DNA of 64,000 nt from an uncultured Flavobacteriaceae bacterium (GTDB lineage: Bacteria > Bacteroidota > Bacteroidia > Flavobacteriales > Flavobacteriaceae). Each line of letters begins with the position of its first letter. The stretch's first letter is position 1. Where the stretch lies: the NCBI GenBank assembly GCA_947500575.1, contig CANMSI010000002.1:372001-436000 (forward strand), in the 5' to 3' direction. Shown here one piece after another: positions 1-64,000 of the stretch. Under the pieces are notes generated by a model. That model worked only from the letters and a program-made list of their open reading frames with translations. It had not been told where the DNA came from and did not search any database. Both the position numbers and the translations under genes were made by a program.

Positions 1-715
1 GCATGGCAGAGAAGTTCTTTGGACATAAAGCAATCTGCTTTATATTTTTCCATTCGCCATCTACCTTATCAGCCTTGTAAATTTTATGTACTAATTGTTT
101 TTTAGAGAAAATACCATAAGTGGGTTTTACATAAATAGCTTTGCTTAAGAAAGCTGTTTTACCATCTGCTGTTAACGCAATAGAAGAGCTGGTAGAGGCA
201 GCATTTTGCTTATCTCTAATACCATTGGGAGCTGGGTGGTGTGCCACCAAGACATCATCTTCTACAAAGTTCTTTCTTCCAAAGTTAAGTTCCCTGTATT
301 CACTTCTATGGGGTCTTTTGTTCTTCTGATATTCATCTTTTATCTGGTTTAACCACTCTTTTCTCTGAGAGGTATTAGAAACCGTCATGCCGCCCATTTT
401 TTTAACTGCATACTGGTATCTTTTGTTGTAATTCGAAGGTAAAACTCCCTCGTCTGTACTTTCCATTAACTGGTGATACCAAAAAATAGCGGTTTCATAC
501 TTTTCCATTAAAAAGTTAGCATTTCCAAGATCTGCGAATATTTCAATATCGGAATAGCCAAGATCTTTTAACTTTTCATAGTTAGCTTGTCGCTTATTGG
601 TTTCCGATAAATTGGAGCTAGTAACAAGAGATCTGGAGTTCTGCGCTGTCGTTGTAAAACACATGAAGCTAATCATACATCCTAAGGCAATTTTGTAGGT
701 AATTCTAATTTTCAT
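1..715 (-). CDS. OmpA/PD40-type exported protein, 3'-truncated by the window edge
   Basis: A minus-strand frame stays open from an ATG at 713-715 to the window edge, so only the N-terminal 238 residues are seen. The protein starts with a hydrophobic signal peptide ending near TTAQN. A short TPR-like part follows (containing LGNANFLMEKYETAIFWYH), and then a stretch resembling the beta-propeller PD40 repeats (SSIALTADGKTAFLSK, then HKIYKADKVDGEWKNI). In Flavobacteriia this order usually precedes a C-terminal OmpA peptidoglycan-binding domain, which would lie outside the window. The likely location is the periplasm or outer membrane. Family assignment is from motif recognition; the coding call is firm. 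Confidence 0.7.
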   Translation of the reverse strand, partial: MKIRITYKIALGCMISFMCFTTTAQNSRSLVTSSNLSETNKRQANYEKLKDLGYSDIEIFADLGNANFLMEKYETAIFWYHQLMESTDEGVLPSNYNKRYQYAVKKMGGMTVSNTSQRKEWLNQIKDEYQKNKRPHRSEYRELNFGRKNFVEDDVLVAHHPAPNGIRDKQNAASTSSSIALTADGKTAFLSKAIYVKPTYGIFSKKQLVHKIYKADKVDGEWKNIKQIALCPKNFSAM

Positions 716-858
716 GAGATAAGATTTTGGGGTTACTGATGACTCAAAGTTCTAGAATTGTTTTTAACCACCAACTAATAAAAATTCATAGGATTTGTTT
801 TTTTAACACAAAATATATACGTTGTAATGCTCAATAAAAACGATGAAATACCCTTTAG

Positions 859-2217
859 CTAGGGCTTTGCGTACCATTTTGCAATAGTATTCTCTGCAGG
901 CTTAAAACGAGGTGAAAAATTGAGACTTTGATAGGAATTGTCCTCTGAAGTACGTGTATTCCACTCCCAAATGTAGGTACCAGCGAACCATTTTTTATGC
1001 CATAAGCGTTGATAAAGTGCCTCAAATGCAAGTTGCTGAGTTTTGTCTGATTTTTGATTCACAAGGATACTAGATAGCGAACTCCATTCCCAAGGTTTAA
1101 TGGTTGCAGCAGCATCACTCTTATAGCCCACTTCCGTAAAGAGAATGGGAAGCTCATGTTTTTGGTGTAAGGCTTCTAATTTGGTAATATGCCTATCCCA
1201 GCCCTTTAGAATAGCCTCTAATGGAGGATTCTTCTCTTTGGTAAGCGGAAAATAAGCCTGAATTCCCATATAGTCTAGCTCGTTCCAAAAATCAATTAGT
1301 TCAAATTCTCCATCCCAATTAGCTGCATAGGTAAGTTTGCCTTTGTATACCTCTTTTATTTCTGAAACCAAATTACGCCATCTCTCTGGTTGTTTCTTTA
1401 AGGACGACTTCAACTCTGTGCCAATACAGAGAAGTTCTACATTGGAAATTTGTGCCATCTGGGCATAATGCAGCATATTAGCTTTATAGGAGTCAAACCA
1501 CGTATCCCAACCTTCCTCTGTGTCATGTTTAATACTAGAGCGCCAACCATCACTCATCCAAAGATGTGGTTTTAATTGCACATGAATGCCTTTTGCATGT
1601 AATTGGCCTATGGTTTTTATAAAGGAAGAATCGCGCCTGGACCATGTACCTATCTTTTTAGGCACCCCCATCACAGCTGTTCTAGGGTTTTCCTGATACA
1701 TAAAGGGAACCACCGCCACCCATTCGATATTGTTTCGAACCAAGTCCGAAATACCTACTTCATTATCATCTTCCCAACCAAAAACACTCATGCCTCTATG
1801 CTTTCCATCTTTTTCATACATATCCTTGGCAATCCCCGTACTATTTTCAATGCTTGGGTCCCATTGATAATTAAAATCTTCATACCCATTGCTATATACC
1901 AATAACTTAAATACCAGAAGAACTCCTATAACGGGGAGTGCAAATCTGTAAGCAAAGCGTTTTAAACTTGTTTTGAGGCCTTTTTTCTTATATATTCTAA
2001 AGAAGTATCTAAAGATTAGAAATAGTAGATATACTAGTGTAAAAAATATGTGTACCGCAATCTGAGAGCTCGAATTGGTAAATGCTCTTGGGAAAAATCC
2101 AACCGCATCTGAAAAACTAGTATCGCCTCTGGTGGCCATTATAAAGTATAGTAGTATCGCAATCAACCAGCAACTTCCGTAGATTCCTAAAGCAATATAT
2201 AATTCTTTCTTTTTCAT
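859..2217 (-). CDS. membrane-anchored glycoside hydrolase, GH113-like
   Basis: A 452-residue protein with three N-terminal hydrophobic segments (about residues 5-28, 53-73 and 92-109) and a TIM-barrel hydrolase domain from about residue 140. The pattern fits GH113 (beta-mannanase-type, clan GH-A): IGTELK gives the probable acid/base near E268, and FTEVGYK the probable nucleophile near E362. LKPHLW and YIWEWNT are further barrel-strand motifs. A longer frame starts at TTG 2238, but the ATG giving MKKKELY is the more natural start. The three membrane spans are unusual for this family, whose members are often secreted. The substrate is not known; a beta-1,4-mannan or a related envelope glycan is possible. 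Confidence 0.75.
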   Translation of the reverse strand: MKKKELYIALGIYGSCWLIAILLYFIMATRGDTSFSDAVGFFPRAFTNSSSQIAVHIFFTLVYLLFLIFRYFFRIYKKKGLKTSLKRFAYRFALPVIGVLLVFKLLVYSNGYEDFNYQWDPSIENSTGIAKDMYEKDGKHRGMSVFGWEDDNEVGISDLVRNNIEWVAVVPFMYQENPRTAVMGVPKKIGTWSRRDSSFIKTIGQLHAKGIHVQLKPHLWMSDGWRSSIKHDTEEGWDTWFDSYKANMLHYAQMAQISNVELLCIGTELKSSLKKQPERWRNLVSEIKEVYKGKLTYAANWDGEFELIDFWNELDYMGIQAYFPLTKEKNPPLEAILKGWDRHITKLEALHQKHELPILFTEVGYKSDAAATIKPWEWSSLSSILVNQKSDKTQQLAFEALYQRLWHKKWFAGTYIWEWNTRTSEDNSYQSLNFSPRFKPAENTIAKWYAKP

Positions 2218-2401
2218 TCTAAAGAAAATGAGTTCCAATGGTTAGAAGAAACAACACGCCATATGTTACATCCGTAGCGCAGAGTAGCGCATTAAAAGTA
2301 GTAAATTGGCAAAGAACCACCATTTTTAATTTTTAACTGAAAGTAAACCTACTCGCTTCCTACTAATATAAAAACAACAGTAGTTTCCTTATTTTTATAG
2401 C

Positions 2402-3484
2402 ATGAAACCTTCACTTCTTTTTATTCCCGATATATCTGGATACACAAAATTTATTCAAACTACAGAAGTAGAACACAGTCAGCATGTTATCTCTGAATTA
2501 CTAGAAGTACTTATTGAGGCCAATTCGCAGGAGTTAAAATTAGCAGAGATAGAAGGGGATGCTTTGTTTTTTTATAAAGAAGGTGAAATTCCATCACAGG
2601 AAAATCTATTGGCGCAAATAGAACAGATGTTTGTTGCCTTTTACAGTCATCTAAAAATGCTGGAGAAGAACCGAATCTGTCCTTGTAATGCATGTGCTAC
2701 AGCTCCCAACTTACAGCTAAAGATCGTTGCTCACTCTGGAGAATTACAACATATTGAAGTGCATGGCAATAGAAAACCTTTTGGAGAACAGGTTATTGAA
2801 GCCCATAGACTCTTGAAGAATTCAGTGGCGAGTGATAACTATGTGCTCATAAGCAGGGATTTAGCAACTGCCATAGAGTTATCCAAGTATTACTATAGCA
2901 AAGCATTTAGATTTGAGCAAGGCAAGGACACCTATGATGGAAAAGAAGTAAACTATATTTATTCTATTATTGATACTGCGAAATTGACCTTAAAACCTTT
3001 TTCGAATCCAAAAAAAGTAGCACTTTCCTTTGCCCCGCAAGTTGTATTGCATAAAAATTTTGAGGTTTCTGCAGAGATCTTAATAGAATATATTACCAAC
3101 TACAGTCATAGACACCATTGGGTAAAAGATGCTGAGGAGTTTAAATATAATGAGCATGAGGTTACAAGGCTTGGAACAGAACATGTCTGTGTTGTAAATG
3201 GGAAACACTTGGACTTTATTACAATTACAAAGAAAGTACAAGCTGGACAGCTAATTTATGGCGAACTAACTACCAGCCCTCCGCCAGTAGATAAACTCTA
3301 TAATTTTTTCATCGTTACTCCAAAAGGAGCAGATAGCTGTGAGCTAACATTGGAAATTTATGCAGAAGCAAAGTCGATCTTCAAAAAAGCAATCATTCAA
3401 TTGTTTGCTAAGAAGTCATTAAGAAAAGGGATGACCAAAGCCTTGAACGATCTAGAAATCTTAACCAGAGAGCATAGAAGCTAA
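2402..3484 (+). CDS. DUF2652 domain protein with C-terminal SRPBCC-like domain
   Basis: A 360-residue cytosolic protein. The N-terminal half (MKPSLLFIPDISGYTKFI; then AEIEGDALFFYK; PFGEQVIEAHRLLKN) is the DUF2652 family, which resembles class III nucleotide-cyclase folds with a DISGYT strand. The C-terminal half from about residue 205 looks like an SRPBCC/polyketide-cyclase ligand-binding fold. Whether it has cyclase activity is unknown. The start ATG follows an AT-rich leader shared with the divergent GH113-like gene. It appears monocistronic. Confidence 0.8.
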   Translation: MKPSLLFIPDISGYTKFIQTTEVEHSQHVISELLEVLIEANSQELKLAEIEGDALFFYKEGEIPSQENLLAQIEQMFVAFYSHLKMLEKNRICPCNACATAPNLQLKIVAHSGELQHIEVHGNRKPFGEQVIEAHRLLKNSVASDNYVLISRDLATAIELSKYYYSKAFRFEQGKDTYDGKEVNYIYSIIDTAKLTLKPFSNPKKVALSFAPQVVLHKNFEVSAEILIEYITNYSHRHHWVKDAEEFKYNEHEVTRLGTEHVCVVNGKHLDFITITKKVQAGQLIYGELTTSPPPVDKLYNFFIVTPKGADSCELTLEIYAEAKSIFKKAIIQLFAKKSLRKGMTKALNDLEILTREHRS

Positions 3485-3586
3485 ACATTTTCCATACGAT
3501 TAGCTTTTGGAGACACACTTTTCGTTCTATAAGATTTTACGTACATTTAAATTATAAATTGCTCCCCTGATTCTAAACCATCCACT

Positions 3587-5059
3587 ATGCATTTTGATAA
3601 TAATTATGTAGACCTACATTGCCATCCAGCTTTAAAACCTTTTGGTAAAAGTTTTAATAAGAAACCTGTAGGCAAGAACAATCCGCACAGAAGTAGCAAT
3701 CGAAGTATATGGAAGTATAACCCACCTTCCATTTTTGATAAACTATTGAATTTTGTAACGGGGCTTACCAAATTTTCCCAAGCTAATTTTACAAGTTTGG
3801 CGTATGGCGGTGTTAGTGTGGTTTGTGTTTCTCTTTACCCCTTAGAAAAATGGTTTGTGCGTAATAAAATTAAGAATGAACTTATTGCGGATTTGGCTGC
3901 AAATTTTGCATTGGGAATAGGGGATAAGCGAATTGATCATATACAAGGTATTAGTGATTATTTCAAGGATTTAGAACGGCAGTACGATTTTTACAAACAA
4001 TTAGATGGAAAGGTGATTCGACTTCCGGAAGGTAAGTTTGTATACAAATTGGTGAAAAACTATAATGAAATTGAAACCATTCGTTTTCAAGACGCTCAAA
4101 ACAAAAATGTTTCTGCCATTTGTGTTGTACTTTCCATAGAGGGCATGCACGTATTAAATACAGGATTAAGAAAACCTGTAAACGAAAATGAGGTATTGGA
4201 AAATCTTGAAAAAATTATTGCATGGGAACATCGGCCTTTCTTTGTAACCTTAGCGCATCATTTTTGGAATCACTTATGCGGGCATGCAGAGAGTTTGAGC
4301 GGCATCGTTAAAAAGAAAGCGGACCAAACAGAAGGGCTTACTTCTGGTTTTACCAGTCTGGGAAAAAAAGTAATTCAACGTTTACTGGATGATACGCATG
4401 ATAAGCGTATTCTTATTGATATAAAGCATATGAACCCTAAATCGCGCAGGGAATATTATGCCATGTTAGATTCTGGTCAACCCCCTTTTAATAGTGTTCC
4501 AATTGTAGTAAGTCACGGTGCTTGTAATGGTTTAGTATCCGATAGCAATAGGGTAGTAGGTAGGCCAAGAACCGCAGAGAAATTAAAAGCGGTAGACATC
4601 AATTTTTTTGACGAAGAAATCATTCGCATTGCTAAGAGTAATGGAATTTTTGGTCTACAATTAGATGAAAGAAGAATTGCCAGCGAAAAAACACTGAAAG
4701 ATACCAAACATTCTACCAAACGAAGTAAGATTATGCATTACCGCTCAGAATTGCTTTGGAATCAGGTGCAGCACATTATTGAACTTTTAGACGCAGAAAA
4801 TCTGTTTGCGTGGGATTGCATTGCTATTGGATCTGATTTTGATGGTATTATAGATCCTTTGAATAGTTTTTGGACGGCAGAAGAGTTTCCTTTTTTGGCA
4901 GATTTCTTAGAACGACATGCACATAATTATATCCAGAATCATAATTTAAAGAGAGCGGATAACATTATAGAAGCTGATGAAATAGTAGAGCGAATTATGT
5001 CTAAAAATGCGCATGAGTTTTTAAAGCGAAATTTTAATTCTCAAGAAGCCATCGTATAG
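3587..5059 (+). CDS. membrane dipeptidase-like metallopeptidase, family M19
   Basis: A 490-residue protein of peptidase family M19 (renal dipeptidase type), which hydrolyses dipeptides with two zinc ions. Visible metal-site motifs are DLHCHP (H11 and H13), LSIEGMH, the histidine-rich TLAHHFWNHLCGH, VVSHGAC and the C-terminal IGSDFDGI. It is longer than typical M19 enzymes (350-400 residues) because of insertions after the first motif. There is no obvious signal peptide, which suggests a cytosolic enzyme. It follows the DUF2652 gene by about 100 bases. Confidence 0.85.
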   Translation: MHFDNNYVDLHCHPALKPFGKSFNKKPVGKNNPHRSSNRSIWKYNPPSIFDKLLNFVTGLTKFSQANFTSLAYGGVSVVCVSLYPLEKWFVRNKIKNELIADLAANFALGIGDKRIDHIQGISDYFKDLERQYDFYKQLDGKVIRLPEGKFVYKLVKNYNEIETIRFQDAQNKNVSAICVVLSIEGMHVLNTGLRKPVNENEVLENLEKIIAWEHRPFFVTLAHHFWNHLCGHAESLSGIVKKKADQTEGLTSGFTSLGKKVIQRLLDDTHDKRILIDIKHMNPKSRREYYAMLDSGQPPFNSVPIVVSHGACNGLVSDSNRVVGRPRTAEKLKAVDINFFDEEIIRIAKSNGIFGLQLDERRIASEKTLKDTKHSTKRSKIMHYRSELLWNQVQHIIELLDAENLFAWDCIAIGSDFDGIIDPLNSFWTAEEFPFLADFLERHAHNYIQNHNLKRADNIIEADEIVERIMSKNAHEFLKRNFNSQEAIV

Positions 5060-5142
5060 GCACTACGCTATTTTAATAAGTGATATATTTTTTTGTAATG
5101 AATGTTTCTGTTTGGAGTCTAAAGAATTATTAAAGAAATGAT

Positions 5143-5778
5143 ATGACACTTACGGAACAGCTCAAAGCACATGCAAATAATAGTAGTAAGAGACATCCTG
5201 GAGAAGCTCAGAAAATAATGAAATCTGCTATAGATCAATTAGTTAAAACAGATTTACTTCATAAAGCATTTAAGACTGGGAATCAAATTCCTAAGATTGA
5301 ACTTCCCAATGCAAATGGCAGGTTGGTGGCAATCAATGAGCTATTACAGAACCATAAAGTAGTATTAACTTTTTATAGAGGCGGATGGTGCCCCTATTGC
5401 AATTTAGAATTGAGGGCCTTACAAAAAGCACTGCCGCAAATAGAAGCAAAAGGCGCAAAGTTGGTTGCCATTAGTCCACAAACGCCAGATAGTAGTCTAA
5501 GTACCCAAGAAAAGAATGAACTGTCTTTTGAAGTGCTTTCAGACAAAGACAATTTGGTGGCCCATGCCATGAACTTGGTATACCCACTTCCAGATGAGTT
5601 AATTGCGCTTTACAAAACCTTTGGTATAGATTTAGATACCAGCAATGAAACAAATAGTGGAGAATTACCCATTGCTGCAACCTATATCATTGAGCAAAAT
5701 GGATTAATTTCTTATCATTATTTGTCGGAAGATTACAAGTTAAGGGCAGATCCTGAAGAGATTGTAAAGGCACTTTAG
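5143..5778 (+). CDS. AhpC/TSA-family peroxiredoxin-like protein
   Basis: A 211-residue protein with an N-terminal helical extension and a thioredoxin-fold AhpC/TSA domain from about residue 50. The redox motif FYRGGWCPYC carries C83 and C86, a CxxC where classical peroxiredoxins have a single peroxidatic cysteine. It probably reduces peroxides or acts as a thiol oxidoreductase in the cytosol. It converges with the HD-domain gene, with the two stop codons only a few bases apart. Confidence 0.85.
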   Translation: MTLTEQLKAHANNSSKRHPGEAQKIMKSAIDQLVKTDLLHKAFKTGNQIPKIELPNANGRLVAINELLQNHKVVLTFYRGGWCPYCNLELRALQKALPQIEAKGAKLVAISPQTPDSSLSTQEKNELSFEVLSDKDNLVAHAMNLVYPLPDELIALYKTFGIDLDTSNETNSGELPIAATYIIEQNGLISYHYLSEDYKLRADPEEIVKAL

Positions 5779-5780
5779 AA

Positions 5781-6344
5781 TTAAACGGAAAAAGGTGTTC
5801 TGGTAAAGACGCGTTGAATAATTGGAATAAAGAATTCCAAGGGTTTGGAGTTATACAATGGATCAAAAGAATTCTGATCCCACTTTTCACAGAAGTCTAC
5901 AGCATACTGGTAAAAGGGATGTTCTTTAAATCTATCTCTACTATTACGTTCTTCTTCAGTAAGACTTACATTGTAAAACATTTGAAAAGTTCCATGGTTC
6001 CTTACTACCCAACATACTTCTTCTCTCACAAAGGGACGAATGATTTCAGCGGCTACTTGTCCATGCGTATAGGGCGCTAATATGTCACCAATGTCATGAA
6101 AAAGCCCTGCTATAATCCAATCGTCATCTGCCTTGCTTTCATGCACTCTAGTAGCACACTGAAGTACGTGCTCTAGTCTGCTTATTTTATAAGCACCATC
6201 ATCTTCTGCCATTTCTTGAAGATGCGCTATTAGTCTTTTTGGAAGGGCTTGTGCAGTAGCCTCATCATTGGCTGCAATAATCTTATAATCCTGTACAGTA
6301 CCATCTTTCATGGCCGTAAAACCAACGGTCTTATGTTTTTCCAT
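5781..6344 (-). CDS. HD-domain protein, PhnZ-like
   Basis: A 187-residue protein with an HD metal-binding signature: H in RLEHVLQCA, then the FHDIGD pair, then VRNHGTFQMF. This order and the short length resemble the small HD oxygenase/phosphohydrolase group that includes PhnZ and inositol-oxygenase relatives. No phosphonate genes are nearby, so the substrate is open. The ATG at 6344 (MEKHKTV) is preferred over an upstream TTG. It lies downstream of the symporter gene on the same strand and may be co-transcribed. Confidence 0.7.
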   Translation of the reverse strand: MEKHKTVGFTAMKDGTVQDYKIIAANDEATAQALPKRLIAHLQEMAEDDGAYKISRLEHVLQCATRVHESKADDDWIIAGLFHDIGDILAPYTHGQVAAEIIRPFVREEVCWVVRNHGTFQMFYNVSLTEEERNSRDRFKEHPFYQYAVDFCEKWDQNSFDPLYNSKPLEFFIPIIQRVFTRTPFSV

Positions 6345-6382
6345 TAGCAAGTGTATTTACCCAAAAATAAGAAAACTTGTGT

Positions 6383-7657
6383 TTATCTAAGCTTACCCAG
6401 AGACTTAGCTACCAACACAGAGACACAGCTATCTCCAGAAATGTTCACCACTGTTCTACACATATCTAAAGGTCGGTCTACAGACATAATTAATGCCAAG
6501 GCTACCGCAAGTTTTGCGGAAGGGAAACCAACAGATTCTAATACAATAACCAGCATAATAATGCCGGCACTGGGCGCTGCGGCCGCACCAATAGAAGCTA
6601 AGGTAGCTGTTAGCACAATGGTTAGCTGATCTGCAAGTTCTAAATTGTGCCCCATTACCTGACAAACAAATATGGCTGCAATAGCTTGCATTAAACTGGT
6701 GGCATCCATATTAATGGTAGCGCCTACGGGACATACAAAACTGCTAATTTCTTTTTCTACTCCCAGATTCTCTTCTACACACTTCATTGTCACTGGTAGT
6801 GTTGCCATGCTAGAACTAGTACTTAGGGCAGTTAGCTGTGCGGGTAAAATACCTTTTAAAAAATACCGAGGCGATTTGCCGGTATAGACTTTAATTAAGA
6901 TTACATAAAAAACAATTAGGAGTGCCATGCCAAATAGCAATACCGCCGAATAGCTTAGAAGGGCAATGAACAACTCACCTCCCGTAGTTTCTACTATTAA
7001 AGCTGCAATAAGCGCTACCACGGCATAAGGAGCGGTAAGCATAATTAAATCTACGGTCTTTAGCATAGCGCTATTGGCAGCATCTACTAGTTTCTTAACA
7101 GGCTTTACTTGTTCATTTGGAAGAATAAGCATGCTAATACTAAAGAACATAGTAACAAAAATTACTTGTAGCATATTGGAGTTATTGTTCGCTGCTCCAA
7201 AAAAGTTAGAGGGAATTAGGGTTTCTATAAAATTCAGAGGTCCCTTTTCTCCAAGATCCTGTTTCATGTTAATTTTATCGGTCATCATTGCAGTGGCATC
7301 TTTAGACAAGCCAGCTAAGGTTTCTGGACTAATGTTGGAGCCTGGGGCAAAAATATTGACTAAAAACAACCCTAAAACAACTGCTACCACTGTCGTAAAT
7401 AAATAAATGATGACGGTGCGCCCTCCAATTTTAGATAAGGCGGTCATATCCTTAAAGTCGGTAATACCTTTTGACAAGGATACAATCACTAAGGGTACCG
7501 CAATTAGTTTAAGAAGCTTAATGAAAATAGTTCCGAAAGGTTTAATCCAATCAACTACAATAGATACTCCGGAGGAAAATTGGGAAGCAATTAAACCAAT
7601 GATAACACCTAAGATCATTCCAATTAGAATTTTCCAGTGTAATGCTAATTTTGTCAT
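6383..7657 (-). CDS. dicarboxylate/amino acid:cation symporter (DAACS family)
   Basis: A 424-residue inner-membrane protein of the GltP/DctA type. It has eight or so hydrophobic segments, the serine-rich re-entrant loop STSSSMATLPVT and the NMDAT motif in helix 7 (NMDATSLMQAIAAIF) that binds substrate and sodium. It probably imports glutamate, aspartate or C4-dicarboxylates with Na+ or H+. Length is normal for the family. It starts divergently from the VTC gene cluster. Confidence 0.9.
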   Translation of the reverse strand: MTKLALHWKILIGMILGVIIGLIASQFSSGVSIVVDWIKPFGTIFIKLLKLIAVPLVIVSLSKGITDFKDMTALSKIGGRTVIIYLFTTVVAVVLGLFLVNIFAPGSNISPETLAGLSKDATAMMTDKINMKQDLGEKGPLNFIETLIPSNFFGAANNNSNMLQVIFVTMFFSISMLILPNEQVKPVKKLVDAANSAMLKTVDLIMLTAPYAVVALIAALIVETTGGELFIALLSYSAVLLFGMALLIVFYVILIKVYTGKSPRYFLKGILPAQLTALSTSSSMATLPVTMKCVEENLGVEKEISSFVCPVGATINMDATSLMQAIAAIFVCQVMGHNLELADQLTIVLTATLASIGAAAAPSAGIIMLVIVLESVGFPSAKLAVALALIMSVDRPLDMCRTVVNISGDSCVSVLVAKSLGKLR

Positions 7658-7788
7658 TTAATTCGATTGGATTAAGGCGGTAAGATAGAAATAAAAAGAA
7701 GGAATAAAAGCATCTGGCGGCAAATGTCTAAACCTATGGTAGAAGATGCAAAAATCAAATTAGCTATCTATTAACATCTTCATTCCCC

Positions 7789-7796
7789 TATATTTG
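7789..7796 (+). promoter_or_regulatory. candidate Bacteroidota -7 box before the VTC gene
   Basis: TATATTTG matches the Bacteroidota -7 consensus TAnnTTTG and ends eight bases before the ATG at 7804. A transcript from it would be nearly leaderless. No clear -33 TTG lies at the expected distance, so this is tentative. Confidence 0.35.
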
Positions 7797-7803
7797 TAGT
7801 AGC

Positions 7804-8559
7804 ATGACCCGTGAAATACAGCAAATCCTACCAATGTTTACACCTGTTTCTCTAGAAGAAATGAATAAGGTTGCATTACTGCATAGAACAGAAACCAAGT
7901 TTGTAATTTCTGAATTGCAATTGCTAGATATAGTAGCAACATTGGCCCAGGAATATAAAGTACTAAGCATTGATGGAAAGTCCCTAATGACCTACACCTC
8001 CTTATATTTTGATACACCTAATTTTCGTCTGTATAGGGAACATCATAATGGAAAACTAAAGCGAACTAAAATTCGAATCCGTAAATATGTAGATTCTGAG
8101 GCTGTATATTTAGAAGTAAAAAAGAAGGATGGACGAGGAAATACCCATAAAATAAGGATTCCTATGGATGATTTTGAAACCACCTTATCTCAGAGTGCAT
8201 TAGATTTTATTGCTAATAGTACCAGTCAAAGAGAAATACAATGGGTACCATCTCTTTGGAATACATTTAACCGAATTACGCTGGTAGACCATCAATATGA
8301 AGAACGAGTCACTATAGATATGAACTTGTCATACCAATTCAATGATCGGGTTAAAACCATAGATAAATTGGCAGTAATTGAAGTAAAGCAAAAGCGTTTG
8401 GACAGGTGTTCACCTATCATGTTATTGTTGAAGAAAAGAATCATAAATCCTTATAAATTAAGTAAATACTGTATTGGAATGCTATATATGCATCCAAAAT
8501 TAAAGCATAATTTATTTAAGGAAAAACTAATTAAAATAAATAAAATAAAAAGCGCCTAA
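7804..8559 (+). CDS. VTC-domain polyphosphate polymerase-like protein
   Basis: A 251-residue protein of the VTC/triphosphate-tunnel family, known from the yeast vacuolar polyphosphate polymerase. Tunnel strands with alternating charged residues are visible: RTETKFVI, KRTKIRIRKY, VYLEVKKKDGRG, ERVTIDMNLSY and AVIEVKQKR. It likely binds or polymerises polyphosphate at the membrane together with the DUF4956 protein whose gene overlaps its stop codon (8559). Such VTC plus DUF4956 pairs are common in bacteria. Catalysis by this copy is inferred. Confidence 0.8.
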   Translation: MTREIQQILPMFTPVSLEEMNKVALLHRTETKFVISELQLLDIVATLAQEYKVLSIDGKSLMTYTSLYFDTPNFRLYREHHNGKLKRTKIRIRKYVDSEAVYLEVKKKDGRGNTHKIRIPMDDFETTLSQSALDFIANSTSQREIQWVPSLWNTFNRITLVDHQYEERVTIDMNLSYQFNDRVKTIDKLAVIEVKQKRLDRCSPIMLLLKKRIINPYKLSKYCIGMLYMHPKLKHNLFKEKLIKINKIKSA

Positions 8560-9161
8560 TGGAATTTTTAGACATCCCTCTCTTTGATGATGATTTATAC
8601 AAAATGTTATTTCGTTTTGGTATTAATCTTTTCTTTTTAACCCTCATAATTCGTTTTTTTTACTACAAAAGTGCTCGGCGAAAAGACTATCTTTTTACGT
8701 ATTACATGATAAGTACCATTGTCTTTTTTCTATGTTTTACGCTTAAAAAATATGAATTAGACTTGGGTATGGCATTGGGTCTTTTTGCCATTTTTGGTAT
8801 TATTCGCTATCGAACAGATGCCATTGAAATAAAAGAAATGACCTATTTGTTTGTGGTCATTGGTGTTTCTGTGATTAACTCCTTAGCGAATAAAAAGATG
8901 AGTTATGCGGAAATTATTATCGGTAATATCATCGTAGTTGGTGTTATTGCCATTTTAGAACGTTTTTGGCTCTTAAACCAAGAAAGTTCTAAAGAGATTG
9001 TCTACGAAAGGATTGAGAATGTAAAGCCGCAAGCATATGAAAAATTAAAAGCAGATTTGGAAAGCCGAACAGGTCTGCAGATCAACCGAATCAAAATAGG
9101 AGATATTGATTTCCTTAGGGATACCGCTATGATTACTATTTATTACTATCAAAAGAAATAA
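8559..9161 (+). CDS. DUF4956 integral membrane protein
   Basis: A 200-residue protein with about four N-terminal membrane helices (FGINLFFLTLIIRFFYY, TYYMISTIVFFLCFTL, LFVVIGVSVINSLA, IIIGNIIVVGVIAIL) and a soluble C-terminal domain of about 60 residues. It fits DUF4956, a family that accompanies VTC-domain genes. Its start codon overlaps the stop of the VTC gene, so the two are translationally coupled. A role as membrane anchor or channel partner of the VTC protein is inferred from context. Confidence 0.8.
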   Translation: MEFLDIPLFDDDLYKMLFRFGINLFFLTLIIRFFYYKSARRKDYLFTYYMISTIVFFLCFTLKKYELDLGMALGLFAIFGIIRYRTDAIEIKEMTYLFVVIGVSVINSLANKKMSYAEIIIGNIIVVGVIAILERFWLLNQESSKEIVYERIENVKPQAYEKLKADLESRTGLQINRIKIGDIDFLRDTAMITIYYYQKK

Positions 9162-9168
9162 GGTATTT

Positions 9169-9873
9169 ATGAAAATGAAATTAAGTACTTGCTGGGTATT
9201 TGGACTTCTTTTATCTCTTGTTATGCAATACGGTATGGCGCAAAATGATACTGACACCGCCTTGTGGACTTCTGTAGAACTTGGCTATGAACCTAATAAG
9301 CAATGGGAATTTGGCTTGGAAGAACAGCTTCGTTTTAAAGACAATATAGGAGCAGTAGATGAATACTTTACGGAGTTGAAGGCTGAGTATAAGTTGCGCA
9401 ATGGTTTTGCCTTAGGAGCAGGAGTAAGGTATATTAGAGAAAACGACAATCGAGGTAACATTCAAGGATATGAGAATCATTTCCGTTTTCAATTAGATGC
9501 ATCCTACAAACACAAATGGAAGGAGTTTTCATTTAAACATCGATTGCGGTATCAAAATAGAAATGAATTGGGAATCTCAGCTGAGGAGGGCGATTTTGCA
9601 AGACAGCGGCTACGGTTGAAAACAGCTATTGGGTATAATATTTCTAATTGGAAATTGGATCCCAAGTTTTCTGCAGAGATTTTTAATGGTTTCGCTAAAG
9701 GGGTGCAAAGTGAATTTAATCAATACCGACTTACCTTGGAAACCTCCTATAAATTTAAAAATGCAGGTAGATTACGTTTTTTCTATAGGTATGAGGATGA
9801 ATTCAATGAGAATAACCCGCTTGCCGTTCACATTTTTGGAATGGGATACAAGTATACTCTTAAGAAAAAATAA
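9169..9873 (+). CDS. DUF2490 outer-membrane beta-barrel protein
   Basis: A 234-residue protein with a signal peptide ending GMAQN, followed by alternating amphipathic strands (WEFGLEEQLRFKD, FALGAGVRYIRE, FSFKHRLRYQNR, LRFFYRYEDEF) typical of DUF2490 barrels of Bacteroidota. It starts eight bases after DUF4956 and completes a three-gene operon with the VTC gene. The function is unknown; it should sit in the outer membrane. Confidence 0.8.
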   Translation: MKMKLSTCWVFGLLLSLVMQYGMAQNDTDTALWTSVELGYEPNKQWEFGLEEQLRFKDNIGAVDEYFTELKAEYKLRNGFALGAGVRYIRENDNRGNIQGYENHFRFQLDASYKHKWKEFSFKHRLRYQNRNELGISAEEGDFARQRLRLKTAIGYNISNWKLDPKFSAEIFNGFAKGVQSEFNQYRLTLETSYKFKNAGRLRFFYRYEDEFNENNPLAVHIFGMGYKYTLKKK

Positions 9874-9997
9874 CACCTAAGAACCCCAAATATGTATTTC
9901 ATCTGAAAAACAATACCACTCACATAAAATAGGGTAGGGTATTTAAGCGTTAAGTTGTTATAAGAGTCATACCCAAACACTCTAAAACTTAACAATT

Positions 9998-10936
9998 ATG
10001 AAAAAGCAATTCACTTTTGGAATTCTTGCCGTTCTGATGGCAAGTAACACTTTAGCGCAAGATATTACTACGGTTAGCGCTTCTAACGAAACTATTGGAG
10101 ATCATTTAAATTTAGAAGCGGTGGCTTCTCTTTTTGGAGACTCTAAAGACTTAGAAGATTTTGAAAACAAGCTGAACGACCCAGAAAGCCAGATATCCAA
10201 TTTGGATCTCAACCAAGATGAGCAAGTAGACTACCTACGGGTTATTGAAACAACTTCGGAAGACACGCATTTAATCGCCTTACAGGCGGTAGTTGGTGAA
10301 GACTTATTTCAAGATGTAGCAACCATAGAAGTAGAAAAAGATAGCCAGGGAAATACCCAAGTACAGGTAGTAGGAGATGTTTATATGTATGGTCCGGATT
10401 ATATTATAGAACCCATATATGTACGTAGGCCTGTTATATTCTCCTTCTTTTGGAGACCCTATTATAAGCCCTATAAATCTGCATTCTATTGGGGGTATTA
10501 TCCAACATACTATAGTTTCTGGAAACCCTTTAAAGTTACTACTTACACCAAAAATGTGCATGTGCACATTCATGCCAAACACACCTATAAACGAGTTACT
10601 GTGCGCAGAAGCACCAAAGCGGTCTATCTTCATAAGAATGTAAGAAGAACAGATTATGCCGTGCGTCATCCACATAGATCGTATGCGGCCACAAGAACGG
10701 TTCATAGAACCAATGGTACCAAAACTAGGGTAACTACGGTTAAGAGAACCAATGGTGCTCAAAAAACTGTGGTAAACAAAAAGACACCTACTACTATAAA
10801 TCGAACTAAAACTACCAAAGTAGTAACTAAAACAGGACGCAAACCTGTTAGGTCAAAACAAAAAGAAGTAAAGAAAACTACAAAGGTGCGTACGAAAACA
10901 ACCAAGACCAAGGTTACAAAAAAGAAGAAAAAATAA
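9998..10936 (+). CDS. exported protein with acidic N-terminal domain and basic tail
   Basis: I do not recognise a named family. The 312-residue product has a signal peptide (cleavage near LAQD) and an acidic region to about residue 130. An aromatic-rich stretch follows at about 145-180 (RPYYKPYKSAFYWGYYPTYY). The tail from about 185 is very rich in Lys, Arg and Thr and ends in KKKK. The tail could bind DNA, polysaccharide or lipopolysaccharide in the envelope. It is monocistronic and ends in a strong bidirectional terminator. Confidence 0.75.
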   Translation: MKKQFTFGILAVLMASNTLAQDITTVSASNETIGDHLNLEAVASLFGDSKDLEDFENKLNDPESQISNLDLNQDEQVDYLRVIETTSEDTHLIALQAVVGEDLFQDVATIEVEKDSQGNTQVQVVGDVYMYGPDYIIEPIYVRRPVIFSFFWRPYYKPYKSAFYWGYYPTYYSFWKPFKVTTYTKNVHVHIHAKHTYKRVTVRRSTKAVYLHKNVRRTDYAVRHPHRSYAATRTVHRTNGTKTRVTTVKRTNGAQKTVVNKKTPTTINRTKTTKVVTKTGRKPVRSKQKEVKKTTKVRTKTTKTKVTKKKKK

Positions 10937-10938
10937 GC

Positions 10939-10974
10939 CGATAAAAAAAACCCACATTAAGTGGGTTTTTTTAT
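10939..10974. terminator. bidirectional rho-independent terminator
   Basis: AAAAAAACCCAC, a short ATTAA loop and GTGGGTTTTTTT form a hairpin with A and T runs on both sides. It sits between the convergent genes at 9998-10936 (+) and 11003-11602 (-) and can serve both. Confidence 0.9.
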
Positions 10975-11002
10975 TGGTTGGCTTGGTAGAAGGATTAAAA
11001 AA

Positions 11003-11602
11003 TTACTTTTTCTTTAATTCTTCCAATAATTGATCATAATTTTCAATTTGTGTAAATAAACGACCTCCTATATTCACAATAGGTTCTGCAATGGAATCTA
11101 AAGGTCTGGCAAAAGAACTTTTTAGCTGATCTTTAATTGTAGTATGCTCACTTAATTTGTACATTCTAAACGTATACTTACTACTATTTAAAGGAGCCAC
11201 AATGCTATCACAAAGGGTACACTTATCCGTAATATAAATAGTAATAGGCTTTGGAGGAGCAATCTTAATGGCAGTCGCTTCCTTCTTTAATGCACGCTTT
11301 GACAAACTATCACTTACATGCAAATCATAGGTATAACTAGCATGTTTTCCGCGATTAACAATAATAGTTTTTAGATGTACTTTTGAAGCCCCTGGCAAAC
11401 GAATCAGTCTTGGGCGGGAAGCACTTTGCCTAAAATTGTTTCCTTTAATGGTAATCATTACGTCTACATCCTGTTCGTTCTCATTCACTGCATAAAATGC
11501 CAAACGATTTGGGATTTTCTCGGTAATTACCTTAATAGGTCTTTCCTGTGCATTGCTCTCAAAAAAGGTGAGCACTGCAAAGAGCGTTATAATATGTTTC
11601 AT
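11003..11602 (-). CDS. exported protein with glutaredoxin-like C-terminus
   Basis: A 199-residue protein from the ATG giving MKHIITLF; two codons upstream are possible but less likely. A signal peptide ends near SNAQE. Residues of about 25-100 look like a beta-sandwich (DVDVMITIKGNNF, KVHLKTIIVN). The last 80 residues carry ITIYITDKCTLCDSIV, a CxxC on a thioredoxin/glutaredoxin-like strand, and later a proline-containing turn (AEPIVNIGG). A periplasmic thiol-redox role is inferred; no close family name can be given. Confidence 0.65.
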   Translation of the reverse strand: MKHIITLFAVLTFFESNAQERPIKVITEKIPNRLAFYAVNENEQDVDVMITIKGNNFRQSASRPRLIRLPGASKVHLKTIIVNRGKHASYTYDLHVSDSLSKRALKKEATAIKIAPPKPITIYITDKCTLCDSIVAPLNSSKYTFRMYKLSEHTTIKDQLKSSFARPLDSIAEPIVNIGGRLFTQIENYDQLLEELKKK

Positions 11603-11710
11603 TTTCAATATCAATAGGGTTCAACATCCCAAAGTAGCAAAAAACCATAGAGTACTAAACAAATACCGTTATATGGTATTTTTTTGACCATAGACTACAC
11701 ATTTAGGCAC

Positions 11711-11742
11711 AAAAAAAGGAGATAAACTAGGGGTTTACCTCC
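11711..11742 (-). terminator. rho-independent terminator of the small-peptide operon
   Basis: On the minus strand GGAGGTAAAC, a short loop and GTTTATCTCC form a ten-base stem with one G-T pair, followed by seven Ts. It lies about 45 bases past the stop of the last of the three small peptide genes, which supports that they are transcribed. Confidence 0.8.
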
Positions 11743-11785
11743 TTACCAAGTAGTAATCTATGGGTACTACTACAACAGTATGTTC

Positions 11786-11899
11786 TTAGCGACAGTAGTT
11801 TCTATGCTCTGCCCATCGAATGCGTTTGCTATTCTTGAAATTTGAAAAGAATACAAACCTCTTGTGTTCTGTGGGTGTTTGTGTTAAAATTGCTTTCAT
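11786..11899 (-). CDS. small basic peptide gene 1 of a three-copy array (37 aa)
   Basis: A 37-codon frame begins at ATG 11899 and is homologous to the two frames upstream of it. It contains QTPTEHKRF, FFSNFKNSKRIRW and a terminal CR. The conserved frame is M[KR]A, then [ST]xTE, K[TR]F, [FY]FSxFKxSKR and W, with Arg near the end. This copy is the most diverged and alone carries a cysteine. It has no signal peptide and no recognised family. It is preceded by a short-unit tandem repeat and followed by a terminator. Confidence 0.7.
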   Translation of the reverse strand: MKAILTQTPTEHKRFVFFSNFKNSKRIRWAEHRNYCR

Positions 11900-11912
11900 G
11901 ACTGTATTTTTT

Positions 11913-11975
11913 AATTGATGATTGATGATTGATGATTGATGATTGATGATGATTGATGATGATTGATGATGATTA
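11913..11975. repeat. ATTGATG short tandem repeat
   Basis: About five ATTGATG heptamers run into two to three copies of the ten-base ATGATTGATG. The block lies between peptide genes 1 and 2, immediately upstream of the start codon of gene 1 on the minus strand. Such tracts can change copy number by slippage. Confidence 0.9.
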
Positions 11976-11988
11976 AATAAGTTGATTC

Positions 11989-12099
11989 TTATCTAAACTG
12001 TCTTGTTCTATTCCATTGTATTCTTTTACTAGTCTTAAAAGTTGAAAAGTAAGTGAATGTTTTAGACTCTGTTGCTGATTTTAAAGTGGATGCTTTCAT
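11989..12099 (-). CDS. small basic peptide gene 2 of a three-copy array (36 aa)
   Basis: A 36-codon frame from ATG 12099. It shares with its neighbours the segments SATESKTF, YFSTFKTSKRIQW and an Arg-rich end (RTRQFR). Most differences from copy 3 are conservative (I/V, F/Y, K/R), as expected for a frame under protein-level selection. There is no signal sequence, and the pI is clearly basic. The leader is AT-rich without Shine-Dalgarno, as is normal in Bacteroidota. The function is unknown. Confidence 0.75.
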   Translation of the reverse strand: MKASTLKSATESKTFTYFSTFKTSKRIQWNRTRQFR

Positions 12100-12149
12100 A
12101 ATTTTTGTTTTTAAAGGTTGAATGTTGTTATACAATTGTTGTTGTTTAA

Positions 12150-12260
12150 TTATCTGTGATTTCTAGTTCTAGACCATTGTACTCTTTTACTATTCTTAAA
12201 AGTTGAAAAGAAATTAAATGTCTTTGATTCTGTGGGTGATTTTGTTCTTGTTGCTCTCAT
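12150..12260 (-). CDS. small basic peptide gene 3 of a three-copy array (36 aa)
   Basis: A 36-codon frame from ATG 12260, the promoter-proximal copy. It has KSPTESKTF, FFSTFKNSKRVQW and the tail SRTRNHR. It matches copy 2 at about two thirds of positions. The promoter should lie in the AT-rich DNA to its right (12261-12400). Together the three form a likely operon ending at the hairpin at 11711-11742. The function is unknown. Confidence 0.75.
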   Translation of the reverse strand: MRATRTKSPTESKTFNFFSTFKNSKRVQWSRTRNHR

Positions 12261-12620
12261 GATATATATTTTTTAAATGATTATGTTGTAATTAATTGTT
12301 GTTCTATACTAAGTAGACGAGACATAATTATTTTTGTTACAGTACTATCCATTACATAGTACTGTTTTAAGCAATATTTAACAATTAAAATTTTCAAAAA
12401 ATCAATCAAAGTGTTGATAAACAGTGCTTTATGAATAAAATAAAAAATATGAAAAAAAATCACTTTTTTTTGAAATAGTGTCATATTGAGCTCTTCAAGG
12501 ATATATGTTCTTCTCAAAGTAGGAGTAGAAATCGTAAAATAAAGCTCCTTATGGATACAAACCCACAGGAATTCGTACTTTTAAGAAGCATAGCATAGAC
12601 CAACTACAAATTTGACATAT
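12261..12620. other. AT-rich divergent intergenic region
   Basis: This 360-base stretch lies between the small-peptide operon (-) and the CocE-type hydrolase gene (+). It should hold both promoters. A 78-codon minus-strand frame covers part of it, but its composition is what random AT-rich DNA gives and I do not call it. Confidence 0.5.
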
Positions 12621-14507
12621 ATGAAAATGACTAAGCCATCCTTTTACCTAATCGTATTCCTTATTATAGGAACCACTTTTAATCTGAATGCGCAACAATC
12701 TATTTTAGAAGAAATTGAAGAAATTGCAATCATAGAGCAGAAAGTAATGATGCCTATGCGAGATGGGATTCGCCTAGCAACAGATATCTATAGGCCTAAA
12801 ACGAAAGAGAAAGTTCCCATCATATTTTCTAGAACACCTTATAATTTTAATTCTTGGGGCGATGGCAAGCAACGCACTCGAACCGCAGAACGGGCCTACG
12901 AAGCAGTAAAAAGAGGGTATGCATATGTGGTACAGAACGAAAGGGGTAGATATTATTCAGAAGGGGAGTGGGATATCTTGGGAGTTCCTTTAACAGATGG
13001 TTATGATGCCTTTAGTTGGATGAAAGATCAAGAATGGTCCAACGGAAAGGTAGGTACCTTAGGCTGTTCTTCCACAGCAGAGTGGCAGATGGCAGTGGCA
13101 GCGCTAGATCATCCATCGCATGCGGCCATGGTTGCGCAGAGTTTTGGTGCTGGTGTAGGAAGAGTTGGCGACTATAACGAACAAGGAAATTGGTATAGAG
13201 GAGGAGCAGAGCAAATGCTATTCTTTTCTTGGTTGTACGGTGTAGAACACGATAAGTTTAAACCCAGAATTCCAAAGGGGGCTACACAAGAAGATTTAAT
13301 TCGCATTTCTCGCTTTTATGATTTAGCACCTGAAAACCCACCAGTAGATATGGCAAAGGCATTGAGCCATTTACCCTTACAAGACATTTTAAAAAATATA
13401 AATGGGAAACATGAGGTATATGATAAGATGATTCGCAGAACACCCAACCATGAAGATTGGTTTAAAGGTGGGTTGTATCATGACAATATGGAGATTGGAG
13501 TTCCTGGTTTTTGGTTTTCTTCCTGGTACGATGTTTCCATAAGCCCAAACATAGCCTTATTCAATCATTTACGCACCAATGCAAAAGATAAAATGATTCG
13601 GGATAATCAATACCTTATTATAGCACCAGTTTTGCACTGCAGTTACACAAGAGCTAAGGAGAATACCATTGTAGGAGAGCGAAGTGTTGGGGATGCCCGA
13701 CTTAATTATGAAGAACAAATTTTCGCTTGGTTTGATCTTTGGTTAAAAGGGATTCAAAATGATTTTAAGGAAAAAACGCCCAGAGTACAGTACTATACAA
13801 TGGGTTCTAATCAATGGCAACAGTCAGAGGTATGGCCTCCTAAAGAGGCAAAGATGACTGCTTTTTATCTCAATAGTGGTGGTAAAGCAAATAGTTTATA
13901 TGGAGACGGGGCATTGGGTACTTCCAAAGCTACCGGAGATACCCCAGATAGTTTCACCTATGATCCTATGAATCCAGTGCCATCCTATGGAGGGAATGTT
14001 TGTTGTACTGGGAACGCAGTGAAGGGCGGGGCCTATGACCAACAAACCATGGAAGCTAGAAATGATATTCTGGTATATACAACGCCTCCTATGGAAGAAG
14101 GAACGGAAGTTAGTGGCTTTATAGAAACTACCTTATATGTTTCTTCAGATGCCAAGGATACCGATTTTACCGTAAAACTATTAGACGTATATCCAGATGG
14201 TACCGCTTATAATTTAGATGAAACTATACAACGAGTGCGTTATAGAGAAGGCTATGATAAGGAAGTATTTATGGAAGAAGGGCAAGTATATAAAGTGGTG
14301 CTAACCCCCATGTCTACTAGTAATTTTTTCAAGAAGGGACATAGCATTCGTATTGAAGTCTCTAGCAGCAATTTTCCGCGCTTTGCTAGGAACCTAAACA
14401 CTGGAGGGAAAAATTATGATGAAACCGAGGCAGTTGTAGCTCATAATAAGGTACACCATTCAGAGAAATATCCATCTAAAATAGTACTACCATTGATTAA
14501 AAAATAG
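12621..14507 (+). CDS. CocE/NonD-family exported hydrolase (S15-like)
   Basis: A 628-residue protein with a signal peptide (cleavage near LNAQQ). It combines an N-terminal alpha/beta-hydrolase domain ([15 protein letters not shown], the family's opening signature) with a C-terminal jelly-roll domain from about residue 420. The nucleophile elbow reads [12 protein letters not shown], so the usual GxSYxG is altered but a serine is kept. Relatives include X-Pro dipeptidyl peptidase, cocaine esterase and glutaryl-7-ACA acylase. The start is the ATG at 12621, nine bases inside a longer TTG frame. The likely site of action is the periplasm; the substrate is unknown. Confidence 0.85.
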
Positions 14508-14564
14508 TATGCTATGGCATGCTATTTGAGGGTTTTAAGTTAATGTCAATCAAAAACCATCATT

Positions 14565-15092
14565 ATGAAAAAATTGATTCTCGTACTATGCGTGCTTAGC
14601 CTATCCTTAACTTCCTTAGAAGGGCAAACCAGAGCAGAAAAAAAGGCCATCAAATTAGAACGGGTACAGAAAGCATATGAAAAGACAAAAGCGTTAGTTG
14701 CTTCGGGTAATTTTCAATTTGAAGGGAATTGGGCAACCACTTTTAGAGGAAATAGAATTAGTCTTATTGGAAATCCCAATCACCTAAAAATCCAAAACAA
14801 TAGAGCAGATGCCAATTTACCATTCTTTGGAGAAGTAAGAAGAGGGGGAGCTTATGGACAGTCTGGCGGTATTATTTTTGACGAGAATATGAAAGACTAC
14901 GAAGTAAGCTATAATGATACCAAAAGAAGTATTAGCATAGCATTTGAAGCTAAAAAAGTTTCCGAAAACTTTGTTATTATTCTAAAGGTAAACGCTGGTG
15001 GAGGCACCACTCTTATTGTAAACACCAGCAATCGATCTCGTATGAGTTACCTAGGTTTGTTAAAAGCAATTGAAGATCCCCAAATAAAATAA
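14565..15092 (+). CDS. DUF4251 exported protein
   Basis: A 175-residue protein with a signal peptide (cleavage near EGQTR). A helical segment rich in Lys and Glu comes next, then a beta-rich domain with NPNHLKIQNNRADANLPFFG and GGIIFDENMKDY. This fits DUF4251, a periplasmic family of Bacteroidota without known function. It is separated from the hydrolase upstream by about 57 bases. Confidence 0.8.
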   Translation: MKKLILVLCVLSLSLTSLEGQTRAEKKAIKLERVQKAYEKTKALVASGNFQFEGNWATTFRGNRISLIGNPNHLKIQNNRADANLPFFGEVRRGGAYGQSGGIIFDENMKDYEVSYNDTKRSISIAFEAKKVSENFVIILKVNAGGGTTLIVNTSNRSRMSYLGLLKAIEDPQIK

Positions 15093-15161
15093 CATCCTTA
15101 GTTAAAGAGCTTTAAGAAAGCCTTAAGAACACTATCTAGCTCCTTTCAGTATCTTAAGGGC

Positions 15162-15794
15162 ATGAAAGCACTTCTACTATTTTTACTGTTTCCCCTTCTA
15201 GGTTTTTCGCAATACACGGAAAGTGATTGGGAAGAACGCGACGCATGGATGAAGGTGGCTAACCTTCTAGATTTGGTTCAATTAAAAGCAGGGCAAAAAG
15301 TGGCCGATATAGGATGCCATGAAGGCTACCTTAGTGTACATCTATCTAAAAGGGTAGGGGCTAAAGGGCAAGTTTTTGCCGTAGACGTTCGAAACGATCG
15401 ACTAGAAAAACTCAAAGAAAACCTCAAAGAAAGGAAGATTAAAAACGTGGAAGTAGTGTTGGGCGACTATGACAACCCCAAGCTGCCAGATGCTACTTTG
15501 GATGTGGTAATCATCTTAGATACCTACCATGAAATCTCCGATTATGAAACTGTATTGAGACATGTAAAAAAAACACTAAAAGCTGGAGGGCAACTTTTAA
15601 TACTAGAAAAACTAAAAGATAGGGCAAAAGGAAAATCCAGGGAAGCTCACGTAAGTGCACATTCCATGGCTCCTAAATACGTAAAGAAGGAATTGAAAAA
15701 AGCAGGCTTTAAGATTACGCAAGAAGTCCCCGATTTTGGAGATTGGAAACGAGAAACCGACAAGCAGATGTGGATTTTAGTGGCTGAAAAATAA
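15162..15794 (+). CDS. SAM-dependent methyltransferase with signal peptide
   Basis: A 210-residue class I methyltransferase. Motif I is KVADIGCHEGYLSVHL, the acidic end of strand beta-2 is VFAVDVRND, and motif IV is VVIILDTYHEI. The N-terminus (MKALLLFLLFPLLGFSQ) is a clear signal peptide, odd for an enzyme whose cofactor SAM is cytosolic. Similar exported methyltransferases recur in Bacteroidota. The substrate is unknown. Confidence 0.8.
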   Translation: MKALLLFLLFPLLGFSQYTESDWEERDAWMKVANLLDLVQLKAGQKVADIGCHEGYLSVHLSKRVGAKGQVFAVDVRNDRLEKLKENLKERKIKNVEVVLGDYDNPKLPDATLDVVIILDTYHEISDYETVLRHVKKTLKAGGQLLILEKLKDRAKGKSREAHVSAHSMAPKYVKKELKKAGFKITQEVPDFGDWKRETDKQMWILVAEK

Positions 15795-15910
15795 TAGCAT
15801 TTGAGTATGGCTTTGATCTGCTTCCATTTTATGCGAGTTAAATTTTAGTTAATTGGCAGCAACTACATTTGAAATTTAGCTGTAAATCAATACTTTGAGG
15901 CAAATTAACT

Positions 15911-17029
15911 ATGATGAAAAAACTAATCTTCCTAGCTGCCATTGGTGTCGTAGCACTCTTCACCATTTCGGCCGTGAACAACACAGAAAACCAACTCACA
16001 AAAGATTTTATTTTTGGCGATGCAAATATTGCATCTATCAGCAGTCTAAGCTTTGGACCTGAAGGCATTTTATTTCTGGGCGATTCTAAGCAAGCTACCG
16101 TATTTGCGTTAGATACCAAAGATGTAGTGGTAAATGCAGAAGGTGCAAAGATTAATGTAGGGGATTTTGACGCTAAGATTGCAGCTTCTTTAGGGACTAC
16201 CGCAGATCAGGTACGAATTACGGATATGGCTGTAAATCCTATTTCTAAAAACGTCTACTTTTCCGTGAACGTAACGGATGGTACTCCGGTATTATTAAGG
16301 TTAAAAGGCGAAGGATTCGAAAATGTTTCCTTAAAAGAAGCCAGTTATTCTAAAATTGCACTTACAGATCCTATTGCTGTGGATGCCGAAGATAGAAGAG
16401 GGCGTTCACAACGCGTATGGGCCATTGCCGACATGAAATATCATAAAGGCACTATTATGGTATCTGGCCTTTCTAATAAAGAATTTGGTTCTACATTTAG
16501 AAGCATTCCTTTTCCATTTAAAAACACACAAGACTATGCTTCCTTAGAAATATATCATGCAGCACATGGGAAATACGAAACACATGCCCCTATTAAAACT
16601 TTTGATGTAATTAACATGGAAGGAAAAGATTATTTAATGGCAAGTTACACCTGCACTCCCTTGGTATTGTTCCCTATGGAAGAATTAAAAGGAGGGAAGC
16701 ACTTAAAGGGACGTACGGTTGCGGAACTAGGAGCTGGAAATTCCCCCTTGGATATGATTTCTTTCGAAAAAGAAGGCAAACCCTTCTTCTTAATGTCGAA
16801 CACCAATAGAGCGGTAATGCGCTTAGATTACGATACTATTGCTAATTTTAAGGAAACACTCACAGAACCCGTAACCGACTTCGGTGTTGCTACTGGTGTG
16901 GAGTATGTTTCACTACCTATGGTAAATGTATTGCAATTAGATAATTTAGATGCCAGTAATGTAGTATACTTGCAGCGAACTGCGAGTGGTGAAATGGTAT
17001 TACGCACACGTCCAACCAAATGGATGTAA
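15911..17029 (+). CDS. exported beta-propeller-like protein, copy A
   Basis: A 372-residue protein with an N-terminal signal sequence. It contains blade-like repeats, for example SSLSFGPEGILFLGDSKQATVFAL, KYHKGTIMVSGLSNKEF and YLMASYTCTPLVLFPMEEL. The protein at 31105-32391 is a clear paralogue with the same landmarks (LAFGPDNVLFVGDSKAGMVYAI, IYVAGLTNGEF, AAYTCTPLVSIP). Its stop overlaps the next gene by ten bases, and that neighbour also has a paralogue beside the second copy. No family name is offered. Confidence 0.75.
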   Translation: MMKKLIFLAAIGVVALFTISAVNNTENQLTKDFIFGDANIASISSLSFGPEGILFLGDSKQATVFALDTKDVVVNAEGAKINVGDFDAKIAASLGTTADQVRITDMAVNPISKNVYFSVNVTDGTPVLLRLKGEGFENVSLKEASYSKIALTDPIAVDAEDRRGRSQRVWAIADMKYHKGTIMVSGLSNKEFGSTFRSIPFPFKNTQDYASLEIYHAAHGKYETHAPIKTFDVINMEGKDYLMASYTCTPLVLFPMEELKGGKHLKGRTVAELGAGNSPLDMISFEKEGKPFFLMSNTNRAVMRLDYDTIANFKETLTEPVTDFGVATGVEYVSLPMVNVLQLDNLDASNVVYLQRTASGEMVLRTRPTKWM

Positions 17030-18114
17030 GATTTACACACTTTCCGGCGGAAAAGATCAGGGCGTTCCTGGTCTTTTTTTGTTTTTTAGTATTGTATGCT
17101 TGCTTCTCCGAAAGTTCAATACAAAGTATTGTCTATACTGAGGAGGGAAAAGCAGTGTCCATTGCTTTCAATAGTTCAAAAGATCCAAATTCTTTTGCAT
17201 TGTATCTTAAAGGGGAACAAGAAACCCCCGTACTAGGAGCATTTTCTTCTACAGCTGATGATATGTTCAGTTTTAGACCTGTAATTCCGCTTAGCAACGG
17301 ACAAACCTATGAGCTCTACAGCAAGGACATAAAACTCCATACCTTCGTGATAGATTCACTGAAAACACAATCTAGTCCCAAACTGCTGCAAATTTATCCA
17401 TCTAATAATACTTTACCAGAGAACCTTTTAAAAATATACCTCCAATTTTCAGAACCCATGCAAGAAACGGGAAATGCATTAGATTTCATTAAGGTATACA
17501 ATGAAACAGCGCAAAAGGAAGAAAGCATATTTTTGGAGCTACAATCAGAATTATGGAATAAAGAGCATACGCAGCTTACCCTATGGTTAGACCCAGGGCG
17601 TATTAAAACAGATCTCATACCCAACAAAGAGAAAGGACTGCCCATTCGCAAAGGAAACACCTATACCATTGAATTTTCCAAAGAATGGAAAAGTGCAGAA
17701 GGCGTAGGATTAGCGCAAGACTATACTAAATCGTTTTTTGTAACCAAGGCAGATCGCGCCATGCCCAATATGGAGTCATGGAAATTGCAAGTACCCAAGG
17801 CAAAGGGCAAAAAGGGGTTATTGTTGTTTCTCTATGAACCTATGGATGCAATCCTATTGCTAGAGGGGATAGATATTGTAAACGAACAAGGGGACATCAT
17901 CGAAGGAACTTTCAAATTATTTTCGCAAGAGAGTGCCCTGCAATTTACTCCAGCCCAAGAATGGGCAACCGGTACTTACAAAGTGCAGGTGCAATCCAAG
18001 GTAGAAGATTTGGCAGGTAATAATTTTGAGCACTTGTTTGATCAAGAAATTCACTCGGATAATGCCAAGAGTAAACCAGTGGTTACAAGTCGCTCGTTTG
18101 TAATTGAAGATTAG
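17020..18114 (+). CDS. lipoprotein with Ig-like (Big_5-type) domains, copy A
   Basis: A 364-residue protein with a lipobox ending at C28 (FLVLYAC). The part after about residue 115 has IYPSNNTLPENLLKIYLQFSEPM, the Ig-like pattern seen in Big_5 domains, and a second domain near the C-terminus (TGTYKVQVQSKVEDLAGN). The gene overlaps the propeller gene in front by ten bases, so the two are translationally coupled. The protein at 30018-31049 is its paralogue (YPTADILPENLLRMYIQFSKPM). The pair probably forms an envelope complex. The function is unknown. Confidence 0.75.
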   Translation: MDVRFTHFPAEKIRAFLVFFCFLVLYACFSESSIQSIVYTEEGKAVSIAFNSSKDPNSFALYLKGEQETPVLGAFSSTADDMFSFRPVIPLSNGQTYELYSKDIKLHTFVIDSLKTQSSPKLLQIYPSNNTLPENLLKIYLQFSEPMQETGNALDFIKVYNETAQKEESIFLELQSELWNKEHTQLTLWLDPGRIKTDLIPNKEKGLPIRKGNTYTIEFSKEWKSAEGVGLAQDYTKSFFVTKADRAMPNMESWKLQVPKAKGKKGLLLFLYEPMDAILLLEGIDIVNEQGDIIEGTFKLFSQESALQFTPAQEWATGTYKVQVQSKVEDLAGNNFEHLFDQEIHSDNAKSKPVVTSRSFVIED

Positions 18115-18203
18115 CTTCTAATTTTAAGCTTTTTTTAAATCTCTTTCCTGCAATTATATAGTATCTTAAGGCTTATTATTCATCCTAAAAAAACAACAAC
18201 ATC

Positions 18204-18617
18204 ATGAAAACACTTGTTACAGTACTCACCCTTTTCTTTTTAGTTCCTAATTCTGGAATGGAAACCGATAAAGAAGCCATTACTAAAACTTTAAACTATT
18301 ACATGCAAGGTTCAATGAATAAGGACTTTAGCACCTTAAAAAAAGCTTTTCACGAAGATGCTATTATGACCATTGCCAATGAGGCAGAAGGTAGTTTAAA
18401 ACAGGTAAATGCAAGGGAGTTTTTCTCCAAAATGAAGCCAGGAGATCCGTTAAAAAGGACCAATACCATTGTAAGCATTGACGTAGGCGGACATACTGCG
18501 ATTGCCCGTTTAAAAATTGAGGACGATGAAAAGATTTTTCACGATTTTATGACACTTCAAAAAATGAAAGGACGCTGGTATATTGTCAATAAAAGTTTCT
18601 TTAGAGAGCAAAAGTAG
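18204..18617 (+). CDS. NTF2-like (putative lumazine-binding type) exported protein
   Basis: A 137-residue protein with a short signal sequence. The fold pattern is that of the nuclear transport factor 2 superfamily: an initial helix (KEAITKTLNYYMQGSMNKD), FHEDAIMTI, then the strand run TAIARLKIED and HDFMTLQKMKGRWYIVNKSFF. It most resembles small putative lumazine-binding proteins. The ligand or reaction is unknown. It converges with the MFS gene, nine bases apart. Confidence 0.75.
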   Translation: MKTLVTVLTLFFLVPNSGMETDKEAITKTLNYYMQGSMNKDFSTLKKAFHEDAIMTIANEAEGSLKQVNAREFFSKMKPGDPLKRTNTIVSIDVGGHTAIARLKIEDDEKIFHDFMTLQKMKGRWYIVNKSFFREQK

Positions 18618-18626
18618 GTAATTCAT

Positions 18627-19844
18627 TTATGCGCTGACCTCCTTTGGTGCTTTGGCATAAAAATGAATATAAGCGAGTATTACAATGGAAATAGCACTGC
18701 AGATTAAAAACCCTATAAAGAGGGGTAAGGCAGTATCTTTTACATATTTTCCTATAAAAGTACTAATGGGTACGGCCATCATGGTGGAAATAAACCCCGT
18801 GATGGCGGCGCCAATTCCTGCAATATGACCCACCGGTTGCATGGCCAAAGCCCGCAAGTTTCCAAATAAGAAGCCTATTGCGAAAAATTGCAGTCCAAAA
18901 AACAACAACAATACCCTTACATCTGGGTTGGTTGCTTGCCCATAAAAGAGCAGAATATAAAGCACTGAAATTCCAAAATACGCTAGGAGGGAAGTTGTGA
19001 CCATTTTTTGCATTCCAAACCGCAAAACGAGTGTGCCATTTAAAAAAGTGGCTGCCCCTATGGAGATTGCCAAAGCAGCAAAAATATAGGGGAATTCATC
19101 TTTTAAAAGATATTGTTTTTCAAAAATTTGCTGAGCCGTGCTCAAATACACTAAAAAAGAGCCCACAATAAAACCAGATATTACGGTAAACCCAATGGTG
19201 CGTTTATATTTTACAAGTTCTCTAAGTCCATCTATAAAAATATGCCTTGTAAAAGGAATTCTATTTTCTTGCGATAAGGTCTCGGGTTGACGTTTCCAAA
19301 ACCACCAGGAAACCAAGATACTAAACACAATTTGCACATAAAAAATAGCTTGCCAGGTATGTACCTCTAAAATAAGTTTGCCCATAGCAGGAGCTACTAC
19401 CGGCACCAAAATAAAAACTACGGTGATGAAAGACATAATCCGAGCCATATAATCCCCACTATAGGTATCTCTCACCATAGCAATACTAATGGTTCTAGGT
19501 GCAGATAAGGCTACGCCTTGTAGAATACGACCTGAAATCATGCCCTCCAAACTTTTAGTATACACGCATAGAAGACTAGCACCAATAAAAAGAGCAAAAC
19601 CAATATAGACAATGGGTTTTCTTCCCCAGCTATCGGAGATAGGCCCAAAGAACAATGGACCAATTCCTAGGCCCAAAAATATCATGGTAATCAATAATTG
19701 ATGGTCTGTACTATTCGCAGTACCTAAAGACAAGCCTATGATCTCCAAAGCGGGTAATAGGGCATCTATAGCCAAAGCCACAATAGACATTAAGGAAGCC
19801 ATCAACAGCACAAATTCTACCTGAGCCCTAGGTTGCTTAATCAT
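18627..19844 (-). CDS. Bcr/CflA-family multidrug efflux MFS transporter
   Basis: A 405-residue inner-membrane protein with twelve hydrophobic segments. The signature GPISDSWGRKPIVYIG is motif A of the major facilitator superfamily, and LQGVALSAPRTISIAMVRD is the Bcr/CflA motif after helix 4. It probably exports drugs or metabolites with H+ antiport. The frame extends 58 codons further upstream, but that part overlaps the divergent hydrolase gene and reads as non-coding; the ATG at 19844 (MIKQPRAQVEF) is chosen. Confidence 0.85.
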   Translation of the reverse strand: MIKQPRAQVEFVLLMASLMSIVALAIDALLPALEIIGLSLGTANSTDHQLLITMIFLGLGIGPLFFGPISDSWGRKPIVYIGFALFIGASLLCVYTKSLEGMISGRILQGVALSAPRTISIAMVRDTYSGDYMARIMSFITVVFILVPVVAPAMGKLILEVHTWQAIFYVQIVFSILVSWWFWKRQPETLSQENRIPFTRHIFIDGLRELVKYKRTIGFTVISGFIVGSFLVYLSTAQQIFEKQYLLKDEFPYIFAALAISIGAATFLNGTLVLRFGMQKMVTTSLLAYFGISVLYILLFYGQATNPDVRVLLLFFGLQFFAIGFLFGNLRALAMQPVGHIAGIGAAITGFISTMMAVPISTFIGKYVKDTALPLFIGFLICSAISIVILAYIHFYAKAPKEVSA

Positions 19845-19925
19845 CTGGCAAAAATACCACATTGCCGCATAGCCTGCTTTATAAAAGCCAACAATTATGT
19901 ACTTTTGACTCCAGTGATTATAAAA

Positions 19926-20804
19926 ATGAAGTTCATGATGAAAAGCGTGTGGTTCCTCCTCATACTGCTTGGCAGTTTTTCTGTAGTCAATGCCCAATTG
20001 GTGGGTAGTATTACCCAAGGGAAAGTGGCTAGTGGAGACATAGCCCTCAATACCAGACTCGTATTACCCGATACTCCGTTAAAGAAAAGGCCTCCAGTGC
20101 TTATTATGGCGCATGGTCCTGGGCGACATGCTACTTGGACTACCTACCAATCCTTTATAAGACGTTTTACCAATGAAGGCTTTGCGGTTGTTTTTTATGA
20201 CAAACGCGGAACCGGAGGATCTGGCGGGGAAGCAACGGAAGTTACTTTAGCCAATAGTAAGGACGTTTTTGATTCGCTGAGCAATGATATTGCCGCTGTG
20301 GCAGAATGGACCAAAATGCAAGCACGTATAGACAGCAGTCGTATTGGCGTATTGGGCTATAGCGCAGGGGGCTGGGTAGCACCCTTGGCAGCTAATAAGA
20401 ATCCAAGTATTGCATTTACTGTGGTGCTTTCTTCCCCCATCTATTCTGTGGCGCAACAGGCACTGCATAAAGAATTAACGCAAAAGAACATGCCAGAAAT
20501 TTCTATGGATACCTTGCATTCTAAGATGCAACATATTGCTTCCGACACCCTTAGTTTTAATGCTTTTGAACCTGTAAAAGCGCTACAAATACCCAGCTTA
20601 TGGTTGTATGGCGAAAAAGATAGCAGACTCTCTGTGCCTTTTAACACCCAACTCTTGGATAGTCTTTTGCTAACAGATCCGGAAAAGCCTTTGCGCTATC
20701 GTCTTTATCAGAATACCAATCACAGTTTGTACGATGTAAAAACAAAAATTATTGCCCCCTATGCATCGGATATAAAACGCTGGGTATTGGAGGTACTCTA
20801 CTGA
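19926..20804 (+). CDS. exported alpha/beta hydrolase
   Basis: A 292-residue protein with a signal peptide (LLILLGSFSVVNAQ) and an alpha/beta-hydrolase fold. The oxyanion motif is MAHGPGRHATW, the nucleophile elbow LGYSAGGWVAP, the acid loop near LYGEKDSRLSV, and the histidine in NTNHSLYDV. It resembles dienelactone-hydrolase/S9-like esterases. The start is ATG 19926; ATGs three and four codons later are alternatives. The longer open frame overlaps the divergent MFS gene. Confidence 0.8.
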   Translation: MKFMMKSVWFLLILLGSFSVVNAQLVGSITQGKVASGDIALNTRLVLPDTPLKKRPPVLIMAHGPGRHATWTTYQSFIRRFTNEGFAVVFYDKRGTGGSGGEATEVTLANSKDVFDSLSNDIAAVAEWTKMQARIDSSRIGVLGYSAGGWVAPLAANKNPSIAFTVVLSSPIYSVAQQALHKELTQKNMPEISMDTLHSKMQHIASDTLSFNAFEPVKALQIPSLWLYGEKDSRLSVPFNTQLLDSLLLTDPEKPLRYRLYQNTNHSLYDVKTKIIAPYASDIKRWVLEVLY

Positions 20805-20888
20805 GGGTCAACCAAAAAAACAATACTCAGTGTACTAAACTACCTATCACTTCGTTTTTTAAGTACGTAAACCTTTAATAAAAACCCA

Positions 20889-21701
20889 ATGAAGAACGTA
20901 TTTAAGAATGCTAGCCTATATGCAATTGTATTAACTACCTTATTATTTGTAGCCTGTAGCTCAGATGCAGATGAGTCTGATATCCCAACAGATGTGGTGG
21001 TGAGTCAAGATGATATTATTCAAGTCTTAGAAAGTGATGAACTTTCTGGAATTGCTGATGAAATTATAACCGACGTCTTTAACAATGGAGCCACAGCGAA
21101 AACGAGACCTGATTGTTACGATACCGTATTCAATAATACTGGATACACCATTACTTTTACAGACTGTGTTATTGATGACGAAAACACTGTAGATGGTGTC
21201 ATAGAAGTAGTATATGGTGCAGAGCAAGCAGATACCGTAACAATTAACACCACTTTTGTAGACTTAAATGTAAACGGTATTGTAGTGAATGGAACTAGAA
21301 ATTTTGTAATCAATACCAATGCAGGAGGAATGGATTCTTTATCCTTCACCTTTGATGTAACTTCTAATATGACCTTTGTTTTGGTAGATGGTACGGAAGT
21401 GTCTGAAAGCGGAACGAAAACCGTCGGAATTAACTTGAACCAAGACCTAAGCAGTGGTTCTGTAACCTTAGACGGACAATGGACCGTTAATTGGGGCGAT
21501 GATACCTATACTGCGAATATCACCGATACCTTGGAAGCCGATTTAGAATGTGAGCATTTTGGATCTGGACGCATGGATTTAAATAAAAATGGATTGGGAG
21601 TTACTGTAGATTTTGGAGACGGTACTTGCGACAGCACAGCTACCGTAATCTATCCTGATGGCACAGAGCAAGAGATTGATCTGAACGATCAGAGTGTGTA
21701 A
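20889..21701 (+). CDS. hypothetical acidic lipoprotein
   Basis: A 270-residue protein with a lipobox ending at C23 (LLFVACSSD) and an Asp-rich beta-type sequence throughout (DTVTINTTFVDLNVNGIVVN, WTVNWGDDTYTANIT). It contains two cysteine pairs that could form disulfides (CYDTVF...TDCVID and ECEHFG...GTCDS). No family is recognised. It is monocistronic with a strong terminator. Confidence 0.75.
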   Translation: MKNVFKNASLYAIVLTTLLFVACSSDADESDIPTDVVVSQDDIIQVLESDELSGIADEIITDVFNNGATAKTRPDCYDTVFNNTGYTITFTDCVIDDENTVDGVIEVVYGAEQADTVTINTTFVDLNVNGIVVNGTRNFVINTNAGGMDSLSFTFDVTSNMTFVLVDGTEVSESGTKTVGINLNQDLSSGSVTLDGQWTVNWGDDTYTANITDTLEADLECEHFGSGRMDLNKNGLGVTVDFGDGTCDSTATVIYPDGTEQEIDLNDQSV

Positions 21702-21727
21702 CAAACATAGAAAAAAGAGTACTTCAA

Positions 21728-21762
21728 ATACCGCTAGGAAACTAGCGGTATTTTTTTTTGTA
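21728..21762 (+). terminator. rho-independent terminator
   Basis: ATACCGCTAG, a GAAA tetraloop and CTAGCGGTAT form a ten-base stem followed by nine Ts, just after the acidic lipoprotein gene. Confidence 0.92.
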
Positions 21763-21884
21763 AAAAACGAAAAGGGGAGGGGACTTCCCTAGCTGTTTAT
21801 AAATTTTTAAATATATGATACTGGTTTAATGGGAAATACGCATGAAATTTGGTACATTTCGCCCAAGAACACAACCACCCCTGT

Positions 21885-22229
21885 ATGAATAGAAAACTAC
21901 TCCTAGTAATTACTTTAGGTCTTTTTTTAGTTAGTGCAAACAGCATGAATGCACAAAAAAGTGCGGATTCAAAAGCTAAAAAGAAAAATAATAATAAGCC
22001 CGAAGTGGAAGAAGAAGGTCCCTTGGTATTCAAGTTCGATCCAGATTATGAAGCGGCCAAGGAAGAACGTTTGGCCGAACTTAAACGAAGAAAGGCTATT
22101 ATAGACACTATGAATATCTCGGATAGAAAGCGCAGAAAGCTATTGCAAGACTTGTATAGAACCAAAGGTTCTAAACGCTTAACAGCAGCTAAGATAACAG
22201 ATGCAAAATCGACTAATACTAAAAACTAA
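21885..22229 (+). CDS. small exported basic protein
   Basis: A 114-residue protein from the ATG giving MNRKLLLV, with a signal peptide (cleavage near MNAQK). It then has a Lys/Asn-rich segment, VFKFDPDYEAAKEERLAELK, and a basic helical tail. The upstream in-frame extension carries no signal and is left out. The function is unknown. Confidence 0.7.
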   Translation: MNRKLLLVITLGLFLVSANSMNAQKSADSKAKKKNNNKPEVEEEGPLVFKFDPDYEAAKEERLAELKRRKAIIDTMNISDRKRRKLLQDLYRTKGSKRLTAAKITDAKSTNTKN

Positions 22230-22283
22230 TTAGCTGATTTACAATTACCTATAAGACATTATATAAATTTAACTTCAATGTAT

Positions 22284-22319
22284 AAAATTGCTACTGTTAC
22301 AGACAGTGGCTTTTTTTTT
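22284..22319 (+). terminator. rho-independent terminator
   Basis: GCTACTGT, loop TACAG and ACAGTGGC form an eight-base stem with one G-T pair, followed by nine Ts. It lies about 55 bases past the small exported protein. Confidence 0.85.
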
Positions 22320-22327
22320 GGAAGAAA

Positions 22328-22438
22328 TTAGTCGCCCTTAGAATGTACTTTGATAGTACGGTAAATAAGATAAGCCGGTACTATAAGGAAGCTGGTGAAT
22401 AATACAAAGAGGAAGGCAACAAATAAGGCTGAATACAT
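22328..22438 (-). CDS. 36-residue single-helix membrane protein
   Basis: An ATG frame of 36 codons encodes one long hydrophobic helix (from MYSALFVAFL to about residue 25) and a short basic end (YRTIKVHSKGD). The amphipathic end and the clean stop make it look like a genuine small membrane protein. It lies on the opposite strand between a terminator and the PKD gene. The function is unknown; small helices of this kind often assist a larger membrane complex. Confidence 0.55.
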   Translation of the reverse strand: MYSALFVAFLFVLFTSFLIVPAYLIYRTIKVHSKGD

Positions 22439-22601
22439 GGTGTGTGTTTAGTTTTGGTTAGAGCATCAATGTACAAAAATATCTTAGTACTCCTATAGCA
22501 GTTCCTTTAAATTTTCTAACAACAGCAAATAATTCCACTATTTTTTTTGAAATAGCCCTTTCTTTTAGAATTAATCTATATATTTAGGCAATTGAAAATT
22601 G

Positions 22602-22640
22602 GTTAACCAATCTAGTTATCCAATCTAGTTAACCAATATA
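22602..22640 (+). promoter_or_regulatory. three 13-bp direct repeats, probable operator
   Basis: GTTAACCAATCTA, GTTATCCAATCTA and GTTAACCAATATA follow one another without gaps, ending 27 bases before the ATG of the PKD lipoprotein. The first repeat is part of the perfect palindrome TTGGTTAACCAA at 22599-22610. This looks like a cooperative binding site for a regulator. Confidence 0.6.
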
Positions 22641-22667
22641 TGCAATTCTAAACCAAAAAGTAATAGT

Positions 22668-24803
22668 ATGAAATTGAAAAGAAATTATTTAAATATCATA
22701 ATGGCCGTATTGGTCGTTTTTTTCATTTCCTGTGAAAACGAAGACGAAGGACAAGAAGTAACCGTAAATCCACTTTCAGTATCGTTTACGACCTCTTCTG
22801 TCTTCTTAGAAGTAAGTACTACCAATACCTCTATGAATGCAAGAACCTATGCATGGGATTTTGGCGTGGACGGTACAGATGATGATACCTCTATTGAATT
22901 TGCTCCTAGCTATACCTATGAAGTAGGGGGTACCTATACCATTACCTTAGTATCTAGAGGAGATAACGGACAAGAAGAAACTTTTTCTACGGATGTAACC
23001 GTTTCAAGAGAATCCATTAATCCAATGGCAGCTTTTACTACAGAACAAAGTTTCCTAGAGGTTACCTTTAAGGATGAATCTGTAAATGCCATTTCATATG
23101 CTTGGGATTTTGGTGATGGAAGTGGAACTTCAACAGAAGCCAATCCGGTATATACGTATACTGCCGCAGGCACCTATACAGTATCCTTAACCGTTACGAG
23201 TGAAACGGGAGATACCAATGCCGTTACTTCAGATATTACTGTAATGGAAGCTCCAGAAGCTCCAGTGGCCGACTTTACATTTACGGCAGCTGACTTAATG
23301 GTAACTTTTACCGATGCAACGGTAGAAAATGATGCCAATATTACCGCATACGCCTGGGATTTTGGTGATGGAATGGGAACATCTACCGATCAAAACCCAA
23401 GCTATAGCTATGCAGCTGCGGGTACTTTTGATGTTACTTTAACGATTACTTTTGATGAGATCAATGGTGAAACCACTGCAAGTACTACGCAATCCGTAAC
23501 AGTTACCGCTGGTGGAGGTATGACAGGCTCTGGCAAGGCAGCAGTTATAAGAGATACCGATGGTGGTGATACAGGAGAACTAAGATTAAATATAGACCCA
23601 TTACTTTCTGGTAGACTAGAGGTTACCTTTACCCGTGCCTTGGAAATTGTAGATACCGTTGGTGGTAGTGATAAGGATGCATTTATTGCCCTATTAAATA
23701 GTACAGGAAGTACCTCTAGTGAGCGTGCCATTTTAGATTTACGAATTAGAGACGATGAGTTTTCTGCGCGCGATCAGTCGTTTACAGTAACCTCCGTAGT
23801 TCCTACGCCTGGTGTTTTACAAACTGCCGTAATAACTTGGACGGCTCCTGATGCCAATACACCACCTACCGTAAATGTTACCATAGATGGGGTAGCTATT
23901 ACAGATATGCCATTTACATCTGGTGCAAATGCCATTGGCGGTGTAGAGCGGGTACAATTTAGATTGGCAGACAACGGTTCTGTATTATCTAATGATGCTA
24001 CTTTTACGATTGAAGAGATGGAAGTATTTAGTGATGTGGGAGGAACCACTTCTGTATTTGCTACGGATTTTAGCGAATTTATGGTAGGAGAGACCTTAGA
24101 CGGAACAGATGATCCTTTCAACAGTAGTTCTAGTGAAGCCGTAGTAGAAAGTACTGGAGGATCTAGTGCACCTGTACAAGGGGCTATTATTAGAGATACG
24201 GATAGTGGCGATACAGGAGAGCTTCGGTTGAATATAGATCCATTACTATCTGGTAGACTAGAGGTTACCTTTACACGTGCCTTAGAAATCGTAGATACGG
24301 TTGGTGGTAGTGATAAAGATGCATTCATTGCCCTTTTAAACAGTACAGGAAGTACTTCTAGTGAGCGTGCTATTCTGGATTTAAGGATTAGAGACGATGA
24401 ATTTTCAGCACGCGACCAGTCGTTTACAGTAACCTCGGTAGTTCCTACACCGGGTACTTTGCAAACAGCCATCATCACTTGGACGGCTCCAGATGCAAAT
24501 ACCCCTCCAACCGTTAATGTTACTATTGATGGGGTTGCCATCACCGCCATGCCGTTTACCTCAGGTATGAATGCTATTGGCGGCGTAGAGCGGGTACAAT
24601 TTAGATTGGCCGACAACGGATCTGTGTTGTCTAACGATGCTACTTTTACAATTGAAAGCATGGAGGTATTTAGCGATACTGCAGGAAGTACTTCTGTATT
24701 TGCTACGGATTTTAGCGAGTTTATGGTAGGAGAGGCCTTAGACGGAACAGATGATCCTTTCAATAGCAGTTCTAGCGAAGCGGTCGTAGAGATCATACAA
24801 TAA
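22668..24803 (+). CDS. PKD-domain lipoprotein with duplicated C-terminal module
   Basis: A 711-residue lipoprotein (lipobox to C22, FFISCEN) presumably at the cell surface. Three PKD domains follow at about residues 32-112, 115-193 and 196-283, each with an AWDFGDG-type strand. Two nearly identical modules of about 200 residues make up the rest (about 291-494 and 505-707). Each has GELRLNIDPLLSGRLEVTF, SERAILDLRIRDDEFSARD and VFATDFSEFMVGE. These resemble carbohydrate-binding or LamG-like beta-sandwiches associated with polysaccharide use, but no enzyme domain is present. A polysaccharide-binding role is inferred. Confidence 0.8.
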   Translation: MKLKRNYLNIIMAVLVVFFISCENEDEGQEVTVNPLSVSFTTSSVFLEVSTTNTSMNARTYAWDFGVDGTDDDTSIEFAPSYTYEVGGTYTITLVSRGDNGQEETFSTDVTVSRESINPMAAFTTEQSFLEVTFKDESVNAISYAWDFGDGSGTSTEANPVYTYTAAGTYTVSLTVTSETGDTNAVTSDITVMEAPEAPVADFTFTAADLMVTFTDATVENDANITAYAWDFGDGMGTSTDQNPSYSYAAAGTFDVTLTITFDEINGETTASTTQSVTVTAGGGMTGSGKAAVIRDTDGGDTGELRLNIDPLLSGRLEVTFTRALEIVDTVGGSDKDAFIALLNSTGSTSSERAILDLRIRDDEFSARDQSFTVTSVVPTPGVLQTAVITWTAPDANTPPTVNVTIDGVAITDMPFTSGANAIGGVERVQFRLADNGSVLSNDATFTIEEMEVFSDVGGTTSVFATDFSEFMVGETLDGTDDPFNSSSSEAVVESTGGSSAPVQGAIIRDTDSGDTGELRLNIDPLLSGRLEVTFTRALEIVDTVGGSDKDAFIALLNSTGSTSSERAILDLRIRDDEFSARDQSFTVTSVVPTPGTLQTAIITWTAPDANTPPTVNVTIDGVAITAMPFTSGMNAIGGVERVQFRLADNGSVLSNDATFTIESMEVFSDTAGSTSVFATDFSEFMVGEALDGTDDPFNSSSSEAVVEIIQ
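23541..24149 (+). repeat. internal gene duplication, first copy
   Basis: This 609-base segment of the PKD gene is repeated at 24183-24790 at high DNA identity, in the same frame. Most differences are third-codon changes. Confidence 0.9.
24183..24790 (+). repeat. internal gene duplication, second copy
   Basis: Second copy of the module that begins at 23541. It ends a few codons before the stop codon. Confidence 0.9.
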
Positions 24804-24828
24804 GAAAAGGACTTAGTATTAGTATAGT

Positions 24829-24862
24829 TTAAGCCCGATAGCATCTTGTTATCGGGCTTTTC
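24829..24862 (+). terminator. rho-independent terminator
   Basis: AAGCCCGATA, an eight-base loop and TATCGGGCTT form a ten-base stem with a short T run, just after the PKD gene. Confidence 0.85.
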
Positions 24863-24971
24863 ATGTCTAAAAGGAGAACAGTTATTTTATAAAACTTTAT
24901 GAAATTTTGGCGAAACCTTATGATTTTTGATATACGAAACAGCGGTATCTTGTAGTTATACTAGTAACAAC

Positions 24972-25181
24972 ATGAAAAAACACCGCAAATTCATAGTTTT
25001 CTATGGTATCTGGACCATGGCGATTGTTTCTGTACTAGTGGCATTTGATGCCCAAGCAGAGACGAAGACCGTACCAGCTACTAAAACTTGTGTGAAGGCT
25101 AGAACCTGCGTAAAGGAGCTGCCAAGCAAAGAAGACCAAGAAAAAATATGTATGTTGCACCAAATAGAGCATTCTTCTTAA
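24972..25181 (+). CDS. small exported Cys-containing protein
   Basis: A 69-residue protein from the ATG giving MKKHRKF, with a signal peptide (cleavage near AQAET). The mature part of about 40 residues has three cysteines (KTCVKARTCVKEL and KICML). The open frame runs 15 codons further upstream without signal features. The function is unknown. Confidence 0.6.
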   Translation: MKKHRKFIVFYGIWTMAIVSVLVAFDAQAETKTVPATKTCVKARTCVKELPSKEDQEKICMLHQIEHSS

Positions 25182-25361
25182 AATTTCTGATTCCTAGTAC
25201 GTATTAGCCATTTTTTCAATCTTAATGAGAACTTCTGTTTAAATAGTCTATCTGACATTCGACAGCTTTTCAAATGATCCTGTAGATGATTGGAAAAGTG
25301 TGCGAAATGATGTGGCTGTAAAAGTTAGGAGATCGTTGCGATAGCGTATAGTGCTAAATAA

Positions 25362-25378
25362 TCTATTTGACATAATAT
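25362..25378. repeat. boundary motif TCTATTTGACATAATAT
   Basis: First of four same-strand copies of TCTATTT[GT]ACATAAT (also 26134, 35685 and 36299). An inverted relative, TATTATGTAAAATA, lies near 25447-25461. Nothing coding lies between this copy and 26134. Confidence 0.6.
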
Positions 25379-25667
25379 AAATTATAGTACAAATATCATA
25401 TTTTGATTATATCTTGTTCTTATGTCATTTGTAAGCTATAATTCCATATTATGTAAAATATCCCAGAAAGTCTTGAACATACAATAAACTGTAGTACTGA
25501 GGTCATTAAACATTTGGCTCTTTGGTTTAGTACTAAATAAGAAACATCCTGCTGTTTGTACTATAATTAGCCGTTATGTAAAATTGCCGCTCGCAAACGC
25601 TCGATTGTTTTTTAAACACAATTTGCCAACGCTTTCCAGCCGCATAAAAAAGCTAACTTTTGCGTTT

Positions 25668-25790
25668 TGTTTAAAATTCACGTATTCGAGGAAAATCCTG
25701 CAAGATTTTTTTCTACGACATTCTCGCTAGCTTGCCGCAAGAGTACAAAATTACTCTGCGAGATAATTTCTGTACACTTGCTCTAATTGT
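25668..25790. repeat. dispersed intergenic repeat, part A, copy 1
   Basis: Shares with 35518-35650 the blocks TTTAAAATTC, TATTCGAG, AAAATCC, TTTCTACG and AGAGTACAAAATTACTC in the same order and orientation. The DNA from 25182 to 26170 holds no gene that I can support. Confidence 0.7.
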
Positions 25791-25951
25791 GCTATTGTTT
25801 AACATTTTTAGATTTGAACAGTTTAAGAACATTTAGAATTGAAATTTGAAATTGTGACTGTCAATGGTAAATTATTATCTTTTTTCCTTGATAAAAAAAG
25901 AAATTAAAAAATCAAGGCTGCACAAAACTTTGGAAACAATCACGGCTCAAT

Positions 25952-26150
25952 CGCTATATTTTAGAAAACATTATAACTGATTAAGTTTGCTTTGAATTAG
26001 CTTTAAACCCTACGAATATTAAGAATATGTATTGCTAGCCCTCTAAAATATGTACGCTCATTCACCTATTGTTTTGACCAAAGTTTTCTGAGGCCGTCTT
26101 GCCTCCGCATCATCTGGGTAAAAGCGCATAACTTCTATTTTACATAATAT
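25952..26150. repeat. dispersed intergenic repeat, part B, copy 1
   Basis: About 200 bases related to 36137-36314. Shared blocks are CGCTATATTTTAG, AAACATT, CTAAAATATG, ACGCTCATT, ATTGTTTTGACCAAA or its variant, GAGGCC, and a terminal TCTATTTTACATAATAT. A small hairpin (CCTTGAT/ATCAAGG) lies just before it. It ends about 20 bases beyond the stop of the nitroreductase gene. Confidence 0.75.
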
Positions 26151-26170
26151 AACAAAATCCTGCATACCTC

Positions 26171-26803
26171 CTATCCTATAAACTCAAACAAGTCTTCTTT
26201 ACTTTTTCTCACCTTTGGCAAATCTTGATTGCTATCATCATCAGCACGATAACCAATTGCTATAACAACAGTAGCAGTTAGCCCTTTTTCTGTCAACCCT
26301 AATATTTCGTCATAGTCAGCAGCTTCAAAACCTTCTATTGGGCAAGAATCTATTTGTAATTCTGCACAAGCAGTTAACAAATTTCCCAGAGCCAAATAAC
26401 TTTGTTTGGCAGTCCAATGCTTCATAATCTCAGGAGATTTCTCTTTCATCTTTTCTTTCATAAAATCTCCATATCCAGATAGTTTTTCGACAGGAATACC
26501 TTGTACTTTAGATTTATGTTTTACATAGTCATCTACCAATTCATCTGGAAATTCTAAGAAACTACAGAAGACAAATAAATGTGAACTATCGGTAATTTGA
26601 GACTGCCCCCAAGACACTGGTTTTAGTTTTTCTCGTAAAGCTTCATTTTCTATAACTAATATTTTATAGGGTTGAAAGCCATATGATGATGGTGAGAGCC
26701 GTATTGCTTCTTTTAACTTTTCTATATTTTCACTACTTACTTTTTTAGTGGCATCAAATTTCTTGGTGGCATATCGCCATTGTAAACTGTTTAGTAATTG
26801 CAT
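26171..26803 (-). CDS. NAD(P)H-dependent nitroreductase family protein (NfsB-like)
   Basis: A 210-residue flavin enzyme. MQLLNSLQWRYATKKFD with the RYATKKF motif, SPSSYGFQPYKILVI and the late GYRADDD are hallmarks of the FMN-binding nitroreductase fold. It likely reduces nitro compounds or quinones in the cytosol with NAD(P)H. The ATG at 26803 is chosen; the frame extends upstream into the amidohydrolase gene. It is the last gene of the nine-gene minus-strand run. Confidence 0.85.
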   Translation of the reverse strand: MQLLNSLQWRYATKKFDATKKVSSENIEKLKEAIRLSPSSYGFQPYKILVIENEALREKLKPVSWGQSQITDSSHLFVFCSFLEFPDELVDDYVKHKSKVQGIPVEKLSGYGDFMKEKMKEKSPEIMKHWTAKQSYLALGNLLTACAELQIDSCPIEGFEAADYDEILGLTEKGLTATVVIAIGYRADDDSNQDLPKVRKSKEDLFEFIG

Positions 26804-26805
26804 AT

Positions 26806-28599
26806 TTAATTGTTTTGATAACCCCCATAGTATTTTACTGGAGACCAATTTGGTATAGCTTCTGGTAATGTCGGGTTTAATGACTCGTATTCATCAGACC
26901 CATAAACAACTTTTCCATCTACTACGGTTAATACTGATTTTATTTTCTTTATTTGTTTTTCTGGTACTGAGAAATAATCATTGGATAATATAGCGAAGTC
27001 AGCATACATGCCGTTTTCTAAAGTGCCTTTTACGTTTTCTTCTTTTGAAACCCAAGCACTGCCCTTAGTATATAAATGCAAGGCTTCTTCTCGTGTAAGT
27101 CGATTAGCTTCTTCTACCAATTGAAAATCTCCTACAGTTTTTCCTGAAACTAACCAGTATAAAGATGCCCAAGGATTATAACTTGCTACACGTGTACCAT
27201 CTGTTCCTGCTCCTACGGGAAGCCCTAATTCAATCATTTTTTTTACGGGTGGTGCTTGCTTCGCTTTTTCTGCTCCATAACGTTCTACAAAATATTCACC
27301 AGCATAAGCCATACGTGCTTGTATTGCTATTCCTCCGTTCAATGCTTTAATACGTTTTAATTCTGGCTCCTTAACAGTTTCTGCGTGGTCAAATAACCAA
27401 CGTTGTGCTGTTAATTTACCATTAGTATCTGCATTGACTTCTTCAATAACATCCAAGATATTTGCAATACTCTCACCATAGGTAGCGTGAATTCTAAATG
27501 GCCATCCTTTATCTACGTGTAAACGTATAATTTTCTTGATGTCTTCTCGCCAAGTAGGTCTGTCTTCTAACATTGGTTGTGGTGCTAAAAAGTTTTCATA
27601 GTCACCAGCACTCCAAGCTAAAAATTCGCCTCCACCTTCTAATTCATAGCCATGGTCTAAAGCTATCTCTCCATTGTGCCCTACCTCATTGGTAGCCATC
27701 CATTCTTGAAATTCGGCATATTCTTTTCCTTTATTTTGCGGAAATAGATAATAGGACAATCGAATAGGCATTTCTCCAGCATCAGCCAATAATTTAGTTC
27801 CGGAATAATCATTGGGAAACTTATGACCGCCACCACCTGCATCAATACCTGATGTGATTCCTAACGAATTCAATTCTCTGTAAAATTGTTTTGTAGAGTT
27901 CACCATTTCACTTTCAGAAAGCGCTGGTAATGCTCCAATGCTTTTATATAAAATTGTTGGATTTGGCTCTGCCAATAAAACACCTGTAAGTTTTCCAGTA
28001 GCACCTTTTTCAAAAGAACTTCCTATGGGTGCTTTTGTGTTTTCGTCAATTCCTCTTGCTTTCAGCCCTGCTTTATTTAACCAACCACGACTATATAAAA
28101 AAGATATAAACGTAGGTACATTTCCCGTAGCTTCTTCAATTTCTTCTGAAGTTGGAAAACGATTTTCTTCAAACTGGTACGGACTCCATCCTCCTATAAC
28201 TCGCACCCATTGACCTTCTGGTGTTCTTTCGGCCTGCTCTTTAAGTATTTCGAAAGCTCGTTTTAAGGTTTTTACACCATCCCATCGTAGTTCTGCATTA
28301 TAGAATCTTCCACCACGAGTTAGGTGTAAATGCGAATCGTTTAAGCCTGGGATTACTGTTTTTCCTTTAGCATCTATCACTTTTGTGGCAGTTCCTTTTA
28401 ACTCAAGTATTTCTTTGTTAGTACCCGTTTTTAGAACTTTTCCATCCTTTACAGCCATCGCTTTCGCAAAATCTTGTTTGCTATTCATCACAGCAATATT
28501 ACCATTGGTAATAATCATATCTGCCGTTTCGGTAGTATTCTTATCACTACCACAGCTTATCAACAAGCCAAGTAGTATAATATAAATGAGTTTTTTCAT
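26806..28599 (-). CDS. amidohydrolase-family (YtcJ-like) lipoprotein
   Basis: A 597-residue protein with a lipobox to C16 (LLISCGSD) and an amidohydrolase family 3 fold. Metal-site elements visible are DSHLHLTRGG, FRIHATYGE, FDHAETV and GAGTDGTRV. The composite beta domain shows at both ends (MIITNGNIAVMN and TVVDGKVVYG). Such enzymes hydrolyse C-N bonds of varied substrates; here it should face the periplasm. It lies two bases from the nitroreductase gene and is co-transcribed with its neighbours. Confidence 0.85.
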   Translation of the reverse strand: MKKLIYIILLGLLISCGSDKNTTETADMIITNGNIAVMNSKQDFAKAMAVKDGKVLKTGTNKEILELKGTATKVIDAKGKTVIPGLNDSHLHLTRGGRFYNAELRWDGVKTLKRAFEILKEQAERTPEGQWVRVIGGWSPYQFEENRFPTSEEIEEATGNVPTFISFLYSRGWLNKAGLKARGIDENTKAPIGSSFEKGATGKLTGVLLAEPNPTILYKSIGALPALSESEMVNSTKQFYRELNSLGITSGIDAGGGGHKFPNDYSGTKLLADAGEMPIRLSYYLFPQNKGKEYAEFQEWMATNEVGHNGEIALDHGYELEGGGEFLAWSAGDYENFLAPQPMLEDRPTWREDIKKIIRLHVDKGWPFRIHATYGESIANILDVIEEVNADTNGKLTAQRWLFDHAETVKEPELKRIKALNGGIAIQARMAYAGEYFVERYGAEKAKQAPPVKKMIELGLPVGAGTDGTRVASYNPWASLYWLVSGKTVGDFQLVEEANRLTREEALHLYTKGSAWVSKEENVKGTLENGMYADFAILSNDYFSVPEKQIKKIKSVLTVVDGKVVYGSDEYESLNPTLPEAIPNWSPVKYYGGYQNN

Positions 28600-28628
28600 T
28601 ATGTTTTCTTTATTATTTTCAAAAGTTA

Positions 28629-29492
28629 CTATTGGTTCATTGGGACTTCCATCAATAGGACTTTACTCTCAGTATTGGATTTTAATGCAATGGATTCAAC
28701 ATCCCAAATTCCAAAACCATCTCTTTTTTCAAGTTTTTGCCCTTCAATTTCTACTTCACCTTCTAAAATAAAGGCATAAACACCATTTCCTGATTTTTTG
28801 ATTTGATAGGAAGCTTCTTTACCGTTATCAAACTTTCCTAAATGAAACCAGGCGTCTTGATGAATCCAAACACCATCATCATCGTTATTAGGTGAAAGTA
28901 CTTGGTAAAAAGCATTCTCTTTTTCAAGATTTCTAATAGAAATTTGGTCAAATCGTGGTGTTACATTTTCCTTATTTGGAATAATCCATATCTGAAGAAA
29001 TTTTACATCTCTGTCCTTATTCTTATTATATTCACTATGATAAACACCAGTACCTGCACTCATTGCCTGAATGTCTCCCTGGTTAATTATCACAGTATTA
29101 TCCATACTGTCTTTATGTTCTAAATCTCCTTCTAAGGGTATGGAAATGATTTCCATATTCTGATGAGGATGTGTTCCAAAACCTTGACCACCCGCCACTA
29201 TATCGTCGTTTAACACTCTTAGTACTCCAAAATTCATCCGTTCTGGATTGTGAAAATTAGCGAAGCTAAAAGAGTGATAAGATTGTAACCAACCGTGATT
29301 GGCTTGCCCCCTTGTATTTGCTTTGTGTAGTACTGTTTTCATTGATTTAATTTCTTTATTTGGCAGGTGGTTGTAACCTACTTGTTTTTTTATAATTGTT
29401 TTCTCTTCTGTATCTGCTTTCAATAATTTTGGTACTAAAAGACCTAAAGTACTAGCTAAAAGAGTTTTTTTTATAAACTTATTTCTATCCAT
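28629..29492 (-). CDS. pirin-family cupin with N-terminal signal sequence
   Basis: A 287-residue protein. From about M51 it is a normal pirin (GWLQSYHSFSFANF, FGTHPHQNMEIISIPLEG, MSAGTGVYHSEYN), a bicupin whose metal is bound by the HPHQN and EYN region. The first 50 residues add a signal-like sequence (FIKKTLLASTLGLLVPKLLKA). Pirins are usually cytosolic regulators or quercetinases, so an exported form is unusual. An internal start at M51 would give the ordinary protein, so the extension should be tested. Confidence 0.75.
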   Translation of the reverse strand: MDRNKFIKKTLLASTLGLLVPKLLKADTEEKTIIKKQVGYNHLPNKEIKSMKTVLHKANTRGQANHGWLQSYHSFSFANFHNPERMNFGVLRVLNDDIVAGGQGFGTHPHQNMEIISIPLEGDLEHKDSMDNTVIINQGDIQAMSAGTGVYHSEYNKNKDRDVKFLQIWIIPNKENVTPRFDQISIRNLEKENAFYQVLSPNNDDDGVWIHQDAWFHLGKFDNGKEASYQIKKSGNGVYAFILEGEVEIEGQKLEKRDGFGIWDVESIALKSNTESKVLLMEVPMNQ

Positions 29493-29554
29493 AAAACATT
29501 TAAAATTATTTTTAGAGCCTTTTTATTAATGAATATTATTTGTTATGTCTTTTA

Positions 29555-29980
29555 TCACCCTATAAAATTTGAGCTTAGATGCGACCCATCACAATAGGGT
29601 TTATTATTTGATTGTCCACATCTGCAAAAAGCTGTAGTCTTGTTTTTAGTTTCTGTATTTCCTTCTTTATCTGTTACTTTAAGTGTTCCATAAACTAACA
29701 AAGGTCCATTTTCGAGAACTTCTACTTTAGTCTCTAAAGTTTCGGATTCAGCATCTTTTTCATCATTCATATAATAACCCAGTGCTCCAGAAGGACACTT
29801 CGCTATTTGACTTTTTAATTCTTCGGTAGTAGCATTTTCTATAGCTATCCAAGGTTTTTTGTTTGGATTGTATACCTGTGGCAATGCTTTTACGCATTCG
29901 GCTGCGTGAATACAAGTTTTTGGCTTCCATACGATGGTTAATTCTCCATTGCTGTATTCTTTTTTAATGTCTTTGTCCAT
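29555..29980 (-). CDS. (4Fe-4S)/CDGSH iron-sulfur protein
   Basis: A 141-residue protein joining two iron-sulfur modules. Residues of about 10-70 are a divergent mono-cluster ferredoxin domain (CIHAAECVKALP and CPSGAL). Residues of about 110-138 are a CDGSH zinc-finger-type 2Fe-2S site (CRCGQSNNKPYCDGSH). It is probably an electron carrier for the nitroreductase or another enzyme of this operon. No signal peptide is seen. Confidence 0.85.
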   Translation of the reverse strand: MDKDIKKEYSNGELTIVWKPKTCIHAAECVKALPQVYNPNKKPWIAIENATTEELKSQIAKCPSGALGYYMNDEKDAESETLETKVEVLENGPLLVYGTLKVTDKEGNTETKNKTTAFCRCGQSNNKPYCDGSHLSSNFIG

Positions 29981-30017
29981 ACTATTTGTATTAAGGGTTA
30001 CTATATTTTTTAGGAAA

Positions 30018-31049
30018 TCACCTTACTTGAAATGGTATTTCAATAATCTTTCCTTCTTGTTCGTTTTTTAGACTTCCGATGCTATGGTCAAATAATCCAT
30101 TGAGGTTGTTTCCCGAAGGGTCTGCCAATCTTGAATTAACTTTTAATACATAATCTTTTGATAGCCATTTGTTATCAGGAACGAACTCCCACGTTTTCTC
30201 TTTGTTTTTAATATGAATACTTCCTGTTATTAGTTCATTCTGGGCATTAAAAACTTGAATTCGGTATAACAATGACATTCTATCAACAGTATCTAAAAAA
30301 TGTATAGCTAGAGCGGATTTACTATTTGCTTTGGGCAATACATATTGCCAAGAATTAGTGTCTGGCGAAACCATATCTGCTGTAACTACAGAAAAAGATT
30401 TGATATAAGGTTGCGCCAACTTTTGACCATAAATATCTTCTACATCTCCAATAACAATTTTATACTTCTTATCGGTTTGTAACGCACGACCTAAAGTCTC
30501 ATTGGCTACCAATCCTGTTTTTACTCTGGAAGGGTCAAAAATAATGGTGAGCTGTGTTTGTGAGTCATCCCACAACTCGTATACATTATTGAAAATAGCG
30601 CCTTTTACTTCCTGCTCATTTTCATTTATCAACCGTATCTTCTCTAGATTTCCAACGGTTTTCATAGGCTTAGAGAACTGTATATACATTCGTAGCAGGT
30701 TCTCTGGAAGGATATCTGCCGTTGGGTAAACTCTAGTTACCGAAGGAATTGTATTTATTTTCGCTTTAAGCGAAAAATCAACTATTTCATTTCCTGCTTT
30801 TAACCTATAGGCTACTTTATCTAACATTGGGAATTCTGGATTAAAAACAAGGTCTTCGTCTACCTTTTTGAAACTTCCATTTATAAGAATAGTATCATTA
30901 GTAGTAACTAAAAACACCGCTAGATTATGTTTTGGTGCATTCCATTGATGGAACACAACACGTTCATTTTTAACAGTAATCTTAAGATGCTGTGCTATAA
31001 GGGCATTAGCCCACAATGATAGAATGACAAATATTATAGAAAGTTTCAT
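30018..31049 (-). CDS. exported Ig-like domain protein, copy B
   Basis: A 343-residue protein with a type I signal peptide (cleavage near ALIAQ). It is paralogous to the lipoprotein at 17020-18114: IYPSNNTLPENLL there against YPTADILPENLL here, both followed by QFS[EK]PM, and the FDPSRVKTGL/LDPGRIKTDL segment. The C-terminal SRLADPSGNNLNGLFDHSI matches VEDLAGNNFEHLFDQEI. Copy A has a lipobox and this one does not. The partner propeller gene lies directly upstream, in the same relative order as copy A. Confidence 0.75.
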   Translation of the reverse strand: MKLSIIFVILSLWANALIAQHLKITVKNERVVFHQWNAPKHNLAVFLVTTNDTILINGSFKKVDEDLVFNPEFPMLDKVAYRLKAGNEIVDFSLKAKINTIPSVTRVYPTADILPENLLRMYIQFSKPMKTVGNLEKIRLINENEQEVKGAIFNNVYELWDDSQTQLTIIFDPSRVKTGLVANETLGRALQTDKKYKIVIGDVEDIYGQKLAQPYIKSFSVVTADMVSPDTNSWQYVLPKANSKSALAIHFLDTVDRMSLLYRIQVFNAQNELITGSIHIKNKEKTWEFVPDNKWLSKDYVLKVNSRLADPSGNNLNGLFDHSIGSLKNEQEGKIIEIPFQVR

Positions 31050-31058
31050 AAAACAGAT

Positions 31059-31091
31059 AAAAAAGAGCAGGCAGACATAAGCTGCCTACTC
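31059..31091 (-). terminator. hairpin with T run between the propeller and Ig-protein genes
   Basis: On the minus strand GAGTAGGCAG and CTGCCTGCTC pair with one G-U, followed by six Ts. It lies between two genes of one run, so it may reduce rather than stop transcription of the Ig-like gene. Confidence 0.75.
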
Positions 31092-31104
31092 TCAATTAGG
31101 GGGG

Positions 31105-32391
31105 TTATTTTTCTTTAACTAGTTCAGGATAACCTTCAATAGGCTTTACCATATTGTGAAAATCTTTCCAAGGCTCGGTCTCTGTGTATTTGTAGTCTGG
31201 AAACTCGTATTCACTATCAAAGTTGCTCAATCTAAAATACGCGCCTTTTAATTCTGACACTAAATCCACACTTCCAGAATTTATATCACGTTGCATAGTA
31301 GTTAGCATCATTGGGTTTTGCTCTGCTACTTGCATAGTTCCCGACATTGGTACGGGGAAGATTTTCATTCCTTCAGGTCCCATTGCAAAGCTTTTCATTC
31401 CTTCTCCTGTATTGGCGTTGGCAAAGTCTTTTAGTGATATTAAACTCGCACTTCGTTCTTTATTGATGATTAATAATTTTTTATCAAAAGAACCATCTTG
31501 CTCTTGAGCTGTAAAGGTTATCATATCTATAGGTGTATTTCCATAGCCTAATTCTGCTAAGGTTTTTGCTTTAATGTGATTTCCTTCTTTAATTTCTGAG
31601 GTAGGAATACTTACTAATGGTGTACAGGTATACGCTGCTATTAAGGTAGAAACGCCATTGATTTCTTCAAAAGCCATCGTTCTAATAGGTGCTCTAGTTT
31701 CTTTTTGATTATGAACAGCGTGGTACATTTCAATTCCAGCAACCGCCTCTTGTTTATTGGTAAATGGATAAGCAATTTTTCGCAAAGTTGATGCAAACTC
31801 TCCATTGGTTAATCCAGCTACATAAATGTAACCATCATTGTAATCAATATCAGTAATATTCAATCGGTCAGAAGATCTTCCGTAAAGTTCAAACTCGTCA
31901 GTTCTAACATTCTTGATTTTCACCTGTGTTTTCTTACTAACATCAATTAAACGTACATTACCATCAACTGGGCTCACCGCTACAATAATTGATGGTGCAT
32001 CTACAGCAAAACCTCTTTTAATAGCGATATAGGCTTCCTGACTTACGGGATGCACTTGCATATCATTAAAGATTAATTCTGAAGTTGGCACACCTAATGT
32101 CTTAGCAATCTTTTTGTCTACACCTTTTAAATTAAAGGCAATAGGGTCTTTTACCTCTCTAGCTTTCGTTGGAATAGCGTATACCATTCCTGCTTTACTG
32201 TCTCCAACAAATAATACATTGTCTGGTCCAAAAGCTAAGACTGAAGCTCCAGTTAGTTTGTTTTCTGCAGCATTTTTAACTGTGGTAATTTTTGTAGTGC
32301 TTGGGTTTGGCCCTTTTTGATGTTGTGCTTTACAACTAGAAATGGACAAAACAGCTACTAATAGCAATGATAATCTAGGTATTGTTTTCAT
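31105..32391 (-). CDS. beta-propeller-like lipoprotein, copy B
   Basis: A 428-residue protein with a lipobox to C20 (VLSISSCKAQ). It is the paralogue of the protein at 15911-17029, sharing FGPDNVLFVGDSKAG, ITDIDYNDGYIYVAGLTNGEFASTLR, MYHAVHNQKETRAPI and AAYTCTPLVSIP. It is about 55 residues longer at the C-terminus. The repeated blade pattern suggests a propeller with a single bound ligand or a redox cofactor, but no cofactor motif is visible. The function is unknown. Confidence 0.75.
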   Translation of the reverse strand: MKTIPRLSLLLVAVLSISSCKAQHQKGPNPSTTKITTVKNAAENKLTGASVLAFGPDNVLFVGDSKAGMVYAIPTKAREVKDPIAFNLKGVDKKIAKTLGVPTSELIFNDMQVHPVSQEAYIAIKRGFAVDAPSIIVAVSPVDGNVRLIDVSKKTQVKIKNVRTDEFELYGRSSDRLNITDIDYNDGYIYVAGLTNGEFASTLRKIAYPFTNKQEAVAGIEMYHAVHNQKETRAPIRTMAFEEINGVSTLIAAYTCTPLVSIPTSEIKEGNHIKAKTLAELGYGNTPIDMITFTAQEQDGSFDKKLLIINKERSASLISLKDFANANTGEGMKSFAMGPEGMKIFPVPMSGTMQVAEQNPMMLTTMQRDINSGSVDLVSELKGAYFRLSNFDSEYEFPDYKYTETEPWKDFHNMVKPIEGYPELVKEK

Positions 32392-32425
32392 CTTATATAA
32401 TTATTAATTGTTAGTACTCTTATTT

Positions 32426-33835
32426 TTAAAATTTATAACTCAGGGTTGGTGCTAAATGGAAAATGTTCTCCGCTTCTCCGCTAGCTTCTTGAAATTCGCC
32501 AGCTATGAAATAGCTTATATCCAAATCCAAAGAAAGGTGTCTATTGAATTCATAGGATGCTTGAAATCCAAATTGATTTCCCAGTCCTCTTTCTGATAAT
32601 CCATTGGCGGATCTTCTTATAAAGCGTGGTGGTTGATACAACCCATCATTTTTAGATGCTCTCCAGAAAAAATTCCACTCGGCATACAGATGCAATTTTT
32701 CGGTAGGCCACATACCCACAGAGGGATGAATAGCGGCTACATTGACTGGTGTTATGGTCGCTGCTAAACTGTAATAGGCAGGGTTAACAAACAACGGATT
32801 AAACGAGTTTATTTTCCCATCTGCCAAACTTCTATCGCCACTGGTATATTCCAACTTAAGCCCAGGATTTACTCTCCACGCTGTATTGATGAGTTCGTAA
32901 TGCCAATCGGTATCAATATTGAAAGCACTAATAGAACTGTTTCCTATATCACCAAATTGATAAGTAACTTCCGTATTGTAGTTCCATCGCTTTCCTATTC
33001 TTCCAAAACGTCTTATCCCTAAACTATGTCTGGTTTCTTCACCTATAACATCATTAAATGTAGCTTGATTAGCATCAAAACCTAAATAGTATAACTCATT
33101 GAGACCATTCAATCCTTTTATCTTAAATTGAGAATACACTCCCCAAAGTGAAGGGTTTGAAGCATTGGAATTAAACAAACTGAAATCGTTGTCAAATGCA
33201 CCAAAATTTGGGCGTACCTCTTTACCATAAAATGCTTGAAGCTTTGTTTTTTCTTTCGTAAAGACAAATCTTGCAGCATCAAAAGACCTACGGATATTTG
33301 GACCTTCTCTAAAACCGACCAATCTTCCTGCTCCAAAACCTAGCTCTTGCCTTCCAAAAAGCATAGAAAGATTATCACCTTCAGATACTAAAAATTTAAG
33401 TTCTATAAAGGCTTGATGTACATTGAGTTCGTCAGACTCTACAAATTCTTCTTCGTGACTGGTATATCCGTGATAAAATTCACCAAAGACACGAATATGT
33501 TTTCCAAAAACCAGATTTGAATGTAATGCCAATCGTTGTGAGTAAAAATTTTCATCTTCTTCACCTTCCCAAAAACGATTAGAGAAAACCTCTAGTCTAG
33601 GTCGAATTTGCCCACCAATGGACAGGTATACATTCTTTTTCGCGTTTAGCGAAATAAACTTAATAGGGTCAAAAGCATCTTTTTCATATGGATTATCTTT
33701 TTCATTTTTAAGATATTCGTAGCTCTCCGTTGCCCTAAATAAGCTGTATTTTGGAGCTTCTTTCTTCTCTTCTTCTTGTGCTATCACGGTAGAAGAAATT
33801 AAAAAGAACAATAATATGATAGTGTTAATTCTCAT
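32426..33835 (-). CDS. alginate-export-family outer-membrane porin
   Basis: A 469-residue protein with a signal peptide (cleavage near VIAQE) and about eighteen alternating strands, ending with the aromatic C-terminus LSYKF. The block SMLFGRQELGFGAGRLVGFREGPNIRRSFDAAR is typical of the Alginate_exp family (AlgE-like barrels). No alginate genes are adjacent, so it is more likely a general uptake or export porin for this operon's substrate. Confidence 0.85.
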   Translation of the reverse strand: MRINTIILLFFLISSTVIAQEEEKKEAPKYSLFRATESYEYLKNEKDNPYEKDAFDPIKFISLNAKKNVYLSIGGQIRPRLEVFSNRFWEGEEDENFYSQRLALHSNLVFGKHIRVFGEFYHGYTSHEEEFVESDELNVHQAFIELKFLVSEGDNLSMLFGRQELGFGAGRLVGFREGPNIRRSFDAARFVFTKEKTKLQAFYGKEVRPNFGAFDNDFSLFNSNASNPSLWGVYSQFKIKGLNGLNELYYLGFDANQATFNDVIGEETRHSLGIRRFGRIGKRWNYNTEVTYQFGDIGNSSISAFNIDTDWHYELINTAWRVNPGLKLEYTSGDRSLADGKINSFNPLFVNPAYYSLAATITPVNVAAIHPSVGMWPTEKLHLYAEWNFFWRASKNDGLYQPPRFIRRSANGLSERGLGNQFGFQASYEFNRHLSLDLDISYFIAGEFQEASGEAENIFHLAPTLSYKF

Positions 33836-33844
33836 CTTAATTGA

Positions 33845-34420
33845 CTATTGATTTAATGTTTTTTCGATTTTCTTTTCAGGAGCAAACCACATAATGAGTA
33901 CGGCTACATAACAAGCTATTCCTAAAATTGGTTTGTAAAAACTAACTGCAGCACCCAAAGTGTATAATACAAGCGACACCTTCCCTTTGGTAGTGCTTCC
34001 CATACTTTCTTGGATGGATTTGTGGTCTTTATGACTATTGGTAATCGTGTTTTGTAAAATGAAATAAGCGATGGCAGCCATTAAAAGAATAAAGCCATAA
34101 AATGCCGTTGGGATAGCACTATTATAATGTTCTCCTATCCAAGAAGTAGCGAATGGAATCAATGAAAGCCAGAACAATAGATAGAGGTTGGCCCAAAGTA
34201 TTTTCCCACTTACTTTCTCAGTGATTTGAAAAAGGTGGTGATGATTGTTCCAATAAGTTCCTATGTATATAAAGCTAATTATATAGCTTAGAAGAGTGGG
34301 AGCTAGTTTTAGAATCCCATCTATCGTAATTTCTTCTGGAGTCTTTAATTCCAGTACCATTATAGTTATTATAATGGCAAGTATTCCGTCGCTAAAAGCT
34401 TCTAATCTATTTGTTTTCAT
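33845..34420 (-). CDS. TMEM175-family potassium channel-like protein (DUF1211)
   Basis: A 191-residue membrane protein with about five to six helices. RLEAFSDGILAIIITIMVLEL is the signature of the TMEM175/DUF1211 family, bacterial K+-selective channels lacking a P-loop. Its gene lies nine bases from the porin gene. The connection to the remaining operon is unclear. Confidence 0.85.
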   Translation of the reverse strand: MKTNRLEAFSDGILAIIITIMVLELKTPEEITIDGILKLAPTLLSYIISFIYIGTYWNNHHHLFQITEKVSGKILWANLYLLFWLSLIPFATSWIGEHYNSAIPTAFYGFILLMAAIAYFILQNTITNSHKDHKSIQESMGSTTKGKVSLVLYTLGAAVSFYKPILGIACYVAVLIMWFAPEKKIEKTLNQ

Positions 34421-34504
34421 TACTCCTAATTTTTACTTCTGTAAAGTTCAGGAGTATCAAAAAGGAATAAAATAAGGTAGTTTAAAAAATAATATTAAGG
34501 TAGT

Positions 34505-35116
34505 TTAACTTTTTAGGTCTTTAGTAGTCAATTGTTTTCTAATTGTACTCAAAAACTCCTTGGTTATACCTAAATAGGAGGCAATCATATATTGCGGCAC
34601 CTGTTGTACAATCTCTGGATAGGTTTCAGTAAAAAGTAAATATCGTTCTTTTGCAGACATAGCGTGGTTTTGAACAATCCGTTTTGTCATATTACCGTAA
34701 GCTGTTTGTACAATGAGTCTAAAATACCTTTCTAATTGTGGGATTTTGTCATATAACTCATTCATATCATTATACGCAATCTGTATAACAACTGTTTTAT
34801 CCAAGCACTGCGTATTAAAAATTGCGGGAGTTTGCGTAGTGAAGCTACATAAGTCTCCAACCCACCAATTGCTAAGACCAAATGAAACAATGTGTTCAAT
34901 ACCGCTCTCATCTGAATAAAATGTTTTTACTTTTCCAGAAACTATGAAGGTTTGGTATTTATAAACATCTGCTTCTTGAACGATATATTGATTTTTAAGG
35001 TATCGTTTATACTTTAATTTCGAAATGAGAAAATCTTCTTCGGAAGTTGTTAAAGAAATCTTTTCTCGAAAATGTGTTATAATACTTTGAAATTGATGTT
35101 GGTCAGTTGTCTGCAA
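34505..35116 (-). CDS. Crp/Fnr-family transcriptional regulator
   Basis: A 203-residue regulator. A cyclic-nucleotide-binding-type jelly roll (QYIVQEADVYKYQTFIVSGKVKTFY, SFGLSNWWVGDL) is followed by a long helix and a helix-turn-helix domain (VPQYMIASYLGITKEFLSTIRKQL). It lacks the cysteines of Fnr. It is first in the minus-strand run and probably controls the genes after it, as is usual for this flavobacterial subgroup. Confidence 0.85.
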   Translation of the reverse strand: MQTTDQHQFQSIITHFREKISLTTSEEDFLISKLKYKRYLKNQYIVQEADVYKYQTFIVSGKVKTFYSDESGIEHIVSFGLSNWWVGDLCSFTTQTPAIFNTQCLDKTVVIQIAYNDMNELYDKIPQLERYFRLIVQTAYGNMTKRIVQNHAMSAKERYLLFTETYPEIVQQVPQYMIASYLGITKEFLSTIRKQLTTKDLKS

Positions 35117-35517
35117 AATTATTATGTGATGTATTTAGTTGATTAATTAATGACGGTAATATAATAAAACTCAATCATTATTTTACCATTCCATACACAT
35201 TCCCACTTCACTCCTATCGTCGCTTCGGGAAAAGAGTATTCCATTACATTTTTAAAGAAACATTAGAGAAGAAAAAAATAAAAGAAGATTTGTCTTTAGT
35301 AAAAGCTTTTTACCAAAGCAAAGTTACATAACGCAGAACATTATAGTTCAAATATCCTTGCGCTCAGTTCCGTATAGCTCCGCTATTTGCCCATAAAATC
35401 AGTTCTGTGCTGTACAGGCACATAACGGTACGGATTTTATGTCAAAGGAAACAGCGCGCTACCAAGAATCAAACCCATCCAAAATTTTTCCTTTAAAAAT
35501 AACTAACGATTTATATT
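35117..35517. other. non-coding stretch with remnant-like frame
   Basis: About 400 bases without a supported gene. A plus-strand frame lacking a usable start (about 35144-35333) ends ETLEKKKIKEDL, then LVKAFYQSKVT and a stop; it could be a gene remnant. An imperfect palindrome (GTTCTGTGC, TGTACA, GGCACATAAC) lies at about 35383-35407. Confidence 0.4.
35186..35228. repeat. CCATTCC-type direct repeat, left copy
   Basis: CCATTCCATACACATT followed by a C/T-rich run and TCGTCG. A related copy, CCATTCCACACACATT with CCTCC and GCCGTCGG, lies at 42229-42266 in the same orientation. The two enclose the DUF2779 and reverse-transcriptase genes. Confidence 0.55.
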
Positions 35518-35650
35518 CGTTTAAAATTCTCATATTCGAGAAAATCCAAGAAATATTTCTTTCTACGGGATTCTTGCCCGCCTGTAGACGGTCTCATCAA
35601 CTTCCCTAAGAGTACAAAATTACTCCCTGAGATTAGTACTGTGTACTAGC
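35518..35650. repeat. dispersed intergenic repeat, part A, copy 2
   Basis: Second copy of the repeat at 25668-25790, with a short insertion. It lies just outside the boundary motif at 35685-35700. Confidence 0.7.
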
Positions 35651-35684
35651 TACTCTTCGCGAACCATAGAACCAATTAATAAAT

Positions 35685-35700
35685 TCTATTTGACATAATG
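35685..35700. repeat. boundary motif TCTATTTGACATAATG
   Basis: Third copy of the TCTATTT[GT]ACATAAT motif. It lies about 20 bases past the stop of the 87-residue gene, the same spacing as the copies past the nitroreductase and DUF2779 genes. Confidence 0.6.
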
Positions 35701-35720
35701 TTAATACGTACTATGTCACT

Positions 35721-35984
35721 CTAAAATTTTACGGGTTCAAAACTCCACCATATATTTTGAGCTTTCATTTCTTTCTCTACCTGCGGTAATAGGTATAATT
35801 TGTTAGATTCATCTAAATCACGCAGTATATTCCGAAGTGGCTGGCCCTCTCTATGGTCTTTTTCGAAAAAACCAAGTGCTATTAAACTTTCCATCAATTC
35901 CTTTGGTTTAGCGGAGGGTATGTTGGACTTTTCCAAGTACTGTTGAATAGCATAACCCATTTTTACAATTGTAGCGTCTTCCAT
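35721..35984 (-). CDS. hypothetical 87-residue protein
   Basis: A compact, probably all-helical protein with a strand at the end (PSAKPKELMESLIALGFFEK, LRNILRDLDESNKLYLLPQVE, IWWSFEPVKF). The layout suggests a small winged-helix fold, but no family is recognised. It stands alone between two copies of the boundary motif (35685 and 36299), like a single-gene cassette. It has no signal peptide. Confidence 0.6.
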   Translation of the reverse strand: MEDATIVKMGYAIQQYLEKSNIPSAKPKELMESLIALGFFEKDHREGQPLRNILRDLDESNKLYLLPQVEKEMKAQNIWWSFEPVKF

Positions 35985-36136
35985 GTATGATTGTTTTATG
36001 ATAATGTAAGGTATCTACAAACAAAATACGAAATTGGTTTTTAGTGTAAATAATTTTGGAACAGGAACGAACGTCAAGAAAATGTACCCAAAGTACATTT
36101 TTAGCGATGAAGCCAGCTGGCGTGGTGGCGCTCATT

Positions 36137-36314
36137 CGCTATATTTTAGGAAACATTGTACTAATCAAGATTCCTTTGAAATCCATTGTGTTTTTGAAAC
36201 TCTTTAGAAACTGTATTACTAAACCCCTAAAATATGGACGCTCATTTCTCCTATTTGTTTTAACCAAAATTTTATGAGGCCAGGTTTAGCATCAAGATTC
36301 TATTTTACATAATA
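36137..36314. repeat. dispersed intergenic repeat, part B, copy 2
   Basis: Related to 25952-26150 over its length and ends with the boundary motif TCTATTTTACATAATAT directly after the DUF2779 stop codon. It lies upstream of the 87-residue gene. Confidence 0.75.
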
Positions 36315-38279
36315 TTAGTAATTAATAGATTCCCTAAAAAACTCATATATCATTACCATTGCTAATGTATCTAACTCACAATACATTAATAATGCTTTTC
36401 TTATTTCTAGTCTTTCTGCATCATTCATTTCTTGAAATTGTAATTTTGAATATGCAATTAATGCAGCTCCACCATTGTCTATTCCTTCTAAATCTGACAT
36501 TAAACTATCTAATTCATCTTCACTCCAATCATCGAATAATTGTGGTAAACTTTTATATGGACTTATAATTTTATCATTTTCATCAAATTCAATAAATACT
36601 TTATACTCATCAAAATTTAAACTGGATAAAGAAATCTCTTTTATAGATTTTGAATATTTATTTTTTAAATATTTACTACGATTCAAAACTGCTGGTAACA
36701 CTGCCTTAATAGAGTTAGAACCTTTCGTTTGAGGGTCATAATAGTATAGCTTAACCATTTCACATAAATCTATCATATCTCTATCTCCAACCCAGGAAAT
36801 AGCACTTTCTTTTTTTGAATGGCTAATAGATTGTATAAACTCAATTAATTCTTCTTTGTCCTTTTCATTTGAAGATATTAATTGTTCATGGATAGCATTA
36901 AGAATAGTGTTTTCGTGATAAGAATATTTAAATATGCTTCCATCATCCAAGGACAAGGATTTTTTTAAGTTTCTTAAAAAATCAAAGTTCGGAAAACTAC
37001 CAGCTTCAGAGTTAATATATTCAGTTTCGTGAGAAATAGAACCATCTTCTAAAACTTTATGATGTGAAAATTGAAATGCAATTTGCTCATAAGGTTTTTT
37101 TCCTTTATTAAATGGTATTGCCACTGTTGAAGTTTCAAAATCAATGAAGTGTAATGGAAATTTCCAACTACTCATTTCTAATTTCAATCCATCAATATCA
37201 ATATAAGGTGTATTATCGTTTTCTTTAACTTTACTTATTTGTAACCACTGCCTTTCTGATAATGATAGTCCATTAGGTTTTGGTACAATTGTTATTTCAT
37301 CTTCAGTTATATCCTTCATTAAATATATTCCTTCTTCAATCAATCTGGATGCAGGTTTAAAATTACCTACTTCATAAACTTTAGGCTCATTAGTAATTAT
37401 TTGTTTAGATGCATTTAATTGTTTTGTCCAACATTCAATATAACCACTATTTAAATTGTCATTATAAATTGTGTAGAATTCACAGTTTTTACATTTTACA
37501 TTGACTGGAGAATTTATTTTTATATCCTTTGAATAATACTCCGTAAATAGAGAAATAGCCTCTATAAAGGATAATGACTCATCATATTTAAAGACTCCAT
37601 ACTTAATATTTGAAATAATTGTTTCAACTGGTACTTTAGCTAAAATAGACTCTCCAATATCATCTTTAGTAGTTCCTTCTTCAACAATTATTCCTGTACG
37701 GTTATTCGATTTAGATGTTATCTTAAATTTTTGATTTAAGCCATCTTCACTAGCTGTTTTACTTTTATCTATTAGTAATAGAAAAGGTTTAATTGTCCAA
37801 TTTGAAAAGGCATTTTCCATTACATAATTTTGAAAAGCAATATCAAATAAATACGCTTTCCATTCACTTCGAAGTCCTCCCCTTTTCCCTAAAATCGAAT
37901 ATTCATCATTGGAATTTATGGATTTAGCTTTAACTTCAATTAACTCTATAGAATTACCTTTTTTTACTAAAATATCAACTCTAATAAAACAATTATTGTA
38001 CAAAAAAGCAGGTTCATAAATAATGACATTTTCTTGCTTTAGCAATTCATTGGTTTTCTCTACTAATAAATCATAATCCCATGGATTACCATCAACAAGC
38101 GTACCTCCATCATATTCTAATCTTGCTAACTCCTCGACCTGAAAACCGCCTTGTGCTAATGCTTCTAGAAAATCATCTTCCTTCTTTTGGTTAGCGTATT
38201 CCTTTTTATTCGTATAATAAAGTTTTGTTGGACATTCCAACCCTAATTTAAATCTTGATTTTGTTAAATATCTTTTCAT
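36315..38279 (-). CDS. DUF2779 protein: Cas4-like nuclease plus DEDD exonuclease-like domain
   Basis: A 654-residue protein. The N-terminus (SRFKLGLECPTKLYY) and the strand pair NCFIRVDILVKKGNSIELIEVKAK form a PD-(D/E)XK, Cas4/RecB-type nuclease core. A cysteine cluster (VKCKNCEFYTIYN and later EC) could hold an Fe-S cluster. The C-terminal half matches DUF2779, an RNase H-like 3'-5' exonuclease fold with FIDFETSTVAIP, FKYSYHENTIL and MYCELDTLAMV. It probably acts on nucleic acid. It follows the RT pair on the same strand, separated by an RNA candidate and terminator. A defence role is inferred. Confidence 0.8.
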   Translation of the reverse strand: MKRYLTKSRFKLGLECPTKLYYTNKKEYANQKKEDDFLEALAQGGFQVEELARLEYDGGTLVDGNPWDYDLLVEKTNELLKQENVIIYEPAFLYNNCFIRVDILVKKGNSIELIEVKAKSINSNDEYSILGKRGGLRSEWKAYLFDIAFQNYVMENAFSNWTIKPFLLLIDKSKTASEDGLNQKFKITSKSNNRTGIIVEEGTTKDDIGESILAKVPVETIISNIKYGVFKYDESLSFIEAISLFTEYYSKDIKINSPVNVKCKNCEFYTIYNDNLNSGYIECWTKQLNASKQIITNEPKVYEVGNFKPASRLIEEGIYLMKDITEDEITIVPKPNGLSLSERQWLQISKVKENDNTPYIDIDGLKLEMSSWKFPLHFIDFETSTVAIPFNKGKKPYEQIAFQFSHHKVLEDGSISHETEYINSEAGSFPNFDFLRNLKKSLSLDDGSIFKYSYHENTILNAIHEQLISSNEKDKEELIEFIQSISHSKKESAISWVGDRDMIDLCEMVKLYYYDPQTKGSNSIKAVLPAVLNRSKYLKNKYSKSIKEISLSSLNFDEYKVFIEFDENDKIISPYKSLPQLFDDWSEDELDSLMSDLEGIDNGGAALIAYSKLQFQEMNDAERLEIRKALLMYCELDTLAMVMIYEFFRESINY

Positions 38280-38283
38280 TAAA

Positions 38284-38404
38284 ATGAATAAAAAAAGTTA
38301 GTCCCAGAAAAAACTAACTTTGTGATTGTCTTTTTACGGACATATTAGAACGCTTGTGTGTGGCAATCGAAATTGCAAAATTTATCTGGTGCGTCCTTTT
38401 ATTA
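38284..38404 (-). ncRNA. structured RNA candidate of the DRT3-like system
   Basis: The 120 bases between the second RT and DUF2779 fold well on the minus strand. An outer GGAC/GUCC pairing encloses a GCAAU-UUCG-AUUGC hairpin (38363-38376), directly followed by an exposed CACACAC (38356-38362). The 3' end is a hairpin (AAAGUUAGU/ACUAACUUU) with a U run, a terminator at 38290-38321. DRT3 systems are known to encode an ncRNA; an AC-repeat template for poly(GT) synthesis has been reported for them as I recall. The boundaries are estimates, and the 5' end may lie inside the RT gene. Confidence 0.6.
38290..38321 (-). terminator. rho-independent terminator ending the RT/ncRNA transcript
   Basis: AAAGTTAGT and ACTAACTTT (minus strand) form a nine-base stem with a ten-base loop, followed by about seven Ts. 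It sits just before the DUF2779 start, so that gene likely needs its own promoter or readthrough. Confidence 0.85.
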
Positions 38405-40627
38405 TTAAGAGTATGGCTCTAATGAGCTTTTAGCATTCATTTCTTCTACTAAATTAAAATTATCCCATTTTGTAAACCAATACTTTTGTTTTACAACAAA
38501 TTTAATGAATACTTCCTGTTCTGTTTTAATATCAAAAAGTTCTAATATCTGTATTTTAAAATCTTCTTTTAGATATGGACAAGATATTAAATCAAAAAAC
38601 AAAAGTACCAATTCTGAATGTTTAGTTCTTTTATTTTCTTCAATACCTTTTATTTTAGCAATTATTCCTTTTTCCACTGCCTCCTTTAGTATAGAATACT
38701 GCTTAATATCCTTGAAATAGAATAATAAAACAGTTATTACAAAATAGTTGATGCTATTTTTAAATTCATAACCTTTACTACCATCATCTTTTTCAATTGT
38801 ATTTAGGTTCAGGTATTTAACTAACTGTTGTTTGGTTAATCTATATTCTTTGCCCAGTTCTTTTAATACAATCAAAAGATATAATGTCTCTATTTGCAAA
38901 TGTTCATCAATTTTACTTTTATCAAGTATCAATATTATTTCATCCAATATTTTTTTGAACACAATCTCTTGATTCAATTTATTAAATTGATTATTCAAAG
39001 CATAGGTCATACCTCCCACTGGTTCATCAAACTGAAATTTATATCTTTTTCTGAATGATTTAATGATAAAAGATAGAATGCTAACTAATTTAATAGTAGA
39101 ATTAACTTTTGGAGAAACTCCATAAAGGAAAAAGACAAAATCAAGCATTTCTACAATATATTTTGTAAAATTTGCTTCCTGCTTTGTTAATTTTTTTTCT
39201 TCCTCTTTAGTCAGTAATCCTTTAAATTTATCTTTGTCTAGTCTTTTTTTATGCTCCTCATACTTCTTGATATTACGCAACAAACTACTCCTGAAAATGG
39301 CTAAAGTGTAGTTCATAATATCTTTATAAGCAACATTTGAAACTACTACAATAGTTTTAAATTCAGTAATTAACTTGTTTGAATCACATCTAATATCAAC
39401 ATCACTTACCAATACTTTTTTTCTAGGAATAAAATCTTCATCACCTATATGTTCTTCAGGAATTTCTTTGTCTTCCTTATCACTTTCTTTTAAAATTTTA
39501 AATTTTATTCCTTCCTTTAAAAGATTAATAATTTTGTTTTTCGCTATAGTTATTTCCGTAATCAACGGTTTTTCATATTGCAAGGTTTTTGAGTTATTTA
39601 GTGATAACTTATATTCCTTCAACATGATTTTATAATTATCTAAAATTTCGTTCTTTGTTCTTTCATTGTTGTAAAAAACAAAAAAATCATCAACATATCG
39701 ATAAATTTCATAATCGACTTTATGATAAATACCTTTATCTCGTAATATTTGTTCAATTTTATTGTCAATACTTTGCAATATAAGCTCTGCAAAGATTCTT
39801 GAAAATTCAGGGCCAATAATTATTCCATTAGTCTCTCCATAGTTTGTATTTTGCATAAATTTGTCAAACTGTCCAGCAAATGTTTTGGAATCGTAATATT
39901 CCTTTACAAACTCTTTATTTGCAATAGCCCAAGAAAGTGAATGAGTATAGAGGCTATCGAAGCATTTAGCTATATCAAACTTAATCATTTTATCATACTT
40001 TTTTTCAGCACGATGATATGCATAATGTTCATAGAATTTATAAATATTTGAAAACCTCTTGTATGTAAAAAATGTTTTCAAGCTTTTGTATTCTTTCCCA
40101 CTTTCCTCTATAAAATCGTCTTCATCTCCTTTATTCTGAACATATGTATTGTCATTTGAAAAAACAAATTTTGCTATATTATCAGGCTTTCTTATTGAGT
40201 AAGGACTGACTTTAGAGTAATAAAGAATTAACTCTTTATATCTTTCATAAAATGAAATCAACTCTATTTGACTTTTAGGATGTGGTATTGCTAAATCTCT
40301 AAAATCTTTTTCTTTATGAGTTATTTTATAATTGAAAGCAATTTTTCTAAACTCTTTCTTTCTAGAATTTAGTTTCCGTTTATTTTTTTCAGAATGCCCA
40401 TTAGCATCAAAGAGTATCTTTACTACTTTCTGTAAACTGTTCTCATCTTTACAGTCAATCCAGTGGAAAGAATTATCCTCAAAATCAAATTTCACTTTAT
40501 GGTTAATCAAAAACTCATAAAAATGCCTATTTGAAAATATAATTGGTGTTTCATATGGAAGTACATCACTTAAAATCGCTCTTTCAATAGCGTATTTGAT
40601 TGGTAATTTTAATTTACTTTTCTTCAT
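38405..40627 (-). CDS. drt3b: reverse transcriptase, Drt3b/UG8-like
   Basis: A 740-residue protein with a reverse-transcriptase core at about residues 205-340. Motif A is MIKFDIAKCFDSLYTHS (D218), motif B GETNGIIIGPEFSRIFAE, and motif C YRYVDDFFVFY (YVDD at 311-314), so the catalytic aspartates are present. A C-terminal helical region of about 350 residues has no named domain; there is no maturase, endonuclease or integrase domain. Its start is one base after the stop of the other RT gene. Two adjacent RTs, short then long, fit defence-associated RT type 3. The UG8 assignment is inferred from order and size. Confidence 0.7.
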   Translation of the reverse strand: MKKSKLKLPIKYAIERAILSDVLPYETPIIFSNRHFYEFLINHKVKFDFEDNSFHWIDCKDENSLQKVVKILFDANGHSEKNKRKLNSRKKEFRKIAFNYKITHKEKDFRDLAIPHPKSQIELISFYERYKELILYYSKVSPYSIRKPDNIAKFVFSNDNTYVQNKGDEDDFIEESGKEYKSLKTFFTYKRFSNIYKFYEHYAYHRAEKKYDKMIKFDIAKCFDSLYTHSLSWAIANKEFVKEYYDSKTFAGQFDKFMQNTNYGETNGIIIGPEFSRIFAELILQSIDNKIEQILRDKGIYHKVDYEIYRYVDDFFVFYNNERTKNEILDNYKIMLKEYKLSLNNSKTLQYEKPLITEITIAKNKIINLLKEGIKFKILKESDKEDKEIPEEHIGDEDFIPRKKVLVSDVDIRCDSNKLITEFKTIVVVSNVAYKDIMNYTLAIFRSSLLRNIKKYEEHKKRLDKDKFKGLLTKEEEKKLTKQEANFTKYIVEMLDFVFFLYGVSPKVNSTIKLVSILSFIIKSFRKRYKFQFDEPVGGMTYALNNQFNKLNQEIVFKKILDEIILILDKSKIDEHLQIETLYLLIVLKELGKEYRLTKQQLVKYLNLNTIEKDDGSKGYEFKNSINYFVITVLLFYFKDIKQYSILKEAVEKGIIAKIKGIEENKRTKHSELVLLFFDLISCPYLKEDFKIQILELFDIKTEQEVFIKFVVKQKYWFTKWDNFNLVEEMNAKSSLEPYS

Positions 40628-40628
40628 T

Positions 40629-42062
40629 CTATTTCCAAATTGAAATTACTCGTTCAAAATTATTATCTAACTTCTTTAGCTCTTTTAATGGAGCTGGTCT
40701 TAAGTCTGCAATATTCTTCCGTTTGGAATTAATATTAAAAAAAGATTTGTTTTTGAAACCTTCCTTAAAACTATAACTCTTGAGTTTTAAATTTAATTTT
40801 GGATATTCAGCAATAGGTAATTTTTCATCAATTACTCTTATTAATTCATTGTCTAGGAAATCCAAATCTGAACAATCGTTTTCAATTAAACTATTAGAAT
40901 AGTATATTCCAACCAATCCTTTTTTCGGTTTGTGCAAACGTGTATTTTTTGTTAGATAATTCATTCTGTGAATCAATAATTTTGAAGCTTCATTTTGAGA
41001 AAACTCTTTTTGAATTAAGTATGTGTTTATTGTCTTTTCTATTCGTTGCACATATTTATTCTTTTTGTTTTGAGAGAGTGAAGTTTCTAAATATTTTCTA
41101 TTCTCAATTTTAAAAATGTAACCCAAGAATACAATCTCGAACAAATCATTTTTCCTTGTGTCAATCATTTTTGTCTTATCTGGACTCTCATTTAAAGTCA
41201 ATCCATATTGTTCAACAATTTCTTTTACTTGTGTTAAATAATCTGCTTCAGAAACTTCCCAATTAGGCACATAAACAATTACAATGTCATCAACATATCT
41301 TGCATAATAACTAACGTTTCTTATTCTTTTAATTTTATTATCAACTTCTCGCATAAATAGCTCTGCTAAATAGGCACTTATTCCTGCGCCTCTTGGTATA
41401 CCTCTTCTCTCCTCTTTAGGTAAACCCAATTGGTCAGTAATTTCATTGTAACTATAAAGCAGACTGTTTATTAAGGTTTTAGATTTAGGGCTTAACAATT
41501 GGTTATTGTTTATCATACCTAACAATTTCTTTTGTAGAACACTTTCGTAAAAGCCTCTTATATCTGTTCTTAATAAGATTTTTGGATAATCATCTTTTAA
41601 CAAACTTTGTAGTTGTTTAGAAATTAAATATCTATTTCCTTGTTTAACTTTAAAAGTTCGATTTATGTTAAACTGTAGTTGTTTCATAGCAAAATATGAA
41701 GATGCATCCTTCCCAATTGGATAAACATTCTTGCCACTTGCTTCGTGTAGGAATTTAGAAAACACAAACTTAAATCCTTTACTATTTACATTTTCGACAT
41801 ATTCTTGTAAACTAATTTCTAATTCATTTTTTTTACTCTCTTCTATAACTTTCTTTTCTTCATAGAGTTTTAATAGATGTTCGTCGTCTTTTTCTTTATC
41901 TCCAGTACTTTTGTAAATTTTAATAATATTTCTTTGCTTCTTTAATTCATTAGAAAGTATGTGGAATTTATCAGAATAATACTCTTTTTCAAAGTTTCCT
42001 TTGCGGTTTTCTATTTCAAATATTTTATTAAAGTTTTCTAACGAGAAAGATTGATTGAGCAT
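40629..42062 (-). CDS. drt3a: reverse transcriptase, Drt3a/UG3-like
   Basis: A 477-residue reverse transcriptase. The N-terminal helical part of about 95 residues is Lys/Glu-rich. Motif A is LLRTDIRGFYESV (D167), motif B RRGIPRGAGISAYLAELFM, and motif C YARYVDDIVIVYV (YVDD at 256-259). A thumb-like basic C-terminus follows. It is first in the operon with the larger RT. It is not a retron-type RT by layout, since no msr-msd element lies in front. The name rests on the tandem arrangement and is not confirmed by comparison. Confidence 0.7.
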   Translation of the reverse strand: MLNQSFSLENFNKIFEIENRKGNFEKEYYSDKFHILSNELKKQRNIIKIYKSTGDKEKDDEHLLKLYEEKKVIEESKKNELEISLQEYVENVNSKGFKFVFSKFLHEASGKNVYPIGKDASSYFAMKQLQFNINRTFKVKQGNRYLISKQLQSLLKDDYPKILLRTDIRGFYESVLQKKLLGMINNNQLLSPKSKTLINSLLYSYNEITDQLGLPKEERRGIPRGAGISAYLAELFMREVDNKIKRIRNVSYYARYVDDIVIVYVPNWEVSEADYLTQVKEIVEQYGLTLNESPDKTKMIDTRKNDLFEIVFLGYIFKIENRKYLETSLSQNKKNKYVQRIEKTINTYLIQKEFSQNEASKLLIHRMNYLTKNTRLHKPKKGLVGIYYSNSLIENDCSDLDFLDNELIRVIDEKLPIAEYPKLNLKLKSYSFKEGFKNKSFFNINSKRKNIADLRPAPLKELKKLDNNFERVISIWK

Positions 42063-42228
42063 ATATGTTTTACTTAAATTATGGATAAAAAACTGTCTAT
42101 TCTAAATAGAAATATCTAGTTAGAAGCAAGCTAATTAATCTTACAAAGGGAGAGTTTGAATATAATGAATTTTGTAGGAATATTATTGAGGGAAAACCGT
42201 AAAAATTTGAGCGTAAGCTTATTTAAAT

Positions 42229-42266
42229 CCATTCCACACACATTACCCTCCCTCCTGCCGTCGGTC
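42229..42266. repeat. CCATTCC-type direct repeat, right copy
   Basis: CCATTCCACACACATT with a C/T-rich run and GCCGTCGG, related to 35186-35228. It lies upstream of the first RT gene and could mark the edge of an inserted islet. Confidence 0.55.
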
Positions 42267-42310
42267 AGTTAATAAGTGTTACTTATATAATTATTATTGA
42301 GATAAGGAAA

Positions 42311-42769
42311 CTAATTATCATGCTTGTTTTCCTTAGTATAATGTTGTGGCCAAAGAAAATATCCGCACACAGTTCCAATCACTAAAAATAGTATGTGCAT
42401 TTCTAGATTAAGAGTTTCTCCCTCAGTAGGAATCTCAACAAAAAAACCAAGACATTGAATAATAACTGAAATTAAAATGAGCAATAGAATCGCAATTCCT
42501 TCTGGAACGGTTTTCGCGGACTTTTTTCGTGCCAAAAACAAATGTCCCGACATTACTCCCCAAATCCATGTAAGAACAAAATATCTATCCCAAACAGCAT
42601 TTGTATGGATAACCTCGCTAATCGTATCAGTGTATGCATAAAGATAGATATCATAGAGTATTAAACCGATAACTGTTACAATGACTACGATTTGAGTTAA
42701 TTGTACCCCTTTTGAGTTAATAATATCTCTAATTTTTTCTTGTCGAGTGATATGTTCTTTTTGACTCAT
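42311..42769 (-). CDS. four-helix membrane protein, paralogue 1
   Basis: A 152-residue protein with four hydrophobic segments. It is paralogous to the next gene upstream: LILYDIYLYAYTD here and LIVFDIYLYFDKV there, LTWIWGVMSGHLFLA and IPYLWGVLAGHFFLG, then TVCGYFLWPQHY and AVIGHFFWSIKY. The conserved W-GV-GH-FL motif after helix 2 is the clearest landmark. No family is recognised. It is last in a three-gene operon. Confidence 0.7.
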   Translation of the reverse strand: MSQKEHITRQEKIRDIINSKGVQLTQIVVIVTVIGLILYDIYLYAYTDTISEVIHTNAVWDRYFVLTWIWGVMSGHLFLARKKSAKTVPEGIAILLLILISVIIQCLGFFVEIPTEGETLNLEMHILFLVIGTVCGYFLWPQHYTKENKHDN

Positions 42770-42778
42770 AGTTTAGGT

Positions 42779-43222
42779 TTATTGAATTTCAAAATATTTG
42801 ATTGACCAGAAAAAATGCCCAATAACTGCTCCAAAGACAAGTAGGGTGGCCTGAATATAGGGTCTCTTCTTAGATTTTTCATTTAGAACACCTTGTCGTT
42901 TTAAAATGAAGGTTATTATCCAAATAATGATTGCCAAACCAATTACAATTGCTAAACTGTAGAGGTTACTTGCTTTATCATTTCCAAAAGGAGATTTTAT
43001 CGTTCCCAAGAAGAAATGTCCAGCCAAGACACCCCAGAGGTATGGGATAAAGAAAAACTTATTATTGTAGACCCAGCGATGCAGAATATTGCTAATCGTA
43101 TTCCCATCAACTTTATCGAAGTACAAATAAATATCAAATACAATAAGTAAGCCAGCAACCCAAAGTAAAACAACTTCTACATTTTCTTGATTGAAAATAG
43201 CTTCCAAGGTAAGTAAGACCAT
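42779..43222 (-). CDS. four-helix membrane protein, paralogue 2
   Basis: A 147-residue paralogue of the preceding entry, nine bases away from it. It has four hydrophobic segments, the DIYLY motif after helix 1 and WGVLAGHFFLG after helix 2. The two may form a heteromer. The gene upstream, 62 bases away, encodes an exported coiled-coil/barrel protein. The function is unknown. Confidence 0.7.
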   Translation of the reverse strand: MVLLTLEAIFNQENVEVVLLWVAGLLIVFDIYLYFDKVDGNTISNILHRWVYNNKFFFIPYLWGVLAGHFFLGTIKSPFGNDKASNLYSLAIVIGLAIIIWIITFILKRQGVLNEKSKKRPYIQATLLVFGAVIGHFFWSIKYFEIQ

Positions 43223-43284
43223 TAGTTTTTGATTTTAAAGATGGTTAGTTAAAAGGAAAAAGATTTTGAATAGTTATATTTCGT

Positions 43285-44856
43285 TTAGTTAACCTCTACC
43301 CTGTTCGTTAGATTATAAGTCAGAGAAAGAAAGACTGATGTTTTAAAAACTTTTTCCGTGACATCTGAGATATCAATTTCTTCTATCAAATACTCTTCAT
43401 CTACTTCAAACTCCCCAGTTTTAAGTCGCTCAACATTTAAAAAACTAAGCCCAGCGTTCAGCATTAACCTCTCCCTTTTGCCCATAATTAAGGAGATTCC
43501 AGTATAAAAACTGAGATTCACATCCGCTAAATCTTGAAATCCGGCGCCAACCCCGAATAGTCCACCAACAGCGGTGCTTTTAGAATTACGTTTGTAGAAG
43601 TGCATAAAAGCACCGATGCCGGGATTTATAACATTGTTATTATCACGTTTTCTAAGAATGGAATTGCCTTCAGTTTCTGCATCTTCCAAAAAGAAGTTTT
43701 CATCTCTAGAATTTCTCCCAAAAGAAAAAGCAGGTCCGACACTAAAATCAACCTTAAGACCTCCTTCAATGGGGGCATTGAAATTAAATTCCTTGGACAT
43801 TTTAAATGCACCTAAAGCATGGGTTCTTTCTGGTACGATATTTACCACAAAATTGATAAAGTCACCATCTGCTTGAACAGGGGGGGCTGTTACTTCAAAG
43901 TTTTTGTCATTTTTCAATTCGGAATATAAAAAAAAGACTTCGCCATATACGTCCAGGAGCATTTGATCATTAGTTGAGACAACCAATGCATCTAACCTAT
44001 TAAGTTCATCGACATAAAATTTTTTCAATTTCTCATTCTCTATCGCATCAGAAATTGTTGCAAATTCTTGTTTTATACTTGAAAATCTTTGGTTCATATC
44101 CTTACTAGACCTTTCAGGACGTTCTGGAACTGGCAAATCATTGATATATTCTTTCATCTTTTCAAGCCCTACATCCTTCTGAGCCAATAAGATGAGTTCC
44201 TTTCGGAGTACTTTAAGTTTTTGTAAACTTTCAAATATTTCTTCAGCTGACTGAACAAGCTGATTTACCTTTGTTTTAAAGTTGTTGAGTTGTTCAATTT
44301 TACGCTCATATTGATTGATGATTAACTCTTTCTCCGCAATTTCATTTTTAAGTCGTTTAAGTTCTTCCTCATCTACATTACCATCATTGCTTTCTTCAGT
44401 TATTCCTAGAAAGTTTATCTTAATTGGAGTTAGTTCTTGAAGGGTTTCTTCTAGGTCTGTTTTTAATAGGTTTATTTCCTTATCTGGAACTTTTAAAACA
44501 CTATTTTTCGCCAACATTGCTTCTTTCATCAATTTATCTGCTTCATCGCCTTCGAGGGTATTGTCCAATTCAGTTGGAGAAAGCCTAAATAATCGCTGTA
44601 ATTCGGTTGGTATGGGTGTTTTAAGCTCAAAATTTGAACCATCAATTGTTACCTTATACAAGAAGGTATTAATGTTGGATAATTTGAAGATTAAAAACTG
44701 ACCATTTCTTACAGGGTCGGTTACCCTTGCTTTATCAATTTCTTTATTCAATTCTTGAAAATCAATCTCAATTTCTTGACGTTTATCGTCATTATTTTGT
44801 GAAAGAGCAAAATTTAAGTAAAGGGTACTCAAGAAAAACAGAAATATTCGTTTCAT
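43285..44856 (-). CDS. exported coiled-coil protein with C-terminal beta-barrel-like domain
   Basis: A 523-residue protein with a signal peptide (cleavage near ALSQN). Residues of about 165-300 have long coiled-coil stretches (EELKRLKNEIAEKELIINQY and onward). The last 180 residues alternate like an outer-membrane barrel (VDFSVGPAFSFGRN, GGLFGVGAGFQ, LSFYTGISLIMGKRERLMLN, VFLSLTYNLT). It probably sits in the outer membrane with a periplasmic coiled-coil arm. It heads an operon with the two four-helix proteins. No known family is recognised. Confidence 0.7.
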   Translation of the reverse strand: MKRIFLFFLSTLYLNFALSQNNDDKRQEIEIDFQELNKEIDKARVTDPVRNGQFLIFKLSNINTFLYKVTIDGSNFELKTPIPTELQRLFRLSPTELDNTLEGDEADKLMKEAMLAKNSVLKVPDKEINLLKTDLEETLQELTPIKINFLGITEESNDGNVDEEELKRLKNEIAEKELIINQYERKIEQLNNFKTKVNQLVQSAEEIFESLQKLKVLRKELILLAQKDVGLEKMKEYINDLPVPERPERSSKDMNQRFSSIKQEFATISDAIENEKLKKFYVDELNRLDALVVSTNDQMLLDVYGEVFFLYSELKNDKNFEVTAPPVQADGDFINFVVNIVPERTHALGAFKMSKEFNFNAPIEGGLKVDFSVGPAFSFGRNSRDENFFLEDAETEGNSILRKRDNNNVINPGIGAFMHFYKRNSKSTAVGGLFGVGAGFQDLADVNLSFYTGISLIMGKRERLMLNAGLSFLNVERLKTGEFEVDEEYLIEEIDISDVTEKVFKTSVFLSLTYNLTNRVEVN

Positions 44857-45211
44857 AATTAAACTTTATTTAGTGAAGTTTTAAGCCTAAGAGGTTAGTA
44901 TATTACTTTTAATTAAACATTGATTTCTTATAGTATTGAGAATTATTCCATAAAGATTCATTTTCAATATTTGTTTTTCAATACCCATTGATGGGTAAAT
45001 TTGAATTATTTTTGGGGGAGATTTTGTAGGAAGTATATTTTGGAGTACTTAAATATATGAAATATTAACAAGAAATAAATTACGCTTTTCGTAATAGAAA
45101 AATACTTGTAGTAAAATACCATTTAAAAGGCGTTCTACAGAAAGATAGCGAATGCACGACTAGAATGGTTCGAATAGTTTTGTAGCCTAAAACAGCTCAG
45201 GTACCTAAAGC
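44857..45211. other. intergenic region without recognised content
   Basis: About 355 bases of AT-rich DNA between two minus-strand genes. It must hold the promoter for the coiled-coil protein operon. I see no gene, clear terminator or repeat in it. Confidence 0.5.
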
Positions 45212-46474
45212 CTAATAATTCACTAGCGCTTTTTGATCCGTCTTCGGAATTACAATGAAATCATAGCTTGCTATAATTCTTCTGAGTTTATCACTTACAG
45301 TGGTTTTGCTATAAATATACTTTTCATTAAAAGAGCGAAGGTCCAACAATACCCACGCCTCTTTTTTGCCTAAGGGGAGGAGTTCTTTGAACAAACCAAG
45401 AAAAAACAAATCGGATTCAGAATACTCTATAATGATACCCTCCTTTTCATAATAGCGAGGAATGATGCCAATACTTAGACTAGCGTTATTCCCATGAAAT
45501 TTAGTCATTTCGGTTAACATACTCCCTACTCCATAAAAACCATTGGGCGCAATTCCTTTTGATAAATGTATTAGGGCCATTTTAATGAAAAATTTATCTT
45601 TTTCAAAATCTATCTTGTTTGTCTTTAATAATTTCGCTAGACGTATGCTAGACTCACTAATGCTAATTTTATTTTTTGCAAAGGGGTTCCCTTCCGCATA
45701 ATACGCCCAATAATCCAGGCTCTTTCTAAAATGGTAAACTAATTCTTTGTTGCCCTCATACGCCTCCATTCGGTCAAGGAACGAAATAAATGTTGTAGAA
45801 TTATGTATGGTAGTCATAAATTGGGCTAAGTTCTCAATATTAATTGCCGTTACTGCTTCATAACTATCTTCTAATAAAGTCAAGGTTCTTTTATAAGTTT
45901 CCTCACTCTTTTTTTGCTCACTTTTCGGAAGATTAATAAACAATGCATCTACCAACATTTTATAACTTGCCCACGACTCTATACCCGCTGCAAACAAGGA
46001 CCAATCATTTTCCGCTACCTTTTTAATCAGTTCAGCGGAACCTTTATAGCTAAGGTCTGGAATAGGGGTCATGATGCTGCCATTCCGCTGCCATACATAT
46101 TGCTTATTCAAATGGGTGAGCTCTTTGACAATGTCATGTTCTTTGATCAATTGGTTCAGTCTATGTCCAGAAATACCACCGATCTCCAAAACCATTTTAT
46201 TGTATTCGTTTGAATTCGCAATACTAAAAAGTGCATTGGTAAATTCAAGATCCAATTTGGAGTTGAGACTACTTCCTAGCATGGTAATATGTGCGTTTGC
46301 TACGGCCTCTTCTAATAGTACCGCCCCATCTCCCTGCAGCTGACCGTTACTAATATCAAAATTGTAAGTGGATAATTTCATTACTTCAAGGTTAAGCGAA
46401 TCTTGAGCGATTGCTAACGATTGAAATTGAAAAAATAACACGCATGCGGCCCATATTATTCTATACTTCTTCAT
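45212..46474 (-). CDS. exported protein, distantly erythromycin-esterase-like
   Basis: A 420-residue protein with a signal peptide (cleavage near AIAQD). The start of the mature region (VANAHITMLGSSLNSKLDLEFTNALF, then MVLEIGGISGHRLNQLI) has the strand pattern of the EreA/ChaN-Tiki fold, where GExxH and E residues form the active site. Here the GExxH motif is replaced by GSSLN, so activity is doubtful. The end (WVLLDLRSF, SYDFIVIPKT) also fits that superfamily. The assignment is weak. Confidence 0.5.
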   Translation of the reverse strand: MKKYRIIWAACVLFFQFQSLAIAQDSLNLEVMKLSTYNFDISNGQLQGDGAVLLEEAVANAHITMLGSSLNSKLDLEFTNALFSIANSNEYNKMVLEIGGISGHRLNQLIKEHDIVKELTHLNKQYVWQRNGSIMTPIPDLSYKGSAELIKKVAENDWSLFAAGIESWASYKMLVDALFINLPKSEQKKSEETYKRTLTLLEDSYEAVTAINIENLAQFMTTIHNSTTFISFLDRMEAYEGNKELVYHFRKSLDYWAYYAEGNPFAKNKISISESSIRLAKLLKTNKIDFEKDKFFIKMALIHLSKGIAPNGFYGVGSMLTEMTKFHGNNASLSIGIIPRYYEKEGIIIEYSESDLFFLGLFKELLPLGKKEAWVLLDLRSFNEKYIYSKTTVSDKLRRIIASYDFIVIPKTDQKALVNY

Positions 46475-46632
46475 TCTAATGTAGTTATGTTATTTGAATG
46501 TGTTCCCTGGATTCCCAAGGGGTATGGAAGTAAAAATAGGATCAAAAACGGGCTATTGCTACCAACATCATGATTCTGGTATACAAGAAGTTATTTTAGG
46601 CGTTTTTGAAGAAGGCTTATTGTTGTCAATGA

Positions 46633-48621
46633 TTAGTGTTTCGTAAAAGCAGGAATAACGACCTCAGAAATTGGAGTCATGATTTTGTCATCTTCCCCAT
46701 CGTGTCCAGAAATCACTATAGTTAATTCTAAATCTTCTATCACAATGACGCGTTGTCCCCCACCTCCCCAGGCAAAGGTGGTATTATAACTGTTCTGCCC
46801 TACTTTGATCTGTGTTTGATACCAAAAATACCCATACCGATAGTCTTGAGGCATCCAATCTTGGGTAGGTTTCACAATTCCGCTGGTGGCTTTAGCAAGA
46901 TAATCAGCAGAAATCAGCTGTTCACCCTTAAACTTCCCTTCATTAAGTACCAAGTGCCCCAATTTAAGCATGTCCCTAGATTGGAGGCTTGCGCGCCATC
47001 CTGCCTCTGGTAAACCACTTGCATGCTTGGCCCATTCGTAATTGCTAATACCCAGTTTATCTAGTAGCTCTCTTTTAATAAACTCCTCAGCGGTTCCCGG
47101 CACAACGGCATCAATGACCGTCATCACCAACATTGGATTAAAATTTCCGTACAAATAGCTCTGAGATTCATCCGTTATAGGTCCGCTTTGCTCCAAAAGC
47201 GTCTGTACCAAACCCTGGCCTTTTAATAGGCTGGTATCCTTCTCAAATGCTTTCCATTTTTCGTTATCGATGCGCAAGCCGCCCTGCATTGTTAATGCCT
47301 TATGAAGTGTGATTTTCTCGAATCCTGGGGTTAAATTTTTTGGGTTAACATCTTTTAGAAAATTAGTCAAAGGCTTGTTAAGATCTTCCATACTTAGATA
47401 CCCCATTTCAATAGCTCTGCCCAACACCAAACTGGTATAGGCTTTTACTGCTGATGCTTGCCCATGGGGCACATTGATACGCCCCTTTTTATAATAGGAT
47501 TCAAAAACTAATTTGTTTTTATGAGAAATGAGTAAAGCATCATAGCTTCCATAGATGCCTTCAAAAATCTCTTGAGACAAGGTAAGGATGGCCTTTTGGT
47601 CTTTGCTATGCATTGCCAAGGTATCTACTGCTATCCCATCTTTTCTATCCTCTGGTGTAATACTCACATACGGATTGTTGAGATGTGGAATGGACCAGAA
47701 GGAAACCTCCTGGCTAGTGGTTGATTTATGCGTCATCATGGAAGATAACCAATTAATACTTCGAATAGCGGTTGCTGGGAAGGCCGTACTATGGTTCCCA
47801 TCAATCACCTCTTTAAATACAGATAAACCATCATCCCTTCGATCATTAAGTAGTTTAACAAAGGTATCGATGGGCGCAGTCTCCTCTTCCAAAGAACCAT
47901 ACGCAATATAAACATTGGCATTGAGGCTGGTACTTCTGTCGGAGTTCTTAAAAGGTCCAAATTTGGTATTGAGTTCAGCTACATATTCCATTTCATTTTG
48001 TATGGTTGGACTGCCTAGAATGTAGTTGTTAAAAGAATCTGGTTGCGTCAGTAGTATGTATGCCCCAAACTCACCACTCAATGAATATCCAAAATAAGTG
48101 CGACTGTTTGGATCCGTTCTATATCTAGCATCCACATAGCGAATCACATCCTTACGAATAAAATCCAAATGTGTTTGGGCTTGGCCCAATTGATATTTTG
48201 CTTGAATTTCTGGTTTGCTGTGTGCACGCATGGAATAATCACGATACCTACTTAGATGTGCTCCTACTTCATCTTTTAAGGCTGCATGGATGTCTTTCTG
48301 CCAAGAAATCCCTACTAGAATCATATCCTCAAGGATAAATTCTTGGCAGGTAGATAGGGCTTCAAGATGCCACATCGCATCCGTATAATAAAGAACTGGA
48401 TAAGTTTTATTGTCGTTCTCTGCATAGTCTTCTGGTAGTTCTATATAAAGCTCATAATTTCTTTCAGTAGCAGTATCTTGTATGGGCACAACCTGAATTT
48501 GTGGTAAAACCAAGGAAGAACCTGCTATGTTCGAGGCTGCTTCTTTTGCAGCATTTTTCTGCGCCAAGGCAGCAGTGGTACACATAGTGATAGAGAGTAC
48601 TACTATTTTAAATACGTTCAT
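46633..48621 (-). CDS. esterase-beta-lactamase-fold fusion protein, exported
   Basis: A 662-residue protein with a signal peptide (cleavage near ALAQK) and two hydrolase domains. The first (about 40-300) is an esterase-D-like alpha/beta hydrolase with the elbow FGYSLSGEFG (S180) and a late histidine in DGNHSTAF. The second (about 335-660) is a class C beta-lactamase/penicillin-binding-type domain with the SxxK motif SAVK (S390, K393) and YGN. Both sites look intact. The substrate is unknown; ester- or peptide-linked envelope compounds are possible. Confidence 0.85.
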   Translation of the reverse strand: MNVFKIVVLSITMCTTAALAQKNAAKEAASNIAGSSLVLPQIQVVPIQDTATERNYELYIELPEDYAENDNKTYPVLYYTDAMWHLEALSTCQEFILEDMILVGISWQKDIHAALKDEVGAHLSRYRDYSMRAHSKPEIQAKYQLGQAQTHLDFIRKDVIRYVDARYRTDPNSRTYFGYSLSGEFGAYILLTQPDSFNNYILGSPTIQNEMEYVAELNTKFGPFKNSDRSTSLNANVYIAYGSLEEETAPIDTFVKLLNDRRDDGLSVFKEVIDGNHSTAFPATAIRSINWLSSMMTHKSTTSQEVSFWSIPHLNNPYVSITPEDRKDGIAVDTLAMHSKDQKAILTLSQEIFEGIYGSYDALLISHKNKLVFESYYKKGRINVPHGQASAVKAYTSLVLGRAIEMGYLSMEDLNKPLTNFLKDVNPKNLTPGFEKITLHKALTMQGGLRIDNEKWKAFEKDTSLLKGQGLVQTLLEQSGPITDESQSYLYGNFNPMLVMTVIDAVVPGTAEEFIKRELLDKLGISNYEWAKHASGLPEAGWRASLQSRDMLKLGHLVLNEGKFKGEQLISADYLAKATSGIVKPTQDWMPQDYRYGYFWYQTQIKVGQNSYNTTFAWGGGGQRVIVIEDLELTIVISGHDGEDDKIMTPISEVVIPAFTKH

Positions 48622-48684
48622 TTTTATCTTCTTTTATTCGTGATAGGGATTGAAATAGTGTTAATCTTTAGGAGGTCGATCATT

Positions 48685-49929
48685 TTATTCAGGGTCAAAC
48701 AGTCCAGATTTAGATAGTTGTCGGGATATGATATTGAGTTGATTGCTTTCACGATCCGTATTGGCAGTTCCAAAATAGGCAATGACCAAATCTTTTGCTG
48801 GTGATACATAGAGACCTTGTCCCCCATGTGCTCCCTTATAAAAATCGCCGTCTTCAAACACTGCTCCCCATAGATAACTGCTGTATATCGTTTCTCCGGT
48901 ATGAGGGGATTTCTTTTTAAGCTTTTTATTCACATTTCGGATGTTCCCTAAATGGGCATCAGAGATGATTGAACGGGTATTATTTCTACCGCTGGGGGTA
49001 AACGCCAAACCAAATCTGGCGAGGTCTCTTAAGGTGGTTGACATACCATCCAGGTAGGAAAGCGTGGTTCCATTCGTATTAGTTCCCATGAGAGCGCTAT
49101 ACTCCGCTCCTATCCTACTCCATATTTCCTGCTCCACGAAATCGCTAAAAGTGAGACCGCTAATTTTCTCAACCAGCAGCGTTAATAGCATAGCATCTGC
49201 ATTCGAAAACTGGTATTCCGTTCCTGATGGCTTGGCAGCTTTGGCAGTTGCCAAGTCTTTAATGGGGTCAAAACTAGCCTCATAGTTCTCCAATGGAACG
49301 CGTTCTATTCCAGAGCTCATGGAAAGAATATCCATAATTGGCACACCTTCCCAACCAGAATTTTGAAGCGCATTAAAGTAATGATCAATGGGTTTACTCG
49401 TATCAATTAAGCCTCTATCTTCCAGAATAGCAATAGATGTACTTACAAAGACTTGGGTGATGAGCATATTAATATGCAAATCGGTTGGGAACATTCTTGG
49501 ATAACCTTCAAATACGATTTTGCCTTTATGAATGATAATGAGTCCATTCACCTCTACTTGCTGTACATAGTCGTTTAAAGTGAGTCCGCCACCTTTTTTT
49601 AAATCTAATGAGGTTCTAAAATTTTTCACATCGGCTCGTGGTGCTTCTTCAAGAATTTTTGGTGAATCGGACCTGCGGATGCGTGCATGCTTCTGAATTT
49701 GGGAGAAGTTGAGATAAAAATAGCGTTCCAAATCCCCATATTCCGTCCAGCTGCCTCCTTCATAAATGCGCTTATGAAATCCATAAATTTCTTCTTTAGT
49801 AAAGCCAGCATACGTATAGGTTTCATATTTCGGACCGCTTTCACTTATAGGCTTGGATTCCTTCTGCGGCTCTTTTTTGCATGCAAGGAAAAGAACCATT
49901 GAAAGTAGGAATCCCATTTTGATGTTCAT
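48685..49929 (-). CDS. beta-lactamase-fold lipoprotein lacking the SxxK motif
   Basis: A 414-residue lipoprotein (lipobox to C17, LFLACKK). From about residue 115 it follows the serine-beta-lactamase-like fold (LIIIHKGKIVFEGY, IMDILSMSSGIERV, YQFSNADAMLL, GAHGGQGLYV). Where the family has S-x-x-K, this protein reads LITQ at 156-159, so both catalytic residues are lost. YxN is represented by FSN. It is probably a non-catalytic binding protein. It lies 63 bases before the fusion hydrolase on the same strand. Confidence 0.8.
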   Translation of the reverse strand: MNIKMGFLLSMVLFLACKKEPQKESKPISESGPKYETYTYAGFTKEEIYGFHKRIYEGGSWTEYGDLERYFYLNFSQIQKHARIRRSDSPKILEEAPRADVKNFRTSLDLKKGGGLTLNDYVQQVEVNGLIIIHKGKIVFEGYPRMFPTDLHINMLITQVFVSTSIAILEDRGLIDTSKPIDHYFNALQNSGWEGVPIMDILSMSSGIERVPLENYEASFDPIKDLATAKAAKPSGTEYQFSNADAMLLTLLVEKISGLTFSDFVEQEIWSRIGAEYSALMGTNTNGTTLSYLDGMSTTLRDLARFGLAFTPSGRNNTRSIISDAHLGNIRNVNKKLKKKSPHTGETIYSSYLWGAVFEDGDFYKGAHGGQGLYVSPAKDLVIAYFGTANTDRESNQLNIISRQLSKSGLFDPE

Positions 49930-50129
49930 ATTGCTAAAATTTATGGAGGGTTAGAAACGACTCTTTATTCATGCGTGAAATTATAGAATAGTCCATCTCT
50001 AATTTTTTAAATAGGACAAGCCTCGCAATTAAATGACAAAAGCATTTCGTCATTGATATATGCCTTTTGTAAGAAATTAAGATGATTTGTAGTTGTAGAT
50101 AGTATCTTTAAAGCCTCTGAAAATAATGC

Positions 50130-51122
50130 ATGTTTAAAAAGTCTGTTTGCAATACCATACTCCTTAACCTAGGTGCCTTTTTATTGGTAGCCATGCTGGA
50201 AATATTGGGTGGATGGTTGTTCAGGGATAAATACGACACTCCTTATTCTTTTTATGTATGGCAACTAAGCTATGCCCTTACCATTATGGGGGTGATATGG
50301 GTGAACCATTTTATCCTCATTCCGTTCGTTTATGACAAGAAACGCTATCTAAGCTACAGTATACTGCTTATTGCGACTATATTTTTAGGGGCCTTTTTAA
50401 AGGCATATCCAGAATGGATTGGGGTTTATAAAATGTCTTCTTTTCTTATTTATACCACGGGAACTGGTATGGCCGCCTTTTTTTTAAGAAGAAATTTAAT
50501 CATCCAAAGAGAGAATGCTGAGAAAGAAAAACTACAAAGAGCAATAGAGCTTAACTATTTGAAAGAACAGGTGAATCCTCATTTTTTATTCAATGCCTTA
50601 AATAGTATTTATTCACTTGCAAGGCAGCAATCGCCAGAAACTCCAGATCTGGTGATGCAACTCTCAGAATTGATGCGATATCAATTAGAGAGTTCGAAGA
50701 AGAATACCGTTCTCTTAAAAGAAGAGCTTGAGTTTATAGAGAATTATTTGTTACTTGAAGAAAAAAGATTGAGTGATCGTTCTACGATTGAGTTTTTAAT
50801 TAAAGGCGATGTATTGCAGTTGCGAATTGCTCCCATGTTGCTTATCCCATTCGTAGAAAATGCTGTAAAACATGGTGCGCAAAGCACAAATGAGCAGAGT
50901 GCGATTGATATTTCGGTTGCTATAAAAAACAGTACGCTTCATTTTTGCGTCATTAATTCAAAACCTGCTATGGTAACGGTAGCGAACAGAGAGGGAATGG
51001 GTCTTGAAAATGTGAGAAGACGTTTAAAACTATTATATCCGAATTCTCATCTATTGGAAATTAGTGATAGCGAAAAAGAATATCGAGTAGATGTATCTAT
51101 AGATTTATCCGATTCAAAATAA
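50130..51122 (+). CDS. LytS-type sensor histidine kinase
   Basis: A 330-residue kinase with four N-terminal membrane helices and a His_kinase domain. The phosphoacceptor is H151 in VNPHFLFNALNSIYSLA, followed by the ATPase part (LRIAPMLLIPFVENAVKHGA, GMGLENVRRRL). No separate sensor domain is seen, so the signal is likely sensed in the membrane. It is divergent from the beta-lactamase-fold lipoprotein and pairs with the regulator eight bases downstream. Confidence 0.9.
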   Translation: MFKKSVCNTILLNLGAFLLVAMLEILGGWLFRDKYDTPYSFYVWQLSYALTIMGVIWVNHFILIPFVYDKKRYLSYSILLIATIFLGAFLKAYPEWIGVYKMSSFLIYTTGTGMAAFFLRRNLIIQRENAEKEKLQRAIELNYLKEQVNPHFLFNALNSIYSLARQQSPETPDLVMQLSELMRYQLESSKKNTVLLKEELEFIENYLLLEEKRLSDRSTIEFLIKGDVLQLRIAPMLLIPFVENAVKHGAQSTNEQSAIDISVAIKNSTLHFCVINSKPAMVTVANREGMGLENVRRRLKLLYPNSHLLEISDSEKEYRVDVSIDLSDSK

Positions 51123-51129
51123 GTAATGA

Positions 51130-51825
51130 ATGCTTAAAATTGGTATTGTAGACGATGAAATACTAGCACGCAAAGTGTTGGAAGAGTATTGTTCTAAAAT
51201 TGACAATTTAGACATGGTACTAAGCACGGGAAATCCGCTTGAATTCATAAATTTTATGCAGCAAAACGATCTTGACCTCATCTTTCTAGATATTGAAATG
51301 CCTGAACTGAATGGGATAGAAATTCTACAATCCATGATAAAACCTCCTAAAGTCATTTTAACTACCGCCTATTCGGAATATGCGCTGGAAAGTTATAATT
51401 ACGGAGTGGTAGATTATTTGTTGAAACCCATAAAGATTGAACGTTTTTTAAAAGCCATCAACAAAGTTTCGGTCTCAGAAGTAACACAACCAAAAAAAAA
51501 TAGCGGCAAAGAAGAACTGCAAATAAAGCATGATGGCATGCCTGTTAATATTTCATTTGAATCAATTCAATATATTCAGAGTTTTGGAAATTATTTGAAA
51601 ATATTTACGGATGCAAGAATGTACCTTATTTCTGAAACCCTCATTAATATTACCACCTTATTATCAGACAATTTTCAACGTACACATAAATCATATATTA
51701 CCAATTTGAATAGAGTTACAAAGGCAACCAAAACACATTTGTTCATTGAAACTATTAAAGTCCCAGTGAGTACGATGTATAAGGTGGTTGTTTTTAAAAA
51801 ATTGGATGTGTTGTCAAAACTATAA
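51130..51825 (+). CDS. LytTR-family response regulator
   Basis: A 231-residue regulator. The receiver domain has D54 (LIFLDIEMP), the switch residues in TTAYSEYAL and lysine in LLKPIKIE. The LytTR DNA-binding domain occupies about 130-231 (IQYIQSFGNYLKIF, FQRTHKSYITNLNRV, VPVSTMYKVVV). It forms an operon with the kinase. Its targets are unknown; the divergent hydrolase genes are candidates. Confidence 0.9.
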   Translation: MLKIGIVDDEILARKVLEEYCSKIDNLDMVLSTGNPLEFINFMQQNDLDLIFLDIEMPELNGIEILQSMIKPPKVILTTAYSEYALESYNYGVVDYLLKPIKIERFLKAINKVSVSEVTQPKKNSGKEELQIKHDGMPVNISFESIQYIQSFGNYLKIFTDARMYLISETLINITTLLSDNFQRTHKSYITNLNRVTKATKTHLFIETIKVPVSTMYKVVVFKKLDVLSKL

Positions 51826-51881
51826 AACAGGGACCTCCATTGCTCCCTTGTGCTTTTCAAATGAATTCAACAAAATCGTTT

Positions 51882-52757
51882 TTAATGAGCCTTATTGAAC
51901 AAGGTTTTAATACCATTCTTTAGTTCATAAACAGCTTTTACCTCTTGTTGGTTTAGGGGTTTATCAAAAATTGCAAGCTCATCTAAAAAGCCAATATATC
52001 CTAGGCCTAGCATAATTTTTCCATTTTTTGCTTTCCATGTAAAGGGGTCATTGATATCTTTTATTTCACCTTTAAGTTCCCCATCTAAATAGAGTTTAAA
52101 TGTGGATGCTGTTTTTGTATTTACCCCAGAAAAAACAATGGCAATATGTGTCCAGGTTCTAGACTGAAATGGAGATGGGTTTACGGTTACGGTTCGTTTG
52201 TTCCAATCTTTTTCATCGCTATCATTGTTTGGATCCCAAACGGCTAAATCTCCCATGGCGCCCATTCTAAATTGCCTTGGTGTGTGGTCTGTAAAATCTA
52301 CCCATAAGCCAGCATCGCTCCATTTGGAATCTGTAATACAGATAGGATCGCAATAGTGAGGTGCTAATTTTTTGTTTGGGTCTAATCGCAACCAAAAAGA
52401 TAGGGTACCACTCCATGATGTAGTATTGTACCCAACATTTTTATATGCCTTATAAAAAACAGCAGAAGTTTTTGCTTCTTTAAAATGAATTGCATCACCA
52501 AAAAGGCCTTTGCCCTTAGCTAAAACTATCGTAGAATCATGCAAACCCCTTTTTGCATTAGCCGCTTCTTTATAGGTTTTAGAAGTGTAGATAGTTGAAT
52601 CGCCTTTAGCAATAGTGGCGGAAGTATTTCCATCAAATGAGCTGTAAAAAAGAATGTTATCTTTTAATGATTTTTGTTGCGAAAATGAAGGTATTGAAAC
52701 CAGTATTAAAACGATGCTAAATAGAAATAATAGTTCGGTTTTTTTTGAAGTTTTCAT
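51882..52757 (-). CDS. exported LamG/concanavalin-like lectin-domain protein
   Basis: A 291-residue protein with a signal peptide (cleavage near SFSQQ) and a LamG-type beta-sandwich. ILFYSSFDGNTSA opens the fold; SWSGTLSFWLRLDP, TWTHIAIVFSG, FKLYLDGELKGEI and IGFLDELAIFDKPLNQQEVKAVYEL are its characteristic strands. It likely binds carbohydrate outside the cell. ATG 52757 is chosen; an ATG two codons earlier is possible. It follows the racemase gene closely and is probably co-transcribed. Confidence 0.8.
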   Translation of the reverse strand: MKTSKKTELLFLFSIVLILVSIPSFSQQKSLKDNILFYSSFDGNTSATIAKGDSTIYTSKTYKEAANAKRGLHDSTIVLAKGKGLFGDAIHFKEAKTSAVFYKAYKNVGYNTTSWSGTLSFWLRLDPNKKLAPHYCDPICITDSKWSDAGLWVDFTDHTPRQFRMGAMGDLAVWDPNNDSDEKDWNKRTVTVNPSPFQSRTWTHIAIVFSGVNTKTASTFKLYLDGELKGEIKDINDPFTWKAKNGKIMLGLGYIGFLDELAIFDKPLNQQEVKAVYELKNGIKTLFNKAH

Positions 52758-52767
52758 AGGCATTAAT

Positions 52768-53490
52768 TTACAATGATACTTTAAACTTGTTGGGTTCATT
52801 CTTCAGACTCCATTCTACTGCTTCATAGGCGTGAATTTTTCCCGTATCAAAAGTTGGAATGATCACATCTGTTTTCGAAATAAGAATAGGTAATTCTGTA
52901 CATCCTAAAATAACGCCCTCTGCTCCTTTATTTTGGAGTTCTTCTATTATTTCAATGATTGCTTTTTTTGATGTACTCGTAAATTGCCCTTTTACCAATT
53001 CATTATAAATAATATCGTGGACCATTTGCTTTCCGCTGGTATCCGGAATCAAAACTTCTAAATCAAAATCATTCTCCAATGTTTTGGTATAAAAATCTTT
53101 TTCCATGGTGAATTTTGTTCCCAATAAGGCTACTTTTTTTAGGTTCTTTTTTCTAATAGCTTCTCCGGTGGTACTCGCAATATGCATAAATGGAATGGTT
53201 ATATTTTCGGTGATGTAATGACTTACCAAATGTATGGTGTTGGTACACAGTAAAATAATATCGGCCCCTGCCTTTTCTAATTGCTGTGCGGCTTGCTTCA
53301 TGAGATTCCCAATAGCATTCCAATCGCCTTTGAAAGTTAGATGCTCTATCTCTGCAAAATCTACTGAAATCAGGATGCATTTTGCTGAATGGGAGCCTCC
53401 TAAAATTTCTTTTGCTCTTGTATTTACAAACTCGTAATATAATTTTGATGATTCCCAACTCATTCCGCCTATTAAGCCTATTGTTTTCAT
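52768..53490 (-). CDS. aspartate/glutamate racemase family protein
   Basis: A 240-residue cytosolic enzyme. IGLIGGMSWESSKLYYE is the family opening. The two catalytic cysteines are in IILLCTNTIHLV and VILGCTELPIL, as in PLP-independent Asp/Glu racemases. It probably interconverts L- and D-aspartate or a related amino acid. It is divergent from a LysR regulator, which likely controls it. Confidence 0.9.
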   Translation of the reverse strand: MKTIGLIGGMSWESSKLYYEFVNTRAKEILGGSHSAKCILISVDFAEIEHLTFKGDWNAIGNLMKQAAQQLEKAGADIILLCTNTIHLVSHYITENITIPFMHIASTTGEAIRKKNLKKVALLGTKFTMEKDFYTKTLENDFDLEVLIPDTSGKQMVHDIIYNELVKGQFTSTSKKAIIEIIEELQNKGAEGVILGCTELPILISKTDVIIPTFDTGKIHAYEAVEWSLKNEPNKFKVSL

Positions 53491-53568
53491 ATGTGTTCTA
53501 TTATCTTAACCACTAAATTAGGATACATAATTAAGTAGAAGGAATTTTATAATGGAGATTGGTAAAAT

Positions 53569-53593
53569 TATAGTTGAAATTATTTCAATTATA
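53569..53593. promoter_or_regulatory. candidate LysR-type operator (palindrome)
   Basis: A near-perfect 25-base palindrome centred on TTGAAAT-T-ATTTCAA, with TATA(G/A) arms, lies in the 130-base gap between the divergent racemase and LysR genes. This is the usual place and shape of a LysR-family binding site. Confidence 0.6.
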
Positions 53594-53611
53594 AACTATT
53601 GGTAACTCACT

Positions 53612-53619
53612 TATCTTTG
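53612..53619 (+). promoter_or_regulatory. candidate -7 box of the LysR gene
   Basis: TATCTTTG matches the Bacteroidota -7 consensus TAnnTTTG, five bases before the LysR start codon. No convincing -33 element is seen, and the transcript would be nearly leaderless. Confidence 0.35.
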
Positions 53620-53624
53620 TGCAT

Positions 53625-54512
53625 ATGGAACTCAAATATTTCAGACTTATAAAAACGATCGCTGAAGAAGGGAGTATTTCCAATGCCACAGAACGACTCT
53701 TTTTAACTCAGTCTGCCTTAAGTCATCAATTAAAAGATTTGGAAGAACGTCTAGGGTTTAAGGTTTTTAATAGAAGTAGAAACAATTGGGAACTTACGGA
53801 TGAAGGCAGCGAACTTTATAAATTGGCTAATAAATTATTCAGTTCTATTGATGAGAGTTTTAGTGCAATTAGAAACATAAAAGATGGTTCAAAGGGATCT
53901 ATTAAATTAAGTGCAGAATGCCAATCTTTTTTTCATACTATTCCGTCTTTTATTCAGAAAATGGGGATTTTATATCCTGAAATTGCGATTGATATTGCAC
54001 TGGGAGCCACCAATAAAACCGTATCGCAGGTATTGTCTAACGATATAGATATTGCGATTGTAACTTCGGAACCAGCAGCTGATGAACTTTACAGTATCCC
54101 AGTTTTTAGAGATGAGATTTTTGCTATAATGCATGAGGAACATTCATTAAACGATTTGGAATATTTAGAGGCAAGTCATTTTAGCCATGTACATTTATTC
54201 ATAAATTCCTTTCCATTAGAAGGTGTCGCAGTTTTTGAAAGCTTTTTAAAACCTAATAAAGTACACCCTAAAAAGATTTCAGCGATTCCATTTACAGAAG
54301 TCACCTTGTCCATGATTGCTGCAAATATGGGCATTATGTGTGCCCCAAAATGGCAATTAACACCTTTTAAATTGTCAAAAGAATTGGTATTTAAACGTAT
54401 TGGGGAAAAAGGTTTAGAACGTAAACATTACTTAGTGGTTAAGAAGGAACAGCGAAATAAAAAATACATACACGATTTTATTTCTAGTTTTGAAGAAAAT
54501 TTTAGAGAATAA
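53625..54512 (+). CDS. LysR-family transcriptional regulator
   Basis: A 295-residue regulator. The winged helix-turn-helix (ELKYFRLIKTIAEEGSISNATERLFLTQSALSHQ region) is followed by a periplasmic-binding-protein-like effector domain (GSIKLSAECQSFFHTIPSF, DIDIAIVTSEP). ATG 53625 is chosen over a GTG two codons earlier. It is divergent from the racemase and probably represses or activates it in response to an amino acid. Confidence 0.9.
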   Translation: MELKYFRLIKTIAEEGSISNATERLFLTQSALSHQLKDLEERLGFKVFNRSRNNWELTDEGSELYKLANKLFSSIDESFSAIRNIKDGSKGSIKLSAECQSFFHTIPSFIQKMGILYPEIAIDIALGATNKTVSQVLSNDIDIAIVTSEPAADELYSIPVFRDEIFAIMHEEHSLNDLEYLEASHFSHVHLFINSFPLEGVAVFESFLKPNKVHPKKISAIPFTEVTLSMIAANMGIMCAPKWQLTPFKLSKELVFKRIGEKGLERKHYLVVKKEQRNKKYIHDFISSFEENFRE

Positions 54513-54593
54513 AACTTACGCTATATATCGCCTCCCTTTTATCTTACAATAGTATACTGCCTATGAATGATAATAAGCTTGCCCTAAATAAAA

Positions 54594-56339
54594 CTATCCC
54601 ATCTGATTACTCATTAATTTATGATACATCCCTTCCTCGTTTTCAATCAAGGTTTGGTGTGTGCCGTATTGAATAACCTCTCCCCTATTCAGCACTACCA
54701 ATTTATCTACTTGTGCAATCGTAGAATACCGATGTGCAATAATGATGGTGGTACGTCCGTACATTAACTTGTTCAATGCATCCTGAACCAGCAATTCGCT
54801 TTCTGAATCCAAAGCGCTTGTGGCTTCATCAAGGATGAGTATTTTAGGATTTTTTATAACTGCCCGCGCAATCGCAATCCGCTGCTTCTGCCCTCCTGAT
54901 AGTTGAACTCCCTTTTCACCAACGGCTGTCTGGTACCCCTTGGGGAAATTGACAATAAAATCATGCGCATTTGCCATTTCTGCTGCATGTTCAATTTCAT
55001 CAAGCCTATCAAGTGGGTTGCTCAATGCATATCCAATATTTTCTGCTATGGTCCCCGAAAATAGAACAGGTTCTTGCTCTACAATGGCAATAGATTCTCG
55101 TATGGATCGGTAGTCTAGGGACGACGCATCTATGCCATCGAACCTAATGTAACCTTCGTGCGGTTCATAAAAGCCAAGCAGTAAATTCACCACTGTAGTT
55201 TTCCCGGCACCAGAGGGGCCCACCAAGGCCACTTTTTCACCTGATTCTATGGTTAAGCTAAAAGTGCTCAAAACTTCTTTTTCCTGTCGGCCCGGATATG
55301 CAAAACTGAGTTGATCAAATTCAACCTTACCTTGCAATTGTGCAATCTCCATCCCTTCTTTGTAGGTCTGTATTTTAGAAACTCTGTCCAACAACTCAAA
55401 GACACGCTCGGTTGCACCATAAGAACGCATCCACTGACCCCACAAGCTACTAATGGAGTTAACAGACATAGATACCATTCCCGCATATAAAATAAAACTA
55501 GTCAATTCACCAATAGTCATGCTACCTTTTGAAATAAGTACGGCAGCCACGATCATCATAACGAGTAATGTACTGAATGAGGCAAAGGTGCTCAGACCTT
55601 GAAAGGTGGCCATTAATTTTGAATTTTCGAGGGAATGCTCCAAGACAGATTCTGCCGCTGCACTATAAGTTTTAATCGCTTTTTTTGACTGATTGAACGC
55701 CTGAATAATACGAATATTAGAAAAGCTTTCCTGTGCGGTATGTAAACTTCCTGAAAGACTTTCTTGCAGCGCCATGGACTTTAAACGTACTTTTCTTCCT
55801 AGCCACTTTGTTAATAGTATCGTGATGGGCAGGGTGAACATAACAATTACACTTAACAAGGGAGAAATACCAAATATCATCACAAAGCCTCCAATACCTA
55901 CAATAAACGATCGAGTCATGATGGCAATATTCATACTGAGTGCATCTTTTAGCATATCAAGGTCAACCGTAAGCCTGCTGGTGAGCTCTCCTGTTTTAGT
56001 GGTATCGAAAAAACCAATTTCCTGTCTAATAATACTGCTGTACAGTCGCTCTCGAAGCCTCCTAACAATCATATCGCCCGTAGATTCAAACAAATAAAAT
56101 CGCAGGGCGGTTACGGTGCAATAGACAATGAAGGTGATAAAAACTAGGATTGCAGGAACAAGAAGCCAGTCCGTAGAGGATTCTTTAGCAATAGTATCCA
56201 CAAAGTAAGAAACCGCTTTTGGAAAAGATAATTGAATTACAATGGCTACCAACATCACCGTAAATCCTAGTAAAATCCTCCCAATAAAAGGTTTTACTAG
56301 CTGCAATCGTCTCAAATGCCCGGCTTTGGCTTTTTTCAT
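54594..56339 (-). CDS. ABC exporter (membrane plus ATPase fusion) of the RiPP cluster
   Basis: A 581-residue half-transporter: six membrane helices (about 15-310) and an ATPase domain with Walker A GPSGAGKTT, signature LSGGQKQR, and Walker B ILILDEATSALD. It belongs to the ABCB/MsbA-like exporter group and works as a dimer. It has no N-terminal C39 peptidase, unlike many peptide exporters, so any leader cleavage must be done by another protein. It is last in the cluster, three bases after the thioredoxin-like gene. The predicted cargo is the modified peptide. Confidence 0.9.
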   Translation of the reverse strand: MKKAKAGHLRRLQLVKPFIGRILLGFTVMLVAIVIQLSFPKAVSYFVDTIAKESSTDWLLVPAILVFITFIVYCTVTALRFYLFESTGDMIVRRLRERLYSSIIRQEIGFFDTTKTGELTSRLTVDLDMLKDALSMNIAIMTRSFIVGIGGFVMIFGISPLLSVIVMFTLPITILLTKWLGRKVRLKSMALQESLSGSLHTAQESFSNIRIIQAFNQSKKAIKTYSAAAESVLEHSLENSKLMATFQGLSTFASFSTLLVMMIVAAVLISKGSMTIGELTSFILYAGMVSMSVNSISSLWGQWMRSYGATERVFELLDRVSKIQTYKEGMEIAQLQGKVEFDQLSFAYPGRQEKEVLSTFSLTIESGEKVALVGPSGAGKTTVVNLLLGFYEPHEGYIRFDGIDASSLDYRSIRESIAIVEQEPVLFSGTIAENIGYALSNPLDRLDEIEHAAEMANAHDFIVNFPKGYQTAVGEKGVQLSGGQKQRIAIARAVIKNPKILILDEATSALDSESELLVQDALNKLMYGRTTIIIAHRYSTIAQVDKLVVLNRGEVIQYGTHQTLIENEEGMYHKLMSNQMG

Positions 56340-56342
56340 ATC

Positions 56343-56900
56343 CTATTCCTCTTGTTTTATTTGTTCTATAAAACTGGTCCAATTTTCATCACCAATAAAT
56401 CCTTCCGCTTGCAAGGTATTTTCAGCATCAATGAACAGGTAATAAGGTGATGCGCCTTGAGGGTTTAGATAGTCATAGGTAACTTGACTCGTATGCATGG
56501 TAGCGTCTAGTAGTATATCGTCTTTAAGAAAGTTCTTCATACGCTTTTTGGTTTCTAAGGATAAGATCCAAATGAAAACACCCGCGTCCTTTGCCTTTTC
56601 TATCGAAGTACGCAATTCTGGTAATTTGGACTTACACTTATTGCACTTGGAAGTTATGAACACCAAGACTTTGGCATATTCATGGTCTTCATAGAGAGTT
56701 ATCTTTTTTTTGTCCATCATCCGATCCAAAGGGAAGTCTGAAATTTGGGTTCCAGCGATGAGCTTTGGAGGCGTTGCATTTGTTTGTATGCCCAAAAACC
56801 GAAATGCACGCACTAATCGGAAGGTCAGCCATAGATTGAGGGCTACTGACAGGATCAGAAACACCAATATAAAGATAAGTGTGGAGTCGTCTAAGATCAT
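56343..56900 (-). CDS. membrane-anchored thioredoxin-like protein
   Basis: A 185-residue protein with an N-terminal membrane helix (about 8-31) and a thioredoxin-like domain outside the membrane. LVFITSKCNKCKSKLPEL holds a CxxC (C86, C89). Downstream segments (FIWILSLE, TYDYLNPQGASPYYLFID, with the cis-proline-type turn) fit the fold. It resembles MauD-type disulfide proteins that pair with MauE. Its start overlaps the MauE-like gene by four bases. A role in cysteine redox chemistry of the peptide is inferred. Confidence 0.8.
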   Translation of the reverse strand: MILDDSTLIFILVFLILSVALNLWLTFRLVRAFRFLGIQTNATPPKLIAGTQISDFPLDRMMDKKKITLYEDHEYAKVLVFITSKCNKCKSKLPELRTSIEKAKDAGVFIWILSLETKKRMKNFLKDDILLDATMHTSQVTYDYLNPQGASPYYLFIDAENTLQAEGFIGDENWTSFIEQIKQEE

Positions 56901-57424
56901 AGGCGCTTCGGGTCATGTGATACAGTCTCAATATTCTTTAAATTGGTTACCACCAAATACGCAATAAATGCCATGCCAAAAAGCAATAACTGTATGGGCA
57001 TTGCCATTGAAATAGTTTGATAGCTATATAAGAAAAAGCCACATGCTAAAAGAAGAACCATGTTACGTACAATATCTAGAGACGAGATATATTCTTCGTT
57101 TTGTCCAAAACAATTGCATCGTATAAGCCGATCCTGAATCACCGAAACCGAGATGAGCAGGGTAAATCCAACAAAGAGTAGCAACGCCCCCCACATAGCC
57201 ATATAAGTGAACTCATTATTCAATAAAATAACGACAGCCAAGAATCCCTCTACCCCAATAATTAAAATAGTAGCCGCTTTTGTCCAAGCCTCTGGCACCT
57301 TGAATGAATTAGAGAGATTATCCCTGAACTTTCCAAAAGTACGTGCCTTTCCCACAGAAGAAAGTAGTAAGACCACAAAGATGAAAAGTCTACATAATTC
57401 TGTAAGGTAAGGAAGTGCATTCAT
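56897..57424 (-). CDS. MauE/DoxX-like membrane protein
   Basis: A 175-residue protein with four membrane helices. LCRLFIFVVLLLSSVGKAR is the opening of the MauE/DoxX family, and RCNCFGQ (C103, C105) the cysteine pair of its redox loop. MauE/MauD pairs handle disulfide formation in methylamine dehydrogenase and occur beside RiPP genes in Bacteroidota. Here it lies between the protease and the thioredoxin-like gene, which suggests that both act on the cysteine-bearing peptide or on its exporter. Confidence 0.8.
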   Translation of the reverse strand: MNALPYLTELCRLFIFVVLLLSSVGKARTFGKFRDNLSNSFKVPEAWTKAATILIIGVEGFLAVVILLNNEFTYMAMWGALLLFVGFTLLISVSVIQDRLIRCNCFGQNEEYISSLDIVRNMVLLLACGFFLYSYQTISMAMPIQLLLFGMAFIAYLVVTNLKNIETVSHDPKRL

Positions 57425-57426
57425 AG

Positions 57427-58317
57427 CTATAGCTTTATTTCTTTCCAGCTAGGCGATATAACATCCATATATTTTTGTCTCACATAGGCATAGTTCGATG
57501 TTGCTAATAACACATCGTTTCGTGGGTCTTGTGGCGTCTTTCTAACACCGCCGCCGATTACTGCATTCAATTCTTTAGCAATTTGCCATGCCATAGCCTC
57601 TAACGTCTCGTTCCGCTTTACATTTAGTCCTATCTGAAGTAAATCTGCTCTTGTAATCGCATAGCTGTGGGAATGATATCCGAACAAAAGTTGGTTCACA
57701 ATGTCCGATCTGTGCTGTATGGATTCCTTTGGCAGCTGAAATCTAAGCAGCTCTTCTGCAATATGTTGCAACTCTAATGTAGAGCGGTAAAGAGATGTAA
57801 GTGTTGTAGGAAAGATGCTGCTGGCTACGGAGACCAACAACTGCATTCGCACTTCTTCCTGTTCTATATCTAGCTGAAACCAGTTTTTGCACATTTCATT
57901 GAACAGCCGTATGTTTTCACTATCCAGTACCTGTATGCCGTCAGAATCACTTGCCTCGATCGCATTTAGACGTGGGTCAATAGGCGAAAATGTAGCCAGG
58001 TCACTTGCAATTACTTCATGTCCTGCAAGCGTTAATACGGTGAAGGATGACTGGCAATGATAGGGAACCAAAAAACAAAGCTTTTCCGTAAATTCATGAA
58101 GCAGTAGTGCAATTCTTCTTGCAGCATTAATCTCACCACCTCGTCCATAAAGGACCACATCTAGCCGGGCTGTCTTCCCAATATCCCTAAGTACCTCATA
58201 TAAGTGTGGAAGGATCTCAGAATCTAAGACGGATGCAGCCAGTACCAGTACTTTACTTTTTCTTTCGCGCTCCAGATGTTTTAGCTCTTGAAGTCGTAGT
58301 TCTTTCAAATTTGTCAT
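57427..58317 (-). CDS. SDH/ClpP-fold serine protease-like protein of the RiPP cluster
   Basis: A 296-residue cytosolic protein of the SDH (serine dehydrogenase proteinase) group in the ClpP/crotonase fold. VVLYGRGGEINAARRIALLL forms the oxyanion part. VPYHCQSSFTVLTLAGHEVIASD then SPIDPRL matches the family block (AKSGGTLIALAADEI ... GPIDPQ). The probable nucleophile is S90 or S91. The usual lysine in that block is a glutamine, so activity is not certain. It overlaps the ATP-grasp gene by four bases. Leader removal from the precursor is the likely role. Confidence 0.75.
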   Translation of the reverse strand: MTNLKELRLQELKHLERERKSKVLVLAASVLDSEILPHLYEVLRDIGKTARLDVVLYGRGGEINAARRIALLLHEFTEKLCFLVPYHCQSSFTVLTLAGHEVIASDLATFSPIDPRLNAIEASDSDGIQVLDSENIRLFNEMCKNWFQLDIEQEEVRMQLLVSVASSIFPTTLTSLYRSTLELQHIAEELLRFQLPKESIQHRSDIVNQLLFGYHSHSYAITRADLLQIGLNVKRNETLEAMAWQIAKELNAVIGGGVRKTPQDPRNDVLLATSNYAYVRQKYMDVISPSWKEIKL

Positions 58318-59318
58318 GGGGTTCCTTCTATAAGACAGTTAGCAAGTGCATCCATCATTTTGAGTTCTGGGACAAGCTCCTCTACAAACAGAAACTGACC
58401 TCCAGGATTATTTTCCAGAAATACAAATTCACCTTCTGGAGTAACTATGATATCCATGGCACCATATTGCAAATTGTAACTGTGTACAAAATCTCTACAT
58501 CGGTTCTCAATTTTGGTAGGCAATTCAAAGGCTTCGTATAAAATATCAGCACTATAATCCCGCATGTCTACTTTGGTCTTCTCACTTTGCTGCGAATTAA
58601 TCTTTGCAGCAAAAACGTAATCACCGATGATGGTTACTCTAAGCTCGAACTTCTTTTCTATATATTCTTGAAAGTAGCATGGTATCTCTCGTACAGCTTC
58701 AACATTTTCTAAATGGTCATCTGTCAGAATGGTTGTCTGAAGCCCCTGAGTAACTACCTGCTCGCCAACTGCTACTTTTTCTGCAGATAAGGTGGGCGTA
58801 GATAAGGTTTTTAACACTACCTCTTTGTTTATTTTTTCTTTAAATCCAAGTACGGAACTTGGTTGGTTGGTGATGAGAGAGGTGGGTGTTTTAAACCCCA
58901 TTTTAGAGGCACGCAGGGCTTGTTCGCCTTTCCATAGGGCTGAACGAACTGCTAGTGGATGATTCATCCAATAACAATCCAAGGAGTACAGAAGGCCATT
59001 CAGTACATGTTTTGTTTCCTGATTTGCGTATGCTTTTTCTTGTGTTGAATAATCATCCTCGCTCAGGAAAGTAAAATCACTAGACTTTCGAGTCCATATA
59101 GATTTTATGGTATCTAGATCCAATTTTCTCTCAGAAGGTATGTGGGTAATAGTGGCAGACCATCCATTTTGATCTGTCTCATGATCTACCTCAAAGTCCC
59201 TAGGGAATTCATCAAGGTTTATGCGGAAAGGCATTATTCCTTTTTTTATAAGTTTAGAGACCAATACATCAGCATGTAAGTCTAAACTATTGGTAATAAT
59301 AAGAATATTGTTGCTCAA
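58314..59318 (-). CDS. ATP-grasp peptide ligase, graspetide-synthetase-like (MvdC/MvdD type)
   Basis: A 334-residue ligase from the TTG at 59318; an upstream TTG at 59360 lies inside a hairpin and is unlikely. The pre-ATP-grasp part (NNILIITNSLDLHADVLV, KSIWTRKSSDF) is as in MvdD-type enzymes. The ATP-grasp core has VVLKTLS, YFQEYIEKKFELRVTIIG, and the metal-binding end QYGAMDIIVTPEGEFVFLE-NNPGGQF. Enzymes of this group join Asp/Glu side chains to Ser/Thr or Lys in a precursor peptide. The precursor gene lies 63 bases in front. Confidence in the family is high; the product is unknown. Confidence 0.85.
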   Translation of the reverse strand: MSNNILIITNSLDLHADVLVSKLIKKGIMPFRINLDEFPRDFEVDHETDQNGWSATITHIPSERKLDLDTIKSIWTRKSSDFTFLSEDDYSTQEKAYANQETKHVLNGLLYSLDCYWMNHPLAVRSALWKGEQALRASKMGFKTPTSLITNQPSSVLGFKEKINKEVVLKTLSTPTLSAEKVAVGEQVVTQGLQTTILTDDHLENVEAVREIPCYFQEYIEKKFELRVTIIGDYVFAAKINSQQSEKTKVDMRDYSADILYEAFELPTKIENRCRDFVHSYNLQYGAMDIIVTPEGEFVFLENNPGGQFLFVEELVPELKMMDALANCLIEGTP

Positions 59319-59340
59319 AGCGATTAGGGATGTAAGAAAA

Positions 59341-59368
59341 AACCTTGGAGATTTCCCCAAGGTTTAAG
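59341..59368 (-). terminator. hairpin between precursor and ATP-grasp genes (probable attenuator)
   Basis: AACCTTGG, an eight-base loop and CCAAGGTT form an eight-base stem followed by six Ts on the minus strand. Placed just after the precursor gene, it would give many more precursor transcripts than ligase transcripts. Confidence 0.75.
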
Positions 59369-59381
59369 TTTTGTTTATGGC

Positions 59382-59561
59382 TTAACACCAAGCACCGCTA
59401 TCAGTACCAGGGTGATAGCCATTACATCTGTAATCACCACCCCAAGGAGTTGCGTAGAATGAGCATCCTGCCATGGCAACACCTTCGCGTACTTTCACTT
59501 GTTTTTTAGTTGACTCTGTAGACTTTGCCACTTTGAACGTAAAAGAATTTACTTTTTTCAT
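59382..59561 (-). CDS. RiPP precursor peptide (59 aa)
   Basis: A short gene with ATG at 59561. The leader (MKKVNSFTFKVAKSTESTKK, then QVKVREGVAM) is basic and soluble, with no Sec signal. The core is Gly-, aromatic- and Cys-rich: AGCSFYATPWGG, DYRCNGYHPG, TDSGAWC, with cysteines at 33, 46 and 59. Asp 43 and 54 and several Ser/Thr could be ester or amide partners for a graspetide ligase. The final residue is cysteine. It is the first gene of the cluster and is followed by the attenuator hairpin. Confidence 0.75.
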   Translation of the reverse strand: MKKVNSFTFKVAKSTESTKKQVKVREGVAMAGCSFYATPWGGDYRCNGYHPGTDSGAWC

Positions 59562-59705
59562 AATCGATATAGTTTTATTAATTATCTACTAAATATATCA
59601 TTATTATATCTCTTATACAAAATTTCTTACATTTTATTAAGAATTAATCTTTAATATTAATATGATTTTACGCCTAAATATTAAGATAATTCGGTATAAA
59701 AAAAG

Positions 59706-60410
59706 TCAAGTTAAAACAGCAAACACTTTTTGCTTGTAACTATTCCCTATCGGAATTTCTATTGTTCCAATCTCTATATCGGTATACGTATGGGCTGTAA
59801 TGGCATTGCTATTGACCAAATAAGATCTATGAACTCTTATAAATTGATCCTTGGGTAATTGCTTTTCAAAATTAGTTAAGGTTGTCTTCACTAGCAGTGA
59901 GCTATCCTCTAGGTGAATTCTGACATAATCTTTTACACTATCTGCATATAAGATCTCATCAAAAACAAGACGGTAATTTTTTTTATTCGCTCTTACATAG
60001 ATATGTTCCGATGCAGAATCCGATTTTTGAGGAATAGGTTTTGGGGCAGTTAAGGTATGTTGACTTTTAAATTTGTTGATAGCTTTAAAAAAGCGATCAA
60101 ATGGGATGGGTTTTACCAAGTAATCCACAACATCAAACTCATAGCTTTCTATTGCATAGTCTATATGTGCCGTTGTAAGAATAACTTTTGGAGGGTTTTT
60201 AAGGGTTCTTAAAAAGTCTATTCCTGTTATTTTAGGCATTTGGATATCTAAAAACAGTAAGTCGATCTCTCTTTCTTCAATAACCTTAAGTGCCTGTATA
60301 GCAGAATTACAGCGATCAACAATCTCTAAATCTTCGAATTGATCAAGATAGTTTTCGATCACTTCTATCGCCAGCGGTTCATCATCTACAATAAGGCATC
60401 TAGTTTTCAT
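59706..60410 (-). CDS. LytTR-family response regulator upstream of the RiPP cluster
   Basis: A 234-residue regulator: receiver domain with D55 (LLFLDIQMP) and lysine in LVKPIPFD, then a LytTR domain from about 130 (EILYADSVKDYVRIHLED, FIRVHRSYLVNSNAIT, IEIPIGNSYKQKV). Its start overlaps the kinase gene by eleven bases. It stands 145 bases in front of the precursor gene on the same strand. Control of the cluster by this pair is plausible but not shown. Confidence 0.9.
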   Translation of the reverse strand: MKTRCLIVDDEPLAIEVIENYLDQFEDLEIVDRCNSAIQALKVIEEREIDLLFLDIQMPKITGIDFLRTLKNPPKVILTTAHIDYAIESYEFDVVDYLVKPIPFDRFFKAINKFKSQHTLTAPKPIPQKSDSASEHIYVRANKKNYRLVFDEILYADSVKDYVRIHLEDSSLLVKTTLTNFEKQLPKDQFIRVHRSYLVNSNAITAHTYTDIEIGTIEIPIGNSYKQKVFAVLT

Positions 60411-61491
60411 TCGTACTACTATTTAAATTAATTTTCAATCTCACTTCATAGGACCCCTCATTTTTAAGCACTTGGTAATCATACTTATTTGGGTATACCA
60501 AATCCAATTGTTTTTTAATGTTCTTTCCTCCTATCCCCTTTCTAATGTTTTCATCATTGTTCTCCTTTTCTATGGAATTAAACACGGTAAAATTCAGTTG
60601 ACCATCTGTTGTTGTTAGTTTTATTTTAATTTCTGGAACTTCCGTAGCGCTACTTGCACCATGCTTAAAAGCGTTTTCCACAATAGAAAGTAAAATTAAA
60701 GGTGCCATCATTGCATCTTCATCTTCGATTTTTTTTGTGAAGCTTAGATTCAAATTTTTACCGTATCGCAGCTCTTCTAACGAAATGTAATTTTCTAATA
60801 GTTTAATTTCATTGGCAATAGGTACATATGTTTCACTACAGCGATACAATACATAGGTGAGCATCTCTGAAAGTTTTAAGATAGATGCTGGTGCTTGTTC
60901 CGATTTCTTTAATGTCAACGCATAAATATTATTAAGGGTGTTCAATAAAAAATGAGGATGTATTTGTGTTTTTAAAAAGTTTAATTCTGAGGTTGCTTTT
61001 TCTTTTTTTAGCATTTCCATCTCATTTCTTACCTGGCTTCGTTGTTTTATTAGTTTAATAGTAGCCATCAGAAAGGGTGCCAAATAAACAGCTAAAAGAT
61101 AATTGCGTGCCAGGCGTTCTATATTCCCTGCTACAGCCCACATATGATCTAATGAGGGTGCTTTTTCAATTCCTAAATAAGGTTCTGCCACATACATCGT
61201 AAAAACTCTTCCTAAAAAGGTGAAGAGATACATACTAGCAATTAAAGAAATGAAAAAAAGGAGGTACTTCTTTTTATAAGCGAGTTTAGGCAACTGATAA
61301 TAGGTCAATAGATATGCAGCTAAAATGATAGAAGGTAATAACGCAAGCGTACAAACAAAAACAATTTTAAAATCGAGCCCCGCGTATAAGAATACTTGTG
61401 ACTGCAAGATCAGAATAACACACCAAAAGATACCGTGTGTAAGCGGCCTGTTCTTTAATACGCGATCTATTATGGAATGTCTATCGTTCAT
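60400..61491 (-). CDS. LytS-type sensor histidine kinase upstream of the RiPP cluster
   Basis: A 363-residue kinase with four to five N-terminal membrane helices. H180 in IHPHFLLNTLNNIYALT is the phosphoacceptor, and the ATPase region has APLILLSIVENAFKHGA and GIGGKNIKKQLDLV. It pairs with the LytTR regulator. Kinases of this kind control peptide quorum-sensing and bacteriocin genes in other phyla. No dedicated ligand domain is visible. Confidence 0.9.
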   Translation of the reverse strand: MNDRHSIIDRVLKNRPLTHGIFWCVILILQSQVFLYAGLDFKIVFVCTLALLPSIILAAYLLTYYQLPKLAYKKKYLLFFISLIASMYLFTFLGRVFTMYVAEPYLGIEKAPSLDHMWAVAGNIERLARNYLLAVYLAPFLMATIKLIKQRSQVRNEMEMLKKEKATSELNFLKTQIHPHFLLNTLNNIYALTLKKSEQAPASILKLSEMLTYVLYRCSETYVPIANEIKLLENYISLEELRYGKNLNLSFTKKIEDEDAMMAPLILLSIVENAFKHGASSATEVPEIKIKLTTTDGQLNFTVFNSIEKENNDENIRKGIGGKNIKKQLDLVYPNKYDYQVLKNEGSYEVRLKINLNSSTNEN

Positions 61492-61698
61492 CTATGAACA
61501 AACTAAAATACCACTATATCCTTTAACCCTTCCAATAAGTAGACGAATGTATCTAGCATAACGGAGAAGCTACTTAGAACAACGACAAATGATTCTTAGC
61601 CCCCTACAGCGATTCTTTGGAGATAGTCTACGGTTATTGGTCTACTTCATAAAAATTGTGAAATACTACATAGTACTTTCGATATATAATTCCATACT

Positions 61699-62670
61699 AT
61701 GAAAACTAAATGTACATTTTTACTACTACCCTTGGTGTTCTTAACTACAATAGGTGTTGGTCAAGGGAATTTTACACCGCCTAAGCTAGTATACAACAGT
61801 ATTAACAGGACACATCCATTTTATAAAGTCTTAATTAAAAAGGATAAGAACTACATCAGTTGGTTATACTTTCATTGTAAAGGTTTAGGTAACAAAAGCA
61901 CGGCTACTACACCAATGAATAATCCATTAGTCTTTGATATAAAAAAGGAGGGCGTTTGGATTCAAGATACCATAACCAACTGTGTACATCCAAAACTGTA
62001 CGAAAATGAAAGGGAACCAGAATGGCAAAGTGAAATACCGCTGTATGGAAGTTTTCCAAAATACATAGCTTTTCATCTTAGCAATGATCCAAAAGCAGGA
62101 GTTTCTATAGATATATTCATTAAGCAACACTCCTCTTATCTAAAAATGTATGTATTAACGGAAAACGGAGATATGGTAGATACCATTATTGATGATTCTC
62201 TTAAAGAGGGAGCTCATAAGCTGTATTGGAATACGGAAGATTTTAAGTTGGGCAACTACCTACTATTTACAGAAGTTGATGAACAGCTCATTATACAAAA
62301 GATAAAAATTGAAAAGAATTGGTTCGTAAATCTTTTTAGTAGAAGTAAAAAAATGGATCGTAAAAAGCGTATTTATACAACTGTGGATGATTTTCCTTTT
62401 AAACCCCAGAAGAAAAGAGCCATTACAAATTACATCCTCCACAACAGATTTGGAACCCATTTGGGCATTAAGTTACAGAATGAAGCGCAAGTAAAGGCAA
62501 AACTGTTTTCCATCGATGGCAACTATATAGCTACCGTTGCGAATGAAAAAATTGCCCATGGGGAATCTACATTTTTACTCAACGACTATGTATCAGAACC
62601 AGGATGGTATTTGATGCAACTAACTATTAATCAAAAGAAACAGCATATTAAAGTAAAGATTAAAAGATGA
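61699..62670 (+). CDS. exported protein with two FlgD/T9SS-tail-like Ig domains
   Basis: A 323-residue protein with a signal peptide (cleavage near GVGQG). Two segments follow the same Ig-like plan: MYVLTENGDMVDTIIDDSLK with LYWNTEDFKLGNYLLF, and AKLFSIDGNYIATVANEK with LNDYVSEPGWYLMQL. This is the pattern of FlgD Ig-like domains and of type IX secretion tails (Por_Secre_tail). The C-terminus lacks a clear sorting consensus. Its stop overlaps the next start (ATGA), so it is coupled to the serine hydrolase downstream. Confidence 0.65.
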   Translation: MKTKCTFLLLPLVFLTTIGVGQGNFTPPKLVYNSINRTHPFYKVLIKKDKNYISWLYFHCKGLGNKSTATTPMNNPLVFDIKKEGVWIQDTITNCVHPKLYENEREPEWQSEIPLYGSFPKYIAFHLSNDPKAGVSIDIFIKQHSSYLKMYVLTENGDMVDTIIDDSLKEGAHKLYWNTEDFKLGNYLLFTEVDEQLIIQKIKIEKNWFVNLFSRSKKMDRKKRIYTTVDDFPFKPQKKRAITNYILHNRFGTHLGIKLQNEAQVKAKLFSIDGNYIATVANEKIAHGESTFLLNDYVSEPGWYLMQLTINQKKQHIKVKIKR

Positions 62671-63749
62671 AAAAATTAAGCCTATTATGCATATTAACTA
62701 CTGGTCTTTTACTAGGTCAAGGAAACAAAAATACCGCAACAGCACTCGCAGAGAAAGCTTTGGAAAAACTCATTGTTGAACACAAAGCTGTTGGCGCAGT
62801 TGGAGGAGTTACACAAGGAAATGACATGGAATGGACCGCCTCCCATGGCTATATGGATTTCAAGAATAGTAAAAAAGCGAATACCACGATGCTAACAAGA
62901 ATTGCATCGATTGCAAAACCTATGACTGCCATTGCGGTAATGCAATTGTATGAGAAAAAATTAATCCAACTTGATGATCCAATTCAAATGTATATCAATG
63001 AATTATCTAATCTGGAAACTCAAGGCATTACTATAAGACAGCTATTAAACCATAGTTCTGGTATAAAAGCCTATGCCTCCAAAAAAGAATTTAAGGACAG
63101 CAAAAATTATAATTCACTAACCGAGGCCATGCATGTTTTTATAGATAGAAGCTTGCATAATACACCGGGAAAATCATACCATTATAGCACCTATAATTAC
63201 GTTGTTTTAGGAGTCTTAATAGAAAGAGTATCTGGAGAACGCTTTGAAGATTATATGAAAAAATACATCTGGAACAAAGCAGACATGAAGCATACAGGAA
63301 TTGAAAAATATGGGAAAAACTATACTAATAAAACAAAATTATATCTTAAAAATAAAAATGGGAATGCGAAGCAGGTGAAAAAAGAAAATAACCTTAGCAA
63401 TAGAACTCCAGGTGGGGGTTTTTATTCTAGTCTAGAGGATGTACTGAAGTTTGGACAAGCCGTTTTAAATAATACCTTGATTAAACCAGAAACCTTGGCA
63501 CTAATGCTTCAAAATAATGGATTAAAAAAAGATGGAAACCCATATGGAATGGGTTGGTTTATGTATGGAAGCAAACCAAATCCGGAAGAAGTATTTGGCC
63601 ATAGTGGAGGGCAAACAGGAGCCTCTTCACAGCTATTAATTATACCATCACAACAAAAGGTAATTGTTGTACTATGCAATACTTCTGACGTTTGGGAACA
63701 TGTTATAGGAACTGCAGCAGAGTTAAATTCAATTTTCAAAAAAGAATAA
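62667..63749 (+). CDS. class C beta-lactamase-fold serine hydrolase
   Basis: A 360-residue exported protein (signal peptide to about residue 20). The nucleophile motif is SIAK (S81, K84), the YxN position reads YST within YHYSTYNYVVLG, and the third motif is HSGGQTG. RQLLNHSSGI and GFYSSLEDVLKFGQ are family blocks. It may be a D-Ala-D-Ala peptidase, esterase or DNLM-like hydrolase rather than a true beta-lactamase. It is translationally coupled to the FlgD-like gene in front. Confidence 0.85.
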   Translation: MKKLSLLCILTTGLLLGQGNKNTATALAEKALEKLIVEHKAVGAVGGVTQGNDMEWTASHGYMDFKNSKKANTTMLTRIASIAKPMTAIAVMQLYEKKLIQLDDPIQMYINELSNLETQGITIRQLLNHSSGIKAYASKKEFKDSKNYNSLTEAMHVFIDRSLHNTPGKSYHYSTYNYVVLGVLIERVSGERFEDYMKKYIWNKADMKHTGIEKYGKNYTNKTKLYLKNKNGNAKQVKKENNLSNRTPGGGFYSSLEDVLKFGQAVLNNTLIKPETLALMLQNNGLKKDGNPYGMGWFMYGSKPNPEEVFGHSGGQTGASSQLLIIPSQQKVIVVLCNTSDVWEHVIGTAAELNSIFKKE

Positions 63750-63825
63750 ACGCTACTATTAAAATTCAATTTTTAACGGGCCAGCAATCCAAACGCTAAT
63801 TATGATGGTTAAAGGAAAATACCTG

Positions 63826-64000
63826 TTAAGACATTTCGCTCTCCTCCAATCCATAGTTTCTATGGTAGCAGCTTATACCTTGAGCTGAACTAATGAATAA
63901 AAATGGTTTGTATAAACCGCCTACAGGCAGTTGCTCTTCAAAGCCACTCGTATGATTTTTTATAATGAGCAAAATTAGCATGCCAATTGGTGTAACAAAA
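63826..64000 (-). CDS. C-terminal fragment of an unidentified protein
   Basis: A minus-strand frame is open from the right edge to a stop at 63826-63828, giving about 57 residues. It starts hydrophobic (TPIGMLILLII) and ends LEESEMS. It may be the tail of a gene that starts outside the window. The short length gives little support, so this is tentative. Confidence 0.35.
   Translation of the reverse strand, partial: FVTPIGMLILLIIKNHTSGFEEQLPVGGLYKPFLFISSAQGISCYHRNYGLEESEMS

Follow-up and report, generated by a model that had tools for sequence, protein, structure and literature searches.

A candidate DRT3 template RNA with a predicted terminator-loop pseudoknot, followed by a DUF2779 nuclease gene, in an uncultured Flavobacteriaceae bacterium

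Positions 38284–38404 of the window (the whole stretch of DNA analysed, 64 kb from an uncultured Flavobacteriaceae bacterium) lie behind two reverse transcriptase (RT) genes and carry the repeat CACACAC on the minus strand. The initial annotation proposed that a structured RNA encoded here serves as template of the RT pair, and the locus raises the question of whether this is so, and for which of the two enzymes. On the minus strand, the gene order is drt3a, drt3b, an inferred structured RNA of ~110 nt and a DUF2779 gene; one base separates drt3a from drt3b, and the gap between drt3b and the DUF2779 gene is 125 nt. We assign a probability of about 0.92 to the reading that 38290–38404 (minus strand) encodes the noncoding RNA of a DRT3 anti-phage system acting by the mechanism proposed below. 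The features are collected in Table 1.

Table 1. Features of the DRT3 locus, in window positions
Feature	Position	Strand	Properties
drt3a	40629..42062	-	477 aa, UG3-type reverse transcriptase, YVDD present
drt3b	38405..40627	-	740 aa, UG8-type reverse transcriptase, YVDD 311-314
DRT3 template RNA (predicted)	38290..38404	-	ends inferred; fold z -2.51; ACACAC in 29/29 homologous gaps
P1 5′ strand AGGACGC	38391..38397	-	pairs with 38347-38353; MFE, compensatory changes, own-versus-foreign partner test 1/20000
Pseudoknot 5′ strand CCAGA	38385..38389	-	predicted to pair with 38304-38308; not best partner in unconstrained test
P2 hairpin GCAAU-UUCG-AUUGC	38363..38376	-	directly 5′ of template; possible 5′ template boundary; sequence and MFE
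CACACAC, putative poly(GT) template	38356..38362	-	ACACAC in 29/29 loci, top hexamer
P1 3′ strand GCGUUCU	38347..38353	-	basis as for P1 5′ strand
P3 small hairpin UGUC/GACA	38327..38342	-	MFE only
P4 terminator-like hairpin	38294..38321	-	loop 38303-38312; UCUGG 38304-38308 is the pseudoknot 3′ strand
DUF2779 gene	36315..38279	-	654 aa; lineage-specific neighbour, putative role

Both RT genes were identified by profile searches. Drt3a matched the NCBIfam equivalog NF041747 (332 bits, cut-off 200; 5.3e-99) and Drt3b matched NF041748 (694 bits, cut-off 350; 2.8e-208), and the top PADLOC matches were Drt3a (at 1.8e-96) and Drt3b, respectively. Drt3a is related to the solved Drt3a structure 9z6y chain A, and Drt3b to the solved chains 26cz_A and 9z6y_H; the genome from which the window comes contains one Drt3b match. 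In residue columns, E26, R110, D218, F223, R277 and YVDD 311–314 of Drt3b correspond to E22, R71, D182, F187, R241 and YVDD 276–279 of E. coli DRT3b, and Y739, the second-last residue, corresponds to Y666 of 667, matched by position and profile end rather than by pairwise alignment. The columns comprise 30 aligned rows, in which L022 and L056 each count and gaps in L004, L007 and L022, copies that are incomplete or split, are disregarded. The exceptions at position 26 are R (L021) and D (L025), and that at position 312 is I (L025); L007 has A aligned at 739, yet its own last residue is Y. Adjacent Drt3a (UG3) and Drt3b (UG8) genes are thus found together with the gating residues E26 and R277, with R110 and with the priming residue Y739. 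Judged by sequence, the RT pair of the window is DRT3.

Two small hydrophobic ORFs, membrane proteins by eye, are located 248 nt upstream of drt3a (42311–42769 and 42779–43222, minus strand). Neither Pfam nor the flanking ORFs of loci L002 and L003 gave a match to them. DRT3 is said, in the portion of PMC12632851 available, to co-occur with membrane proteins.

The minimum-energy (MFE) fold of the 121-nt stretch contains P1 (AGGACGC/GCGUUCU), P2, P3 and P4, of which P4 is the longest helix, and is better than the folds of 196 of 200 dinucleotide shuffles (4/200 were as good; z −2.51). A perfect 5-bp UUCG hairpin (GCAAU-UUCG-AUUGC, 38376..38363) does directly touch CACACAC (38362..38356) on the minus strand, as had been noticed from the letters. 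The GGAC/GUCC pairing that was supposed to enclose both is not part of the MFE fold, in which GUCC sits in a separate small hairpin and the closing helix is P1 (38397..38391 with 38353..38347). We rejected the GGAC/GUCC enclosure, which would compete with P1 and P3; the helix that covaries is P1. Of the proposed terminator, a terminator-like hairpin with a T run after it is present (P4, AAAGUUAGU...ACUAACUUU, starting at 38321 on the minus strand), while a strict terminator scan of 36000–42500 gave no match (0 found, 1.8 expected) and so did not flag P4. A promoter scan was uninformative, since the number found (38) was close to that expected (38.9). Rfam gave no match in the window at the gathering threshold, and the minus strand of the 64 kb contains CACACAC four times. 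One feature that the initial annotation did not contain is a predicted pseudoknot between bases just past the 5′ strand of P1 and the loop of P4.

Homologous loci were gathered from several sources. Drt3b relatives on GTDB contigs provided seven loci. Whole-genome samples contained Drt3b relatives (E 1e-40 or better) in 10/397 genomes of the family, 5/395 of the phylum and 6/395 of the class, these samples overlapping and including the window's genome. Seven loci were taken from 206 plasmid records with a Drt3b match, and two from the nine E. coli genomes, out of 5426, in which the plasmid copy has a near relative. Removal of duplicates left 29 distinct loci, that of the window included. Viral contigs yielded no relative. 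Two of the gathered copies are irregular. In a Paludibacter MAG (L007, 7305–7416), drt3b is split in two ORFs with ~37 residues unmatched, which indicates a broken copy or an assembly fault. On plasmid CP083496.1 (L022, 3744–3860), drt3b is annotated as two ORFs, and the L022 query stretch exceeds the otherwise near-identical chromosomal copies by one base.

ACACAC is present 3′ of drt3b in all 29 distinct loci, with its start 29 to 221 nt past the drt3b stop and with Drt3b identity as low as 25%. In an unsupervised count it was the only hexamer common to all 29 gaps; apart from the overlapping CACACA, the next best was found in 18/29. The background for ACACAC was 97 of 3604 tiles of 235 nt across all sequence gathered, with gaps and duplicates counted. 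The window and L004 share one type of P1, L002 and L003 another, and the drt3b genes group likewise; by these groupings, the RNA follows the RTs in descent.

The fold was described by a pattern in which P1 surrounds the template and a pseudoknot connects a 5′ strand, 0–3 nt past the 5′ strand of P1, with a 3′ strand in the loop of the downstream hairpin P4, a constraint taken partly from the same loci after their folds had been seen. For 13 of 29 loci (the window, L002–L005, L007, L008, L012–L014, L018, L019 and L058, several of them closely related), none of 200 dinucleotide shuffles scored as high with this descriptor; the other 16 loci did not pass this mark. L006 shares the anatomy, yet 16/200 shuffles were as good. 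The corresponding numbers were 2/200 for L025, 5/200 for each of L021, L024 and L027, 9/200 for L015, and 18 to 124/200 for L020, L057, L056, L023, L060, L016 and L028; for the two E. coli loci they were 36 and 24/200. The descriptor gave no match in L017, L026 and L059. Since 16/29 loci, E. coli included, fail to beat all shuffles, support for the exact fold extends only to a subset of Bacteroidota. When all sequence gathered was scanned on both strands, 83 distinct (AC)3+ sites were found; the 15 best scores and all 14 scores of at least 44 belonged to drt3b gaps, the remaining drt3b gaps scoring no better than background.

Strand swaps were performed with 13 representatives. The observed sum was reached in 1/20000 permutations for P1 and in 46/20000 for a looser, unconstrained pseudoknot, for which the own partner came first in four of 13 representatives and that of the window ranked 6th of 13; the descriptor with its constraint performed better. 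Between two and five pair types were found per counted position in 14 loci; these counts were scripted from helices read off individual folds and picked because they pair, with the strand swap, the shuffles and the (AC)3+ site ranking as controls. Covariation in P1 is seen, for example, as AGGACGC/GCGUUCU, AGGAUGC/GCAUCCU, AUUAUGC/GCAUAGU, AUACCGU/ACGGUGU and AGAAUAAAC/GUUUAUUCU; in L002 and L003, (G/A)GGAUGC/GCAUCCU represents a compensatory change that removes an internal G-U pair. Examples for the pseudoknot are CCAGA/UCUGG, CCGUC/GACGG, CUGAC/GUCAG, CGCUC/GAGCG, ACCAAUCA/UGAUUGGU, AAUCCUC/GAGGAUU, AAUCUUC/GGAGAUU and AAUCCCC/GGGGAUU. Covarying P1, pseudoknot and P4 were observed in a subset of loci. 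In the fold of E. coli L056, UCAGGC pairs with GCCUGA, with the strands at places matching the pseudoknot; this is only suggestive of a counterpart in the predicted E. coli fold. Two MAFFT alignments misplaced P1 and P4 between groups. The initial annotation had named covariation and conservation of the AC repeat in homologues as its test, and the proposal survives it, with the repeat in 29/29 loci and compensatory changes in the enclosing helix.

The hairpin beside the template behaved differently from the parts that are kept. The P2 stem is retained in L002–L004, with the UUCG loop in L004 and UUUAU in L002 and L003. A candidate hairpin beside the template was found in 21/29 loci, few of these clearly above plain shuffles (13/300 were as good as P2 of the window), and none in 8/29. 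A universal UUCG hairpin was rejected on the grounds of the different loop in L002/L003 and the eight loci that have no hairpin. In the Bacteroidota set P1, pseudoknot, terminator and template are kept while the template-side hairpin comes and goes; the compact covarying fold thus allows the kept parts to be told from the variable one.

One can ask whether the main function of the gap is to terminate transcription and to provide a leader for the DUF2779 gene, with CACACAC incidental. At most 14 nt separate the end of P4 and its T run from the start codon of DUF2779, and no helix of the MFE fold is longer than P4. However, ACACAC is found in 29/29 gaps and DUF2779 behind only four of them, and P1 wraps the AC repeat and covaries, so that we give this reading hardly any credence. 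Instead, 38290–38404 very probably encodes a small folded template RNA of DRT3, an assignment about as firm as sequence alone allows.

E. coli DRT3, described by Wang et al. 2026 (PMC13174585) and by Deng et al. 2026, the latter through the reviews PMC13314766 and PMC13213688 (all of these available in part), shares with the window the order drt3a-drt3b, an RNA 3′ of drt3b and ACACAC in a loop beside a stem-loop, as well as the E/R gating residues, the C-terminal priming tyrosine and YVDD. The location of the RNA 3′ of the larger RT, with an AC repeat, as pointed out in the initial annotation, agrees with the E. coli arrangement reported in the accessible text (PMC13174585), where ACACAC lies in a loop downstream of drt3b; in the window, a structured noncoding RNA 3′ of drt3b with ACACAC in the loop is found in the sequence and predicted fold. 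The two differ in that the RNA of the window clade is predicted to be closed by P1 and the terminator-loop pseudoknot, in that Drt3b has 740 aa in the window and 667 in E. coli, in the DUF2779 gene that follows the RNA in the window clade, and in that the two E. coli loci fail to beat shuffles under the window-type descriptor. The locus is a new example of the recently described DRT3, with an extra nuclease gene, and extends the DRT3 template RNA from E. coli to a set of Bacteroidota. The terminator-loop pseudoknot, as indicated by covariation in a subset of loci, is a new addition. Our searches on these subjects, in the literature text accessible to them, found no description of a DRT3 pseudoknot or of a DRT3–DUF2779 link, and the word pseudoknot is absent from the text, as distinct from the figures, of Wang et al. 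in its accessible part (PMC13174585).

According to the same partially available source (PMC13174585), E. coli DRT3a copies ACACAC of the RNA encoded 3′ of drt3b into poly(TG), and mutation of ACACAC abolishes product and defence. E. coli DRT3b is reported there to synthesise poly(CA) starting at Y666, E22 and R241 serving as gates, after which the strands anneal, and RecBCD to keep DRT3 DNA below a toxic level, DRT3 being toxic without RecBCD. Since residues matching the reported ones are present, we infer the same mechanism here. The RNA would be made from the drt3 operon and would end at the P4 hairpin, with P1 and the pseudoknot holding CACACAC exposed inside a closed loop. Drt3a would bind the RNA and reverse-transcribe CACACAC into (TG)n; because the period is two bases, the cDNA could slip back and anneal anew, and poly(TG) would grow. 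The P2 hairpin lies immediately 5′ of the template and may halt Drt3a at that end. For Drt3b, Y739 would serve as primer and E26 and R277 as gates, and its poly(CA) would need no nucleic-acid template. Poly(TG) and poly(CA) would then anneal to repeat double-stranded DNA, whose build-up would abort infection. Gene identities, the position and sequence of the template and the conserved catalytic, gating and priming residues are observations on the locus itself; product, priming, complex and defence would be as in the published E. coli work.

The role of template for the RT pair therefore has to be narrowed. The pair is DRT3 and the RNA is where E. coli DRT3 has its RNA, but it should template Drt3a only, because the poly(CA) synthesis reported for Drt3b needs no nucleic-acid template (accessible text of PMC13174585). 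A review gives the RNA a scaffold role besides the template role (PMC13314766, seen in excerpt), and the RNA might accordingly scaffold the RTs in the window while the cDNA is not a GT repeat, or the copy is inactive. Against this, the sole hexamer conserved in all 29 gaps is ACACAC, YVDD is present in both RTs, and the gating and priming residues of Drt3b are intact; we regard it as quite improbable and retain the template reading.

The template also resembles that of DRT10, in whose noncoding RNA the template for repeat copying immediately follows a stem-loop that is proposed to fix its 5′ boundary (PMC12632851, partial text), and DRT3a is reported to be phylogenetically related to DRT10 enzymes (PMC13174585, likewise partial). 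A stem-loop 5′ of the template is found in the window, with the shuffle result and the eight loci lacking it given above. By analogy, P2 may act as a 5′ template boundary, one that is not universal among DRT3 RNAs. The window template is a fixed dinucleotide repeat, whereas that of DRT10 is a variable A-B-A′ motif, and DRT3 has a second RT where DRT10 has a SLATT protein. Telomerase RNA likewise has a short template beside a boundary element, a stem-loop or pseudoknot (PMC12632851, in the part available), which is a resemblance only.

The protein encoded behind the RNA matches Pfam PF11074 (9.7e-22). C16, D102, E115, K117, C263, C266, C283, D380, E382 and D637 are invariant in 21 sequences; D102, E115 and K117 are PD-(D/E)XK-like, and D380/E382 with Y633xxxD637 are of exonuclease type. 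Its structural model (mean pLDDT 90) aligned over residues 372–654 with exonuclease regions of family-B DNA polymerases (Z 12.4). No Foldseek match reached E 0.001; the best, at E 0.01–0.04, included HincII, Cas4, RecE and MGME1. As the VIA-align rows cover mainly 372–654, the N-terminal fold rests on invariant residues together with the weak Foldseek matches. From sequence features and model, the C-terminal domain is a DnaQ-like exonuclease, and the N-terminal domain is probably PD-(D/E)XK/Cas4-like. The four cysteines C16, C263, C266 and C283 are like those of the Cas4/AddB iron-sulphur nucleases. The protein has the DUF2779 domain, the exonuclease-type acidic residues and, by its invariant residues, a DUF83/PD-(D/E)XK-like part, which place it with the DUF2779 nucleases (RNase H-like clade F). 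A 2014 classification, consulted in part, lists DUF2779 among presumed 3′-5′ exonucleases and mentions a DUF83 domain with resemblance to PD-(D/E)XK nucleases (PMC3985635).

The DUF2779 gene starts 126–128 nt past the drt3b stop in the window, L002, L003 and L004, and in the window its start codon is 14 nt past P4. This linkage to DRT3, by position only, is a second new addition. Beyond the module, the only matches of L002 and L003 ORFs (20–60 kb compared) are to genes of 28–34% identity elsewhere in the window, and ORFs of L004, a contig that begins inside drt3b, match none in the window. By tblastn, no DUF2779 was seen in the other 25 of 29 DRT3 loci, some of which are covered for only 420–756 nt downstream. 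Relatives at E 1e-20 were present in 24/397 family genomes, four at 83–100% identity (DRT3-linked, the window's included) and 20 at 48–55%, one of the latter genomes also having a 64% fragment (L055). No Drt3a or Drt3b was found in 22 DUF2779 flanking loci, checked for ~1.5 kb to either side or as far as the contig reached. Differences at fourfold sites for DUF2779 and drt3b were 0.21 versus 0.53 between the window and L002, and 0.44 versus 0.27 between the window and L004, where the drt3b value rests on a 306-residue part of the L004 gene. The module is mosaic (36315–38279 versus 38405–42062, minus strand): among the three relatives, DUF2779 is closest to L002 and drt3b to L004.

Since the RNA follows drt3b and the history of DUF2779 differs, we take the RNA to belong to the RTs and DUF2779 to be a separately exchanged, consistently placed neighbour. 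It may instead be a full part of the system in the window clade, a product-clearing nuclease or effector rather than a passenger. Its place directly behind the RNA in four loci whose outer flanks differ argues for this, as do the restriction of relatives of at least 83% identity to these four of 397 family genomes, the mere 14 nt between P4 and the start codon, the nuclease-like residues and fold, and the toxicity reported for E. coli DRT3 without RecBCD (PMC13174585, partial text). We nevertheless find it somewhat doubtful, as no DUF2779 was seen in most DRT3 loci, more distant relatives occur in genomes whose checked flanks are without Drt3a/Drt3b, descent differs from that of drt3b, and the host genome has RecB-like proteins of its own, these being below the family cut-off.

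A regulatory link is conceivable. Transcripts started upstream would have to read through the terminator to reach DUF2779, so that RNA folding or Drt3a binding could set the amount of nuclease. In the Flavobacteriaceae clade, the terminator, as part of the tertiary fold of the RNA, would in this way set the level of a double nuclease that serves as guard or disposal enzyme for repeat DNA, a scheme we consider unlikely. If true, the double nuclease would do locally what RecBCD reportedly does for E. coli DRT3. The linked double nuclease makes survival under constant repeat-DNA synthesis testable outside E. coli. By eye, DUF2779 relatives away from DRT3 (L033–L054) often lie a few bases behind a same-strand ORF, like the last or second gene of varied operons.
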